A DNA stretch of 49,025 bases, taken from an uncultured Ruminococcus sp. Its GTDB lineage: Bacteria; Bacillota; Clostridia; Oscillospirales; Ruminococcaceae. The stretch's first letter is position 1. Every line of letters begins with the position of its first letter. The notes below the pieces were generated by a model. That model was not told the DNA's origin. It did not search any database and saw nothing but the letters and a program-made list of their open reading frames with translations. Location: contig CASDRM010000010.1 in assembly GCA_949283135.1 (NCBI GenBank), positions 1-49,025 of the forward strand, written 5' to 3'. A program made the translations under genes and the position numbers. Positions 1 through 49,025 of the stretch are shown piece after piece.

Positions 1-44
1 ACTCCCTTAGCAGGGGAGCCCCTTCACCACTTGGGTATTTCTCC
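1..44 (-). tRNA. tRNA-Ser(GCT), 5' half only
   Basis: Read on the minus strand, this is the first half of a class II tRNA: acceptor strand GGAGAAA, a D arm, and a CTCCC/GGGAG anticodon stem around loop CTGCTAA. The anticodon GCT decodes AGC/AGU serine codons. The variable arm, T arm and 3' end lie beyond the left window edge, so the gene is partial here. Its promoter follows at 89-117. Confidence 0.85.
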
Positions 45-88
45 ACGCCAAAGCAGTCGGTATTCAGGTTCCGACTGACAGCAAGCCT

Positions 89-117
89 ATTATAATATCT
101 CTTCAATAAAAAGTCAA
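89..117 (-). promoter_or_regulatory. Sigma-A promoter of tRNA-Ser
   Basis: Minus strand: -35 TTGACT (112-117), 17-nt spacer, -10 TATAAT (89-94). It points at the tRNA-Ser gene, whose 5' end is about 45 nt downstream. Confidence 0.8.
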
Positions 118-196
118 GTGCCTTTTCAAATTATACAGTATTCGATGGCCATCGTCAATATTTTTTCATGGTCTGGCAACACCTGCCCCGCCGTTA

Positions 197-225
197 TTGA
201 CAACAGTTTTTCTAAAAGGTATAAT
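197..225 (+). promoter_or_regulatory. Sigma-A promoter of the aldo/keto reductase gene
   Basis: Consensus TTGACA (197-202) and TATAAT (220-225) with a 17-nt spacer, about 85 nt before the start codon at 312. It diverges from the tRNA-Ser promoter. Confidence 0.85.
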
Positions 226-311
226 ATCAGAGGTAGAATCTTTGTATATATTTTTCTGAGATTGAATGTACGGACAGGTATAAATATACTTAAAACGAAA
301 GGAAGATGACT

Positions 312-1415
312 ATGAAGAAACTCGGATTTGGACTGATGAGGCTTCCGATTATCGGCGGAGACCATTCAAAAATAGACATCGACGCCGTGAAGAAGATGGT
401 GGACGAATTTATGGCAAGAGGCTTTACCTATTTTGACACCGCCTATGTCTATCACGGAGGACAGAGCGAGGTGGCGTTCAGGGAAGCGGTGGTGAAAAGG
501 TACCCAAGGGACGCATTTACGGTAACCACGAAGCTTCCGCTGTTTTCAAAGCCTGACAGGGCAGGCATGGAGAAGATTTTCAAAGAGTCAATGGAGCGCT
601 TGGGCGTCGAGTATATCGACTACTATTGGCTCCACGCCATGAACAAGGATCTGTACGAGCACGCCGAGTCCGTTGACGCATTTGGCTATCTCAAGGAGCT
701 CAAGGCTGCCGGAAAGATAAAGCACATAGGCTTTTCCTTCCACGATGGTCCGGAGGTTCTGGAGAAGATGCTTTCAGAGCATCCCGAGGTCGAGTATGTG
801 CAGCTTCAGATAAACTACCTCGACTGGGAGGACGGCTGGGTAAGAGGACGGCGCTGCTACGAGGTGGCGACTCGATACGGCAAGCCTGTCATAGTGATGG
901 AGCCTGTAAAGGGCGGAGCGCTTGCCAATCTGCCCAAGTCGGCGGCAAGGATATTTGACAGCTATGACCCTAAGCCCTCGTATGCTTCGTGGGCTATAAG
1001 GTACTGTGCATCCCTTGATAATGTCATGACGGTGCTCAGCGGAATGAGCAACCTTGAACAGGTTCTTGATAATACCGGTTATATGGAGGATTTCAAGCCG
1101 CTGACCGAGGAGGACTACAAGGTAATAGAAAAGGTGGCGCAGAATTTGAAGTTCGCGATTCCATGCACCGCCTGCCGCTACTGCACCGACGGCTGTCCTA
1201 TGAAGATTTCCATACCCGACATTTTTGCGCTTTACAACGAATATAAGAGGGACATGAAAAAGCTTCCTGAGTTCAGGACAAAATATATGGAGCTGACAAG
1301 CAGCTCCTCTGGCAAGGCGAGCGCCTGCATAGGCTGCGAGCAGTGTAAGGAGCATTGCCCGCAGAATTTGGACATACCCAAGCTGCTTGCCGAGTGTGTT
1401 CTTGAGCTTGAGTAG
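312..1415 (+). CDS. Aldo/keto reductase with C-terminal 4Fe-4S domain
   Basis: Cytoplasmic oxidoreductase of the aldo/keto reductase superfamily (TIM barrel, NAD(P)H) with a ferredoxin-like tail. The N-terminal 270 residues carry the AKR signature: FDTAYVYHGG holds the catalytic Asp and Tyr, and TKLP the catalytic Lys. The C-terminal third has two Cys clusters, CTACRYCTDGCP and CIGCEQCKEHCP, each of the CxxCxxCxxxCP type that binds a 4Fe-4S cluster. The fusion suggests electron exchange between the clusters and the reductase, as known for this Clostridial subfamily; the substrate is unknown. Start: an ATG at 306 directly abuts the ribosome site, whereas GGAAG at 301-305 lies six bases before ATG 312, so 312 is chosen. 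Single-gene unit with its own promoter and terminator. Confidence 0.88.
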   Translation: MKKLGFGLMRLPIIGGDHSKIDIDAVKKMVDEFMARGFTYFDTAYVYHGGQSEVAFREAVVKRYPRDAFTVTTKLPLFSKPDRAGMEKIFKESMERLGVEYIDYYWLHAMNKDLYEHAESVDAFGYLKELKAAGKIKHIGFSFHDGPEVLEKMLSEHPEVEYVQLQINYLDWEDGWVRGRRCYEVATRYGKPVIVMEPVKGGALANLPKSAARIFDSYDPKPSYASWAIRYCASLDNVMTVLSGMSNLEQVLDNTGYMEDFKPLTEEDYKVIEKVAQNLKFAIPCTACRYCTDGCPMKISIPDIFALYNEYKRDMKKLPEFRTKYMELTSSSSGKASACIGCEQCKEHCPQNLDIPKLLAECVLELE

Positions 1416-1439
1416 AGCCTTTGGCTCGAATAATTACAA

Positions 1440-1480
1440 CAGCCGCTTCCGAAAAGCTTCGGAGGCGGCTGATTTTTATT
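1440..1480 (+). terminator. Intrinsic terminator after the aldo/keto reductase
   Basis: A perfect hairpin, AGCCGCTTCCGAA/TTCGGAGGCGGCT with a short AAGC loop and one G-T pair, is followed by the T-rich run GATTTTTATTTT. Confidence 0.85.
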
Positions 1481-1490
1481 TTCGGTTTTG

Positions 1491-1524
1491 CTGAGCATAG
1501 CTTGCAAAATCAAGCTGGGCTCAG
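1491..1524 (-). terminator. Stem-loop overlapping the stop codon of the membrane-protein gene
   Basis: The arms CTGAGC..AGCTTG and CAAGCT..GCTCAG pair with two-base bulges. The structure covers the minus-strand TGA stop at 1521-1523. It lacks a clean T-tract on the minus strand (CAAAACC follows), so it may be a weak terminator or a 3' mRNA-protecting hairpin. Confidence 0.45.
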
Positions 1525-2330
1525 GCGGCTGTGTCGCTTTTATTCATTTTACGCTCATATTCCCATTCCTCAGACTTTACCGCAAGCTGTTTAAGGAATA
1601 TCCAGCCGGCGACACAGGCGATACATATCAGCCCTAACGCGATGGCGGAGGAAAGCTGATACCTCTGGTGAATCACGCCGACGGCGGAAACGATCGCCAT
1701 AGCCACGGTGGAGTAACACACAAACCTTGAAAGCCATCCGACCGGTTGGTCAGACACAACGTAAGACTTTATCGCGGCTACGTCATCTACCCATGCATAG
1801 GAGAGCTTGTAGACCCAAAATATTATCCCCGCGGTAATAAGCGCAAGGACCGCCTCACCGAAAATCACCGCTAACGCGGAGTATACCATGCCGTTGTTAT
1901 AGCGGCTCTTGTAGCAGGCGAATAGGAAAACCACCATCCTGAAAGCAAACAGAGCGGATAGAGCGACAACCGCGACCTTGCAGGCGATATGCAAAGCATG
2001 ATTGAGCCAATCTATAAGGCTGACGCCGGAGGTGTTTAATTTGTTTCCTCCGGACATCGCGTACGGAAGCAAAAGAGAAAATATGCCGACAGAGTACACT
2101 GCCGGGACGATAAACGCCATAACGCGTATAATTATATGAATAGCAATATAGGAGTTAATCGAAGAGTCGCTGTTTATCCCTGAATTTTCTACTGCGTCAG
2201 TTATGTTCTTGATTCCGTCAGGGCTGAAAATCGTTGCTATTGATATTGCGGAAAACACACAGGACACAAGCAAGAGCGCCGACGACACCCACAAAAACGG
2301 GGAACGCATTATGTATTCTCTTGGACTCAT
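1521..2330 (-). CDS. Multi-pass membrane protein of unknown function
   Basis: I do not recognise this 269-residue protein. It has about six hydrophobic segments: one near the N terminus (WVSSALLLVSCVFSAISIAT), a pair around residues 65-100, one around 115-140, one around 150-180, and two near the C terminus before a charged cytoplasmic-looking tail (KSEEWEYERKMNKS). A short polar segment follows the first membrane span. The reading frame extends upstream to a TTG at 2348, but GGAGTG lies six bases before the ATG at 2328-2330, so that start is preferred. The gene stands alone and has a near-consensus promoter with an operator-like palindrome (2373-2395), so it is probably controlled by an unlinked repressor. 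Confidence 0.7.
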   Translation of the reverse strand: MSPREYIMRSPFLWVSSALLLVSCVFSAISIATIFSPDGIKNITDAVENSGINSDSSINSYIAIHIIIRVMAFIVPAVYSVGIFSLLLPYAMSGGNKLNTSGVSLIDWLNHALHIACKVAVVALSALFAFRMVVFLFACYKSRYNNGMVYSALAVIFGEAVLALITAGIIFWVYKLSYAWVDDVAAIKSYVVSDQPVGWLSRFVCYSTVAMAIVSAVGVIHQRYQLSSAIALGLICIACVAGWIFLKQLAVKSEEWEYERKMNKSDTAA

Positions 2331-2372
2331 GGATATCACTCCGTTCAATTATTCTCTTTAAAGCAGTAAATT

Positions 2373-2415
2373 TACTATACTAACTTATTATAGTATTTGA
2401 GTATATATGTGTCAA
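2373..2415 (-). promoter_or_regulatory. Promoter with overlapping operator-like palindrome
   Basis: Minus strand: TTGACA (2410-2415), 17-nt spacer, TATAAT (2387-2392), reading into the membrane-protein gene. A perfect inverted repeat, TACTATA (2373-2379) and TATAGTA (2389-2395) with a 9-nt centre, overlaps the -10 box and the likely transcription start. That is a classic position for a repressor site. Confidence 0.75.
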
Positions 2416-2477
2416 TAAGCTTTTGTGCAGAAGACCAAATTATTTTAAAAGTGACGTGTTGTAAATGCATTTTTCTA

Positions 2478-2506
2478 TTGAAACATAGCTGCAAATATAG
2501 TATAAT
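2478..2506 (+). promoter_or_regulatory. Sigma-A promoter of the fucosidase operon
   Basis: TTGAAA (2478-2483), 17-nt spacer, TATAAT (2501-2506), about 38 nt before the start codon. Confidence 0.82.
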
Positions 2507-2543
2507 GTCACCGATAATACGCTTACTGACGAATGGAGTGATC

Positions 2544-4823
2544 ATGATGTCAAAAAAGATTTGGCTCGGTTACCCCGCGCCGACAGGTGAGGAAAAAGGA
2601 AACGAGTGGTACGGTGAGGGCTGGAACCATGCCTATCCCATAGGAAACGGTTATATAGGAGCGATGGTATACGGCGACCCTGTTCACGATACTCTCCAGA
2701 TGAACGAGGAGACTATTTGGTACGGCAACGGCGGAAGAAACCGTGTCAATCCAAAAGCGGTCTCTGCATACAAGAAGGTAAGGCAGCTTTTGATAGACGG
2801 CGATATCGCGGAGGCTATAAAGATGGAAGAGGAGTGCATGTACGCCCATCCCGAAAGCGAGCGCCACTACGACACGGCAGAGAATGTCTGGTTTGATTTC
2901 AAGCACGGGGAGTATACCGATTACAGGCGCACCCTTGACCTTGAAAGCGCCGTTTGCAGCGTTGAGTACAAGGCGGACGGTCACAGCTATACAAGGGAGT
3001 TCTTTGTTAGCGCGCCGGACAATGTGATAGCGGTTCATCAGAGCTCTTCCGACGGCGGAAAGACCTCATGTAAAATAGATTTTTCACGCAGGAGCGACCG
3101 CACCTTCAAGTACGAGCTTTCTGAGGACGGGCTTCATGTGTACGCCAAGGAGCCTGAGGAGGGCTGTACCTACTGCATAGCCGCCGCTGCGGAAAATGAG
3201 GGCGGAGTCGTCATATTCTCTGAAAAAGGTCTTGAGGTATTTGACGCGGATTCCTTCACGCTCTACATAACGATAAGAACGGACTATCACTCTGACGATA
3301 TCTCCGAGTGGTGCGACGAAAGGCTTTCGGGCGCTTGCGAGCTTGGCTACGAGGTCGTAAAGTCGAGACATATAGCCGACTACAGGAGCTATTTTGACAG
3401 AATGTCCCTAAGCCTCGACGGCAACGATTTGGACTCTTTGCCGACAGACAAGAGAATGGCTGCGTGCGCGGACTCTCCCGACAACAAACTGATCGAGCTT
3501 TACTTTGACTTTGGCAGATATCTTTTGATATCCTGCTCGCGCCCCGGCTCAAAGCCCGCCAACCTTCAGGGTATATGGAACAAGGATATGTATCCCGCGT
3601 GGGGCTCGAAGTACACGATAAACATCAACACCGAGATGAACTACTGGCCCGCCGAGGTATGCAACCTTTCGGAGTGCCATATGCCGCTCTTTGAGCACCT
3701 TAAGATCATGCTCCCTTACGGCGAGAAGGTGGCAAAGGACATGTACGGCTTGGACGGCTTTGTCGCTCACCACAACACCGACCTGTTCGGCGACTGCGCG
3801 CCTCAGGACTGGTGCATAACCGCGACGATATGGCCTATGGGCGCGGCGTGGCTTTGCACCCACATCTGGACTCACTACCTTTACACCCGTGACAAGGACT
3901 TCCTGCGCGAATACTTGGGGATACTCAAGCAGGCGTGCCTTTTCTTCACGGAATATATGTTTGAATACAACGGCAAGCTGCTCACAGGTCCTTCGATCTC
4001 GCCCGAGAATACATATGTGCACCCCTCGGGTCAGCGAGGACAGATATGCGTAGGTCCTACAATGGACAGCATGATAGTAAGGGATATATTCACCAGCTGC
4101 ATAGCCGCCTCGAAAATACTCGGCGAGGAGGACGAACTCACTGAAAAGCTTGCCTCCATGCTCCCAAAAGTCCCTACGCCGACGATAGGAAAATACGGAC
4201 AGCTCATGGAGTGGTCTGAGGACTATGAGGAGGTTGAGCCGGGACACAGGCATATATCCCACCTTTACGGGCTGTACCCATCCGACCAGCTCACCTATGA
4301 AAAGACTCCTGAGCTGATGGAGGCTGCAAAGGTGACGCTCAACCGCAGGCTTTCCGCCGGCGGAGGTCACACCGGCTGGAGCCGCGCGTGGATAATCAAT
4401 ATGTGGGCTCGCCTGAGGGACGGAGAAAAGGCGGGAGAAAATGTCACCGCGCTCCTGTCAAAGTCCACATATCCAAATTTCTTTGACAAGCACCCGCCGT
4501 TCCAGATAGACGGAAACTTCGGAGGAACGGCAGGCATCGCCGAGATGCTCCTCCAGAGCCAGCACGGCACTATCGTGCTTCTTCCCGCGCTTCCAAGAGC
4601 GTGGTCAAAGGGCAGCGTAAGGGGACTCAAGGCGATAGGAGATATCATCGTTGATATAGACTGGGAAAACGGAAGAGTGACATACGCCAAGCTGACAGCC
4701 AATCAGGGCGGCAGGGTAGCCCTCGCCGCTATAGACGGAATAACCGATGAGATGGTATTTGAGCAGGAGTCGCCTTACAGCGTGACGGTGAATGACGGCT
4801 CGGTCAGCATGGCAAATCTCTGA
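2544..4823 (+). CDS. Glycoside hydrolase family 95 (alpha-L-fucosidase-type)
   Basis: A 759-residue cytoplasmic glycosidase without signal peptide, expected to remove alpha-linked fucose (or galactose, in some GH95 members) from oligosaccharides by inversion. Family hallmarks in order: NGYIGAMVYGD near residue 30 and NEETIWYG in the N-terminal beta domain; NLQGIWN and INTEMNYWP at the start of the alpha/alpha barrel; GPSISPENT with the likely general-acid Glu near residue 488; RHISHLYGLYP; GWSRAWIINMWARL; and HPPFQIDGNFGG with a conserved Asp near 656. These match the Glu, Asn and Asp positions known from bifidobacterial AfcA, by family comparison only. The frame opens upstream at 2397, but GGAG at 2535-2538 supports ATG 2544 (or 2547). 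A phosphohexomutase follows 33 nt downstream in the same transcription unit. Confidence 0.9.
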   Translation: MMSKKIWLGYPAPTGEEKGNEWYGEGWNHAYPIGNGYIGAMVYGDPVHDTLQMNEETIWYGNGGRNRVNPKAVSAYKKVRQLLIDGDIAEAIKMEEECMYAHPESERHYDTAENVWFDFKHGEYTDYRRTLDLESAVCSVEYKADGHSYTREFFVSAPDNVIAVHQSSSDGGKTSCKIDFSRRSDRTFKYELSEDGLHVYAKEPEEGCTYCIAAAAENEGGVVIFSEKGLEVFDADSFTLYITIRTDYHSDDISEWCDERLSGACELGYEVVKSRHIADYRSYFDRMSLSLDGNDLDSLPTDKRMAACADSPDNKLIELYFDFGRYLLISCSRPGSKPANLQGIWNKDMYPAWGSKYTININTEMNYWPAEVCNLSECHMPLFEHLKIMLPYGEKVAKDMYGLDGFVAHHNTDLFGDCAPQDWCITATIWPMGAAWLCTHIWTHYLYTRDKDFLREYLGILKQACLFFTEYMFEYNGKLLTGPSISPENTYVHPSGQRGQICVGPTMDSMIVRDIFTSCIAASKILGEEDELTEKLASMLPKVPTPTIGKYGQLMEWSEDYEEVEPGHRHISHLYGLYPSDQLTYEKTPELMEAAKVTLNRRLSAGGGHTGWSRAWIINMWARLRDGEKAGENVTALLSKSTYPNFFDKHPPFQIDGNFGGTAGIAEMLLQSQHGTIVLLPALPRAWSKGSVRGLKAIGDIIVDIDWENGRVTYAKLTANQGGRVALAAIDGITDEMVFEQESPYSVTVNDGSVSMANL

Positions 4824-4856
4824 ATTATGTAACTAAAATTAAGAAAGGTGATATGA

Positions 4857-6362
4857 ATGAAGAATTATTCCAAGCTCAGGAATGAAAGCGACATCAGAGG
4901 CATAGCGATTGAAGGCGTACCGGGTCAGCAGGTAAACCTCACCGAGGAGGCTTGCAGGGATATAGGCAGGGGCTTTGCCCTTTGGCTTATAAAAAGAGCG
5001 GGCAAGTCTGACCTCAGAGTAGCTGTCGGCAGGGACTCAAGGCTTTCAGGCGAGAAGCTTTTGGGCTGGATAGCCACCGAAATGGCTAAAGAGGGCATAA
5101 AGGTCACCGACATGGGCCTTGCCAGCACTCCCGCCATGTTTATGACAACTAAAACGGAGGGCTATATGTTTGACGGCGCGGTGATGGTTACCGCAAGCCA
5201 CCTGCCCTATAACCGCAACGGCTACAAGTTCTTCACACCCGCCGGAGGAGTCGAGGCGTCGGACATCAAGGAAATGATAGCCCTTGCCGAGAGCGGCGAG
5301 CACACCGGACTTGAGCCTGCCGGGATAGCCAAGGCGGAGTTTATGAGCGTTTACTCAAAGAGGCTCGCGGATATGATAATCAGAGCTTGCGGCTCCGAGA
5401 AGCCTCTTGAGGGACTTAAAATAGTTGTTGACGCCGGAAACGGCGCCGGCGGCTTCTATGCAGAGAAGGTCCTAAAGCCTCTCGGAGCGGACATAACCGG
5501 CTCGAGGTATCTTGAACCGGACGGAAGCTTCCCGAATCACATACCCAACCCTGAAAACGAGGAAGCCATGGCTAGCATTACCCAAGCGGTCAAGGAGTCG
5601 GGCGCAGACCTCGGAATAATCTTTGACACTGATGTAGACAGAGCCGGCGCGGTATTGAGCGACGGAAGCGAGCTGAACCGCAACAGGCTTATAGCAATGC
5701 TATCCGCTATGCTTTTAAGGGATCACCCCGGAACGACGATAGTAACCGATTCGGTAACCTCCTCCGGGCTTGCCGAATTTATAGCTGAAAAGGGCGGCGT
5801 TCATCACAGATTCAGGCGTGGCTACCGCAACGTAATAAACGAGGCGATAAGGCTGAATAACGAAGGCGTAGACAGCCAGCTCGCCATTGAGACCTCCGGA
5901 CACGGAGCGTTCAAGGAAAATTACTTCCTCGATGACGGAGCGTACATTGTCACAAAGCTCATAATCGAGCTTTCAAGGGGAGTAAAGATGGGCTATACAC
6001 TCCATTCGCTCATAGATACTCTCAAGGAGCCGAAGGAGAGCATGGAGTTCAGGATGAATATAGCGCTTGAGGACTTTAAGCCCTACGGAAATAACATCAT
6101 TTCCGAGCTTGAAAAATACGCTGCTAAGCAGACCGGCTGGACGCTTGCCCCCGACAACCATGAGGGAGTAAGGGTAAACCTTGACAAGACTCACGGAGAC
6201 GGCTGGTTCCTTTTGAGGCTTTCTCTTCACGAGCCGCTTATGCCTCTTAACATTGAGTCTGATTCTGAGGGCGGAGTGAAGGTGATAGCGGGCGAGCTCA
6301 GCGGATTTATCGAGAAGTTTGATAAGCTTGACAGCTCAAAGCTTGTTGAATACGCAAAATAA
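4857..6362 (+). CDS. Phosphomannomutase/phosphoglucomutase family protein
   Basis: Alpha-D-phosphohexomutase, which moves phosphate between C6 and C1 of mannose or glucose phosphate. Length 501 residues. The phosphoserine loop TASHLPYNRNG has the catalytic Ser near residue 114. The metal loop reads DTDVDRAG (DxDxDR). A sugar-binding segment, ETSGHGAFKENYFLDDGAY, follows, and the C-terminal domain has a phosphate-binding region. Substrate preference (mannose or glucose phosphate) cannot be settled from motifs. RBS AAAGGTG precedes ATG 4857 by six bases; an out-of-frame ATG at 4853 is ignored. Co-transcription with the GH95 gene fits a role in feeding sugar phosphates to glycolysis or nucleotide-sugar synthesis. 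Confidence 0.88.
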   Translation: MKNYSKLRNESDIRGIAIEGVPGQQVNLTEEACRDIGRGFALWLIKRAGKSDLRVAVGRDSRLSGEKLLGWIATEMAKEGIKVTDMGLASTPAMFMTTKTEGYMFDGAVMVTASHLPYNRNGYKFFTPAGGVEASDIKEMIALAESGEHTGLEPAGIAKAEFMSVYSKRLADMIIRACGSEKPLEGLKIVVDAGNGAGGFYAEKVLKPLGADITGSRYLEPDGSFPNHIPNPENEEAMASITQAVKESGADLGIIFDTDVDRAGAVLSDGSELNRNRLIAMLSAMLLRDHPGTTIVTDSVTSSGLAEFIAEKGGVHHRFRRGYRNVINEAIRLNNEGVDSQLAIETSGHGAFKENYFLDDGAYIVTKLIIELSRGVKMGYTLHSLIDTLKEPKESMEFRMNIALEDFKPYGNNIISELEKYAAKQTGWTLAPDNHEGVRVNLDKTHGDGWFLLRLSLHEPLMPLNIESDSEGGVKVIAGELSGFIEKFDKLDSSKLVEYAK

Positions 6363-6416
6363 TTTGCTCTTTTTAGCTCCCTATTTTGACAGAGCGTCGA
6401 TTTTCGCGCGGTTATG

Positions 6417-6445
6417 ATGACAAACGCGCAAAAATGGTATATAAT
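6417..6445 (+). promoter_or_regulatory. Sigma-A promoter of glutamine synthetase
   Basis: ATGACA (6417-6422), 17-nt spacer, TATAAT (6440-6445), about 35 nt before the start codon. Confidence 0.7.
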
Positions 6446-6479
6446 GCTGAAGAATGATTTTATATGCTCGGGAGGATAT

Positions 6480-8564
6480 ATGCCTAATAATATTATCGAA
6501 AATTTCGGCTGCGAGGTATTTAACGACCATGTCATGAAAAAAATGCTCGCGCCGGATGTCTACGAGGAGCTGCATAAAACTATTGACGCAGGAACTCCGC
6601 TCGACCCGGAAATAGCCAATCAGATCGCCGAAGCAATGAAGGAATGGGCGATAGAGCGCGGAGCCACGCATTTTACACACTGGTTCCAGCCTCTTACCGG
6701 AGTCACCGCGGAGAAGCACGACAGCTTTCTGTGCGGAGAGGACGGCGGCAAGCCGATTTTGAAGTTCCATGGCAAGGAGCTGATAAAGGGCGAGTCTGAC
6801 GCTTCTTCCTTCCCGTCGGGAGGACTTCGCGCTACCTTTGAGGCGAGGGGCTACACCGCATGGGATCCGACCTCCTATGCGTTCATCAAGAACGAGACTC
6901 TTTACATACCCACCGCCTTCTGTTCTTACAGCGGCGAGGCTCTTGACACAAAGACCCCGCTCTTAAGGTCGATGGAGGCGGTAAGCCGCTCGGCAGTAAG
7001 GATACTTAAGCTGTTCGGTCATGAGACTAAACGTGTAATAGCTACCTGCGGACCTGAGCAGGAATACTTTCTTATAGACAGAAGGATGTATGCCGCAAGA
7101 AAGGACCTTATCTTTACCGGCAGGACGCTGTTCGGAGCAAAGCCGCCTAAGGGTCAGGAGCTCGAGGATCACTACTACGGTATGCTCAGGACGAGGATAC
7201 AGAGCTTTATGAGAGACCTTGACGTAGAGCTGTGGAAGGTGGGCGTGATGGCGAAGACTGAGCACAACGAGGTGGCTCCTTCGCAGCATGAGCTCGCGCC
7301 GATATTCACCACAGCGAACATAGCGTCCGACCACAATCAGCTCACAATGGAGCTTTTAAGAAAGGTGGCGCACAAGCACGGCTTCAAGTGTCTTTTGCAC
7401 GAAAAGCCCTTTGAGGGGATAAACGGCTCCGGAAAGCATGACAACTGGTCGCTGAGCACTGCGGAGGGCGTAAACCTCTTTGAGCCCGGAAGCACTCCCG
7501 CCGAGAATATGCAGTTCCTTCTGTTCCTTTCAGCGGTAATCAAGGGCGTGTATGAGTATCAGGATCTTATCAGGATATCGGTGGCGTCTGCCGGAAACGA
7601 TCATCGTCTCGGAGCAAACGAGGCGCCTCCCGCTATAATATCCATATTCTTAGGAGACGAGCTTACCGAAATCCTCGACGCTATTTGTGAGGAGAGAAGA
7701 TACTTTGGCTCAAAGCGCACCGATATGCAGATAGGCGTAGATGTTCTTCCGAAATTCCTAAGGGACACAACCGACCGCAACAGAACAAGCCCGTTTGCGT
7801 TTACCGGAAATAAGTTTGAGTTCCGCAGTCCCGGCTCAAGCCAGTCGATAGCAGTGCCCACTACTGTGCTGAACACCATCGTGGCTGACGAGCTGGATAG
7901 GTTCTATGCTGAGCTTGAGGGAGCTGAGAACTTTGAGTCGGCTGTTCACGACCTGATAAGGAAAACTATTATTGAAAATAAGAATATTATCTTCAACGGC
8001 GACGGCTACAGCAAGGAATGGGTAGAAGAGGCTGAGCGCCGCGGTCTTCACAATCTCCCAACCACTCCGGATGCGCTCATACACTACTGCGACAAGCCGA
8101 ATGTGGAGCTCTTTGAGAGGCAGGGAGTTTACTCGAGAGCTGAGATGGAGTCGAGGTACGTCATAAAGATCGAGAATTACTGCAAGATAATCAAGATCGA
8201 GGCGCTTACCATGATCGAGATGACCAAAAAGGACATACTTCCCGCTGTTTCGACCTATGTGAGAAAGATGGCGGAGGCGGTGTCCTGCGCGAGGAGCATA
8301 GCGGATGTCGAGTGCGGCTTTGAGGAGGACATGATAAAGAACCTCACCTCGCTGTCCACCGGAATGTATAAGAAGATGCGTTCTCTTGAGGAGCTTGTGG
8401 CGTCCGCTCCCGAGACAGAGGATCAGAGGCTTGCGGATTACTATAAGGAGACCATTATCCCCGCTATGGCGAGACTCAGGACGGTCGGTGACGAGATAGA
8501 GTCTTTGGTAGGCGAGAAGTACTGGCCTTATCCCACCTACGGCAGGATGCTGTTCGCGGTGTGA
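6480..8564 (+). CDS. glnN: Glutamine synthetase type III
   Basis: Makes glutamine from glutamate, ammonia and ATP; main route of ammonium assimilation. At 694 residues it is far longer than GSI (about 450-470) and matches the GSIII class of Bacteroides, cyanobacteria and Clostridia. Visible landmarks: SSFPSGGLRATFEARGYTAWD near residues 105-125 (the GSIII N-terminal signature), GPEQEYFLID near 191 with metal-binding Glu residues, HNEVAPSQHELAPIF, GSGKHDNWS, GNDHRLGANEAPPA, and NRTSPFAFTGNKFEFR near 434. An upstream in-frame ATG exists at 6414, but GGAGG lies immediately before ATG 6480, which also sits properly downstream of the promoter. Monocistronic, closed by the terminator at 8631-8670. 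No nitrogen-control operator was recognised. Confidence 0.93.
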   Translation: MPNNIIENFGCEVFNDHVMKKMLAPDVYEELHKTIDAGTPLDPEIANQIAEAMKEWAIERGATHFTHWFQPLTGVTAEKHDSFLCGEDGGKPILKFHGKELIKGESDASSFPSGGLRATFEARGYTAWDPTSYAFIKNETLYIPTAFCSYSGEALDTKTPLLRSMEAVSRSAVRILKLFGHETKRVIATCGPEQEYFLIDRRMYAARKDLIFTGRTLFGAKPPKGQELEDHYYGMLRTRIQSFMRDLDVELWKVGVMAKTEHNEVAPSQHELAPIFTTANIASDHNQLTMELLRKVAHKHGFKCLLHEKPFEGINGSGKHDNWSLSTAEGVNLFEPGSTPAENMQFLLFLSAVIKGVYEYQDLIRISVASAGNDHRLGANEAPPAIISIFLGDELTEILDAICEERRYFGSKRTDMQIGVDVLPKFLRDTTDRNRTSPFAFTGNKFEFRSPGSSQSIAVPTTVLNTIVADELDRFYAELEGAENFESAVHDLIRKTIIENKNIIFNGDGYSKEWVEEAERRGLHNLPTTPDALIHYCDKPNVELFERQGVYSRAEMESRYVIKIENYCKIIKIEALTMIEMTKKDILPAVSTYVRKMAEAVSCARSIADVECGFEEDMIKNLTSLSTGMYKKMRSLEELVASAPETEDQRLADYYKETIIPAMARLRTVGDEIESLVGEKYWPYPTYGRMLFAV

Positions 8565-8630
8565 TTTTAGAAGAATGCGGCTAAATTCCATAACAAGCCG
8601 CATACCTGCAATGGATTTATATAAAAAGCG

Positions 8631-8670
8631 GCTCCCCGACAGCACATGCTGTCAGGGAGCTGTGTTTTTT
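8631..8670. terminator. Bidirectional intrinsic terminator between converging genes
   Basis: Strong hairpin GCTCCC(C/T)GACAGC/GCTGTCAGGGAGC with a T-run on the plus side (GTTTTTT) and CTTTTT on the minus side. It separates the plus-strand glutamine synthetase gene from the minus-strand surface-protein gene. Confidence 0.85.
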
Positions 8671-8689
8671 ATGCATGACGCCTGTGGCG

Positions 8690-10759
8690 CTATGCCTTTA
8701 TTTTGTAAATTGCGAGCGCTGCCGAGATCATGACAAGGATAGCCGTCACAGTGGTGGCGCTGCCGCCGACATTCTCGGTAACGGAATTTACGGTTTTGCC
8801 CTCAACGGGATCTTCAACGGTTATCTCCTCGCCTTCATCGGTGACATAGAAGTCCGCCTGTGCGGTTCCGTTTGTTGATACCACGCCGATGGTGTGCTTG
8901 CCGAATGAAAGAGTATCAAGGTAGGATGCCTTGAGCGTTACTATCGTGCTTCCCTCTCTTACGGTGTAGTAGGAGGCGTCAAGTGTTTCTCCGTCCACCC
9001 AAACGCTTATGAAGCCGGCAAATTCCGCCGTTGAGGTGAACTCAAGATCTACGGTGCTTTCAGTTATCCATGTGCTTCCGGCGCCTCTTGAAATGTAGGG
9101 CGCTTCGGCGTAGTCGGGATCTATCGCACCGCAGACTATGCAAATGCCGTCAACAAAGCTGTGACCTAGCTTAGGGATTATGTTGTTAGTGGAAATGATC
9201 TGTCCGCAAACGGTGCAATAAAGCTCTCCGGAGTTACCTTCAAGCTCGCATGTCGCAGGTATGACATACCTTACGTCTATCTTGTGTCCTTTGGCGGGGA
9301 TAACGGTGCTCTCAGGGGCGATATCAATTGTTGCGGCCGCATCGCCAAAGTACTTTTTGCAGCTTGAGCAGTACCAGTATTCGTTGTTGCCGGCTGCGGT
9401 GCAGGTGGCTGCCTTGGCAGGCACGGCGATGAGATTTACATGATTGTCCGAGCCTAAGTCGCCGTATTCCGCGCCGCAAATGCTGCAAATTGCTTTTGCT
9501 GTGCAGGTCGCCGTACCGCCCGCGTGACTGTCGCAGATGATAGCGCCGCCGTTATTTACCAAGCTGCCCATGACGTATATTGTTCCGTGATTGGTCAATG
9601 TCACGCCGGCAGGCACCGTAATAGAGGCGTCATTCGAAATGGAAAGCTGCATATCCTTGCTGACCGCTACATTGCCGGGAAGAACAAGCGAGCCGCTTAC
9701 AGAACCTTCGTTGTTAAAAAAGATGGCGCTATCAGAACTGGTTAATTCCGGGCTAACTTCACTGCCGAAAGCTTCGACCCAACTGCCGCTGATCGTAGTG
9801 CCGCCGTTGTCTCCGCGGATCGCAGGCCATTCATCGTAAGCAGCAACATAAGCGATTGAATCTTGGATCGAAACAGATCCGTATGGTGACCAAATACCAA
9901 TGGTGCCGGCGCTTTTAACTGTTACATGGGAATGATTAGTGATGTAAATATTATTTCCGCTAAGTGCAGTATATGCATTGGTTTGTGATGTGGTGGTTGC
10001 CGATACTTCTGAGTTGTTTATGGAAACAGTTCCTCCAGCAGAAACGGCACTTGCTTCTTCTCCATTTGCCGTAGCAGTTACTGCACTATTCACAATAGAC
10101 ATATTGCCATAACTGGAAACTACGGATGTGGGCCAATCTTCTTGGTTGCTGCGCGCAGTAGCTTTCACTGTACTGTCATTTATGACAAGCCCATATTCAC
10201 CCATAAGAGTATTTTCAAAACTGTTAATGCTAATATTCGCACAATTTTGTATCGTTAAGATGCCGAATTCTCCTGTGTTGTATTTACCTAAACATATCAT
10301 TCCGCCATAACTTGATGAGGTGATATCAATCTTACAACCGTCAATGGTTAAATTACCGCCATCTGCCTGCAATCCATCAGAATCCGTTTTAATGATCAGC
10401 GAATCATTCTCAGTGCCTTGGATCGTATATTCACCAGAAGTAAGATAGACAGGTCTTTGCGTCGTAGATGTAATTGTGTTTTCCCCGATCAGGACAATTT
10501 TCAAGTCTCCATTATCTGCTCTGAGAACCGGTGTTCCCGGAGAGGCGGATGAATCTTGATTTATAGTCGCATTATTCAATGTAAGAGTGCTGTTTTGCAC
10601 ATCCAGAACGGCAGTTCCATTGCCGCACTGTACCGGCACACCGTCTTGCAATAGCTGCCCGTTGATTTTTACAGCTGCCGTATTCGCCGCGAAGAGCGCC
10701 GTCGGAAATACCGAGAATACGAGCGCGAGGCATAGGATGATAGATGCGATTTTCTTCAT
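8690..10759 (-). CDS. Exported, beta-rich, membrane-anchored surface protein
   Basis: A 689-residue secreted protein. It has a signal peptide (MKKIASIILCLALVFSVFPTALFA, cut near residue 25); a long Asn/Ser/Thr-rich region to about residue 390 with repeating short beta-strand pattern (ANGEEASAVSAGGTVSINNS, GNNIYITNHS), typical of right-handed beta-helix or DUF4353-like carbohydrate-binding proteins; a region with paired CxxC motifs (CSICG, CSSCKKYFG, CTVCG, CIVCG) alternating with GH-containing linkers; an X2-like Ig domain (WITESTVDLEF..FGKHTIGVVSTNGTAQADFYV); and a C-terminal membrane helix (TVTAILVMISAALAIYKIKA) with a basic tail. GGAGG lies seven bases before ATG 10759, while an earlier ATG at 10765 is too close. 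The role may be glycan or surface adhesion; no catalytic residues were recognised. Confidence 0.8.
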   Translation of the reverse strand: MKKIASIILCLALVFSVFPTALFAANTAAVKINGQLLQDGVPVQCGNGTAVLDVQNSTLTLNNATINQDSSASPGTPVLRADNGDLKIVLIGENTITSTTQRPVYLTSGEYTIQGTENDSLIIKTDSDGLQADGGNLTIDGCKIDITSSSYGGMICLGKYNTGEFGILTIQNCANISINSFENTLMGEYGLVINDSTVKATARSNQEDWPTSVVSSYGNMSIVNSAVTATANGEEASAVSAGGTVSINNSEVSATTTSQTNAYTALSGNNIYITNHSHVTVKSAGTIGIWSPYGSVSIQDSIAYVAAYDEWPAIRGDNGGTTISGSWVEAFGSEVSPELTSSDSAIFFNNEGSVSGSLVLPGNVAVSKDMQLSISNDASITVPAGVTLTNHGTIYVMGSLVNNGGAIICDSHAGGTATCTAKAICSICGAEYGDLGSDNHVNLIAVPAKAATCTAAGNNEYWYCSSCKKYFGDAAATIDIAPESTVIPAKGHKIDVRYVIPATCELEGNSGELYCTVCGQIISTNNIIPKLGHSFVDGICIVCGAIDPDYAEAPYISRGAGSTWITESTVDLEFTSTAEFAGFISVWVDGETLDASYYTVREGSTIVTLKASYLDTLSFGKHTIGVVSTNGTAQADFYVTDEGEEITVEDPVEGKTVNSVTENVGGSATTVTAILVMISAALAIYKIKA

Positions 10760-10842
10760 AGTCATTCCTCCGGTACAGAAAATTGAAATGTCGTTACAGC
10801 AAGTACATGCTGTTTTTGAAGCTTAAAAGCAACTGTACTTTA

Positions 10843-10871
10843 ATTATACCTATAATTCGATATGCGGTCAA
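10843..10871 (-). promoter_or_regulatory. Sigma-A promoter of the surface-protein gene
   Basis: Minus strand: TTGACC (10866-10871), 17-nt spacer, TATAAT (10843-10848), about 80 nt upstream of the start. Confidence 0.8.
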
Positions 10872-10902
10872 CTTTAAAAGTGAAATATTCAAATATTTAT
10901 AC

Positions 10903-11385
10903 CTATTTTATCCTTTTGTATGCCGCATGTGTGTAGCTGAGCCCATTGTCGCAGCCCGAGCCGAGTATTTCTTTTGAATAAAGGCTTTTATCAAACTTTG
11001 GGAAGAAAACGTCCGCCCCGGGGAACTCGCCGTCTATCTCGGTAAGGATGATTTCATCCGCGTATCCGAGCGCCTCGGAGTAGACCCTCGCTCCGCCTAT
11101 TATGTAAACGTCATTCTGTTCTCCCTCACAGGCTTTTAGAGCGTCCTCAAGGGATTTATATACCTGCGCTCCCTCGATTTTCAGTCCTTCCTGCCCGGAT
11201 ATCACGATATTGCGCCTCTTGGGAAGTGGTCTTCCTATCGACTCATAGGTCAGCCTGCCCATTATCACCGTCGAGCCAGAGGTCTGAGTCCTGAAAAACT
11301 TCATGTCCCCCGGAAGGCTCCACATAAGGGAGTTGTTTTTTCCTAATTCGTTGTTTTTTCCTATTGCCGCAATTATTTTAATCAT
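10903..11385 (-). CDS. folA: Dihydrofolate reductase
   Basis: Reduces dihydrofolate to tetrahydrofolate with NADPH. It works directly with the adjacent thymidylate synthase, which produces dihydrofolate. Length 160 residues, normal for the family. Motifs: IIAAIGKNNELGKNNSLMWSLPGDMKFF at the N terminus (Met20 loop and the active-site acidic residue), VIMGRLTYESIGRPLP, IIGGARVYSEAL, and the ILTEIDGEFPGADVFFP strand region. Its RBS AGGAGG overlaps the thyA stop codon, ten nucleotides separating the genes, so translation is coupled. No clear terminator follows the gene. Confidence 0.95.
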   Translation of the reverse strand: MIKIIAAIGKNNELGKNNSLMWSLPGDMKFFRTQTSGSTVIMGRLTYESIGRPLPKRRNIVISGQEGLKIEGAQVYKSLEDALKACEGEQNDVYIIGGARVYSEALGYADEIILTEIDGEFPGADVFFPKFDKSLYSKEILGSGCDNGLSYTHAAYKRIK

Positions 11386-11395
11386 GGCTGCCTCC

Positions 11396-12298
11396 TCACT
11401 GCGCTATCGGGAAAGCTATCTTTCCCATATGCCTGTAGCCTTCAAGCCGCACGTCTTTGCACTCGGCCGAGTTATCGAACTTAAAGAAGTCGGTGACCTC
11501 CGGGTTGAGCCAAAGCCTTGGGGCAGGCAGGTCGCCCTGCTCGTCAAACCGTCTTAGCTGCTCCCTGACGCCTTCAAGCTGGTTTACATACACATGAGCG
11601 TCCTTTATCGACCAGTCAAGAGTACCTGGCTTTAAACCAGTGACCCGCGCGAGCATGTAAAGAAGAACAGCGTACTGGGTGACATTAAACGGCAATCCGA
11701 GAGGAACGTCGCAGCTTCGCTGATGCACCCAGGCGCTCAGCCTGCCGTCGGTGACGTCCCACTCGCTGCTCCATACGCAGGAGGGAAGCACAGCCGTCTC
11801 AAGGTAGTCGTCCTGCCACAGCGACATCACCATGCGCCTGTCCGAGGGATTGTTCTTGAGCTTGTCTATGAGGCGCTGAGTAAGCTGGAATTTATTCACT
11901 ATATAGCCGTAGGCGGTTCCTATTGTGTGCGCCCACTCTTTCCCGAAGCTCTTGTGAACCTCTTGTCTTGTAAGCCCGCCCTTGCCGTCGGGGAGAAGCT
12001 GAGTAGCGTTCCAGAAGCCTTGTTCATCTATCTCCCATTCGTCCCATATGTGAACGTTTCTATCTTTGAGCCATCTGACGTCGTTTGACTGCGCCTGGTA
12101 TATCCAGAGCATTTCAAGCACTGCCTGACGAATGAACACCTGCTTGGTTGTAAGGATCGGGAACTCGAGCCCCAGATCCAAAGAAAAATGCCACGAGGGG
12201 ATCTTGACCGAGTTGACGCCGGTTCTGTTTGCAACCTCGACGCCGTTGTTTATGATCTCGGTCAGAAGCTCGCAGTATTTTTTATCCCATATCGACAT
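11396..12298 (-). CDS. thyA: Thymidylate synthase
   Basis: Methylates dUMP to dTMP using methylene-tetrahydrofolate. Length 300 residues. Family landmarks: TKQVFIRQAVLEMLWIYQ, NDVRWL, GTAYGYIV, the catalytic Cys in AVLPSCVWSSEW, QRSCDVPLGLPFNVTQYA (phosphate-binding Arg-Ser and folate Asn), and the DAHVYVNQ strand equivalent to DTHLYSNH in E. coli. The residue after the active Cys is Val rather than the His of E. coli, so this is a divergent subfamily. A GTG at 12307 abuts the ribosome site; ATG 12298 has AAAGGA ten bases upstream and is preferred. First gene of a thyA-folA operon. Confidence 0.94.
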   Translation of the reverse strand: MSIWDKKYCELLTEIINNGVEVANRTGVNSVKIPSWHFSLDLGLEFPILTTKQVFIRQAVLEMLWIYQAQSNDVRWLKDRNVHIWDEWEIDEQGFWNATQLLPDGKGGLTRQEVHKSFGKEWAHTIGTAYGYIVNKFQLTQRLIDKLKNNPSDRRMVMSLWQDDYLETAVLPSCVWSSEWDVTDGRLSAWVHQRSCDVPLGLPFNVTQYAVLLYMLARVTGLKPGTLDWSIKDAHVYVNQLEGVREQLRRFDEQGDLPAPRLWLNPEVTDFFKFDNSAECKDVRLEGYRHMGKIAFPIAQ

Positions 12299-12322
12299 AT
12301 ATACCACATCCTTTAGGATTTA

Positions 12323-12351
12323 AGTATAACAGCTTTTCGGCATTTTTGCAA
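12323..12351 (-). promoter_or_regulatory. Sigma-A promoter of thyA-folA
   Basis: Minus strand: TTGCAA (12346-12351), 17-nt spacer, TATACT (12323-12328), about 25 nt upstream of the thyA start. Confidence 0.7.
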
Positions 12352-12453
12352 CTACAAGCAGCACCGCGAGGGGGCAGGCTGTCAAAATTCGACGATTCGT
12401 GGGAGGGGGAGACTGTATAATCCTACGAATTTTTTAAAAGTTTTTCAACGACG

Positions 12454-12483
12454 CTTACATTTTCGGAAAAAATCTGATACAAT
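12454..12483 (+). promoter_or_regulatory. Possible promoter of the CarD-like gene
   Basis: -10 TACAAT (12478-12483) with a weak -35 CTTACA (12454-12459) at 18 nt, in an AT-rich stretch 40 nt before the gene. A weak -35 is plausible for an activated promoter. Confidence 0.45.
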
Positions 12484-12525
12484 AAATATGATAAATTATT
12501 TTATTTTTCATGTAAGGCATATTTA

Positions 12526-13101
12526 ATGATCGACGCGGGAAAGGATTTGGTGAGAAAGTTGAATTTTAGCGTGGATGAATATGTTGTATACGGAAGCGAA
12601 GGAGTATGCAGGGTAGAGCAGATAGGTCACCCGAATATTGTGGGGCTTGACAGTACCAAGGAGTACTATACACTGATGCCGGTTTACAAAAGCGGCAGGA
12701 TATACGCTCCCATAGATTCTCTTATCCCGATGCGCCCCGCTATGGACGCCGAGACCGCAAAAGAGCTTATAAGCGAGATGCCGCAGATGCCGTCAAGGCT
12801 GGACGTGCCGCCTGATTCAAAGGAGGCTGCCGCGTTCTATAAGAGCCTTGTGCGCACATACGAGTGCAGGAAGCTGATATCAATAGTGAAGCATGTGCAG
12901 AGAAAACAGCGTGAGCTCGCGTGCGTCAAGAAAAATGTCTCCGCGGTAGACATGAAATTTATGAAGATAGCAAGGGACATGATTTGCGGGGAGCTTGGCT
13001 TTGCTCTCGGAGTGTCTCCTAAGGATGTAAGGGAAAGACTCGAAAGCCGCTGTCGCGAGCGACTTGCAGATGCTATGGCAGCAGAGCCCGCCGGACATTA
13101 G
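12526..13101 (+). CDS. CarD-like transcription regulator
   Basis: CarD/CdnL-family protein of 191 residues. The N-terminal RNA-polymerase-interacting domain (about residues 14-70: VDEYVVYGSEGVCRVEQIG, YYTLMPVYKSGRIYAPIDS) resembles the RID of CarD and of the Mfd repair factor and is expected to bind the beta subunit. The C-terminal part is helical (KSLVRTYECRKLISIVKHVQ, MKIARDMICGELGFALGVS), as in CarD C-terminal DNA-contact domains. The start is uncertain: ATG 12526 has only a weak AAGG upstream. The domain could equally begin at the GTG (12550) or TTG (12559) further in, which have better purine-rich leaders. The gene ends inside its terminator. Neighbours give no clue to its regulon. Confidence 0.8.
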   Translation: MIDAGKDLVRKLNFSVDEYVVYGSEGVCRVEQIGHPNIVGLDSTKEYYTLMPVYKSGRIYAPIDSLIPMRPAMDAETAKELISEMPQMPSRLDVPPDSKEAAAFYKSLVRTYECRKLISIVKHVQRKQRELACVKKNVSAVDMKFMKIARDMICGELGFALGVSPKDVRERLESRCRERLADAMAAEPAGH

Positions 13102-13116
13102 CTCCGGCGGTTTTTT
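13088..13116 (+). terminator. Intrinsic terminator overlapping the CarD-like stop codon
   Basis: CCGCCGGA (13088-13095) pairs with TCCGGCGG (13103-13110), followed by TTTTTT. The TAG stop sits in the loop. Confidence 0.9.
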
Positions 13117-13126
13117 GATCTTTGTA

Positions 13127-13155
13127 TTGACAAACGCGCTAAGCTGTAGTATAAT
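13127..13155 (+). promoter_or_regulatory. Sigma-A promoter of tRNA-Val
   Basis: Perfect TTGACA (13127-13132) and TATAAT (13150-13155) with a 17-nt spacer; the tRNA begins 20 nt downstream. Confidence 0.9.
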
Positions 13156-13174
13156 GTACCGTGTTATCACAAAT

Positions 13175-13250
13175 GAAGGTATAGCTCAGCTGGTAGAGCA
13201 CCTGCTTGACGTGCAGGGGGTCATAGGTTCGAGTCCTATTATCTTCACCA
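13175..13250 (+). tRNA. tRNA-Val(GAC)
   Basis: Complete 76-nt tRNA with encoded CCA. Acceptor GAAGGTA pairs with TATCTTC; D arm AGCTCAGCTGGTAGAGC; anticodon stem CCTGC/GCAGG around loop TTGACGT (anticodon GAC, valine); T arm with GGTTCGAGTCC. Single gene with its own promoter and terminator. Confidence 0.95.
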
Positions 13251-13252
13251 GC

Positions 13253-13294
13253 ATGACGCTGTATCCGGTTTGACGGGGTTCAGCGTCATTTTTT
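13253..13294 (+). terminator. Intrinsic terminator after tRNA-Val
   Basis: ATGACGCTG (13253-13261) and CAGCGTCAT (13281-13289) form a 9-bp stem with a 19-nt loop, followed by a T-run. Confidence 0.85.
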
Positions 13295-13352
13295 GTTGTT
13301 GCCCGACCGGATTAGCTTGGCGGCATTTAAGTCAATTTCCGCATGGCCAGAG

Positions 13353-13386
13353 CCGAATCGGGAACGCCCGGTTCGGTTGTTTTTTG
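13353..13386 (+). terminator. Terminator-like hairpin in a gene-free stretch
   Basis: CCGAATCGGG (13353-13362) pairs over ten positions (one wobble) with CCCGGTTCGG (13367-13376), followed by TTGTTTTTT. No gene lies between it and the preceding tRNA terminator, so its purpose is unclear. Confidence 0.7.
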
Positions 13387-13473
13387 ACAAATTGTTTTCA
13401 AGGATAGATGGGGTTTTGCACGGGATTGACGCCTGATTATTTCCTGCGGACATTTCTTATTGGCAAAATATAA

Positions 13474-13507
13474 GGCTGCGCGCCATATTTCGGCGTGCAG
13501 CCTTTTT
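13474..13507. terminator. Terminator hairpin between tRNA-Val and the ABC exporter operon
   Basis: GGCTGCGCGCC (13474-13484) pairs with GGCGTGCAGCC (13492-13502); TTTTT follows on the plus strand and TTATATTTT on the minus strand. It probably closes the minus-strand ABC operon and backs up the tRNA terminator. The rest of 13,295-13,563 shows no gene. Confidence 0.75.
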
Positions 13508-13563
13508 CGTATGCGTAAACGTATACGTAGTATATTCAGCGCATAAGCGCTGCGCTTGTGTGC

Positions 13564-15516
13564 TTAGTCCAGCTCCTTTACGCCGGTATACAGCTCGTAG
13601 TACCTTCCCTTTTGGGCAAGGAGGTCGTCGTGGTCGCCGCGCTCGATTATCTCGCCGTTTTCAAGCACCATAATGGCGTTGGCGTTGCGGACGGTGGAAA
13701 GACGGTGGGCAATAACGAAGGTTGTGCGGTTTTGCATCAGCCTATCCATTCCGTGCTCGATATGCCGTTCGGTTCTGGTGTCTACCGACGACGTCGCCTC
13801 GTCAAGGACGAGTATCGGAGCGTTTGACAGCGCGGCTCTCGCGATATTCAGAAGCTGTCTCTGACCCTGAGACAGGTTAGCGCCGTCGCTTTCAAGAACG
13901 GTGTCGTAGCCGTGCTCAAGGCGCATGATGAAGGAGTGCGCGCTTGCGGTTTTTGCCGCCGCTACTATTTCCTCGTCGGTGGCGTCCAGCCTGCCGTAGC
14001 GTATATTGTCCTTGACTGTTCCGGTGAACAGGTGGGTGTCCTGAAGCACCATTGCGATATTCCGGCGCAGGAACTCGCGCTTGTATTCCTTGATATTTCT
14101 GCCGTCGATAAGTATTTCGCCGTCGGAAATGTCATAGAAGCGGTTGAGCAGGTTTGTAACCGTGGTTTTGCCCGCGCCGGTAGAGCCGACGAACGCGATT
14201 TTCTGTCCCGGCTTTGCGTACAGACTGATATGCTTGAGAACTGTCTTGTCGGGGTTGTAGCCGAAGGTGACGTCTTTAAGCACTACGTCGCCTCTTATCG
14301 GGCAGTCGAGCGCGTTTTCAGAATCGGCGGTCTCGGGCTCCTTGTCCATTACCTCAAACACTCGCTCTGCGCCGGCGAGCGCCGCGAAGATGGTGGCTGT
14401 CTGCTGAGAGATGTTGTTTATAGGCATCGAGAACTGCTTGGAGTAGTTCGCGAACACCGTAAGAGCGCCTGTCGAGAGATGACCCAGCACCATGAGTATT
14501 CCTCCTACGCCGATCGTGACGCCATAGGATATCTGAGAGGTATTTCCCATGATAGGTCCCATTACCGAGCCCCAGAACTGCGCTCTGAGCTGCTTGTTCC
14601 TCATATCCTGATTGAGCAGCCTGAACTCCTCGATGCAGGTATCCTCGTGATTGAACACCTTTACTACCTTCTGACCGGTGACGGTCTCCTCGGTGTAGCC
14701 GTTTATAGCTCCGAGGGCAGCCTGCTGACCGCTGTAGTATTTTGAGGACACCTTGGCTATCGCACTTCCGCCGAAGGTGAATATCGGGATAAAGACCACA
14801 GTGACAAGAGTAAGCAGCCAGTTTGTTGTTATCATGAACACAAACGTGCCGATAAGCGATACCGTTCCGGATATGATCGAGGTGAGGGAGTTATTTATCA
14901 TCATATCTATGTTATCGATATCGTTCGTAAAGCGGGACATGATCTCGCCGGTGGGGTTCGAGTCAAAATATCTTATAGGCAGCCGCTGAAGCTTTGAAAA
15001 CAGGTCGTTTCTAAGGGACTCGATAGTTTTCTGGGATATCGAGAGCATAAGCCTTGCCTGAATGTATGAGGTGAGTATTCCAACAAGGTACACCAGCGCG
15101 AATATCGCTATTACCGTAAGGATATAGCTCATCATCTCGCTTCTTACGGCGGTGTTTACTGCTCCCGTGAAGCGGGATATTATGTTGTCCGCGAGTCTTT
15201 CTATGTTGCTCATCGGCTGTTCCTTGCCGGTCACGGCAAGGGTGAGCTTGTTGATTATCGGAGCAAGGAGGTAGGAGCCGCAGAGCGATGCGAGGGTGTT
15301 TGCGAGCATGCACAAAAGCACTACGAATATCCTGAGCTTGTATTTGGCGAGATAGCCTAAAATCCTTTTTATAGTTTTTCTTGCGTTTTTAAGGGAGCTT
15401 TTTCCGCCCATGCCGCCCATGCGTCCTCTCGGTCCGCCGGGTCCTCCGGGACCTCTTCTCTGAGCGGAGGCGGAGCTGTTATACTGCTTCTGAAGCGCGC
15501 TTAAATCTCTTGCCAT
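13564..15516 (-). CDS. ABC exporter, subunit with canonical ATPase site (half-transporter)
   Basis: Type IV (former type I) ABC exporter half of 650 residues: an unusual Gly/Pro/Arg-rich N-terminal tail (residues 10-38), six membrane helices (about 55-370), and a C-terminal ATPase domain. ATPase motifs: Walker A GSTGAGKTT, Q-loop MVLQDTHLF, signature LSQGQRQ, Walker B ILVLDEATSSVD with the catalytic Glu, H-loop IAHRLS. It pairs with the upstream half-transporter, only five nucleotides apart, whose stop overlaps this gene's ribosome site region (GGAGG ten bases before the ATG). Together with marR this is a typical drug-responsive efflux operon of the LmrCD/BmrCD/EfrAB kind. The exported substrate cannot be inferred. 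Confidence 0.9.
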   Translation of the reverse strand: MARDLSALQKQYNSSASAQRRGPGGPGGPRGRMGGMGGKSSLKNARKTIKRILGYLAKYKLRIFVVLLCMLANTLASLCGSYLLAPIINKLTLAVTGKEQPMSNIERLADNIISRFTGAVNTAVRSEMMSYILTVIAIFALVYLVGILTSYIQARLMLSISQKTIESLRNDLFSKLQRLPIRYFDSNPTGEIMSRFTNDIDNIDMMINNSLTSIISGTVSLIGTFVFMITTNWLLTLVTVVFIPIFTFGGSAIAKVSSKYYSGQQAALGAINGYTEETVTGQKVVKVFNHEDTCIEEFRLLNQDMRNKQLRAQFWGSVMGPIMGNTSQISYGVTIGVGGILMVLGHLSTGALTVFANYSKQFSMPINNISQQTATIFAALAGAERVFEVMDKEPETADSENALDCPIRGDVVLKDVTFGYNPDKTVLKHISLYAKPGQKIAFVGSTGAGKTTVTNLLNRFYDISDGEILIDGRNIKEYKREFLRRNIAMVLQDTHLFTGTVKDNIRYGRLDATDEEIVAAAKTASAHSFIMRLEHGYDTVLESDGANLSQGQRQLLNIARAALSNAPILVLDEATSSVDTRTERHIEHGMDRLMQNRTTFVIAHRLSTVRNANAIMVLENGEIIERGDHDDLLAQKGRYYELYTGVKELD

Positions 15517-15521
15517 CCGCT

Positions 15522-17261
15522 TTATGCCTCCTTTCTTTCAGCGTCGTTCTGGGAGTAATAGATCTCCTGGTACGCCTCGTTTGTCCGCATCAGCTCGTCG
15601 TGCTTGCCGATGCCGGTGATTTTGCCCTCGTTCATGACAACTATCATGTCGGCGTCCTTAACGGAGGAGATCCTCTGGGCTATGATTATCTTTGTAGAGC
15701 CGGCAAGCTCGTTTCTGAACGCTTCTCTTATCTGAGCCTCGGTGGCGGTGTCCACCGCGCTGGTGGAGTCGTCGAGTATCAGAACCTTTGGCTTTTTAAG
15801 GAGAGCTCTCGCTATGCAAAGGCGCTGCTTCTGACCTCCTGATACATTGGTACCGCCCTGATCTATTTCAGTCATGTAGCCGTCTTTGAAGGAGCTTACG
15901 AATTTATCCGCCTGAGCGCTCCGGGCGGCGCTTCTGATCTCTTCTTCCGTGGCGTTTTCGTCGCCCCAGCGCAGGTTTTCCTCTATCGTTCCCGAGAACA
16001 GGGTGTTGTTCTGGAGCACCATACCTATTCCCTCGCGCAGGTTATAAAGCGAGTAATCCTTTACGTTCACGCCGTCAACTAAAACCTCGCCGCAGTCGGG
16101 GTCGTAAAGTCGCGCGATCATGGATACGAGCGTGGTCTTTCCGCAGCCGGTGGAGCCGATGATTCCCACTATCGATTTTGCGGGGATTTTCAGGTTGATG
16201 TTGTCGAGCACGCTTTCGTCCGAGTTTTTATAGTATCTGAAGGTGACGTTTTTGAACTCTACCTCGCCGTTCCGGACGGTAAGCTCGGGCTGAGCGGCGT
16301 TTTCGTCCGAGATGTCGGGCTGCTCGTCAAGCACCTCGCGAATACGCTTGGCGGATGCCATCGCTCTTGAGGATATCATAAACAGAATGGACACCATCAT
16401 GAGCGAGAAGAGTATCTGGGTGGAGTAGGTGACGAACATCGAGAGGTTTCCGACGTCCATGTTTCCGTCATAAACGAACTGACCGCCGAAATAGATGATG
16501 CACAGGACGGTGACATTCATTATGAGCGTGGTGACAGGGGACATGAATATCATAACGCTCATCGCGCGTATGCCGGCCTTTTTGAGTTCGCCGTTCGCGC
16601 CCGCAAACTTTTCTATCTCAAAATCCTCGCGCACGAAGCTCTTTACGACGCGGACATTTGTGACGTTTTCCTGCACTATCGAGTTGAGACGGTCAATTTT
16701 TTTCTGAACCAGTCCGAATCTGGAGAAGCCGACGAATATTATCGCTCCTACAGAGATGAGGAGCACCGGAACTGCCACCGCAAAGGTAACAGAAAGCTTC
16801 GGCTGAAGAGATATCGACATTATGAGCGCGGCTATAAGCATTCCGGGCGCTCTGAACGCCATTCGCAAAAGCATGTTGACAAAGTTCTGCATTTGGGTGA
16901 CGTCGTTTGTAAGCCTTGTCACAAGTGAACCGGTGGAGAGCTTGTCTATGTTGGCGAATGAAAATCCTTGTACCTTTTCAAAGACGTCCTGTCTCAGATC
17001 TGCGGCGAAGTTTACTGAAGCCTTCGCTCCGAAATATGAGCCTCCTATTCCACCCGCCATCATCATCAAAGCACAACCGATGATTCCCAACATTACAAGC
17101 AGGCTTCTTGAAATGGTCAGATCGCCCGCCGTCTGGCTGTCGATAACGACTGCGAGCAGCTTGGGCATGATGACCTCTCCGACGACCTCGACGAGCATGC
17201 AGAGCGGTGTGATGATGAAGAAGGGAAAATAGGGTTTAATGTATTTATACCATGTCTTCAA
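15522..17261 (-). CDS. ABC exporter, subunit with degenerate ATPase site (half-transporter)
   Basis: Second half-transporter, 579 residues: six membrane helices (about 10-310) followed by the ATPase domain. Motifs: Walker A GSTGCGKTT, Q-loop MVLQNNTLF, signature VSGGQKQR, Walker B LILDDSTSAVD, H-loop IAQRIS. Walker B ends in Asp where its partner has the catalytic Glu, and the H-loop His is Gln. Both features mark the degenerate site known in heterodimeric exporters such as TM287/288 and BmrCD. Translation starts at a TTG (17259-17261): AAGGGAGG lies eight bases upstream and no in-frame ATG is near. It follows marR by 77 nt. Confidence 0.9.
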   Translation of the reverse strand: MKTWYKYIKPYFPFFIITPLCMLVEVVGEVIMPKLLAVVIDSQTAGDLTISRSLLVMLGIIGCALMMMAGGIGGSYFGAKASVNFAADLRQDVFEKVQGFSFANIDKLSTGSLVTRLTNDVTQMQNFVNMLLRMAFRAPGMLIAALIMSISLQPKLSVTFAVAVPVLLISVGAIIFVGFSRFGLVQKKIDRLNSIVQENVTNVRVVKSFVREDFEIEKFAGANGELKKAGIRAMSVMIFMSPVTTLIMNVTVLCIIYFGGQFVYDGNMDVGNLSMFVTYSTQILFSLMMVSILFMISSRAMASAKRIREVLDEQPDISDENAAQPELTVRNGEVEFKNVTFRYYKNSDESVLDNINLKIPAKSIVGIIGSTGCGKTTLVSMIARLYDPDCGEVLVDGVNVKDYSLYNLREGIGMVLQNNTLFSGTIEENLRWGDENATEEEIRSAARSAQADKFVSSFKDGYMTEIDQGGTNVSGGQKQRLCIARALLKKPKVLILDDSTSAVDTATEAQIREAFRNELAGSTKIIIAQRISSVKDADMIVVMNEGKITGIGKHDELMRTNEAYQEIYYSQNDAERKEA

Positions 17262-17338
17262 ATTTTATGCCTCCCTTGGGGTGTTATTGTAAAATATCCG
17301 TTTGATTTGCAGGAAGCAAATGACCTGAGCGATGTAGA

Positions 17339-17857
17339 CTAATCACTGTCTTCGCAGACATCGCGACGCTCCGAGGAATGCTCCGGCTTTTCCCTGAGCG
17401 ATTTATGCACACTCTGGAGATCTTGCGAGAGCTGGTTGAGCGCCTCGCATAGCCGGTCAAGCTTCTCCTCGGTAAAGCCTTTGAAGGTCTGTTCATCCAC
17501 TTCGTCAAAAATTTTGGTGGTTTTTTCGATTATCTCCCTGCCCTTTTCGGTTATGGTGATATTGTTTACCCTTGAGTCGCTTGACGAGGAGCTTCTTTCT
17601 ATGTAGCCCTGAGCCTCAAGCTTTTTAAGGGTGACTGTCACCGCTGCAGGTGATATTTCCATCGACTGCGCAAGCTCCTTCTGCGAGATATTTCCGATGT
17701 GGTTGATTGTGAGCAGCATGGTGTGCTGACTGCGATGAAGTCCGAGCGCGCTGACCTTGCTTTCGATAAGCGCGTGGTGGAGACGGTTGCACTTCAGAAA
17801 CAGATGGATGCATTTTCTGTACTTTTCTTGTCGGCTGTTATTATCCAATATAACCAT
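17339..17857 (-). CDS. MarR-family transcription regulator
   Basis: A 172-residue winged-helix repressor, probably controlling its own operon with the ABC exporter genes. The domain shows a helix-rich N terminus (YRKCIHLFLKCNRLHHALIE), an HTH (ISQKELAQSMEISPAAVTVTLKKLEAQGYI), the wing (RSSSSSDSRVNNITITEKG with the conserved D-R pair), and a long C-terminal dimer helix (EVDEQTFKGFTEEKLDRLCEAL). The GGAGG is only two bases from ATG 17857, so the true start could be the TTG four codons in. Upstream lie a perfect sigma-A promoter and a palindrome just past the -10, well placed for autorepression. Confidence 0.88.
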   Translation of the reverse strand: MVILDNNSRQEKYRKCIHLFLKCNRLHHALIESKVSALGLHRSQHTMLLTINHIGNISQKELAQSMEISPAAVTVTLKKLEAQGYIERSSSSSDSRVNNITITEKGREIIEKTTKIFDEVDEQTFKGFTEEKLDRLCEALNQLSQDLQSVHKSLREKPEHSSERRDVCEDSD

Positions 17858-17878
17858 TCCCTCCGCAATAATTTAATA

Positions 17879-17926
17879 GTTAATAATTAACGAATTGATT
17901 ATATTCTTGTGAATTCAGAATGTCAA
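17879..17926 (-). promoter_or_regulatory. Promoter and candidate operator of the marR-ABC operon
   Basis: Minus strand: TTGACA (17921-17926), 17-nt spacer, TATAAT (17898-17903). Immediately downstream, GTTAATaATTAAC (17879-17891) is a perfect inverted repeat around one central base, covering the likely transcription start. It is the best candidate MarR site. Confidence 0.8.
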
Positions 17927-18022
17927 TATTATTTTTGGAGAAATTTTTCTTCATTTTATATCACACAGCTATCACAAAAAGCGTTAAATAGGGCTGAAAA
18001 CGGCGAAAAGCTGATAATATGG

Positions 18023-18051
18023 TTGACATCGGGAGATAATTATTGTAAAAT
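18023..18051 (+). promoter_or_regulatory. Sigma-A promoter of rnpB
   Basis: TTGACA (18023-18028), 17-nt spacer, TAAAAT (18046-18051), directly before the RNase P RNA. Confidence 0.8.
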
Positions 18052-18054
18052 GTA

Positions 18055-18420
18055 TGAGCTTGCGAGTAAGCTATACGGCAGCGGCTGCCGCCTTGGCGGC
18101 AGATGAGGAAAGTCCGAGCACCATAGAGCAGGGTAGCTGATAACATCAGCCGAGGGCGACCTTAGGGAAAGTGCAACAGAAATAAACCGCCGCGAAAGCG
18201 GTAAGGATGGAAAGGCGAGGTAAGAGCTCACCGAGGCGCGGGTGACCGCGCTGTCATGTAAACCCTATCCGGTGCAACACCGATTGGTTCAGCATGTCAT
18301 AACGTCTGCTCGGCGGATATGCTGTTAAAGGTGGCTTGATCTTTGCGGCGACGCAAAGGGTAGATAGATTGCCGTACTCGACAGAACTCGGCTTACAGGC
18401 TTAGTCGCACAGCTCATGAG
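18055..18420 (+). ncRNA. rnpB: RNase P RNA
   Basis: Catalytic RNA that trims tRNA 5' leaders. Universally conserved blocks are present in order: GAGGAAAGTCCGAGCACC (CR I), AGGGAAAGTGCAACAGAAA with AAACCGCC (CR II/III), the GGTAAGGATGGAAAGGCGAGG region, GTAAACCC, and ACAGAACTCGGCTTACAGGC near the 3' end (CR V). P1 closes the molecule: TGAGCT-TGCGA-TAAGC at 18055-18071 pairs with 18399-18416. The exact ends are estimated from P1. The shape appears to be type A. Confidence 0.95.
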
Positions 18421-18471
18421 TTTTACGGGGGGAAAAGCTCCCGGGTATATAATTTGGAACGGAAGATGAGT

Positions 18472-19122
18472 ATGTTAAAAATCAAATTTGCGATATGTGT
18501 CGCCGTGCTTATGGCGGTCAGCCTTGTATGCCTTTGCGGCTGCGGCTCAGAGCCGATAAATAACGAGCTCCCTGTCGAAAATGAAGTGGGGGTCGAAGGC
18601 TTTAACACCTCCTATGGGGTAAGCCTGCCCGGGTATTATGTCAGGGTGGTAAGCGATGTCAGCGAAGGGGACAAGGTGGTTCAGAGAAACTTCTATGTCT
18701 GCACTGACGAGGAGATGACAAAGGCGGTCGGAACACTTACCGCTTCCTACGGAGAAAACGAGGAGCTTACCGGCTATGAGGCTGTTATTGGAGTGATTGC
18801 GGTGGAAAAGCTGGTAACCTACAGCGTAGTGGATGGTGTCAGCAGCTTTTATTCTGAAATCAATTTCAGTGCCGAGGGTATCACCGAAAGCTCGAGCTGG
18901 AAGAATATAGTTATTGACTCGGATGCAGGCGAGACCGCCACATACATTGGAACTCAGAGCTACTATTCGGACGGAAGCGAGCATGTGTACAGAGAGGAAA
19001 AGTATGTCTCGGCAGACGTCGGCGAGTATCTTGAGAGCGTCACCGAGAGGGAGTACGACGAATCGGGAAAGATGATATCCGAGAATATCACAAACTATGA
19101 TAAGGACGGAAACGAGCTGTGA
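18472..19122 (+). CDS. Small lipoprotein of unknown function
   Basis: A 216-residue secreted lipoprotein. Residues 1-23 form a hydrophobic signal, followed by the lipobox L-C-G-C with the modified Cys near 24, so it should sit on the outer face of the membrane. The mature part is acidic, beta-rich and has no motif I recognise. The end (YDESGKMISENITNYDKDGN) resembles the short YD-type strand repeats seen in other Clostridial lipoproteins. A TTG at 18454 opens the frame, but GGAAG lies six bases before ATG 18472, which gives a proper signal peptide. It starts about 50 nt after RNase P RNA; the weak GC-rich hairpin between them may not fully end transcription. Confidence 0.72.
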   Translation: MLKIKFAICVAVLMAVSLVCLCGCGSEPINNELPVENEVGVEGFNTSYGVSLPGYYVRVVSDVSEGDKVVQRNFYVCTDEEMTKAVGTLTASYGENEELTGYEAVIGVIAVEKLVTYSVVDGVSSFYSEINFSAEGITESSSWKNIVIDSDAGETATYIGTQSYYSDGSEHVYREEKYVSADVGEYLESVTEREYDESGKMISENITNYDKDGNEL

Positions 19123-19168
19123 TAATATCGCGCCGCCTGTAAAAAACGGATGTAATTATTGATGAAAG

Positions 19169-19200
19169 CGCACTCTTTGCCGGGTGCGTTTTTCTTTTTT
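19169..19200 (+). terminator. Intrinsic terminator after the lipoprotein
   Basis: A short stem, CGCAC/GTGCG with a 10-nt loop, is followed by TTTTTCTTTTTT. Confidence 0.65.
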
Positions 19201-19264
19201 CCCTTTAATTGGGCGGAAAAGGACAATTTTTTATTTATTTAACTGTCTGATACTCAAAAACAGG

Positions 19265-19293
19265 TTGACAAACCCCCGCGATTATGATAACTT
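19265..19293 (+). promoter_or_regulatory. Sigma-A promoter of the polyamine operon leader
   Basis: TTGACA (19265-19270), 17-nt spacer, TAACTT (19288-19293). The first gene starts about 520 nt downstream, so a very long leader is made. Confidence 0.7.
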
Positions 19294-19299
19294 TAGCTT

Positions 19300-19475
19300 A
19301 ATGGGAAACTAAATAGGTATCTCTTAGAGGTCTTCCAGGTGAGTATTTTATTTGACCGCAGCCCCAAAATGTTTTTTAGGAGTCGGTCAACTGCCGAGCG
19401 CGGCAAAGTCGCGCTGTTGATAAATGATGAACAGTGAAAGGTGTTTCATCGTTGAGCGTTATGCTCAGTTTTTAA
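19300..19475 (+). ncRNA. Candidate structured RNA ending in its own terminator
   Basis: No open frame of note. The stretch folds into several local helices: TTGACCG (19352-19358) with CGGTCAA (19384-19390); AGCGCG with CGCGCT around 19397-19415; GATGAA with TTCATC (about 19426-19450); and TGAGC-GTTAT-GCTCA (19453-19467) followed by G then TTTTT, a short intrinsic terminator. With the promoter at 19265 this could be a free RNA of about 175 nt or the first half of a longer leader. It does not match 6S, SRP RNA, tmRNA or the common riboswitch classes I know. Transcript ends are inferred. Confidence 0.5.
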
Positions 19476-19818
19476 GTTGGTCACTATAAACCGGCGTATA
19501 TTCGCCCTAACTTGTAAAACGGTCAATAAGAGTAGTAAAAGCGAAATATTTGCTATATAGACTCTGGATATCCATGCGGTTGTGTCCATGTACAGATGCT
19601 TAAAGTAAGGCTCTGAAAAGCGGACGTTGAAAAGCGTCCGGCGCTGTTCGAGTGCAGAGCTTTCTGAATGTCGGTTTTTGTCGTTTGTAAGCCGCCGGCA
19701 TTTTGGGACATGCTTTTATATTTTGAGGATTAAGTGACGAAAAACAGGTTAGACGCTTGCTTTTCGTCTTTTTTTGTGACCGGATTGGCATTTTTTATCA
19801 TTTTTAAGGAGATATGAG
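19474..19818 (+). promoter_or_regulatory. Second part of the polyamine operon leader, with terminator before the start codon
   Basis: Gene-free leader with further helices: GGCG/CGCC (19493-19505) inside AAGTT/AACTT; GGACG/CGTCC (19622-19639) inside GCTCTG/CAGAGC (about 19610-19660). It ends in a strong intrinsic terminator at 19736-19775, GACGAAAA/TTTTCGTC with T7. The terminator lies 43 nt before the start codon of the arginine decarboxylase gene, so transcription into the operon should be conditional. The segment GGTTTTTGTC (19672-19682) can pair with most of the terminator's left arm and may be an antiterminator. The ligand or sensor is unknown; no T-box core is present. Confidence 0.6.
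19736..19775 (+). terminator. Leader terminator of the polyamine operon
   Basis: GACGAAAA (19736-19743) pairs with TTTTCGTC (19761-19768), followed by seven T. It stands upstream of the ribosome site AAGGAGATATGAG, the arrangement of an attenuator. Confidence 0.8.
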
Positions 19819-21273
19819 ATGGGAAATCAGTACAGGGCGCCGATATATGATGCACTCGAGGAGTTCAGAAAAAACAGGGTCGTTCCCTTTGATGTGCCCG
19901 GACACAAGAGAGGAAGAGGAAACCCGGAGCTTGTAAAGCTTTTGGGAAAGCAGTGCGTGGAGCTTGACGTCAACTCAATGAAGCCGCTTGATAACCTTTG
20001 TCACCCTGTGTCGGTCATAAAGGAAGCGGAGGAGCTTGCCGCCGAGGCGTTCGGCGCGGCGTACGCGTTTTTAATGGTGGGAGGCACTACCTCTGCGGTT
20101 CAGTCCATGGTTCTGACTGCGAGCAAAAAGGGAGAGAAGATAATACTCCCAAGAAACGTACACAGGAGCGTCATCAACGCGCTGGTCGTAAACGGAGCGA
20201 CGCCCATCTATGTCAACCCTGATGTGGATAAAAAGCTCGGCATAGCCCTTGGGATGAAGATATCTCAGGTTGAAAAAGCGATAGAGGAGAACCCTGACGC
20301 CGTCGCAATACTGGTGAATAACCCTACTTATTACGGCATATGCTCAAACCTTAAAAAAATTGTGGAGCTTGCGCACGCCCATAACATGATGGTGCTTGTC
20401 GACGAGGCACACGGAACGCATTTTTATTTCGGCGAGGACATGCCCATAAGTGCTATGGCGGCCGGAGCGGATATGGCGAGCGTGAGCATGCACAAGTCGG
20501 GAGGAAGCCTGACGCAGAGCTCGTTTCTTCTCACGGGACCCGGCGTAAGCCCGGGATATGTAAGGCAGGTAATAAACCTGACGCAGACGACGAGCGCGTC
20601 CTATCTTTTGCTTGCCAGCCTTGATATATCCCGCAGAAACCTTGCTATAAGGGGCAAGGAGGCGTTTGCCGAGGTAGAGAGGATAGCGGACTACGCGAGA
20701 ACCGAGATAAACAAGATAGGCGGCTATTACGCCTATGGCGAGGAGCTTATAAACGGGGACAGCGTCTATGATTTTGATACCACCAAGCTGACGGTTTACA
20801 CCCTCGACATAGGGCTCGCGGGGATAGAGGTATATGATCTTCTTCGTGACGAGTACGACATACAGGTGGAGCTGGGCGACATCGGAAACATACTCGCGTA
20901 CATTTCCATAGGCGACAGGATGAGGGAAACGGAAAGGCTTGTCAGCGCGCTCCACGACATACGCCGCAGGTATCAGCGCGACAAGACCGGTCTTTTGGAC
21001 AGAGAGTATATTTCCCCGCAGGTGGTAATGACTCCTCAGGAGGCGTTTTACTCGGCCAAGGAGGAGATGATACCGATAGAGCAGACGGAGGACAGGATCT
21101 GCACCGAGTTTGTTATGTGCTATCCGCCTGGAATACCGATACTTGCCCCCGGCGAGAGGATAACAAGAGAGATAATCGACTACATCCTTTATGCCAAGGA
21201 AAAGGGCTGTTCCATTACCGGACCTGAGGACGAAAAGGTGGAAAGGCTCAACGTAATCAGGGAGAGGCTTTGA
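19819..21273 (+). CDS. speA: Arginine decarboxylase (Orn/Lys/Arg decarboxylase family, short form)
   Basis: PLP enzyme of fold type I, 484 residues, the size of Bacillus SpeA rather than the larger biodegradative enzymes. Expected to decarboxylate arginine to agmatine; lysine or ornithine cannot be excluded by motif alone, but the downstream agmatinase-type gene argues for arginine. Landmarks: VPGHKRGRGNPEL near residue 33, GGTTSAVQSMV (cofactor phosphate), PRNVHRSVINAL, VDEAHGTHFYF with the Asp and His that hold the pyridine ring, and SMHKSGGSLTQSS with the Schiff-base Lys near 226. AAGGAG precedes ATG 19819 by eight bases. It heads a five-gene polyamine operon behind a long attenuator-like leader. 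Confidence 0.88.
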   Translation: MGNQYRAPIYDALEEFRKNRVVPFDVPGHKRGRGNPELVKLLGKQCVELDVNSMKPLDNLCHPVSVIKEAEELAAEAFGAAYAFLMVGGTTSAVQSMVLTASKKGEKIILPRNVHRSVINALVVNGATPIYVNPDVDKKLGIALGMKISQVEKAIEENPDAVAILVNNPTYYGICSNLKKIVELAHAHNMMVLVDEAHGTHFYFGEDMPISAMAAGADMASVSMHKSGGSLTQSSFLLTGPGVSPGYVRQVINLTQTTSASYLLLASLDISRRNLAIRGKEAFAEVERIADYARTEINKIGGYYAYGEELINGDSVYDFDTTKLTVYTLDIGLAGIEVYDLLRDEYDIQVELGDIGNILAYISIGDRMRETERLVSALHDIRRRYQRDKTGLLDREYISPQVVMTPQEAFYSAKEEMIPIEQTEDRICTEFVMCYPPGIPILAPGERITREIIDYILYAKEKGCSITGPEDEKVERLNVIRERL

Positions 21274-21287
21274 AAGGGAGCGTTTAG

Positions 21288-22151
21288 ATGGAATTTTGGT
21301 TTTCTGAAATGCACACGCCGAGAGTGAAGCTCTCGGTTCAGGTAGACAGGCAGCTGTACAGCGAGGAAAATGAATATATACGCCTTGATATATTTGAATC
21401 ACCGGAGTTTGGAAGGTTTCTGACGGTTGACGGCTATATCATCACTACCGAAAGAGACGAGTTTATATATCACGAAATGATGACTCATGTTCCGATGGCT
21501 GTGCACCCCGACCCGAGGAAGATACTTGTCTTCGGAGCGGGAGACGGAGGCGTGGTGCGTGAGCTTTTAAAGTATCCTGACGTTGAGCAGATAGACATGG
21601 TCGAGGTGAACGAGGGCGTAGTAGAGGCGTGCATGAAGTACCTGCCATTCAGCGCAAGCGGGCTTACAGACCCAAAGGTCACCATATATTCTGACAATTC
21701 GCTGAGGTTTATAAGGCATATAGAGAACGAGTACGATGTTATAATAGTCGACTCCGCCGGATTTTACGGACCGGGAGAGAGCCTTCTTTCGAGGGAATTT
21801 TACGGAAGCTGCTACAAGGCGCTCAAGGACGACGGCATAATGGTAAACCAGCACCAGAGCCCGTTTTATGACGAGGACAGGCTGGAGACCCAGAAGGCTC
21901 ACAAGCGCATAGTCGAGAGCTTTCCTATAAGCAGGGTCTATCAGGCGCATATACCATCCTATCCGTCCGGCTACTGGCTGTTCGGCTTCGCGTCAAAAGG
22001 CTACCATCCGGTAAAGGATCTCAGGGCGAAGAAGTGGAAGTCATTAAACATAGAAACCCGCTACTATACTCTCAACCTGCACAGAGGCTGCTTTGCGCTG
22101 CCAGCCTATGTGGAGAGAATGCTTGAGGATGTTGAGAACATTCCGGACTGA
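21288..22151 (+). CDS. speE: Spermidine synthase-like aminopropyltransferase
   Basis: Family enzyme that moves an aminopropyl group from decarboxylated S-adenosylmethionine to an amine. 287 residues, full length. Conserved parts: N-terminal beta domain, TTERDEFIYHEMMTHVP, the Rossmann loop GAGDGGVVRELLKY, and VEVNEGVVEACMKYLP. Where E. coli has DCTDPIGPGESLF and Bacillus DSTEPVGPA, this protein has DSAGFYGPGESLL: the first Asp is kept but the second acidic residue, which contacts the amine acceptor, is gone. The acceptor may therefore differ from putrescine. No speD is present in this window to supply its donor. Fourteen bases after speA; RBS AAAGGGAG. Confidence 0.85.
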   Translation: MEFWFSEMHTPRVKLSVQVDRQLYSEENEYIRLDIFESPEFGRFLTVDGYIITTERDEFIYHEMMTHVPMAVHPDPRKILVFGAGDGGVVRELLKYPDVEQIDMVEVNEGVVEACMKYLPFSASGLTDPKVTIYSDNSLRFIRHIENEYDVIIVDSAGFYGPGESLLSREFYGSCYKALKDDGIMVNQHQSPFYDEDRLETQKAHKRIVESFPISRVYQAHIPSYPSGYWLFGFASKGYHPVKDLRAKKWKSLNIETRYYTLNLHRGCFALPAYVERMLEDVENIPD

Positions 22152-22170
22152 TTATTGAAAGAGGGATAAT

Positions 22171-23028
22171 ATGCTTGAGAAAAATATAGAAACATTTATA
22201 GCCTGCAACTGCGAATATGAGGACTCGGATATCGTGCTTTTCGGAGCGCCGTTTGATTCCACGACCTCTTTCCGCCCCGGAACAAGATTCGCAAGCCACG
22301 CGATAAGAAGCGAGTCATACGGGCTTGAAACATACAGTCCCTATCAGGACAAAGACCTTGCAGACTGCAAGGTGTTCGACAGCGGAGACATAGAGCTATG
22401 CATGGGCTCGAGCGAAATAGCGCTGGAGCAGATATCCGACAGAGCGGCGCGCATACTTCTTGACGGCAAGCTGCCGATTATGATAGGCGGAGAGCACCTT
22501 GTAACGCTCGGAATGTTCCGCGAGGTATACAAGAAGCACCCCGACGTGCAGATAATACACTTTGACGCGCACGCCGACCTGAGGCAGGAGTATCTCGGGG
22601 CGGAGCTTTCCCACGCCTGCGTGATAAAAAGATGTCATGACCTCGTCGGCGACGGAAGGATACATCAGTTCGGCATACGCTCGGGAGACAGGAGCGAGTT
22701 TGTGTGGTCGTCAAACGGTCATACCGATATGCACAGGTTTGGCTTTGACGGACTTGAGGAGACTGTCAGCGCGCTTGGCGACACGCCGGTGTACTTTACC
22801 ATCGACCTTGACATACTCGACCCGTCGGTGTTCCCGGGAACCGGAACTCCGGAGGCGGGAGGCGTCGGCTTTATGGAGCTGCTTAACGCGATCATGACGG
22901 TTTGCGGCTCGGCAAATGTGGTGGCATGCGACGTAAACGAGCTCAGTCCTCATTACGATCAGAGCGGCGCTTCCACTGCGGTTGCCTGCAAGGTCGTAAG
23001 AGAGCTTATACTTGCTCTGCAAAAATAA
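22171..23028 (+). CDS. speB: Agmatinase-type ureohydrolase
   Basis: Binuclear manganese hydrolase of the arginase/agmatinase superfamily, 285 residues. All metal ligands are visible: GGEHLVT (His), HFDAHADLR (Asp-His-Asp), and TIDLDILDPS (two Asp), followed by GTGTPEAGG and the ACDVNELSP strand. It removes urea from agmatine to give putrescine. In this operon it may instead act on N1-aminopropylagmatine to give spermidine, as family members do in some bacteria. Motifs do not separate the two. RBS GAGGG lies before ATG 22171, 19 nt after speE. Confidence 0.88.
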   Translation: MLEKNIETFIACNCEYEDSDIVLFGAPFDSTTSFRPGTRFASHAIRSESYGLETYSPYQDKDLADCKVFDSGDIELCMGSSEIALEQISDRAARILLDGKLPIMIGGEHLVTLGMFREVYKKHPDVQIIHFDAHADLRQEYLGAELSHACVIKRCHDLVGDGRIHQFGIRSGDRSEFVWSSNGHTDMHRFGFDGLEETVSALGDTPVYFTIDLDILDPSVFPGTGTPEAGGVGFMELLNAIMTVCGSANVVACDVNELSPHYDQSGASTAVACKVVRELILALQK

Positions 23029-23049
23029 ATCTGAAAGGGAGAAGGCTTT

Positions 23050-24315
23050 ATGGGAAAATTATTGGTAATAGGCTGCGGCGGAGTTGCGAGTGTTGCCATT
23101 CAGAAGTGCGCCGCGAATTACGAGGTGTTTGACGAGATAATGATAGCGAGCCGCACGGTATCCAAGTGCGATGCTCTCAAGAAAAAGCTTGAGGACGAAA
23201 AAAGGACAAAGGCGAAAATATCCACGGCGCGTGTCGATGCTGATAATACAGAAGAGCTTATAAAGCTTATCAGCGGCTTCAAGCCAGAGGTGGTTCTGAA
23301 CCTCGCGCTGCCGTATCAGGATCTTACTATAATGGACGCCTGCCTCAGGGCGGGAGTAAACTATGTGGACACCGCCAACTACGAGGCGGAGAACACCTCC
23401 GACCCGGAGTGGCGGAGCGTCTACGAGAAGAGATGCCGCGAGGAGGGCTTTACCGCCTATTTCGACTACTCGTGGCAGTGGGCGTATCAGGACAAATTTA
23501 AGGACGCGGGTCTGACGGCCTTACTGGGAAGCGGCTTTGATCCAGGCGTCACGAGCGTGTTCTCAGCGTACGCTTTGAAGCATTATTTTGATGAGATCCA
23601 TTATATAGATATACTTGACTGCAACGGCGGCGACCACGGATATCCGTTTGCCACCAATTTCAACCCCGAAATAAACCTGCGTGAGGTCTCGGCAAACGGC
23701 TCATACTGGGAAAACGGACACTGGGTCGAGACAAAGCCGATGGAGATAAAGCGTGAGTACGATTTTGACGGCGTCGGCAAAAAGGACATGTACCTTCTGC
23801 ACCATGAGGAGATAGAGTCGCTTGCAAAGAACATTCCCGGAGTTAAAAGGATCCGCTTCTTCATGACCTTCGGTCAGAGCTATTTAACGCACATGAAGTG
23901 CCTTGAAAACGTAGGAATGCTCGGCACCGAGCCGGTTATGTACGAGGGCAGGGAGATAGTACCGATACAGTTTTTGAAGGCGCTTTTGCCTGATCCGGCG
24001 TCGCTCGGTCCGCGCACGGTAGGAAAGACGAACATCGGCTGCATCTTTACCGGAGTTAAGGATGGAAAAGAAAAGTCAATATACATCTACAACATCTGCG
24101 ATCATCAGGAGTGCTATAAGGAGGTAGGATCTCAGGCCATATCCTATACCACCGGCGTGCCTGCTATGATAGGCGCGATGCTCGTGATGAACGGCGAGTG
24201 GAGAAAGCCGGGCGTTTACAATCTTGAGGAGTTTGATCCCGATCCGTTTATGGACGCGCTCAACAAGTGGGGGCTCCCGTGGGTGGTGGATGAAAACCCG
24301 ACGCTGGTGGAGTAA
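23050..24315 (+). CDS. Carboxynorspermidine/carboxyspermidine dehydrogenase-type enzyme (saccharopine dehydrogenase family)
   Basis: NAD(P)-dependent enzyme that joins an amine (diaminopropane, putrescine or agmatine) to aspartate beta-semialdehyde by reductive condensation. 421 residues. The N-terminal Rossmann fold begins LLVIGCGGVASVAIQKCA, followed by IASRTVSKCDALKKKL; NLALPYQDLTIMDACLRAGVNYVDTANYE is typical of the saccharopine dehydrogenase group. GSGFDPGVTSVFSAYALKHYFDEIHYIDILDCNGGDHG is characteristic of the CANSDH subgroup. The adjacent downstream gene encodes the matching decarboxylase, and the upstream genes make agmatine, so the acceptor could be putrescine or agmatine. RBS AAAGGGAG before ATG 23050. 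Confidence 0.88.
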   Translation: MGKLLVIGCGGVASVAIQKCAANYEVFDEIMIASRTVSKCDALKKKLEDEKRTKAKISTARVDADNTEELIKLISGFKPEVVLNLALPYQDLTIMDACLRAGVNYVDTANYEAENTSDPEWRSVYEKRCREEGFTAYFDYSWQWAYQDKFKDAGLTALLGSGFDPGVTSVFSAYALKHYFDEIHYIDILDCNGGDHGYPFATNFNPEINLREVSANGSYWENGHWVETKPMEIKREYDFDGVGKKDMYLLHHEEIESLAKNIPGVKRIRFFMTFGQSYLTHMKCLENVGMLGTEPVMYEGREIVPIQFLKALLPDPASLGPRTVGKTNIGCIFTGVKDGKEKSIYIYNICDHQECYKEVGSQAISYTTGVPAMIGAMLVMNGEWRKPGVYNLEEFDPDPFMDALNKWGLPWVVDENPTLVE

Positions 24316-24318
24316 GCG

Positions 24319-25461
24319 ATGTTTACTGATGAGGTCAGAACTCCCTGCTACGTTATAGACGAGGACAGGTTAGAGAAAAATCTCAGGGTGCTCAGGGGCG
24401 TCATGGACAGAACCGGCTGCAAAATTCTTCTCGCCCAGAAGGCGTTCAGCAGCTATGCCGTCTATCCCCTTATCGCAGAATACCTCTGCGGCGCGGCAGC
24501 GAGCGGAATATATGAGGCAAGGCTGTGCCGCGATAAGATGCCCGGCAAGGAAAACCACATTTTTTCTCCCGCGTTCAGGGAGGAGGATATGGAAGAGATT
24601 TTAAGCATCTGCGACCATATCGTTTTTAACTCCGTCAGACAGCTTGAGCTTTACGGAAAGAGGGCAAGGTCCGCCGGCTTGCAGGTGGGACTCAGGATAA
24701 ATCCGGAAAAATCAACGCAGGAGGGTCACGCGATATACGATCCGTGCGCGCCCGGAAGCAGACTCGGCACCACCTTAAAAGAGCTTGAGAAGGGCTTGAC
24801 AGAAAAGCCGGAGCTTTTAGAGCTGCTTGACGGGCTGCACTTTCACACGCTTTGTGAGCAGAATTCAGACGCGCTTGAGCTGACGCTCGAGGCTGTGGAA
24901 GATAAATTCGGAAAATATCTGCCCGGGATGAAATGGATAAACTTCGGCGGCGGGCATCACATTACCCGCAGGGATTATGATATACCGAGGCTGGAAAGGT
25001 GTATACTTCACATGAAGAACGCCTACGGCTTGGAGGTATATCTCGAGCCGGGGGAGGCGATTGCGCTTAACGCCGGATACCTTGTCACTACCGTGCTTGA
25101 GCTTCAGAAAAAGGACAGAATGATAGCTATCCTCGACACCTCGGCAGCCTGCCATATGCCGGACGTCATCGAGATGCCGTACCGTCCGCCGCTCCGGGAA
25201 AGCGGCGAGCCGGGTGAAAAGGCATACACCTACACTTTCGGAGGACCGACCTGTTTAGCCGGAGATATCATCGGAACTTATTCCTTTGACCGCGAGCTTA
25301 AAGAGGGTGACAGGCTGGTGTTTGAGGACATGGCGATATACTCAATGGTCAAAAACAACACCTTTAACGGTATGCCGCTGCCCGACATCTATATAAAGCG
25401 GGGAGACACATGCAGACTTTGGAAACGCTTTGGCTATGAGGATTTTATTGCAAGGCTATGA
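24319..25461 (+). CDS. nspC: Carboxynorspermidine/carboxyspermidine decarboxylase
   Basis: PLP enzyme of fold type III (alanine racemase-like), 380 residues. It decarboxylates the product of the preceding dehydrogenase, giving spermidine, norspermidine or aminopropylagmatine depending on the substrate. Visible: TPCYVIDEDRLEKNL at the N terminus, the Schiff-base Lys in LLAQKAFS (K41), RINPEKSTQ, GLHFHTLCEQ, NFGGGHH (phosphate-binding Gly run), LEPGEA, and GGPTCLAGD with the catalytic Cys. Starts three bases after the dehydrogenase gene with its ribosome site inside that gene, so the two are translationally linked. Last gene of the operon, closed by the long inverted repeat at 25487-25535. Confidence 0.9.
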   Translation: MFTDEVRTPCYVIDEDRLEKNLRVLRGVMDRTGCKILLAQKAFSSYAVYPLIAEYLCGAAASGIYEARLCRDKMPGKENHIFSPAFREEDMEEILSICDHIVFNSVRQLELYGKRARSAGLQVGLRINPEKSTQEGHAIYDPCAPGSRLGTTLKELEKGLTEKPELLELLDGLHFHTLCEQNSDALELTLEAVEDKFGKYLPGMKWINFGGGHHITRRDYDIPRLERCILHMKNAYGLEVYLEPGEAIALNAGYLVTTVLELQKKDRMIAILDTSAACHMPDVIEMPYRPPLRESGEPGEKAYTYTFGGPTCLAGDIIGTYSFDRELKEGDRLVFEDMAIYSMVKNNTFNGMPLPDIYIKRGDTCRLWKRFGYEDFIARL

Positions 25462-25486
25462 TGCCGAAAATAAAGAGGCGCCGCAA

Positions 25487-25535
25487 AATAATATACACCT
25501 CCAAAAGCTAGATACTTTTGGAGGTGTATATTATT
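25487..25535. terminator. 21-bp perfect inverted repeat between converging operons
   Basis: Left arm 25487-25507, 7-nt loop, right arm 25515-25535; all 21 pairs match. The arms contain ACACCTCCAAAAG and its complement, with AT-rich ends giving TTATTTT on both strands. It most likely acts as a bidirectional terminator between nspC and malic enzyme, although its length exceeds the usual 8-13 bp. Confidence 0.8.
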
Positions 25536-25571
25536 TTAGCTGTAGCCATTTTTTCAGGCATTTGCGTGATG

Positions 25572-26744
25572 CTACGCTCTGGCGACGCCGGTTTTTCTGG
25601 CGGCTTCGATGACCGCCTCGGAGACTACCCGGGCTATCTTCTTGTCGAGGGCTGAAGCGATTATGTTTTCCGCGGAAAGCTCGTTTTCGGGTATCAGCGA
25701 TGCGAGCGCGAATGAAGCGGCAACCTTCATTTCTTCGTTTATGCACTTGGCGCGGCAGTCAAGCGCGCCTCTGAATATGCCGGGGAACGCAAGCACGTTG
25801 TTTATCTGATTAGGGAAGTCCGAGCGCCCGGTGCCTACGACAGCTGCTCCTGCCTCAAGCGCGAGATCTGGCATGATTTCCGGAGTCGGGTTTGCCATGG
25901 CAAATACGATAGCTCCCTTTGCCATTGACGCCACCATCTCCTTTGTGACTATATTAGGCGCGCTCACGCCTATGAACACGTCCGCTCCGCGCATTGCGTC
26001 TGCAAGGCTTCCGCGCAGGCATTCCTCGTTGGTGATCTGAGCCATTTCCATGTGCGCGGGGTTGAGGCTTTCGTCGTCTCTTGAGAGCGTTCCGAAGCGG
26101 TCTACCATTATAAGGTGCTTGAGCCCAAGGCTGAGAAGATGCCTTCCTATCGCGATTCCAGCCGAGCCCGCGCCGTTTATAACCACCCTGACATCGGGGA
26201 TATTCTTTTTTACGACCTTAAGCGCATTTATGAGCGCTGCGGCTACAACTATTGCTGTGCCGTGCTGATCGTCGTGGAACACCGGTATGTCGCATATCTC
26301 CTTGAGCTTTTTCTCAACCTCAAAGCAGCGGGGCGCGCTTATGTCCTCAAGGTTTATTCCGCCGAATGAGCCGGACATCAGGTAAATCGTGCGCACCAGC
26401 TCATCCACATCCTTTGTTTTAAGGCAGATAGGAAAAGCGTCCACTCCGGCAAACTCCTTAAACAGAGCACACTTGCCTTCCATTACCGGCATGCCTGCCT
26501 CGGGACCTATGTCGCCAAGGCCGAGTATTGCGGTTCCGTCGGTTATGACTGCTACAAGGTTGGAGCGCCTTGTGAGCTCCCACGATTTATTTATGTCGTC
26601 GCGTATGGCAAGGCACGGCTCCGCTACTCCGGGAGTATAAGCAAGCGAAAGATCCTCTCTTGTCTCAACCTTTACGCGGGATACTACCTCTATCTTGCCC
26701 TTCCATTCGTAATGCTTCTTAAGTGATTCTTCGCGTATATTCAT
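25572..26744 (-). CDS. NAD(P)-dependent malic enzyme
   Basis: Oxidatively decarboxylates malate to pyruvate and CO2. 390 residues, the short bacterial form without the phosphotransacetylase-like extension of MaeB. Motifs: [12 protein letters not shown] with the catalytic Tyr, [24 protein letters not shown] with the catalytic Lys, [11 protein letters not shown] with metal-binding acidic residues, and the Rossmann loop [16 protein letters not shown]. The frame begins upstream at 26771, but AAAGGAAG, a ribosome site, lies between there and ATG 26744, which is therefore chosen. Follows fumC by 43 nt on the same strand, forming a fumarate-malate-pyruvate module. Confidence 0.93.
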
Positions 26745-26787
26745 TTTACAGCTTCCTTTCGACTTTATCATCGTTTATATTGCGGTA

Positions 26788-28158
26788 TCACACCATCTCT
26801 TCCGGGTGGAAGTATTTATCGAAGTCGCTCTCGGAAAGATAGCCCATAGCTATGCAGGCTTCCTTAAGCGAGAGGTTCTCATCGTGAGCCTTGTGTACTA
26901 CCTTTGCTGCGTTTTCGTAGCCTATGTAGGGAGTGAGGGCTGTTACGAGCATCAGCGAGCGGTGAAGGTTTTCATTCATCTTTTCCTTTATTGGCTTTAT
27001 TCCTCTGACGCAGTTTTTCTCAAATGATATGCAGACGTCTGCAAGCAGCTTCAGCGACTGAAGATAGTTGTATATGCAGACCGGCATGAACACGTTAAGC
27101 TCGAAGTTTCCCTGAGACGCGGATATTCCTACCGCGACGTCGTTGCCCATCACCTGAACGGCGACCATTGTCACAGCCTCGCACTGGGTTGGGTTCACCT
27201 TGCCGGGCATTATTGAGGAGCCGGGCTCGTTTTCGGGGATAGTTATTTCACCGAGACCGCACCTGGGACCGCTCGCAAGCCAGCGGACGTCGTTTGCTAT
27301 CTTCATAAGGTCGCAGGCAAGCGCCTTGAGAGCGCCGTGCGCGAATACCAGCTCGTCCTTTGAGGTGAGAGCGTGGAACTTGTTTTCCGCCGTATAAAAG
27401 TCTGTCCCGGTAATGCGGCTTACCTCTTCGGCAACTGCCGAGTCGAAGCCATCCGGCGCGTTTAAGCCCGTTCCTACCGCCGTAGCTCCCAGCGCAAGCT
27501 TTTTCAGGGGCTGCATTGACAGACGTATCATTTCGGAATCTCTCTCAAGAGACGACCGCCAGCCGCTTATCTCCTGACTGAAGGTAATAGGCGTGGCGTC
27601 CTCAAGGTGGGTTCTGCCGCTCTTGACTATGCCGCTGTTCTCATGTTCAAGACGAATAAGCGTATCTATAAGCGTTTTGACAGCGGGCAGGAGTGTGTGC
27701 TCGGTTTCAAGCACCGCCGCGATGTGCATTGCTGTCGGGAAGGTGTCGTTTGACGACTGGGACATATTCACGTCGTCGTTTGGATGAAGGAGCTTTTTTC
27801 CCGCAAGCTCGTTGCCGCGGTTGGCTATCACCTCGTTGACGTTCATGTTGCTCTGCGTTCCGCTGCCGGTCTGCCACACGGCAAGAGGGAAGTGCTCGGA
27901 AAGCGAGCCGTTTATGACCTCGTTTGCCGCTTCACTTATGTACCGGCATTTTTCTTCGGTCATTCTTTTCGGAACCAGCTTAAGATTTGTCCTTGCCGCC
28001 GCGAGCTTCAGTATTCCGAAGGCATGTATGATTTCTTGCGGCATCTTTTCTATCCCTATTTTAAAGTTTTCAAAGCTCCTTTGCGTTTGCGCTCCCCAGT
28101 ATCTGTCCGCGGGGACCGAGACCTCTCCGAGCGAGTCGTGCTCTATGCGATATTCCAT
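26788..28158 (-). CDS. fumC: Class II fumarate hydratase
   Basis: Interconverts fumarate and malate, without an iron-sulfur cluster. 456 residues in the aspartase/fumarase superfamily. Motifs: MEYRIEHDSLGEVSVPADRYWGAQTQRSFENF at the N terminus, WQTGSGTQSNMNVNEV, NMSQSSNDTFPTAMH, GRTHLEDATPI, and the mobile signature loop GSSIMPGKVNPTQCE with the catalytic Ser. FumC and aspartase share these; GTQSNMNVNEVIANR and VGTGLNAP favour fumarase. The frame extends 24 codons upstream, but those residues are unlike the family and ATG 28158 matches the usual FumC start. Its ribosome site is weak (GTGAG), the main doubt about the start. Confidence 0.92.
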   Translation of the reverse strand: MEYRIEHDSLGEVSVPADRYWGAQTQRSFENFKIGIEKMPQEIIHAFGILKLAAARTNLKLVPKRMTEEKCRYISEAANEVINGSLSEHFPLAVWQTGSGTQSNMNVNEVIANRGNELAGKKLLHPNDDVNMSQSSNDTFPTAMHIAAVLETEHTLLPAVKTLIDTLIRLEHENSGIVKSGRTHLEDATPITFSQEISGWRSSLERDSEMIRLSMQPLKKLALGATAVGTGLNAPDGFDSAVAEEVSRITGTDFYTAENKFHALTSKDELVFAHGALKALACDLMKIANDVRWLASGPRCGLGEITIPENEPGSSIMPGKVNPTQCEAVTMVAVQVMGNDVAVGISASQGNFELNVFMPVCIYNYLQSLKLLADVCISFEKNCVRGIKPIKEKMNENLHRSLMLVTALTPYIGYENAAKVVHKAHDENLSLKEACIAMGYLSESDFDKYFHPEEMV

Positions 28159-28201
28159 ATAATGTGCGCTCACTGCCTTTCCTGATAAAATTATTCGCAT
28201 A

Positions 28202-28230
28202 ATTATACCACGTCCGCGCCTTTTTTTCAA
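28202..28230 (-). promoter_or_regulatory. Sigma-A promoter of fumC-malic enzyme
   Basis: Minus strand: TTGAAA (28225-28230), 17-nt spacer, TATAAT (28202-28207). Confidence 0.82.
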
Positions 28231-28274
28231 GGATAAATCTATAGGGTATGACGTGAAAAAGCTTTCCGGCAGTA

Positions 28275-28304
28275 TTGCAAAACCGGGCGCATGTGTGGTA
28301 GAAT
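28275..28304 (+). promoter_or_regulatory. Promoter of the GH36 gene
   Basis: TTGCAA (28275-28280), 18-nt spacer, TAGAAT (28299-28304), 50 nt before the start; divergent from the fumC promoter. Confidence 0.55.
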
Positions 28305-28353
28305 AGGCTCGGAGCGAAGGCTTAAATATTATGATATTGACTTCGGAGGGAAA

Positions 28354-30180
28354 ATGGAATATTACGTTGAATTAAAGCTTAGGGGCGACGCTCACCCAGA
28401 CGGCTTCGCGAACGGCATGTCGCTGTGCAGGAGCCAGTCGTCGAGATCGCTTGAAAAGGTGTCCGAAACGGACGCGGAAACCGTGTATAAAAACCCGCTC
28501 AACCACACAGTTGTGATGAATAAGACCCGCGTAGGCGACGCGGTCGCTCTGACCACGACTTTTACTAACACCGGCGACAGCGAGGCTGTCCTTGAGATGC
28601 TTTCCTCATTTGCCGTAAGAGGAATAAAAGCGGACAAAATACACCGCCTGCAATCGTTCTGGAGCGCCGAGGGCAAGCTCAGGACTGAGACTGTGGAGGA
28701 GCTTCACCTTGAGCCGTCATGGAACCGCTGCGCCACAAGGATAGAAAAGTTCGGAAATATCGGTTCTATGCCGGTCAGAAAATACTTTCCGTTTATTGCT
28801 CTTGAGGACTCGGAAAGCGGCAAATTTGTCGCGGTTCAGCTCTATATACCATACTCATGGCAGATAGAGATATTCTGCAAGGAGGACGACAGCCTCTCAA
28901 TAGCTGGAGGAATCGCGGACAGGGACTTCGGACATTGGTTCAAGAGGCTTGCTCCCGGCGAAAGCTTCACTACTCCCAAGGCGGTAATAGCCGAGGGCGA
29001 CTCGCTGTATGATGTCTGCGACAAGCTTGTCAAGGCTCAGTGCCCTAAAATAGCCACGATTGACGAGAATATGGGCATAGCCTTCAACGAGTACTGCACC
29101 ACATGGGGAAACCCCTCATTTGAGAACATGAAGAGGATATGCGACAGGCTCAAGGGCAAGGGAGTACAGTACCTTGTGATGGATTCAGGCTGGTACGGTC
29201 ACGGCGACGGCTGGTGGCGGAGTATAGGCGATTGGGAGGTCAACGAGGAAAAGTTTCCGGGTGGGCTCAGGGCGACTGCTGATTATATCAGAAGCTGCGG
29301 CATGATACCCGGAATATGGTTCGAGTTTGAATCGGTCGGCATGGGCTCAAAGTATTATGAGAGCGAGCACCTTCTCAAAAAGGACGGCTGCTTTATAACC
29401 GTCGGTGAGAGGCGCTTTTGGGATATGGAAGACCCATGGGTGATCGACTACCTCACCGAAAGGGTGATAAAGCTTCTCAAGGACAACGGCTTCGGCTATG
29501 TGAAGGTGGATTACAACGATACCATAGGCATAGGCTGCGATGGGGCGGAGAGCCTTGGCGAGGGTCTTAGGAGGAGAGTAGAGGCAACCCACCGCTTCTT
29601 TGAGAAGATAAGAGAGGAAATACCGGGTATAGTCATAGAGAACTGCTCAAGCGGAGGACACCGTTCGGAGCCCTCGATGATGGAGCTTTGCTCTCAGGGA
29701 AGCTTCTCAGACGCACATGAGACTGCCGCGATACCGATAATAGCCGCCAACATGCACAGAGTGATGCTCTCCTCACAGAGCCAGATATGGGCTGTAATGC
29801 GTCCCGGCGACAGCTCGGACAGGATTCACTACTCGATTTGCAACACCTTCCTCGGCAGGATGTGTCTCAGCGGCGATATATACGGTCTTGCCGATTGGCA
29901 GTGGGCGCTTATTGACGATGGCATGGTGTTCTACCGCAGGGCGGCGGATGTAATCAAGCACGGCAGGACGGTCAGGATCGAGAGCTCTCCGAAAAGCTAC
30001 AACAATCCTACCGGCGAGCAGGTGGTCGTGAGAGAATATGACGGCGTAACGCTTGTAGTGGCGCACAGGTTCGCAAATTCTAAGCCTGTGGATTTGAGCT
30101 TCCTTAACGGCAGGAAGCTTCTGTGCGAGTACGGCGAGCTTGAGCGCGATTTCAGCGCGAAGGCATGGCTGCTCGGATAA
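28354..30180 (+). CDS. Alpha-galactosidase, glycoside hydrolase family 36
   Basis: Retaining glycosidase that releases terminal alpha-galactose, probably from raffinose-type or glycan oligosaccharides in the cytoplasm (no signal peptide). 608 residues, somewhat shorter than the usual 700-740 of GH36 because the N-terminal beta domain is compact. Catalytic barrel landmarks: YLVMDSGWYG, GDWEVNEEKFPGGL, GIWFEFESVG, KVDYND with the nucleophile Asp near residue 386, ENCSSGGHRSEPSMMELC, and FSDAHET with the acid/base Asp near 453. The frame opens 21 codons upstream, but GGAGGG sits just before ATG 28354. Its neighbour is a GH2 enzyme with its own promoter. Confidence 0.88.
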   Translation: MEYYVELKLRGDAHPDGFANGMSLCRSQSSRSLEKVSETDAETVYKNPLNHTVVMNKTRVGDAVALTTTFTNTGDSEAVLEMLSSFAVRGIKADKIHRLQSFWSAEGKLRTETVEELHLEPSWNRCATRIEKFGNIGSMPVRKYFPFIALEDSESGKFVAVQLYIPYSWQIEIFCKEDDSLSIAGGIADRDFGHWFKRLAPGESFTTPKAVIAEGDSLYDVCDKLVKAQCPKIATIDENMGIAFNEYCTTWGNPSFENMKRICDRLKGKGVQYLVMDSGWYGHGDGWWRSIGDWEVNEEKFPGGLRATADYIRSCGMIPGIWFEFESVGMGSKYYESEHLLKKDGCFITVGERRFWDMEDPWVIDYLTERVIKLLKDNGFGYVKVDYNDTIGIGCDGAESLGEGLRRRVEATHRFFEKIREEIPGIVIENCSSGGHRSEPSMMELCSQGSFSDAHETAAIPIIAANMHRVMLSSQSQIWAVMRPGDSSDRIHYSICNTFLGRMCLSGDIYGLADWQWALIDDGMVFYRRAADVIKHGRTVRIESSPKSYNNPTGEQVVVREYDGVTLVVAHRFANSKPVDLSFLNGRKLLCEYGELERDFSAKAWLLG

Positions 30181-30206
30181 AATTTTGATTGCGGATCGCA
30201 CACCTG

Positions 30207-30250
30207 AAATTCCGTCTGCTGACAAAGTTCAGCCGGCGGAATTTGTTTTT
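30207..30250 (+). terminator. Intrinsic terminator after the GH36 gene
   Basis: AAATTCCG and CGGAATTT form the base of a long hairpin extended by TCTGCTGA/TCAGCCGG (one mismatch), followed by TTTGTTTTT. Confidence 0.8.
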
Positions 30251-30308
30251 AATGTTGTTATATTAGCCTGATTTAACATCTATATGGGAAATGTGTAATA
30301 AATTATTG

Positions 30309-30337
30309 TTGCAGCGGCTTCGCACATGTATTACAAT
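30309..30337 (+). promoter_or_regulatory. Promoter of the GH2 gene
   Basis: TTGCAG (30309-30314), 17-nt spacer, TACAAT (30332-30337), about 70 nt before the start. Confidence 0.6.
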
Positions 30338-30409
30338 GATGCGTGACGGCGAAAAAGGATCATTTGCCCTGATGTGCCGTGGAACATTGCCAAAGGAGCG
30401 AGAACATAT

Positions 30410-33103
30410 ATGAAAAGACTAAACTATTTTCTTAACAATGATTGGCTGTATATGCCGAAAAACCTTGAAAACGGAGAGCTTACCGCTCTTGACGAGTCGG
30501 CTTTTGAGAAGGTGCAGCTTCCTCACGCCAATATAATCCTCAAAAGGCACAAGGGGGAGGATTTCCTCACAGATATAGGCTTGTATCGGTTTGTTTCGTG
30601 GTACAGGAAGCACTTCAGGCTTACGCGTGAGCAGAGTATGGGCAGAGTGAGCGTGGAGTTCGAGGGAGTGGCGACTGTTGCGGCGGTTTATGTAAACGGC
30701 AAGCTTGCCGGGGAGCACAAGGGAGGCTATACCGGCTTCGAGCTGGATATCACCGAGCTTTTAAACCCTGCCGGCGAGGACAACCTGATCGCTGTCAGGG
30801 TCGATTCCCGCAGACGCCCGGATGTTCCTCCGGAGGGCGGCAACGTAGATTATTGCGTCTTTGGAGGAATTGTCAGGAACGTGAGGCTGCATATCTATGA
30901 CAGCCTGAATATAAGCGATATATTCGTCACCACGCCCACAATAAGCTCCGGCTGTTCGGATGCTCACATAGCCGCCACAGTCTCTAACCAAAGCGCGACG
31001 GACAGAACAGTGAGTCTTGTTGCCAAGGTAAAAGACAGTGACGGAAATATTTGCAGCTCGGCTTCCGAGGATATAACGGTGGAAGCGGGGAAGAGCGCGG
31101 AGAAAACGGTTGTCTGCCCCGGCTTTGAGGGAGCAAGACTCTGGGACACAGATTCTCCGAACCTGTACTCGGCTGAGCTGACGATATATGAGAACGGCGT
31201 TGAGATTGACAGCAGGGTAGAAAGCTTCGGCTACAGGTATTACAGCTTCTCTGAAAGCGAGAACGAATCGAAATTTTACCTAAACGGCAGAAAGCTTGTC
31301 ATAATGGGAATAAACAGGCATGAGCAGTGGCCGTGGATAGGAAGAGCGGTCAATGATAACCTTCAGGCTGCTGACGCGGACCTCATAAAAAAGACCGGGA
31401 TAAACACGGTAAGGTGCTCTCATTACCCTCAGAGCAAGGCGTTTTTGCGCCGTTGTGATGAGGTAGGTCTTCTTGTTTTTGAGGAAGCTCCCGGCTGGCA
31501 GCATGTCGGAGACGAGGCGTGGCAGGATATATATCTTGAGAATGTCAAAGAGATGATACTCCGCGACAGAAACCACCCCTCTATAATAACATGGGGCGTC
31601 AGGGTAAACGAATCTTTTGACAATCACGAGCTGTACGAGCGTTCAAATAAGCTTGCCCGTTCGCTTGACTCTTCAAGACCTACTCACGGGGTCAGGATGG
31701 CGGAGACATACCAAAGCAGCGAATATCAGGAGGACATATTCTGCGCCAACTACTCATATCCGGAAAAGCCGAGGTTTACTCCGTTTGTCATCACTGAGCA
31801 TTCGTGGGACTGGACGAGCGGAGACGGCTTCCCGTGGGCAACCGACTCCAAGGCAGTCGAATTTATCCGCAGCTTTGCCGAGCCGATGAACTACTACTAT
31901 TCCAATCCGTTATGCGCGGGAGGAATAGGCTGGAGCATGTTCGATTACAATAACGAGGTAAACTACACAAGAACCGGTCATGTCTTCTATAGCGGACTGT
32001 ATGACATTTTCCGCTTTGAAAAGCCGGTCGCAAATCTCTATAAGGCTCAGGTGCCCGCGTCTGAGCATCCTATGGTGTACATTGCGAACTACTGGACCGA
32101 GGATTCTCCCCTCGATATCACAATTCTCACAAACTGCGACGAGGTGGAGCTGTATGTAAACGGAAAGCTTGCCGGCAAGGCTCTTCCCGAGCAGTACCTA
32201 AGCCTTCCTCATCCGGTGTTCGTTGCGAAGGGCGTTGAGTTTGAGAGCGGGGAGCTCAGGGCGGTCGGATATCTCGATGGCAAAAAAGCTGCGGAGTATG
32301 TTCGCAAGACCCCCGGAAGCCCGGCTTCACTTGTGCTCACGCCGGAGCGCCTGTCTATTGAAGCGGACGGCTCGGACTTTACCATAGTAAGAGCGGAGCT
32401 TGTCGACAGGGACGGAACGGTATTGCCTTATGCTTCGGCGGAGCTCGAGCTCAGCTTGGCGGGCTGCGGAAAAATCATTTCTGACGAGAGGGTTATGCTC
32501 GAGGGCGGACGCGCCGGCTTTATCGTTCAGTCAGAATACAACAAGACCGGCGCCATAACAGTAACCGCTAAAATAACGGGCGGCGTATACGGTGAGAGCG
32601 TTGCTCCCGGACGCGCCGAGATATCGGCGGTAGAGCCTAAGTCAGGCTACCGTTTGGCTGGATCTATGCCCGACGAAAAGGGCAAGGTCGCACCGGCTGA
32701 GGTGGTAAGCCTTGACATAGACGACAGCGTGACCAGCGGAAATATAAATCATTTCAGCTACAGTGGAAGCTGGAGAAGCGGCGGCGAAAAGGGCTGCTAC
32801 CTCGGCGGCAATCATTTTACCGACTGCGCGGGTGCTTGCTGCACTCTTAAGTTTGTCGGAGATGGAGCGAAGATTTACTCAAGCTACGCTCCCAACCACG
32901 GCATATGCGCAATCAGCCTTGACGGCGGTGAGGAAACGACGGTAGACTGCTACTCAGAGTCGAGGCAGGACGGAAGATTGCTCTATTCGGTAAGCGGGCT
33001 TGCCAAGGGAACGCATAAAGTAAAAATTCGCGTGACCGGCGAGAAGTGCGAAAAGAGCGAGGGTACGAACATAAATATTGACAGAGCGGTAATAGAAGCC
33101 TAA
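30410..33103 (+). CDS. Glycoside hydrolase family 2 (beta-galactosidase-like)
   Basis: An 897-residue cytoplasmic enzyme without signal peptide. Order: sugar-binding jelly roll (about 1-165; WYRKHFRL, VEFEGVATVAAVYVNGKLAGEHKGGYTGF), Ig-like domain (170-280), TIM barrel (285-560; GINRHEQWPWIGRA, INTVRCSHYPQ, acid/base Glu near 401 in VRVNES, nucleophile Glu near 463 in VITEHSWDW), a linker domain with the VELYVNGK pattern, an invasin/Ig-like domain (LVLTPERLSIEADGSDFT), and a C-terminal beta-sandwich of carbohydrate-binding appearance (FVGDGAKIYSSYAPNHGICAI). Most like beta-galactosidases, but GH2 also includes glucuronidases and mannosidases. AAAGGAG lies 12 bases before ATG 30410; the in-frame ATG at 30374 has no ribosome site. 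Confidence 0.87.
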   Translation: MKRLNYFLNNDWLYMPKNLENGELTALDESAFEKVQLPHANIILKRHKGEDFLTDIGLYRFVSWYRKHFRLTREQSMGRVSVEFEGVATVAAVYVNGKLAGEHKGGYTGFELDITELLNPAGEDNLIAVRVDSRRRPDVPPEGGNVDYCVFGGIVRNVRLHIYDSLNISDIFVTTPTISSGCSDAHIAATVSNQSATDRTVSLVAKVKDSDGNICSSASEDITVEAGKSAEKTVVCPGFEGARLWDTDSPNLYSAELTIYENGVEIDSRVESFGYRYYSFSESENESKFYLNGRKLVIMGINRHEQWPWIGRAVNDNLQAADADLIKKTGINTVRCSHYPQSKAFLRRCDEVGLLVFEEAPGWQHVGDEAWQDIYLENVKEMILRDRNHPSIITWGVRVNESFDNHELYERSNKLARSLDSSRPTHGVRMAETYQSSEYQEDIFCANYSYPEKPRFTPFVITEHSWDWTSGDGFPWATDSKAVEFIRSFAEPMNYYYSNPLCAGGIGWSMFDYNNEVNYTRTGHVFYSGLYDIFRFEKPVANLYKAQVPASEHPMVYIANYWTEDSPLDITILTNCDEVELYVNGKLAGKALPEQYLSLPHPVFVAKGVEFESGELRAVGYLDGKKAAEYVRKTPGSPASLVLTPERLSIEADGSDFTIVRAELVDRDGTVLPYASAELELSLAGCGKIISDERVMLEGGRAGFIVQSEYNKTGAITVTAKITGGVYGESVAPGRAEISAVEPKSGYRLAGSMPDEKGKVAPAEVVSLDIDDSVTSGNINHFSYSGSWRSGGEKGCYLGGNHFTDCAGACCTLKFVGDGAKIYSSYAPNHGICAISLDGGEETTVDCYSESRQDGRLLYSVSGLAKGTHKVKIRVTGEKCEKSEGTNINIDRAVIEA

Positions 33104-33113
33104 GAAGCCTGAC

Positions 33114-33146
33114 AAAAACGCCCGCTTGCCATTGTGGCAGGCGGGC
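33114..33146 (-). terminator. Intrinsic terminator, minus-strand polarity
   Basis: GCCCGCTTGCC/GGCAGGCGGGC (33120-33146) forms a long hairpin. TTTTT follows on the minus strand but not on the plus strand. It best serves the HD-domain gene, 110 nt away, and may also stop the GH2 transcript weakly. Confidence 0.7.
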
Positions 33147-33259
33147 ATAAGTATGCACATACGGTATAAAGCCCCTACTGAGCCGTTGCGAATGTGTACG
33201 TCTTAGCTTTTTCATCTTTGGTCAGGCGAGCGACTGCTCGTCATACCAACAGCCGTTCG

Positions 33260-33916
33260 TCATACGAGCTGCTGGTCGTTTATTATCAGCCTGAACCTAA
33301 GACCAAGCTTTTGGGCTGCCTTGCGGCACATTATCATTCGCTCGAGGAAGATCTCGAAGTAGTCCATTATGGAGACCATATCGGCGTCTACCGAAAGCTC
33401 GAGAGTTATCTCAGCGCGCTTTTCATCTATTCTCAGGCTCGTTTCCGTTACCGAGTAGTTTACTCGGTCGTGGGCGTCAAAGGTGGATGGATCGGTGTTT
33501 CTTACTCTGCTTCTTCTTACGTCAGACTTGTCGGCTATTATAAGCGCGGCGGCAAGCGGGCTTACGGGCACTCCCGTTCCCTCGTCGTGATTGCCTATGG
33601 CGGTTGTGATCATCGCCGTTTCTTCCGCCTCAAAGCCCATCTTGTCGAGTATTCTGAACGCCATTACCGCTCCGCTCTGGCTGTGGTCGACTCGGTTGAC
33701 AAGGTTCCCTATGTCATGCAAAAACGCCGATATCTTCGAAAGCTCTATCAGTCTGTCCGGGTATCCCATGGTCTTGAGGATGTATTCGCATCTTTCAGCC
33801 ACAGTCGTGACATGGGCGAAGCTGTGCTCTGTGTACCCCAAAGCCTTGAGCGACGCGTCCGCCTGGGATATATATGTCCTGATCGAGTGGTCTTTTCTTA
33901 TCTGTTCGTAGGTCAT
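33260..33916 (-). CDS. HD-domain protein (probable phosphohydrolase)
   Basis: A 218-residue metal-dependent HD-superfamily protein. Ligand motifs in order: HSFAHVTTVAERC (first His), FLHDIGN (His-Asp pair), DHSQSGA, GNHDE, and DKSDVRR. The set resembles nucleotide or cyclic-nucleotide phosphohydrolases, but the substrate is not evident. The C-terminal 80 residues (SLRIDEKRAEITLELSVD..MDYFEIFLERM) form an alpha/beta extension seen in a Clostridial subgroup. RBS GAAAGG lies eight bases before ATG 33916. The mRNA has a leader of about 130 nt, with a promoter and palindrome at 34031-34083. Confidence 0.82.
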   Translation of the reverse strand: MTYEQIRKDHSIRTYISQADASLKALGYTEHSFAHVTTVAERCEYILKTMGYPDRLIELSKISAFLHDIGNLVNRVDHSQSGAVMAFRILDKMGFEAEETAMITTAIGNHDEGTGVPVSPLAAALIIADKSDVRRSRVRNTDPSTFDAHDRVNYSVTETSLRIDEKRAEITLELSVDADMVSIMDYFEIFLERMIMCRKAAQKLGLRFRLIINDQQLV

Positions 33917-34030
33917 TTTTACTGCCTTTCGTTATTTTTAGTGTTGCGCTGTCAGGCGCGGCATGCTTATATTTTCTCGAGCCTCCTGCGCCTGTTGACT
34001 TGCCGGCTCAACTATTGACTTGTGTCAGCT

Positions 34031-34083
34031 TGTACATTTACATTGTACATACCATATTATATCCAGCGAGCTGCCCCTGTCAA
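34031..34083 (-). promoter_or_regulatory. Promoter and operator-like repeat of the HD-domain gene
   Basis: Minus strand: TTGACA (34078-34083), 16-nt spacer, TATAAT (34056-34061). Two TGTACA palindromes (34031-34036 and 34044-34049) spaced by 7 nt straddle the expected transcription start. Confidence 0.7.
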
Positions 34084-34156
34084 TCAGTTCTGCTTTTTAT
34101 TTTGACGCTCGGGAGAGCGTTTAAAACTTTTATGCAAAACGACAGTTTAAAAAAGA

Positions 34157-34185
34157 TTGACAAGACGGCTTGGTAATGCTATAAT
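34157..34185 (+). promoter_or_regulatory. Sigma-A promoter of the leu/ilv operon
   Basis: Perfect TTGACA (34157-34162), 17-nt spacer, TATAAT (34180-34185). Transcription should begin near 34192, at the head of the T-box leader. Confidence 0.9.
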
Positions 34186-34191
34186 GTCGTA

Positions 34192-34569
34192 AAGTATAAA
34201 AGCGATGACGAAGATCGGTCTATAGTCGGGCTGTTATCCAGAGAGCCGGAGCGTGGTGAAAGCCGGCAACAGACTCTATTGACCTCTCACTTCCGAGCCG
34301 GTTGCCTGAACGGCGGATGTTGTCCGCGCATTAGGGCTTCCCGTTACACTGCGTTAAAGTAGAGGGATTGTTTGATCCCGTAAAGGGGCAGCTTATCGCT
34401 GCAATTTGAGTGGTACCGCGAGTGCAGTATTTCAGTCGGCTCTGCCGGCACAGCCGTCGTTGGCTGTTCGCTTGCTTGCCTGCAACAGGTTGGGCATGGC
34501 GATGTGATTTTGATGTTGATGCACCCGTCTCAAAGCAAAACAGGGCTTTGGGACGGGGCTTTGTTTTAT
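34192..34569 (+). promoter_or_regulatory. T-box riboswitch sensing tRNA-Leu
   Basis: Leader that reads through when uncharged tRNA binds. Stem I lies at about 34203-34310, with the distal CAGAGAGCCGG...GGTGAAAGCCGGC part. The likely specifier is CTC (34286-34288), followed by the purine usually found there; another CTC frame at 34284 is possible. Further helices: GGGAT/ATCCC and GCAGC/GCTGC. The T-box core is GAGTGGTACCGCG (34408-34420). The bulge UGGU matches a tRNA with discriminator A, as tRNA-Leu has. The antiterminator pairs TTTGAG+GCG (34405-34420) with CGT+CTCAAA (34526-34534), leaving an unusually large 105-nt insert between its arms. Confidence 0.9.
34524..34569 (+). terminator. T-box leader terminator
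   Basis: CCCGTCTCAAAGC (34524-34536) pairs fully, with one wobble, with GCTTTGGGACGGG (34545-34557), followed by GCTTTGTTTT. Its left arm shares CGTCTCAAA with the antiterminator, so the two folds exclude each other. Confidence 0.88.
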
Positions 34570-34616
34570 ACAGGAAATCGTCCCGCACCAATTACGAATG
34601 TGAGGAGATTTTTACT

Positions 34617-36284
34617 ATGATGGATGCGACCAAGTACAAGGTGGGTTATTACCCGGCGCCCGGAGAGCACTTCAAATGGGTGAAAAAGGACAGGATAGAG
34701 AAGCCGCCGGTATGGTGCAGCGTAGATATGAGAGACGGCAACCAGAGCCTTGTAATACCCATGAATCTTGAGGAAAAGCTTGAGTTTTACAAGCTGCTGC
34801 TTGAGGTGGGCTTCAAGGAGATAGAAGTCGGCTTCCCCGCGGCGAGCGAGACTGAGTACGAGTTTTTGCGCACCCTTATCGACAACGGAATGATCCCGTC
34901 TGACGTGACGGTTCAGGTGCTGACTCAGTGCCGCGAGCATATTATACGCAAGACCTTCGAGGCTTGCAAGGGCGCTCCGTCGGCGATAATCCACTTCTAC
35001 AACTCGGTAAGCGTCGTGCAGCGCGAGCAGGTGTTCCGCAAGTCAAAGGAAGAGATAAAGAAAATAGCCGTTGACGGCGCGAAGCTTGTCAAGAAGCTCG
35101 CCTCGGAGTATGAGGGCAACTTCCGCTTCGAATATTCCCCCGAGAGCTTTACGGGCACAGAGCCGGAGTATGCTCTTGAGGTCTGCAACGCCGTACTTGA
35201 CGTTTTGGAGCCGTCTCCGACAAACAACGTGATAATAAACCTCCCTGTAACGGTAGAGATGAGTTTGCCTCATATATACGCCTCGCAGGTTGAATATATC
35301 AGCGAGAACCTCAAGTACCGCGAGTATGTCACCCTTTCGCTCCATCCGCATAACGACAGAGGAACAGGTGTCGCGGACACGGAGCTTGCGCTTTTGGCAG
35401 GAGCGGACAGGGTAGAGGGAACTCTCTTCGGAAACGGCGAGCGCACGGGCAACGTGGACATAATCACGCTTGCAATGAATATGTACTCTCACGGAATAGA
35501 CCCGGGACTCAACCTTTCAGATATGCCGCATCTTGTCGACGTGTATGAAAAGTGCACCAGGATGCATGTATACGAGCGTTCTCCGTATGCAGGAGCGCTT
35601 GTGTTCGCGGCGTTCTCGGGAAGCCATCAGGACGCGATAGCCAAGGGTATGAAGTACCGCGAGGAAAAGCAGCTTCACCAGTGGAACGTGCCGTATATTC
35701 CTATCGACCCGCACGATATAAACAGAACCTACGATGCTGACGTTATCAGGGTGAACTCCCAGAGCGGCAAGGGAGGAATAGGATATCTTCTGGAGCAGGC
35801 GTACGGCTACAGCCTCCCGCCCAAGATGAGAGAGGACTTAAGCTATCTTTGCAAGTCTATTTCCGACCATGAGCACAAGGAACTCAAGGCGGACGAGGTA
35901 TACGATATATTCAGGACTCACTACCTCCAGCTCGACAACGACATCGAGATAGCCGACATGAGCTTCACCCGAAGCGGAGATACGGTCAACACCTCGATAG
36001 AGTTTGTGTCCGGAGGAAAGAAGGAGACCGTGGAGGCGAGCGGAAACGGTTCGCTTGACGCCGTGAGCAACGCGCTCAAGAAGTACACCGGCAGCAGCTA
36101 TACTCTTTTGGATTATACCGAGCACAGCATGCAGGAAAAGGGTTCGGGAAGCGTGGCTGCGGCTTACATCGGATTAAGAAGTCCGAGCGGGAACATGAGC
36201 TGGGGCGCGGGAACGGACACAGATATCATTCACGCCAGCGCTCAGGCGCTTCTCAACGCGTTCCAGAACATGAACAACAGATAA
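34617..36284 (+). CDS. leuA: 2-isopropylmalate synthase, long (type 2) form
   Basis: First step of leucine synthesis: 2-oxoisovalerate plus acetyl-CoA gives 2-isopropylmalate. 555 residues, the long LeuA type of actinobacteria and fungi rather than the 510-residue enterobacterial type. Landmarks: WCSVDMRDGNQSL at the start of the DRE-TIM barrel (metal Asp), EVGFPAASETEYEF, LSLHPHNDRGTGVADTELALLAGADRVEGTLFGNGERTGN with the metal-binding His pair region, and a C-terminal alpha/beta domain (about 430-555) that mediates leucine feedback in the family. The frame runs upstream through the leader, but GAGGAG nine bases before ATG 34617 fixes the start. Controlled by the T-box. Confidence 0.93.
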   Translation: MMDATKYKVGYYPAPGEHFKWVKKDRIEKPPVWCSVDMRDGNQSLVIPMNLEEKLEFYKLLLEVGFKEIEVGFPAASETEYEFLRTLIDNGMIPSDVTVQVLTQCREHIIRKTFEACKGAPSAIIHFYNSVSVVQREQVFRKSKEEIKKIAVDGAKLVKKLASEYEGNFRFEYSPESFTGTEPEYALEVCNAVLDVLEPSPTNNVIINLPVTVEMSLPHIYASQVEYISENLKYREYVTLSLHPHNDRGTGVADTELALLAGADRVEGTLFGNGERTGNVDIITLAMNMYSHGIDPGLNLSDMPHLVDVYEKCTRMHVYERSPYAGALVFAAFSGSHQDAIAKGMKYREEKQLHQWNVPYIPIDPHDINRTYDADVIRVNSQSGKGGIGYLLEQAYGYSLPPKMREDLSYLCKSISDHEHKELKADEVYDIFRTHYLQLDNDIEIADMSFTRSGDTVNTSIEFVSGGKKETVEASGNGSLDAVSNALKKYTGSSYTLLDYTEHSMQEKGSGSVAAAYIGLRSPSGNMSWGAGTDTDIIHASAQALLNAFQNMNNR

Positions 36285-36331
36285 ATTTCCCGCTTACTTT
36301 TGCGGCAGAGATACAAGAAGGAGAATAAGCC

Positions 36332-37588
36332 ATGGGAATGACAATGACTCAGAAGATCCTCGCCTATCACGCCGGTCTTGACAGCGTGACGGCAGGTCAG
36401 CTCATAAACGCCAAGCTGGATATAGTTTTGGGCAACGATATAACCACGCCGGTAGCGGTCAACGAATTTAAAAAGAACGGGTTTGACAGCGTATTCGATA
36501 AAGACAGGATAGCCATAGTCCTTGACCACTTTGTCCCAAACAAGGACATCAAGGCGGCTGAGCAGTCAAAGCAGTGCCGTGAGTTTGCGGGCTGCCACGC
36601 TATAAGCCACTTCTATGACGTGGGAAAGATGGGCATAGAGCACGCGCTTTTACCTGAGCAGGGAGTAGTCACCGCCGGAGACTGTATAATAGGAGCGGAC
36701 AGCCACACCTGCACCTATGGAGCTTTGGGAGCGTTTTCAACCGGTGTGGGAAGCACCGACATGGCAGCCGGAATGGCTACCGGAATGGCGTGGTTCAAGG
36801 TGCCGTCCGCCATCAGGTTTGATCTTAAGGGCAGGCTCCCCGAAAATTGCAGCGGCAAGGACGTCATACTCACGATAATCGGCATGATAGGAGTAGACGG
36901 CGCGCTGTATAAGAGCATGGAATTTACCGGCGAAGGCGTAGCGTCGCTGTCGATGGATTCAAGGCTATGCATATGCAACATGGCGATAGAGGCCGGGGCA
37001 AAGAACGGCATATTCCCTGTGGACGACGTTGCGCTGGAGTATATGAAGGGACGCTGCGAGCGCGAACCCAAGATTTTTGAGGCTGATCCTGACGCAGAGT
37101 ACGAGAAGGTAATCGAAATAGATCTTTCGGGGATCGTTCCCACTGTGAGCTGCCCGCACCTTCCGGAGAACACAAGACCGGCGAGCGAGCTTAATGATAT
37201 AAAAATAGATCAGGTCGTGATAGGAAGCTGCACCAACGGCAGGATGGAGGACATGGAGGCGGCGTACAGGGTGCTCGCAGGCAATAAGGTCGCCGACGGC
37301 GTCCGCTGCATCATCATACCGGCCACCATGGCTATTTACAGAGAATGCGTCCAGCGCGGATACGTCACGGCGTTTATAGACGCGGGAGCGGTCGTGTCAA
37401 CACCTACCTGCGGTCCATGCCTCGGAGGCTACATGGGAATACTCGCCGCCGGCGAGAGATGTATAGCCACGACAAACCGCAATTTTGTCGGCAGAATGGG
37501 ACATGTTGACAGCGAGGTATACTTGGCGTCACCCGCGACAGCTGCGGCGAGCGCGCTGACAGGCTATATCACCGAGTATAAGGGCTGA
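36332..37588 (+). CDS. leuC: 3-isopropylmalate dehydratase, large subunit
   Basis: Isomerises 2- to 3-isopropylmalate with LeuD, using a 4Fe-4S cluster. 418 residues, the shorter archaeal/Clostridial class of aconitase-family large subunits. Motifs: [53 protein letters not shown], and the cluster cysteines in [10 protein letters not shown] and [22 protein letters not shown] lies before ATG 36332; the two in-frame ATG codons at the start (MGMTM) leave a small uncertainty. Gap to leuA 47 nt, to leuD 17 nt. The family also contains homoaconitase, but the operon context supports leucine synthesis. Confidence 0.93.
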
Positions 37589-37605
37589 CAGGAAGGAGAC
37601 TGTTT

Positions 37606-38091
37606 ATGAACACTGAGGGCAAGGTTTTTAAATACGGAGATAACGTCGATACCGACGTTATCATTCCCGCGAGATATCTGAATACCTCGAACGCGAATGA
37701 GCTTGCGGCTCACTGCATGGAGGATATAGACAGGGAATTTGTCAATAATGTAAAGCCGGGCGACGTGATAGTGGCAGGCTGGAACTTTGGCTGCGGCTCT
37801 TCAAGAGAGCACGCCCCGCTGGTAATAAAGACCTGCAAAACAGGCTGCGTCATTGCAAAGAGCTTTGCAAGAATATTCTACCGCAACGCGATAAACATCG
37901 GAATGCCGATACTTGAGTGCCCCAAGGCGTGCGATGAGATTTCGGCAGGCGACAGGGTGTCGATAGATTTTGACAGCGGAGTGATCACCGACATTACCAC
38001 CGGAAAAACGTATCAGGCTCAGCCCTTCCCGCCGTTTATTCAGAACATAATCAAGGCGGGCGGACTTTTGGCCTCTATAAGAAACAAGTAA
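37606..38091 (+). CDS. leuD: 3-isopropylmalate dehydratase, small subunit
   Basis: Swivelling domain partner of LeuC. 161 residues, normal for the short class. Motifs: [19 protein letters not shown], the substrate loop [14 protein letters not shown], and [31 protein letters not shown] precedes ATG 37606. The [11 protein letters not shown] loop is shared with homoaconitase small subunits; the adjacent leu genes decide the assignment. Confidence 0.94.
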
Positions 38092-38135
38092 AAGCGGGAC
38101 GCCCCCGAGAACATATGGGAGGGAAAATCAAAGCT

Positions 38136-39233
38136 ATGGATAAAAAAATCGCACTCATACGAGGAGACGGAATCGGACCTGAGATAGTCGCTCAGGCTAA
38201 GAAGGTCCTTGACGGCGTGGCAGGGCTTTATAATCACAAATTCAGCTATGACGACGTTGACATGGGCGGTGTAGCGATAGACAAGTGGCAAGACCCGCTT
38301 CCTGAGGAGATGCTGAAAAAATGCCTTGAGTCGGACAGCGTGCTTTTAGGCGCGGTCGGCGGGAACAAGTGGAACTCCATGCCTGGGGACAAGCGCCCGG
38401 AGAGAGGGCTTTTAAGGCTCAGGGCGGGCATGGGAGTTTACAGCAACAACCGTCCGGCGAAGATATGGCCGCAGCTTGCGAGCGCGTCCCCGCTTCGCCC
38501 CTCGATAGTGGAAAAAGGGATAGACTTTATCATAGTCAGAGAGCTTATCGGAGGAATTTACTTCGGAGCGCACAGGACTGAAGAGGAGTACGGTCAGAAA
38601 AAGGCAACGGATATACTTTCCTACACCGAAAGCGAGATAGAAAGAATAGGCAGAATAGGCTTCGAGACCGCGAGAAAGCGCCGCAAAAAGCTTTGCTCGG
38701 TGGAAAAGAGCAATGTGCTTGATTCGAGCAGGCTCTGGAAGGCGGTCATGCACAGGTTAGCGCCGGAATATCCGGACGTAGAGCTTTCGGACATGCTGGT
38801 GGACAACTGCGCCATGCAGATAGTTAAGGATCCGTCCCAGTTTGATGTGATAGTGACCGAAAATATGTTCGGAGACATTCTTTCCGACGAGGCGTCGATG
38901 ATAACCGGCTCGATAGGAATGATACCCTCCTCAAGCCTCGGCTCGACAAGCTGCGGGCTTTATGAGCCTATCCACGGCTCAGCCCCGGACATAGCCGGAA
39001 TGGATATAGCCAACCCGATAGGAACGATACTTTCCGCCGCGATGATGCTCAGATTCAGCTTTGATATGCCGGTGGAGGCTGATTGTATAGAAAGAGCGGT
39101 TTCGGATGTACTGGATATGGGCTGCCGCACGGCGGACATAATGCCGGCTGATCCGGACGAGGCGGCTAAGTGCCGAAAGGTAGGCTGCTCAGAGATGGGA
39201 GATCTGATCCTCGAAAATCTCAGAAAGGACTAA
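38136..39233 (+). CDS. leuB: 3-isopropylmalate dehydrogenase
   Basis: NAD-dependent oxidation and decarboxylation of 3-isopropylmalate to 2-oxoisocaproate. 365 residues. Motifs: IALIRGDGIGPEIV at the N terminus, LLRLRAGMGVYSNNRPAK, RELIGGIYFG, the catalytic Tyr in LSYTESEIERIGRIGFETA, KSNVLDSSRLW, VTENMFGDILSDEASMITGSIGMIPSSSL, and the NAD loop YEPIHGSAPDIAGMDIANP. An ATG at 38115 would add seven residues (MGGKIKA), but GGGAGGG lies after it and the family begins at MDKK, so 38136 is preferred. The 12-nt spacing from that ribosome site is longer than usual. Confidence 0.92.
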   Translation: MDKKIALIRGDGIGPEIVAQAKKVLDGVAGLYNHKFSYDDVDMGGVAIDKWQDPLPEEMLKKCLESDSVLLGAVGGNKWNSMPGDKRPERGLLRLRAGMGVYSNNRPAKIWPQLASASPLRPSIVEKGIDFIIVRELIGGIYFGAHRTEEEYGQKKATDILSYTESEIERIGRIGFETARKRRKKLCSVEKSNVLDSSRLWKAVMHRLAPEYPDVELSDMLVDNCAMQIVKDPSQFDVIVTENMFGDILSDEASMITGSIGMIPSSSLGSTSCGLYEPIHGSAPDIAGMDIANPIGTILSAAMMLRFSFDMPVEADCIERAVSDVLDMGCRTADIMPADPDEAAKCRKVGCSEMGDLILENLRKD

Positions 39234-39236
39234 ATT

Positions 39237-40904
39237 ATGCAGTTATCAGGAGCAGATATAGTTGTAAGGACTTTGATCGAGCAGGGCTGCAAGGTTGTGT
39301 TCGGATACCCGGGCGGACAGATCATAGACGTCTACGACTCGCTGTATAAGTACCGCGACGAAATAGAGCATGTGCTCACTGCCCACGAGCAGGGCGCGGT
39401 TCACGCAGCGGACGGCTACTCGCGAGCCTCGGGTCGCCCCGGAGTGGTTATGGCCACCTCCGGCCCCGGCGCCACAAACCTTGTCACAGGAATAGCCACT
39501 GCGTATCTCGACTCGATACCGCTTATCGCGATAACAGGAAACGTGCCCACCACCCAGATAGGCTACGACAGCTTTCAGGAGATAGATATAACCGGTATCA
39601 CGCTTCCCATAACCAAGCACAACTACTTTGTGAGCGATGTTGCCGAGCTTGCGGATACCATTAGGGAGGCGTTTGAGCTTGCTGTTTCGGGCAGACCCGG
39701 ACCTGTGCTGATAGATATACCAAAGGATGTGCAGACTGCAAAGTGCGAATATACGCCGAAGCCTCCCGTACAGAGGGAGGAGCCGCAAGCCGCAAAGGAG
39801 ATAAGAATAGAGGAAGCCGCGCAGGTGATCAACTCCTGCGAGAGACCGTATATCTACTTCGGCGGAGGACTCATATCGAGCGGAGCGCAGAGCGAGATGC
39901 TCCAGCTCGCCGAGAAGCTTGACGCCCCGATAGGCTGCTCGCTGATGGGTATTTCCGCGATCCCTACCGACAATCCGAGATTTTTGGGCATGGAGGGAAT
40001 GCACGGTCACTATGCTTCATCGCTTGCTATGCACAATTCCGGCTGCATAATTGCCCTCGGAGCGAGGTTCAACGACAGAGCCACCGGTAAGCGCTCAAAG
40101 TTCGCCGTAAACACCAAGATAGTTCACATAGACGTTGATGGATCTGAGCTTTCAAAGACCACCAACGATGTCGTGGGATTGCGCGGCGACGTAAAGAAGA
40201 CTTTGCAAAAGCTGCTTCCGCTCATAAAAGAGGTCAAAAACCCGGAGTGGCAGGAGAAAATCGCCAAGCTCAGGGCACTGGAGAAGGAAAATGAGGATGT
40301 CAGAGATGGAATGACACCCAAAAACGCCTTGGTTTTGCTCAATAAGTACATCGGTGAGAACACGCCGGTTGCCACCGATGTAGGACAGCATCAGATGTGG
40401 GCTGCCCAGACCCTTCGCTTCAGAAAGAGCCGCAGGTTCATTTCGAGCGGAGGACTTGGAACGATGGGCTTTGGAATGGGAGCTGCTATCGGCGCGGCGT
40501 ACGCCACAGGAGAGAAGCCGGTTCTCGTAACCGGAGACGGCAGCTTCGGCATGAACCTCAACGAGCTCGCAACAGCCGTTACCTACAAGGTGCCGATGGT
40601 GATACTTCTCTTTGACAACGGCGTTTTGGGAATGGTAAGGCAGTGGCAGACGCTCTTCTACGACAAGCATTACTCGAATACCGTTCTTGACAGAAAGACC
40701 GATTATGTCGCCTTGGCCGAGGCGTTCGGCGCGAGAGCGGAGAGGGTGGATACCCTTGAGGGGCTGGATAAGGCGCTGTCAAACGCCTTTGCCTCAGATA
40801 TGCCGTACCTGATCGACTGCAGAATAGATAAGGACGAGTTTGTAATGCCGATGCTTCCTCCCGGAGGCTCGATGGACGATATGATAGTAAAGGTGGGAAA
40901 CTGA
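39237..40904 (+). CDS. ilvB: Acetolactate synthase, large subunit
   Basis: ThDP enzyme that condenses pyruvate with pyruvate or 2-oxobutyrate, first shared step to valine, leucine and isoleucine. 555 residues. Motifs: GYPGGQIIDVYDSL, the ThDP-activating Glu in TAHEQGAVHAADGYSR, TSGPGATNLVTGIA, FQEIDITGITLPITKHN (FAD and substrate region of anabolic AHAS), and GDGSFGMNLNELATAV for ThDP and magnesium binding. The FAD-region residues and the following regulatory-subunit gene argue for the anabolic enzyme rather than catabolic AlsS. Starts three bases after leuB with RBS GAAAGGA. Confidence 0.94.
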   Translation: MQLSGADIVVRTLIEQGCKVVFGYPGGQIIDVYDSLYKYRDEIEHVLTAHEQGAVHAADGYSRASGRPGVVMATSGPGATNLVTGIATAYLDSIPLIAITGNVPTTQIGYDSFQEIDITGITLPITKHNYFVSDVAELADTIREAFELAVSGRPGPVLIDIPKDVQTAKCEYTPKPPVQREEPQAAKEIRIEEAAQVINSCERPYIYFGGGLISSGAQSEMLQLAEKLDAPIGCSLMGISAIPTDNPRFLGMEGMHGHYASSLAMHNSGCIIALGARFNDRATGKRSKFAVNTKIVHIDVDGSELSKTTNDVVGLRGDVKKTLQKLLPLIKEVKNPEWQEKIAKLRALEKENEDVRDGMTPKNALVLLNKYIGENTPVATDVGQHQMWAAQTLRFRKSRRFISSGGLGTMGFGMGAAIGAAYATGEKPVLVTGDGSFGMNLNELATAVTYKVPMVILLFDNGVLGMVRQWQTLFYDKHYSNTVLDRKTDYVALAEAFGARAERVDTLEGLDKALSNAFASDMPYLIDCRIDKDEFVMPMLPPGGSMDDMIVKVGN

Positions 40905-40905
40905 T

Positions 40906-41412
40906 ATGCAAAGATACACGGTCGCGGTGCTTGTAAGAAACCAGTTCGGCGTGCTGAACAGGGTAACAAGCATGTTCAGGCGCAGGCAGTTCAATATTTC
41001 CGCCCTTACTGTCAGCGAAACCGAGTCGGCAGAGCTCTCAAGAATAACAGTTTTGTTCGAGGGAGACGAGGTCAACAAGCAGCAGCTTGTCAACCAGCTT
41101 TATAAGCTTCCCGACGTCCGCTCAATAAAGGAGCTGAATAATGACGATTCGGTGAGCGTGGAGCTTCTTCTGATAAAGATGGCGAACAGCGCGGAAACCC
41201 GCGACGAGATATTGGCGGCGGCGCAGGGCTTTGACGCAAGGACTGTAGACTACTCGAAGGAATCGATGATATTCCAGCTCACCGCCGACACAAGAAGGAT
41301 AGACGACTTTGTAAACCTGATGAAGGATTACAATATACTCGAGATATGCCGCACCGGAATAGTAGCTCTGGAAAGAGGCAGCTCGACAATTCGCAAGGTT
41401 ACAAATTATTAA
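40906..41412 (+). CDS. ilvN: Acetolactate synthase, regulatory subunit
   Basis: Small subunit that activates IlvB and carries valine feedback. 168 residues. The N-terminal ACT domain (about 3-80: YTVAVLVRNQFGVLNRVTSMFRRRQFNISALTV) is followed by a second ACT-like half (ELLLIKMA...DDFVNLMKDYNILEICRTGIVALERG). It begins one base after the ilvB stop, so the two subunits are translated together. The symbol ilvH would be equally valid. Confidence 0.93.
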   Translation: MQRYTVAVLVRNQFGVLNRVTSMFRRRQFNISALTVSETESAELSRITVLFEGDEVNKQQLVNQLYKLPDVRSIKELNNDDSVSVELLLIKMANSAETRDEILAAAQGFDARTVDYSKESMIFQLTADTRRIDDFVNLMKDYNILEICRTGIVALERGSSTIRKVTNY

Positions 41413-41431
41413 ATCTAATAAAAAGGAGTAA

Positions 41432-42454
<1,023 letters not shown>

Positions 42455-42465
42455 TAAATGCTTTT

Positions 42466-42512
42466 CCGCGGCAAGCACCCGTGAGCCAAACTGCCCGGGC
42501 GCGTTGCCGCGG
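42466..42512 (+). repeat. Inverted repeat in the ilvC-ilvD spacer
   Basis: CCGCGGCAA (42466-42474) and TTGCCGCGG (42504-42512) form a perfect 9-bp stem with a 29-nt loop that holds a GCCCGGGC palindrome. No T-tract follows, so it is more likely an mRNA-processing or stability element than a terminator. Confidence 0.65.
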
Positions 42513-42551
42513 TCGGCGTATCTACATGTTTTTGAAAGGAAAGAGAAATTC

Positions 42552-44207
42552 ATGAAAAGCGACGCTATAAAGTGCGGAGCCCAGAATGCTCCTCACAGGG
42601 CGCTGTACCACGCTCTCGGTCTGACCGAGGAGGAGATACAAAGACCGTTTATAGGAATAGTCAGCTCGTATAACGAGATAGTGCCGGGACACATGAACCT
42701 TGATAAGATAGTCGAGGCGGTAAGGCTCGGCGTGGCTATGGCTGGCGGAACTCCGATAGTTTTTCCTGCGATAGCGGTGTGCGACGGCATTGCCATGGGT
42801 CACACCGGAATGAAGTACAGCCTTGTCACAAGAGACCTTATCGCAGACTCCACCGAGGCGATGGCGATGGCTCACGGCTTTGACGGACTTGTGATGGTGC
42901 CGAACTGCGACAAAAACGTGCCCGGACTGCTCATGGCGGCTGCGAGGCTGAATATCCCCACGGTGTTTGTGAGCGGCGGACCTATGCTTGCCGGACATAT
43001 AGACGGCGGCAGAGCGAGCTTCTCGACTATATCCGAGGCGGTGGGAAGATATAACGCCGGCGCCATAACCGAGGAAAAGCTCAAAGAATACGAGTGCAAG
43101 ACCTGCCCGACCTGCGGCTCCTGCTCGGGAATGTATACGGCGAACTCGATGAACTGCCTTACTGAGGCTTTAGGCATGGGACTTAAGGGCAACGGAACCA
43201 TACCCGCGGTTTATTCTGAGCGCATTAAGCTCGCCAAGCACGCCGGAATGGCTGTTATGGAGCTTGTCAGAAGAAATATACGCCCGCGCGACATAATGAC
43301 CAAGGAGGCGTTCATTAACGCGCTCACTGTGGATATGGCGCTCGGCTGCTCGACGAACAGCATGCTCCACCTGCCCGCCATAGCCCACGAGTGCGGTATT
43401 GACATAAGCCTTGACAAAGCAAACGATATAAGCGCGAAGACTCCTAACCTTTGCCACCTTGCGCCTGCCGGAAAGACGTATGTGGAGGACTTGAACGAAG
43501 CAGGGGGAGTGTACGCAGTAATGAACGAGCTCAGCAAGAAGGGTCTTATAAATCTTGACTGCATGACGGTGTCTACGCATACCGTAGGCGAGAACATAAA
43601 GGATTGCGTAAATCTCAACCATGACGTAATAAGACCGATTGACGACCCTTACAGCGAGACGGGCGGAATAGCGGTGCTCAGAGGCAACCTTGCCCCCGAG
43701 GGCTGCGTTGTCAAGCGCTCCGCGGTGCTGCCTGAAATGCTTGTGCATGAGGGACCCGCCAGAGTGTTCGACTGCGAGGAGGACGCCCAGGCAGCCATTA
43801 ACGCCGGCAGTATAAAGCCGGGAGACGTTGTGGTGATACGCTATGAGGGACCCAAGGGAGGTCCCGGCATGAGAGAGATGCTCAATCCCACCTCGGCGAT
43901 AATGGGAATGGGTCTTGGAAACAGCGTTGCGCTGATAACAGACGGACGCTTCAGCGGCGCGACAAGAGGCGCCTGCGTAGGTCATATTACTCCCGAGGCT
44001 GCGTCCGGAGGTCCCATCGGCGTTATCAAAGAGGGAGATATCATAAGAATAGACATTCCGGGCAACACCATTTCGCTTATGATAAGCGACGAGGAGCTCG
44101 CCGAGAGAATGAAGAACTTCGTCCCCAAGACCAAGGAGCTCACGGGATACCTGAAGCGTTACGCGAAGCTTGTGTCGGGCGGAGCCTACGGAGCTATACT
44201 TGATTGA
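42552..44207 (+). CDS. ilvD: Dihydroxy-acid dehydratase
   Basis: Iron-sulfur dehydratase that makes 2-oxoisovalerate and 2-oxo-3-methylvalerate, the last shared step of the pathway. 551 residues. Motifs: [30 protein letters not shown] with the first cluster Cys, [21 protein letters not shown] with the second, a third Cys in [14 protein letters not shown], and [20 protein letters not shown] near the C terminus. The frame extends 16 codons upstream, but GAAAGGAAAGAG and family alignment place the start at ATG 42552. The DUF815 ATPase begins one base after its stop. Confidence 0.94.
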
Positions 44208-44208
44208 T

Positions 44209-45411
44209 ATGACTAAATCCGAACTGATCTATATCAGAACTGAGCTTATGTCACTTTCCGTCTTTCGCGGGATAACTAAGGACACGGTGGTATCCGCGCT
44301 CAACAGCTATTTCGGCTCGTTGGAGTCGGATGACACGGTAAGCTCGGTTTCTGAGTACGCTGAGTTTGTCAGCAGACTGTACGACGCGAACGGGGGAGAC
44401 CTTACCGCCCACATAGAGGAGCTGTGCTATGACAGCGAGAACATATATGTGCGCACGATAGGCGAGAAAAAAGAGCCGAAGAGCTGGATAACCGACTGCG
44501 TCCGCGAGGAGCTTTCGGTATTGGGCAGGGTGGCGTCCCTGACCCGCGACGAGCTTACCGAACCGCTTCGCTGGAGCGGATTTTTGCCTGATTTTCACTC
44601 TGAGAGTATAGATCTTGCGAAGAAGTACTTTTACAGGGTGGAGAACATCGGCAAGTACGGCTACGGCAAGTACGCCCACAACAGGATGTTCTATATCGAC
44701 GAGTCGGGAGAGATAATACCGGTCAAAAATCCGGACAAGATAAGCCTTGACGAGCTGGTGGACTATGAGATACAGCGCAACCAGATAATAGAAAACACCA
44801 AGGCTCTTTTGTCAGGAAAGCCCGCCGCCAATATCCTTCTCACCGGAGACGCCGGAACCGGAAAAAGCTCTACCGTCAAGGCTGTAGCGAACGCGTTCTA
44901 TCCCGAGGGTCTCAGGATCATAGAGGTGAGAAAGGAGCAGCTAAGGGTCATCCCGAAGATACTCGACGAGCTTGCCCTCAACCCTTTAAAATTCATTCTC
45001 TTCATAGACGATCTGTCGTTTTTGAGCGATGACGATGACTTCAACGGTCTCAAGGCTGTTTTGGAGGGCTCGGTTTCCGCAAGATCGTCCAATGTTGCCG
45101 TTTACGCCACCAGCAACCGCAGGCATATCATCCGCGAGCGCTTCTCTGACAGGGAGGGCGACGATATCCACCGCAACGACGCTATGCAGGAGATGATATC
45201 TCTTTCCGACAGGTTCGGGCTGCACATTTCCTTCAACAAGCCGGATAAGAATACCTACCTCGACATAGTCGCGAAGCTCGCTGAGCAGTACGGCGCGGGA
45301 AGCTTTGACGATGAGATGGCGGCATCGGCGGAAAGATTTGCCCTTGAGCGCGGAGGACGCTCCGCAAGGCTTGCAAGGCAGTTTATTGACAGCCTGCTCT
45401 CAAAAAAATAA
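44209..45411 (+). CDS. DUF815-type AAA+ ATPase
   Basis: A 400-residue protein of the DUF815 family of AAA+ ATPases; the family's function is not established. The N-terminal 195 residues are helical and acidic with no motif I recognise. The ATPase domain follows: Walker A GDAGTGKSS near residue 211, Walker B FILFIDDLSF near 265, YATSNRRHIIRERF as sensor 1 with the DUF815-typical RRH, and ERGGRSARLARQFID as sensor 2. It begins one base after the ilvD stop with its ribosome site (GGAG) inside ilvD, so it is the last gene of the branched-chain operon. No amino-acid role is known for it. A strong terminator follows. Confidence 0.85.
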   Translation: MTKSELIYIRTELMSLSVFRGITKDTVVSALNSYFGSLESDDTVSSVSEYAEFVSRLYDANGGDLTAHIEELCYDSENIYVRTIGEKKEPKSWITDCVREELSVLGRVASLTRDELTEPLRWSGFLPDFHSESIDLAKKYFYRVENIGKYGYGKYAHNRMFYIDESGEIIPVKNPDKISLDELVDYEIQRNQIIENTKALLSGKPAANILLTGDAGTGKSSTVKAVANAFYPEGLRIIEVRKEQLRVIPKILDELALNPLKFILFIDDLSFLSDDDDFNGLKAVLEGSVSARSSNVAVYATSNRRHIIRERFSDREGDDIHRNDAMQEMISLSDRFGLHISFNKPDKNTYLDIVAKLAEQYGAGSFDDEMAASAERFALERGGRSARLARQFIDSLLSKK

Positions 45412-45429
45412 TATGGTCTATAGCCGCAT

Positions 45430-45466
45430 ATCCGCTCCGATAAGCTTTTCGGAGCGGATTTTGATT
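45430..45466 (+). terminator. Intrinsic terminator of the leu/ilv operon
   Basis: ATCCGCTCCGA (45430-45440) pairs with TCGGAGCGGAT (45449-45459), followed by TTTGATTT. The next 150 bases, to the promoter at 45625, show no gene or signal that I can support. Confidence 0.85.
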
Positions 45467-45624
45467 TATATTCGTAAAAGCCACCTCATTTTGTCAGACT
45501 GTCTGTATAGGACGCGGTATGCGGCGTATTATCGGTGTGCAGCTCATTTTGCCTCGAAGAATAATCACGTTAAGGCGGAAATCGGGCTTGGCTGAGGTTT
45601 TCTTTTGAGTTTTAGGTTTTGCCC

Positions 45625-45653
45625 TTGCTAATTTAAATTTTATTTGCTATACT
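45625..45653 (+). promoter_or_regulatory. Promoter of the CapA-like gene
   Basis: TTGCTA (45625-45630), 17-nt spacer, TATACT (45648-45653), about 20 nt before the first possible start. Confidence 0.6.
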
Positions 45654-45670
45654 CATATGGATGACAGAAT

Positions 45671-47098
45671 GTGACACACCTTGACATAAGCGGGGAAGTG
45701 ATTGAGATTAGACAAAGGATCGCCGTGATAGCGGTATGCGCGGTAGCGATTGTTATTGCGCTGACCGTCGGCTTGGGTATGGGTTTAGGCAAGGAACTGA
45801 ATATCGAAAGGGAATCTGACTTTGAGACGGGAAATAGCACCGCTTCTGCCTTAGACCCATCGGTCGATACCGGTAGTGTGACCGCACCGTCCTCTCAGAC
45901 TACCTCGGATACTACCCAGCCGCAGGTCACGACACCCAAGGCTTCTGAGACCGAGGCTGTAACTCAGCCCACAGCCGTCGAGACCGCAACGCAGCCGTCA
46001 GGCGCGGAGCCTGATTTACCTGACCCGCAGCCTCCGACTGACGCAACGGCGAGGATATGCCTGGGCGGAGACACCTCAATAGATACCGAGTTCGCGGACG
46101 CGGCGTATAAGTGGGGGATAAACTACCCATGGAAAGAGGTAATCGAGATATTTAGCTCTGCCGATATATCGGTAGTGAACCTTGAAACATGCGTGAGTAA
46201 TCGCGGAGAGTCGGAAAAGCGTGAGGGCTATGGCTTCAGGACGCCGCCTGATATGCTTGAGGGCTTTGTAAACGCAGGGATAGACCTTGTTAATCTTGCT
46301 AACAATCATACCAGGGACTTTGGCTACGACGCTCTTTTGGATACGTTTACCCACCTCGGAGAATACGGCATAGGCTATTTCGGAGCTGGAAATGACATAA
46401 CCGAAGCACAGGGGCTTGTGATAAAAGAGGTAAACGGCATAAAAATTGGCTTTACCGGCTGCAATTATGTATGGCTTGCTGACGACTGTGCCGCTGACGT
46501 AGACCATGCTGGAGTGAATATGGTCTATGGAATAAGCGATGAGCGTACTCAGGCGTACCTTGCCAAAGTCAGGGAGTATGACTCGCAGTGCGACGTGCTG
46601 ATAACCTTCATGCACTGCGGAACTGAGGAAGTGTTTGATGTCAACTCCTATCAGGAGAGACTTTCAAGGGCGCTTATTGACAACGGCGCGGATATCGTCG
46701 TAGGCGCGCACCCGCACACTCTTCAGCCTATAGAGTTTTACAACGGCAAGCCCATTTTCTACAGCATCGGCAACCTTATCTTCTGGCACATTGACGACGA
46801 CCTTGACGGGCTGACCTGCATATTTGATATCACGGTGGACAAAAACGGCTTTTCCTCTCTGAAAGTCTACCCGCTGTTCATAAAAAATTACAAGGTCTAT
46901 CTTTTGGATAAAGAGGAGGACTCGCAGAGATATTATCAGATAATCGAGCTGATGAACAGCCTGTGCAACCCATACGGCATAGCCTTTGACGACGACGGCA
47001 ACATGACAGAGTATGTCCCGCAGCCTGAGCCGGAGGGTACAGCTATGGATGAGCCGGCTGTAACCACAGTATCGCAGGGGGAATCCGGGCAGGAATAA
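45671..47098 (+). CDS. CapA-family membrane-anchored protein
   Basis: A 475-residue protein of the CapA/PgsA group (metallophosphatase-like fold), linked in the family to poly-gamma-glutamate synthesis or other cell-envelope work. An N-terminal membrane anchor (IAVIAVCAVAIVIALTVGLG) is followed by a Thr/Gln/Pro-rich linker of about 85 residues, then the CapA domain: CLGGDTSIDTEF, VNLETCVSN, NLANNHTRDFG, GFTGCNYVW, ITFMHCGTEE, GAHPHTLQPIEFYNGKPIFYSIGNLIF. No CapB or CapC partners lie nearby. The start is unclear: GTG 45671 has a weak site (GGATGA); GTG 45698 is another option, and both keep the anchor. The C-terminal tail is acidic and rich in Pro and Thr. Confidence 0.82.
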   Translation: MTHLDISGEVIEIRQRIAVIAVCAVAIVIALTVGLGMGLGKELNIERESDFETGNSTASALDPSVDTGSVTAPSSQTTSDTTQPQVTTPKASETEAVTQPTAVETATQPSGAEPDLPDPQPPTDATARICLGGDTSIDTEFADAAYKWGINYPWKEVIEIFSSADISVVNLETCVSNRGESEKREGYGFRTPPDMLEGFVNAGIDLVNLANNHTRDFGYDALLDTFTHLGEYGIGYFGAGNDITEAQGLVIKEVNGIKIGFTGCNYVWLADDCAADVDHAGVNMVYGISDERTQAYLAKVREYDSQCDVLITFMHCGTEEVFDVNSYQERLSRALIDNGADIVVGAHPHTLQPIEFYNGKPIFYSIGNLIFWHIDDDLDGLTCIFDITVDKNGFSSLKVYPLFIKNYKVYLLDKEEDSQRYYQIIELMNSLCNPYGIAFDDDGNMTEYVPQPEPEGTAMDEPAVTTVSQGESGQE

Positions 47099-47173
47099 AC
47101 GTGGGTCAAGCGATATCGGTATATAGGTATATAGGTGAATATTAAAATAAATCAAGAAAGGCATGGTACAAAA

Positions 47174-48709
47174 ATGCAGCATCAGATGGTGATGATTATT
47201 GACTTTGGCGGTCAGTACAATCAGCTTATTGCCAGACGGGTAAGAGAATGCAACGTCTATTGCGAGGTCATACCCTACCGCAAGGCAACCATAGAATCCA
47301 TCAAGGAGAAAAATCCTGTGGGAATTATTTTCACAGGCGGTCCGAACAGCGTATATCTCGATAACTCGCCAAGCATAAGCAAAGAGGTCTTTGAGCTTGG
47401 AATACCTGTCCTTGGGATTTGCTACGGCGCCCAGCTGATGGCGTATCTCCTTGGAGGAAAGGCGTCTACCGCTCCGACAAGCGAGTATGGTAAGACTGAT
47501 ACGGAGTTTGATTGCAGCTCGGTGCTCTTTGACGATCTTCCCGCAAGAGCCGTTACATGGATGAGCCATACCGACTATATATCGCAGCTGCCGGAGGGCT
47601 TCAGGGTCACTGCACACACAACTGTATGTCCTGTTGCCGCCATGGAGAACGCAGAAAGAAAGCTTTATGCTGTTCAGTTCCATCCGGAGGTAAACCACAC
47701 CGAAAACGGCAGCAGGATGCTTCGCAGCTTCCTGTACGGCGTTTGCGGCTGCACTGGGGACTGGACAATGGAAAATTACGCTCAGACCTCGATAGCGAGG
47801 ATAAGAGAAAAGGTGGGAGACGGCAGGGTGCTTCTGGCTCTTTCCGGAGGAGTGGACTCGTCGGTCTGCGCCGCGCTTTTATCCAAGGCGATAGGCAGTC
47901 AGCTCACATGTATATTCGTTGATCATGGGTTTATGCGCAAGAACGAGGGAGACGAGGTCGAAGAGGCGTTTAAGGACTGGAACGTCAATTTTGTAAGGGT
48001 AAACGCCAAGGATCTGTTCATGTCCAAGCTCAGCGGTGTGTCAGCACCTGAGACCAAGCGCAAGATTATCGGCGAGGAGTTCATAAGGGTATTTGAGGCG
48101 GAGGCTAAGAAGATAGGCAAGGTCGACTTTTTGGCTCAGGGCACTATCTATCCGGATATCATTGAGTCAGGCGTAGGCGATGCAGCGGTTATAAAGAGTC
48201 ACCACAATGTAGGCGGACTGCCGGACCATGTTGATTTCAAGGAGATCATAGAGCCGCTCAGGCTTCTTTTTAAGGATGAAGTAAGAGCGCTCGGCACTAC
48301 TCTCGGACTTTCGGATAAGCTTGTATGGCGCCAGCCGTTCCCGGGGCCGGGACTTGCCATAAGAATAATCGGAGAGATCACAGACGAGCGTCTTGAGATA
48401 CTCAAGGACGCCGACTGGGTATTCAGGGACGAGCTTGCAAAGTGCGGACTTGACAGGCAGATAAGCCAGTACTTTGCGGTGCTCACTACGATGAGGTCTG
48501 TCGGAGTAATGGGTGACGGAAGAACGTATGATTATACCCTTGCTCTTAGAGCGGTTACAACAACAGACTTTATGACCGCCGATTTTGCAAGAATACCATA
48601 TGACGTTCTGGAACGCTGCGCGGTGAGGATAGTAAACGAGGTCAAGCACATCAACCGCATCGTCTATGACATCACCACCAAGCCCCCGGCAACTATTGAG
48701 TGGGAGTGA
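47174..48709 (+). CDS. guaA: GMP synthase (glutamine-hydrolysing)
   Basis: Converts XMP to GMP using glutamine and ATP. 511 residues. The N-terminal class I amidotransferase half shows [18 protein letters not shown], the nucleophile Cys in [15 protein letters not shown], and [16 protein letters not shown]. The synthetase half shows the PP-loop [31 protein letters not shown], and [10 protein letters not shown], and ends in the dimer domain with [11 protein letters not shown]. The frame begins 13 codons upstream at a GTG, but AAGAAAGG before ATG 47174 and family length support the latter (13-nt spacing is long). No purine riboswitch or clear promoter is seen in the 75 nt upstream, which hold GGTATATA twice. 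Confidence 0.95.
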
Positions 48710-48720
48710 TTTCACGCCCT

Positions 48721-48749
48721 CGAAAAAGCCCGTAAATAAAGGCTTTTCG
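48721..48749 (+). terminator. Weak hairpin after guaA
   Basis: CGAAAA-A-GCC pairs with GGCTTTTCG (one bulge) around a 10-nt loop; only CGCCGCTTT follows, so termination would be weak. Confidence 0.35.
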
Positions 48750-48768
48750 CCGCTTTGAATGTCCTTTG

Positions 48769-48787
48769 TGGCAACAAAATGGCAACA
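48769..48787. repeat. Tandem TGGCAACA repeat downstream of guaA
   Basis: TGGCAACA occurs at 48769-48776 and 48780-48787 with an 11-bp period, close to one helical turn. Such direct repeats are common as recombinase arm sites, but this is inference. Confidence 0.5.
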
Positions 48788-48811
48788 TTATTTGAATTAT
48801 TGTAAAAGTAA

Positions 48812-48852
48812 AGAGCTAACTGATTTTTTAGTAAGTCAGTTAGCTCTTTTTG
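48812..48852. terminator. Strong intrinsic terminator
   Basis: AGAGCTAACTGA (48812-48823) pairs perfectly with TCAGTTAGCTCT (48836-48847), followed by TTTTGTTTT on the plus strand; the minus strand has TCTTTACTTTT. It separates guaA from the converging partial gene at the right edge. Confidence 0.85.
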
Positions 48853-48862
48853 TTTTGTTCTT

Positions 48863-49025
48863 TTATGCATTATCCGTTTTTGTGTTTATCACTTTTTCCT
48901 GCGGATATGTATAACGCCAATTATCGTATTCCTCTTTGGTGATTTCTCCGTTTTTGAGTTTCTCGGCTTGCTCCTGCCAAGCGGAGAACATCTCAAACAT
49001 AGATATGTAATTTGTTCCCATTCCC
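48863..49025 (-). CDS. C-terminal fragment of an unidentified protein, cut by the window edge
   Basis: Minus strand, stop TAA at 48863-48865, open to the window end (53 visible residues). The visible part includes MFEMFSAWQEQAEKLKNGE, then ITKEEYDNWRYTYPQEK and a polar tail. The amphipathic charged helix followed by EEYDNWRYTYP recalls C termini of small recombinase or mobile-element proteins in Clostridia, from memory only. Base composition (AT-rich) differs from the neighbouring core genes. The start may be inside the window (two ATG codons) or, more likely, beyond it. Confidence 0.5.
   Translation of the reverse strand, partial: GMGTNYISMFEMFSAWQEQAEKLKNGEITKEEYDNWRYTYPQEKVINTKTDNA

Follow-up and report, generated by a model that had tools for sequence, protein, structure and literature searches.

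The leader in front of the speA operon in the window (the whole stretch of DNA analysed, 49,025 nt) is the local copy of a structured RNA of about 200 nt that is found across Bacillota, and we infer with high confidence that it is a transcription attenuator dedicated to polyamine genes, both real and widespread. The further reading that this attenuator responds to polyamines, most likely as a riboswitch for spermidine or a close polyamine, is put forward as probable only, in the absence of binding or expression data. The element is a candidate new riboswitch class, one 54-nt fragment of which is already in Rfam under another description.

A conserved RNA upstream of polyamine genes

The first-pass annotation of this DNA described a promoter at 19265-19293, a long gene-free leader and a strong intrinsic terminator before speA. 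The stretch at 19313-19818 on the + strand indeed holds no convincing gene, and the terminator had been placed exactly, at 19736-19775, with its end 43 nt upstream of the speA ATG at 19819. The promoter stood in part: the -35 hexamer is good and the same arrangement is found in the same-genus leaders L002 and L003, but the promoter was not listed by a consensus scan and is plausible yet weak at -10, since TAACTT, although correctly spaced, matches only three of six consensus positions. The leader folds more stably than every one of 100 dinucleotide shuffles (z -3.4), but so, with z -3.1, does the minus strand, and folding energy by itself is therefore not decisive. The linker at 19567-19735 is longer than those of most relatives. 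A leader peptide was rejected, as no conserved open frame is evident, and it is further disfavoured by length changes of 1-2 nt among relatives and by variable hairpins. A free large ncRNA of the OLE or ROOL type was also ruled out for the element, because it is nearly always followed by a polyamine gene and the core is about 200 nt long. Farther upstream, a bacterial RNase P RNA of class A (18063-18411, + strand, 267.8 bits) lies about 900 nt 5′ of the leader promoter; between this RNA and the leader is a putative lipoprotein ORF (18454-19122, + strand, 222 aa) without a Pfam match, which is followed by a terminator-like hairpin at 19164-19193.

Table 1 Features of the leader and the downstream operon, in window coordinates.
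Feature	Position	Strand	Basis or remark
Promoter, -35 TTGACA (19265-19270) and weak -10 TAACTT (19288-19293)	19265-19293	+	Sequence
Leader, local copy of the conserved structured RNA	19326-19775	+	Upstream of speA
P0 (long-range helix), 5′ strand (AGAGGUCUUCCAGGUGAGUAUUUU)	19326-19349	+	Partner is P6 loop plus 3′ strand; duplex -10.0 kcal/mol
5′ subdomain, stem UUGACC/GGUCAA and conserved CUGCCGA	19352-19397	+	RF02440 counterpart
P3 hairpin (GCGCGgcaaagtCGCGC)	19396-19415	+	Fold; counterparts in 95 relatives, mean z -3.9
P1, 5′ strand (UGUUGAUAA)	19415-19423	+	Pairs with 19522-19528; manual comparison, relatives UUAUUGA/UCAAUAA
Clade-specific extra hairpin inside P1 (AUGAUGAA...UUUCAUC)	19424-19450	+	Fold; alignment with L002-L004
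Conserved core (P1 3′ side, P2, P4, P5, P6)	19447-19566	+	Model R1, 66.7 bits, E 5e-13
P2 hairpin (UUGAG...CUCAG)	19452-19468	+	Covaries in relatives; 5/5 pairs with double-sided changes
P4, 5′ strand (UUAAGUUGG)	19472-19480	+	Conserved
P5 hairpin (GGCGuauauuCGCC)	19493-19506	+	Most variable and most covarying helix of relatives
P4, 3′ strand, the switching strand (CUAACUUGU)	19507-19515	+	Alternative partner of the terminator 5′ arm
P1, 3′ strand (GUCAAUA)	19522-19528	+	
P6 hairpin (AGAGU-AGUAA...UUGCU-AUAUAG-ACUCU)	19529-19565	+	Conserved AUAUAG bulge
Linker with local hairpins	19567-19735	+	Not conserved; includes 19673-19682; alignment of L002-L004
Intrinsic terminator (GACGAAAA...UUUUCGUC and U7)	19736-19775	+	Hairpin -13.8 kcal/mol, then T7
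Antiterminator partner within the terminator 5′ arm (ACAGGUUAG)	19744-19752	+	
speA-like Orn/Lys/Arg decarboxylase	19819-21273	+	PF01276, PF03711
speE, polyamine aminopropyltransferase	21288-22151	+	NF002010 above cut-off
speB, agmatinase	22171-23028	+	TIGR01230 above cut-off
casdh, carboxy(nor)spermidine dehydrogenase	23050-24315	+	NF043000 419 bits, under 800-bit cut-off; PF03435, PF16653
nspC, carboxy(nor)spermidine decarboxylase	24319-25461	+	TIGR01047 above cut-off

In a first survey, a DNA search of 60 related genomes, the leader was found in three other members of the genus and its core was common to eight further families of the order, with identity of up to 95% across the 55 most conserved bases; all loci sharing the core precede speA, speD-speA or a potA-like gene. 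A covariance model, R1 (128 positions, 37 pairs), was built from eight relatives outside the genus with the window excluded. R1 matches were obtained in 79 of the 295 order genomes and in 24 of the 398 phylum genomes, never more than one per genome, and the element is single-copy in the genome of the window as well. The cores of four loci (L009, L037, L038 and L088) are about 15-20 nt longer than the others, and L009 carries an additional segment that repeats AAGUUGG next to P4 and resembles a partial duplication of the P4 5′ strand.

Alignment of leaders from relatives, which had been proposed as a way of finding covarying pairs, revealed both covariation and conservation. Across 83 distinct sequences in the R1 alignment, standard pairing was found in 95.5% of pair cells, 22 of the 37 pairs showed double-sided changes (7.7 in shuffles), and pairing dropped to 30-46% when the partner was shifted by one to three columns. 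Because the alignment was fitted to that structure, these counts are biased toward it; swap tests, in which own partners are compared with swapped ones, are independent of this fitting. In P6, AGAGU/ACUCU is replaced by AGAGC/GCUCU in relatives. For the long-range helix P0, the 5′ segment of relatives is specifically complementary to P6 (z -2.6, 129 loci), and own pairs are better than swapped ones (p 5e-19). This complementarity stretches toward GACUCU, the transcript 5′ end being of the type AGAGUCU...AGCAAAUAUU; the transcript 5′ end mimics the 5′ strand of P6 itself, and the P6 3′ strand therefore has two possible partners, P0 and P6.

The genes that follow the element, identified with the support of Pfam and NCBIfam, were surveyed at 180 loci. 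The next gene is speD at 66, speA at 62, casdh at 25 and potA at 20, so that 173 of the 180 loci lie directly upstream of polyamine genes, meeting the riboswitch criterion that the controlled genes fit one metabolite; four of the seven loci without a recognised gene are contig ends or short stretches. The gene set spans arginine/ornithine decarboxylation, AdoMet decarboxylation, the AdoMet-independent carboxyspermidine route and a spermidine/putrescine importer. Degenerate copies that have lost P4 pairing were observed at L111 (core 629-763) and L112 (core 663-797), where the next gene encodes an unknown membrane protein of 294 aa and speA follows in the same orientation some 3 kb farther on. 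At L106 (core 620-731), a copy with a damaged P6 precedes an M28-family peptidase lipoprotein and no polyamine gene.

Presence of the element follows presence of speA. Within the genus, exactly four genomes carry the leader, those with a speA orthologue, and 27 others lack both. In the order, 89 genomes have a close speA, and the core was detected in 66 of them but not in the remaining 23; of the 206 genomes that lack a close speA, 13 carry the core (p 1e-32). When 12 speA loci from core-negative genomes were searched with filters off, no core was found, with one match to RF02440. The element is dedicated to polyamine genes yet not universal, since the order-wide co-occurrence with speA is strong but the 12 speA loci checked are coreless. 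Furthermore, a search of named genomes by sequence only, using a 23-nt pattern of the 5′ subdomain and blind to genes, returned at least 118 loci, with the core directly 3′ in 114 of those listed; of the 80 loci checked, 75 had a downstream gene that could be read, in every case a polyamine gene. Faecalibacterium, Gemmiger, Flavonifractor, Blautia, Paenibacillus, Neobacillus, Kurthia, Acidaminococcus, Phascolarctobacterium and a Synergistaceae bin were among the matches listed.

The 5′ subdomain and Rfam family RF02440

An Rfam search of the whole leader, permissive thresholds included, yielded sub-threshold matches only and no T-box match, in line with the first-pass statement that a T-box core is lacking. 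Although nothing in Rfam reaches its cut-off in the leader itself, relatives match RF02440 over 54 nt, and the RNA is thus not altogether without a known counterpart. In the window this family scores 18.9 bits, under its gathering cut-off of 37.2, so that the criterion is not met; the cut-off is reached in seven of eight relatives (38.5-71.5 bits), with the match placed just 5′ of the core, and one main-type copy covers all 54 positions at 71.5 bits. The sub-threshold match in the leader thus proved real through its relatives. RF02440 (SpF59_sRNA, a Streptococcus sRNA, 'ldcC RNA') corresponds in its 54 nt to the 5′ subdomain of the element, but the Rfam model treats this part of the roughly 200-nt element as a free sRNA and includes neither the core nor the terminator nor a regulatory role. 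A match to RF02440 was also observed at L267 (699-763), about 460 nt upstream of speD and with no detectable core, possibly a diverged or broken copy.

The outer stem of RF02440, UGACC/GGUCA, and the AAUGCCGA that follows are met in the window by UUGACC at 19352-19357 and GGUCAACUGCCGA at 19385-19397. In the pattern search, the internal AAGGCCAUACGGACAGCC of the family was absent from the window clade (the window and L002-L004), whereas most of the other loci have it. The GGCCAUACGGACAGCC element of relatives is likewise missing from the 5′ subdomain of the clade, and the extra hairpin in P1 is missing from the other aligned families. Judged by its sequence, the window clade has a reduced variant in which the conserved heart of the 5′ subdomain is lacking: GGCCAUACGGACAGCC has been lost and a hairpin added in P1, though the outer stem and CUGCCGA are kept. 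The closing pair of the 5′ stem covaries (paired in 86 of 101, against 44.5 expected), and the internal hairpin of the subdomain and P3 both have folds much more stable than those of shuffles (z -3.3 and -3.9, respectively). A switch in which the leader UUGACC pairs with the core GGUCAA was considered and rejected, because relatives with GGACC/GGGUCC retain the core GGUCAA unchanged.

Terminator and predicted switching

A strong terminator follows the element at 167 of 177 loci (94%), compared with 12 of 177 shuffled regions. In 147 distinct loci, the left arm of the terminator was compared with each core segment in turn, and its complementarity formed one main peak, over the P4 3′ strand RACUUGUG and the end of P5, with a minor peak at P6. 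The main peak has a mean of -11.0 kcal/mol and z -2.9, with 79% of the loci below -1.5. A locus's own terminator arm pairs better than swapped arms (p 7e-12), and the pairing is strong in each of the four gene classes; in effect, the switch itself covaries.

In the window, CUAACUUGU (19507-19515) can pair with ACAGGUUAG (19744-19752) at -12.4 kcal/mol. By partition function, the antiterminator has a probability of 0.98 and P4 of 0.02 once transcription has reached 19754, with the 3′ arm of the terminator still unmade, and with the terminator complete these give way to 0.995 for P4 and 1.0 for the terminator. P4 and the antiterminator are mutually exclusive because both use the P4 3′ strand, which gives the leader the anatomy of an OFF switch. 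Among relatives, plain thermodynamics puts the antiterminator above 0.5 in just 35%, because P4 is often the stronger helix; kinetics, ions or the choice of partner must therefore play a part. At a minority of loci, L025 and L039 among them, the left arm of the terminator, UGACUCUGG, copies the P6 3′ strand and could pair with AGAGU of P6; from their sequences, arms of this type suggest an alternative antiterminator.

The element meets the riboswitch criteria of a covarying aptamer-like domain in a 5′ leader and of an expression platform exclusive with the aptamer fold. The proposal of the first-pass annotation that the leader is an attenuator deciding whether the polyamine genes are read is thereby supported, by the covarying structure, the gene association, the terminators in 94% of loci and the exclusive antiterminator.

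The following course of events is proposed on the basis of these pairings. RNA polymerase would transcribe the leader ahead of the operon. When polyamine is scarce, CUAACUUGU would quit P4 and pair with ACAGGUUAG in the left arm of the terminator, and the antiterminator so formed would block the terminator and allow the speA-speE-speB-casdh-nspC operon to be read. When polyamine is plentiful, the P0-P6 domain would be stabilised and CUAACUUGU would stay in P4; with P4 intact, the terminator would form and transcription would end before speA.

Likely signal, rival explanations and known systems

The identity of the ligand, direct sensing by the RNA and the OFF direction are inferences, spermidine or a close polyamine being the likeliest ligand. 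A spermidine-type signal is favoured because a SAM-independent spermidine route and an importer are among the genes, and no match to speD was found in the genome of the window. The original guess of a polyamine, arginine or agmatine signal is favoured by the gene contexts as far as polyamines are concerned, but arginine and agmatine are disfavoured because many copies precede only spermidine-branch genes or the importer. SAM derivatives are disfavoured because of the casdh and potA contexts and the lack of a detected speD in the genome. The window operon carries speE (21288-22151) without a detected speD and with the carboxyspermidine route in the same operon, and its aminopropyl donor is unclear. 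With genes for both synthesis and import placed behind a repressing switch, the arrangement is consistent with end-product feedback of the kind described for the SAM-I-variant spermidine riboswitch (PMC10853860).

The rival that survives best, unlikely as we take it to be, is a protein-dependent attenuator, in which an RNA-binding regulator that reports the polyamine level binds the conserved RNA and works the same switch between P4 and the antiterminator. The anatomy of the switch is silent on what stabilises P4, and in so large an element the conserved AUAUAG bulge and CUGCCGA could be protein sites; however, no recurring regulator gene was seen beside the element in the contexts examined, and the core is highly conserved and aptamer-like from Paenibacillus to Oscillospirales and Negativicutes. 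Next comes a riboswitch for another signal of the pathway, namely putrescine, agmatine, arginine, carboxyspermidine or a SAM-derived compound (dcSAM or MTA), which we regard as doubtful. Although most operons are headed by speA or speD, as such signals would have it, the element stands before the carboxyspermidine branch at 25 loci and before the importer at 20, no speD match turned up in the genome of the window, and spermidine-type polyamines alone are common to all four contexts.

A free-standing, trans-acting sRNA with its own promoter and terminator, as the RF02440 label implies, appears very unlikely. RF02440 is named as a Streptococcus sRNA in Rfam, and in S. pneumoniae TIGR4 a 318-nt transcript, SN20, with a predicted promoter and terminator has been mapped to the gap that separates SP0915 from SP0916, ahead of SP0916; it was classed there as an sRNA and, on the strength of a shared motif, surmised to be an FMN switch (PMC2887815). 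SN20 is probably the streptococcal copy of the element, although this identity has not been verified by sequence. Against an sRNA, the element is nearly always directly 5′ of a polyamine gene on the same strand and the terminator arm pairs with the core, and an attenuator also yields a short terminated product. Finally, the pairing of GGTTTTTGTC (19673-19682) with the left arm, noted at first pass, is possible as a duplex of -9.5 kcal/mol and kept in the 97% identical leader of L002, but as the switch or antiterminator it is largely refuted and has next to no standing with us, since it is not the conserved switching strand, is gone from the more diverged L003 and L004, which retain the element, has a pairing probability of about 1e-5 and is outdone by the P4 3′ strand (-12.4 versus -9.5 kcal/mol).

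If the favoured reading, a riboswitch for spermidine or a close polyamine, is true, the element is a common polyamine riboswitch class, much more frequent than the spermidine riboswitch already known, with its 13 examples, and present in gut genera (Faecalibacterium, Gemmiger, Blautia and Flavonifractor) as well as in soil bacilli. It would give a handle on the control of polyamine output by gut bacteria and offer ready-made constructs for testing how selective sensing by an RNA is possible when the cation in question binds all RNA non-specifically. In addition, the results amend the Rfam entry RF02440, in which 54 nt of a larger element are labelled a small RNA.

In the literature searched, in which subscription journals and bioRxiv were thinly covered, no report linked the element to a riboswitch or polyamine-switch function. 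Candidate cis RNAs upstream of polyamine genes have been described before. The odc1 and potE motifs (PMC8632094) share this position, but odc1 is an alpha-proteobacterial hairpin with a pseudoknot and a uORF, and the potE motif is confined to Veillonella and precedes potE; as described, the architecture of neither is that of the element. The speF motif is likewise a cis element before a polyamine decarboxylase gene, but belongs to another bacterial group, the alpha-proteobacteria (PMC11477304), and no such Rfam match was found in the window leader or the eight relatives. One rare class, the SAM-I-variant spermidine riboswitch with 13 examples, has been reported (Salvail et al. 2023, PMC10853860); according to the same authors, polyamine riboswitches had long been sought and more classes must exist. 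That riboswitch resembles the element in standing before polyamine genes, in switching OFF by premature termination and in its proposed ligand, spermidine, but it has the four-stem SAM-I fold, and its size, helices and conserved bases are unlike those of the element (PMC10853860). No SAM-I match was found at the gathering threshold in the window or the eight relatives, nor at E up to 10 within 19200-19850. We lean, somewhat less firmly than toward a polyamine-responsive attenuator as such, to the reading that the element is a second natural class of polyamine riboswitch, architecturally unrelated to the first and far more widespread, of about 200 nt in two domains, with the window holding a reduced variant. 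On this same reading, the P6 3′ strand would choose between P0 and P6 and the P4 3′ strand between P4 and the terminator arm, and the class would control spermidine synthesis by the aminopropyl and carboxyspermidine routes and polyamine import in Oscillospirales, Lachnospiraceae, Bacillaceae, Paenibacillaceae, Negativicutes and probably Streptococcus.

What the first reader, a model, noticed from the sequence alone, without database searches (positions are those of the whole stretch)
34405..34534. T-box antiterminator with a 105-nt insert between its arms
The leuA T-box can be drawn exactly: TTTGAG-[TGGTACC]-GCG (34405-34420) pairs with CGT-CTCAAA (34526-34534), and the right strand is shared with the terminator. 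In known T-boxes the loop joining these strands is usually about 5-20 nt; here it is 105 nt (34421-34525). The insert has its own hairpins, such as ACAGCC/GGCTGT and CCTG/CAGG. It could stabilise the antiterminator, bind another factor, or be a mobile insertion.
Basis: partly seen in the sequence, partly recalled or inferred. Interest (0 to 1): 0.65.

Follow-up and report, generated by a model that had tools for sequence, protein, structure and literature searches.

The report
Leucine T-box with oversized antiterminator cap
This is a normal leucine-sensing T-box RNA switch in front of the leuA operon of a gut bacterium, whose antiterminator hairpin carries an unusually large, self-folding tip that is probably a lineage-specific add-on rather than a new mechanism.

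Summary
A class I T-box leader (Rfam RF00230, 76 bits) precedes leuA. The arms covary across 34 distinct leuA leaders.

The length is exceptional. The other leuA leaders measured have loops of 13-28 nt, except one relative with 58. In 295 genomes of the order, only this genome has a 91-120 nt loop in a strict pattern.

The insert is single copy and matches no Rfam family. It is predicted to fold into three abutting hairpins in both states, leaving the arms' folding energy much as in short-loop relatives.

Best reading: an ordinary tRNA-Leu(GAG) T-box with a passive, lineage-specific helix A2 expansion. A2 insertions are already described for T-boxes (PMC7583486).

The parts
34157..34185 (+). 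sigma-70-type promoter TTGACA-17-TATAAT of the leuA leader
   Evidence: 12 of 12 consensus positions with TG before the -10
34196..34534 (+). class I T-box leader (Stem I to antiterminator); Rfam alone reports 34196-34446 because it misplaces the 3' arm
   Evidence: RF00230 76.0 bits, E 9.6e-17, below the gathering score of 93; not listed at gathering threshold
34286..34288 (+). probable specifier codon CTC (Leu)
   Evidence: position by alignment of the leaders of relatives and Rfam alignment; tRNA-Leu(GAG) gene found in the same genome, ending ACCA; assignment inferred
34405..34410 (+). helix A1 5' strand TTTGAG
34411..34417 (+). T-box bulge TGGTACC; TGGT complementary to tRNA-Leu ACCA end
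34418..34426 (+). helix A2 5' strand GCG, A.C mismatch, GTGCA
34427..34519 (+). apical insert, 93 nt, in place of a few nt in relatives
34435..34449 (+). insert hairpin H1
   Evidence: predicted
34450..34467 (+). insert hairpin H2
   Evidence: predicted
34468..34502 (+). insert hairpin H3
   Evidence: predicted
34520..34528 (+). helix A2 3' strand TGCAC, C, CGT
34529..34534 (+). helix A1 3' strand CTCAAA
34524..34557 (+). intrinsic terminator, 13 pairs, followed by GCTTTGTTTT
   Evidence: (z -7.7)
34617..36284 (+). leuA (2-isopropylmalate synthase by reading and operon context), first gene of leuA-leuC-leuD-leuB-ilvB-ilvN-ilvC
   Evidence: ORFs, protein; gene names by reading, no family search run

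Best explanation
It is a canonical transcription-terminating T-box that reads uncharged tRNA-Leu(GAG) and switches leuA between antiterminator and terminator. The 93-nt insert is a lineage-specific peripheral expansion at the tip of antiterminator helix A2. It folds by itself into three hairpins with no linker between them, in both states, and brings the arms together so that the switch energetics stay much as in short-loop relatives. Its most likely effect, if any, is kinetic: RNA polymerase must make some 77-92 more nucleotides between the T-box bulge and the deciding strand, which gives tRNA more time to bind. Shown: arms, terminator, covariation, length outlier, single copy where searched, cognate tRNA gene. 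Predicted: hairpins and near neutrality in energy. Inferred: passive role and kinetic delay.
For: T-box by Rfam. Perfect promoter and 13-bp terminator. Arm covariation in 34 leaders. tRNA-Leu(GAG) gene with ACCA end in the same genome. Loop 105 nt in the window and the sister genome, 58 in the next relative, 13-28 in 48 of 54 leaders; the one left over is the damaged leader L076. The expanded loops fall in one clade of the LeuA tree, support 94/89. H2 and H3 pair with probability 0.66-1.0 in ON and OFF contexts. Arms net -11.8 kcal/mol (-47.6 with hairpins, less -35.8 for the insert alone) against -9.8, -11.9 and -12.4 in three short-loop relatives. The 58-nt and 105-nt inserts have no detectable similarity: 731 of 2000 shuffles score as high.
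Against: The insert has 0 substitutions between the two genomes while the region has 195 in about 5,580 bases, so selection on it is possible; but the whole stretch 34053-34642 has one substitution, so the insert does not stand out from its leader. Computed terminator preference is larger here (-8.1 kcal/mol) and in the 58-nt relative (-15.1) than in the other 18 leaders of that call (+2.8 to -6.6), so energetics may not be fully neutral. In the folded full leader H1 pairs only at 0.40-0.51. No expression data.
Confidence: 0.68

Rival explanations
1. The insert is a functional lineage-specific module, like the staphylococcal stem Sa: it contacts the tRNA acceptor arm or another factor and tunes the switch.
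For: Insert identical in two genomes that differ at about 3.5% of sites locally; three compact hairpins; a review says lineage-specific insertions in T-boxes may contact tRNA.
Against: The next relative has an insert of different length without detectable similarity; the genus otherwise lacks it; fold only modestly better than shuffled (z -1.9); whole leader equally conserved.
Confidence: 0.15
2. The real antiterminator is closer to the core: GAG/CTC and CGA/TCG using 34435-34442, as the Rfam alignment draws it.
For: Rfam places the 3' arm there.
Against: Ensemble energy -38.2 against -51.2 kcal/mol (minimum -35.6 against -49.5); pairing probability 0 before the true 3' arm is made; it does not overlap the terminator strand; short-loop relatives lack the sequence and keep the distal arms. 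The model has few positions for this loop, so it is forced.
Confidence: 0.03
3. The insert is a mobile or repeat element that landed in the loop.
For: Sudden appearance in one clade with no similarity to the relatives' loops.
Against: No second copy in the own genome, 31 genus or 197 family genomes, apart from the sister genome's same locus; weak genus hits of 24-30 bases at E 0.03-0.08 only.
Confidence: 0.07
4. The leader is decaying and the insert is debris in a dying switch.
For: T-box score below Rfam's gathering score; terminator tail is not a clean U-run.
Against: Promoter, arms, extended A2, bulge and terminator intact and nearly unchanged between two genomes.
Confidence: 0.07

Closest known systems
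Class I (transcriptional) T-box riboswitch, Rfam RF00230, leuA type
   Same: Stem I, specifier, T-box bulge, antiterminator and terminator sharing one strand, leucine operon
   Different: Antiterminator loop 105 nt against 13-28 in most related leuA leaders
Helix A2 insertions of translational T-boxes (described in PMC7583486, section 6.2 read)
   Same: Extra structure on top of the antiterminator, helix A2
   Different: Here in a terminator-type T-box with a long Stem I; no sequence relation tested
Stem Sa of staphylococcal glyS T-boxes (PMC9495366 passages read; the original papers are not held)
   Same: Lineage-specific stem added in the terminator/antiterminator domain
   Different: Other lineage, other amino acid, three hairpins; whether the exact insertion point is the same was not checked

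Membership tests
Class I T-box riboswitch (RF00230) | Covariance-model match | tested here: met
   76.0 bits, E 9.6e-17 over all 219 positions, but under the gathering score of 93
Class I T-box riboswitch (RF00230) | 7-nt bulge with UGGN complementary to the cognate tRNA's NCCA | tested here: met
   TGGTACC; tRNA-Leu(GAG) ends ACCA
Class I T-box riboswitch (RF00230) | Antiterminator helices A1/A2 conserved by covariation | tested here: met
Class I T-box riboswitch (RF00230) | Antiterminator 3' strand shared with an intrinsic terminator | tested here: met
   34526-34534 inside 34524-34557
Class I T-box riboswitch (RF00230) | Specifier matching a tRNA of the regulated amino acid | tested here: met
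   CTC by alignment; tRNA-Leu gag gene; codon position inferred
Class I T-box riboswitch (RF00230) | tRNA-dependent read-through | not testable with these tools
   needs an in-vitro transcription assay
Helix A2 insertion as a functional module | Insert structure kept by compensatory changes across species | tested here: inconclusive
   only two genomes carry it and they are identical there
Mobile or repeat element | Several copies | tested here: not met

The most novel reading that the evidence does not exclude
The 93-nt three-hairpin cap is a selected control module on a transcriptional T-box: it times the termination decision or adds a tRNA or factor contact, which would extend the helix A2 insertions known from translational T-boxes to a transcriptional, leucine-specific switch.
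Probability: 0.15. Interest if true: 0.55.

Novelty: new variant of a known kind. Interest (0 to 1): 0.3.

Why it matters
It gives a natural pair of switches, with and without a 93-nt cap at otherwise near-identical arms, to test whether T-box decisions are limited by the time between bulge and terminator strand. It also shows that model-based T-box annotation can draw the wrong antiterminator when helix A2 is expanded.

Tried and rejected
Alternative antiterminator near the core: modelled and rejected. Mobile element: searched and rejected where searched. Common ancestry of the 58-nt and 105-nt inserts: not detected. A second RNA family in the insert: only the T-box reached E 1 in 34100-34620. 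tRNA-Leu(GAG) by DNA pattern gave two hits: one, L168, where ARAGORN finds no tRNA, and one that runs across the tRNA-Pro gene later found at that place; the gene was then found through the tRNA family. The first script on leader cores missed loci lying on the minus strand, corrected; one spurious core in L143 was dropped by the stricter pattern. Of 109 leuA loci, 54 gave a core; of the 55 without, 11 leaders were printed (which also printed L076) and the rest not examined. L076 was left out of the 34-leader alignment (damaged leader). H1/H2 probabilities used coordinates off by one and are replaced. A literature search on the organism's name was loosely set (either term) and tells nothing. 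Whether such a long loop in a transcriptional T-box is in print was searched only, in an open-access library; nothing of this length showed in the listings and passages seen, but key papers (Apostolidi 2015; Giarimoglou 2022) are not held.

Full report
What is there. The window is contig C10 of a 1.63-Mb draft genome, near Candidatus Faeciplasma pullistercoris: the LeuA protein is 99% identical to that record (L071). A T-box leader lies before leuA. At Rfam's gathering threshold it is not listed, but with an E-value cut it is the only hit in 34100-34620: RF00230, 76.0 bits, E 9.6e-17. A perfect TTGACA-17-TATAAT promoter stands at 34157-34185 and a 13-pair terminator at 34524-34557. The genes downstream read as leuA, leuC, leuD, leuB, ilvB, ilvN, ilvC (ORFs, named by reading; no family search was run).

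The arms. In 109 leuA loci (some genomes appear twice), 54 gave a T-box core by pattern. On 34 distinct ones aligned (L076 left out) the proposed pairs form in 95.8% of cells. Three A1 pairs switch from U-A to A-U on both sides in 7 leaders, one A2 pair switches from G-C to A-U in 2, and 9 of 14 pairs have two-sided changes. None of 500 shuffles reaches the covariation score, and sliding the partner by 1-3 columns gives 35-60% pairing. The A2 helix goes on beyond an A.C mismatch by GTGCA/TGCAC in the window. The five columns of this extension pair in 34, 34 and 29 of 34 leaders, then in 30 of 33 and 19 of 30 that have letters there. So the loop proper is 93 nt rather than 105.

How unusual. 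In 295 genomes drawn from the order, the strict pattern GAGTGGTACCGCG-gap-CGTCTC was found with a gap of 0-30 in 170 genomes, 31-60 in 7, 61-90 in 2 and 91-120 in 1, the own genome. One of the 7 (G218) and both of the 2 start at an element that already has a shorter gap, so they repeat a downstream word and are not long loops. The pattern sees only T-boxes with GAG/CTC arms, and the sister genome and the 58-nt relative were not in this sample. The own genome has a second T-box with a 31-nt gap.

History. In a tree of 22 LeuA proteins from the genus the 105, 105 and 58-nt leaders form one clade (support 94/89), next to a 14-nt leader. The two inserts show no detectable similarity (731 of 2000 shuffles score as high). 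The insert has no other copy in 31 genus genomes at E 0.1 apart from the sister's (four weak hits of 24-30 bases in other genomes), nor in 197 family genomes at E 1e-4. Between window and sister, 195 substitutions are spread over about 5,580 bases, yet only one lies in 34053-34642 and none in the insert. That shows a conserved leader, or local exchange, but does not single out the insert.

Folding. The isolated antiterminator domain folds into the proposed arms plus three hairpins that abut without linkers (34435-34449, 34450-34467, 34468-34502). With the terminator included, the terminator pairs at 0.99-1.0 and H2 and H3 remain (0.68-1.0); in the full leader H1 falls to about 0.4-0.5. The insert by itself is only modestly more stable than shuffled sequence (z -1.9, 9 of 200). 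Energy of arms plus hairpins is -47.6 and of the insert alone -35.8 kcal/mol, leaving about -11.8 for the arms, against -9.8, -11.9 and -12.4 in three short-loop relatives. Against neutrality: in 21 leaders the computed preference for the terminator is -8.1 in the window and sister and -15.1 in the 58-nt relative, against +2.8 to -6.6 in the other 18. These are nearest-neighbour predictions without tRNA.

The refuting alternative. Rfam draws the 3' arm at about 34435-34446 inside the insert. Enforcing that arm costs about 14 kcal/mol (minimum -35.6 against -49.5), its pairing probability before the true arm is made is 0, and it leaves the terminator strand free. I read it as an effect of a model with a short loop.

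Specificity. The specifier is most likely CTC at 34286-34288, by alignment of the leaders. The genome has tRNA-Leu(GAG) (L195), whose encoded 3' end is ACCA, complementary to TGGT of the bulge.

Comparison with what is known. A review (PMC7583486; passages and section 6.2 read) states that translational T-boxes often carry insertions in helix A2, on top of the antiterminator, and that T-boxes have unexplained insertions in every domain. [quoted passage not shown] The TBDB paper (PMC7778990, passages) gave no loop-length statistics in what I saw. So the kind is known; the size, the leucine-specific transcriptional setting and the lineage are the new part.

Verdict. A true and rare length outlier in an ordinary switch. 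The likely role is passive, with a possible timing effect: 77-92 extra nucleotides compared with the 13-28-nt loops.

Noticed in passing
L076:2350-2470: A related leuA leader has a T-box core and terminator right behind a promoter, apparently without Stem I and with a changed A2 strand: it looks like a truncated or differently working T-box.
   Followed up: partly
L072 upstream of leuA: The next relative has its own 58-nt antiterminator loop and an enlarged terminator loop, so this lineage seems to lengthen both hairpins.
   Followed up: partly
L093 and L112 upstream of leuA: A RidA-like reading frame (by eye) sits between the T-box and leuA; several other relatives show a similar frame directly before leuA.
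   Followed up: no
34364-34379: An extra small hairpin GGGATTGTTTGATCCC before the antiterminator region: its core GGGATTGTTTGATCC is kept in the leaders of relatives and it falls partly in an insertion of the Rfam model.
   Followed up: no
34056-34083, minus strand: A second perfect promoter-like site points away from leuA, towards the reading frame 33260-33916.
   Followed up: no
G000:C80:16769-16818: A second T-box of the same genome has a 31-nt antiterminator gap.
   Followed up: no
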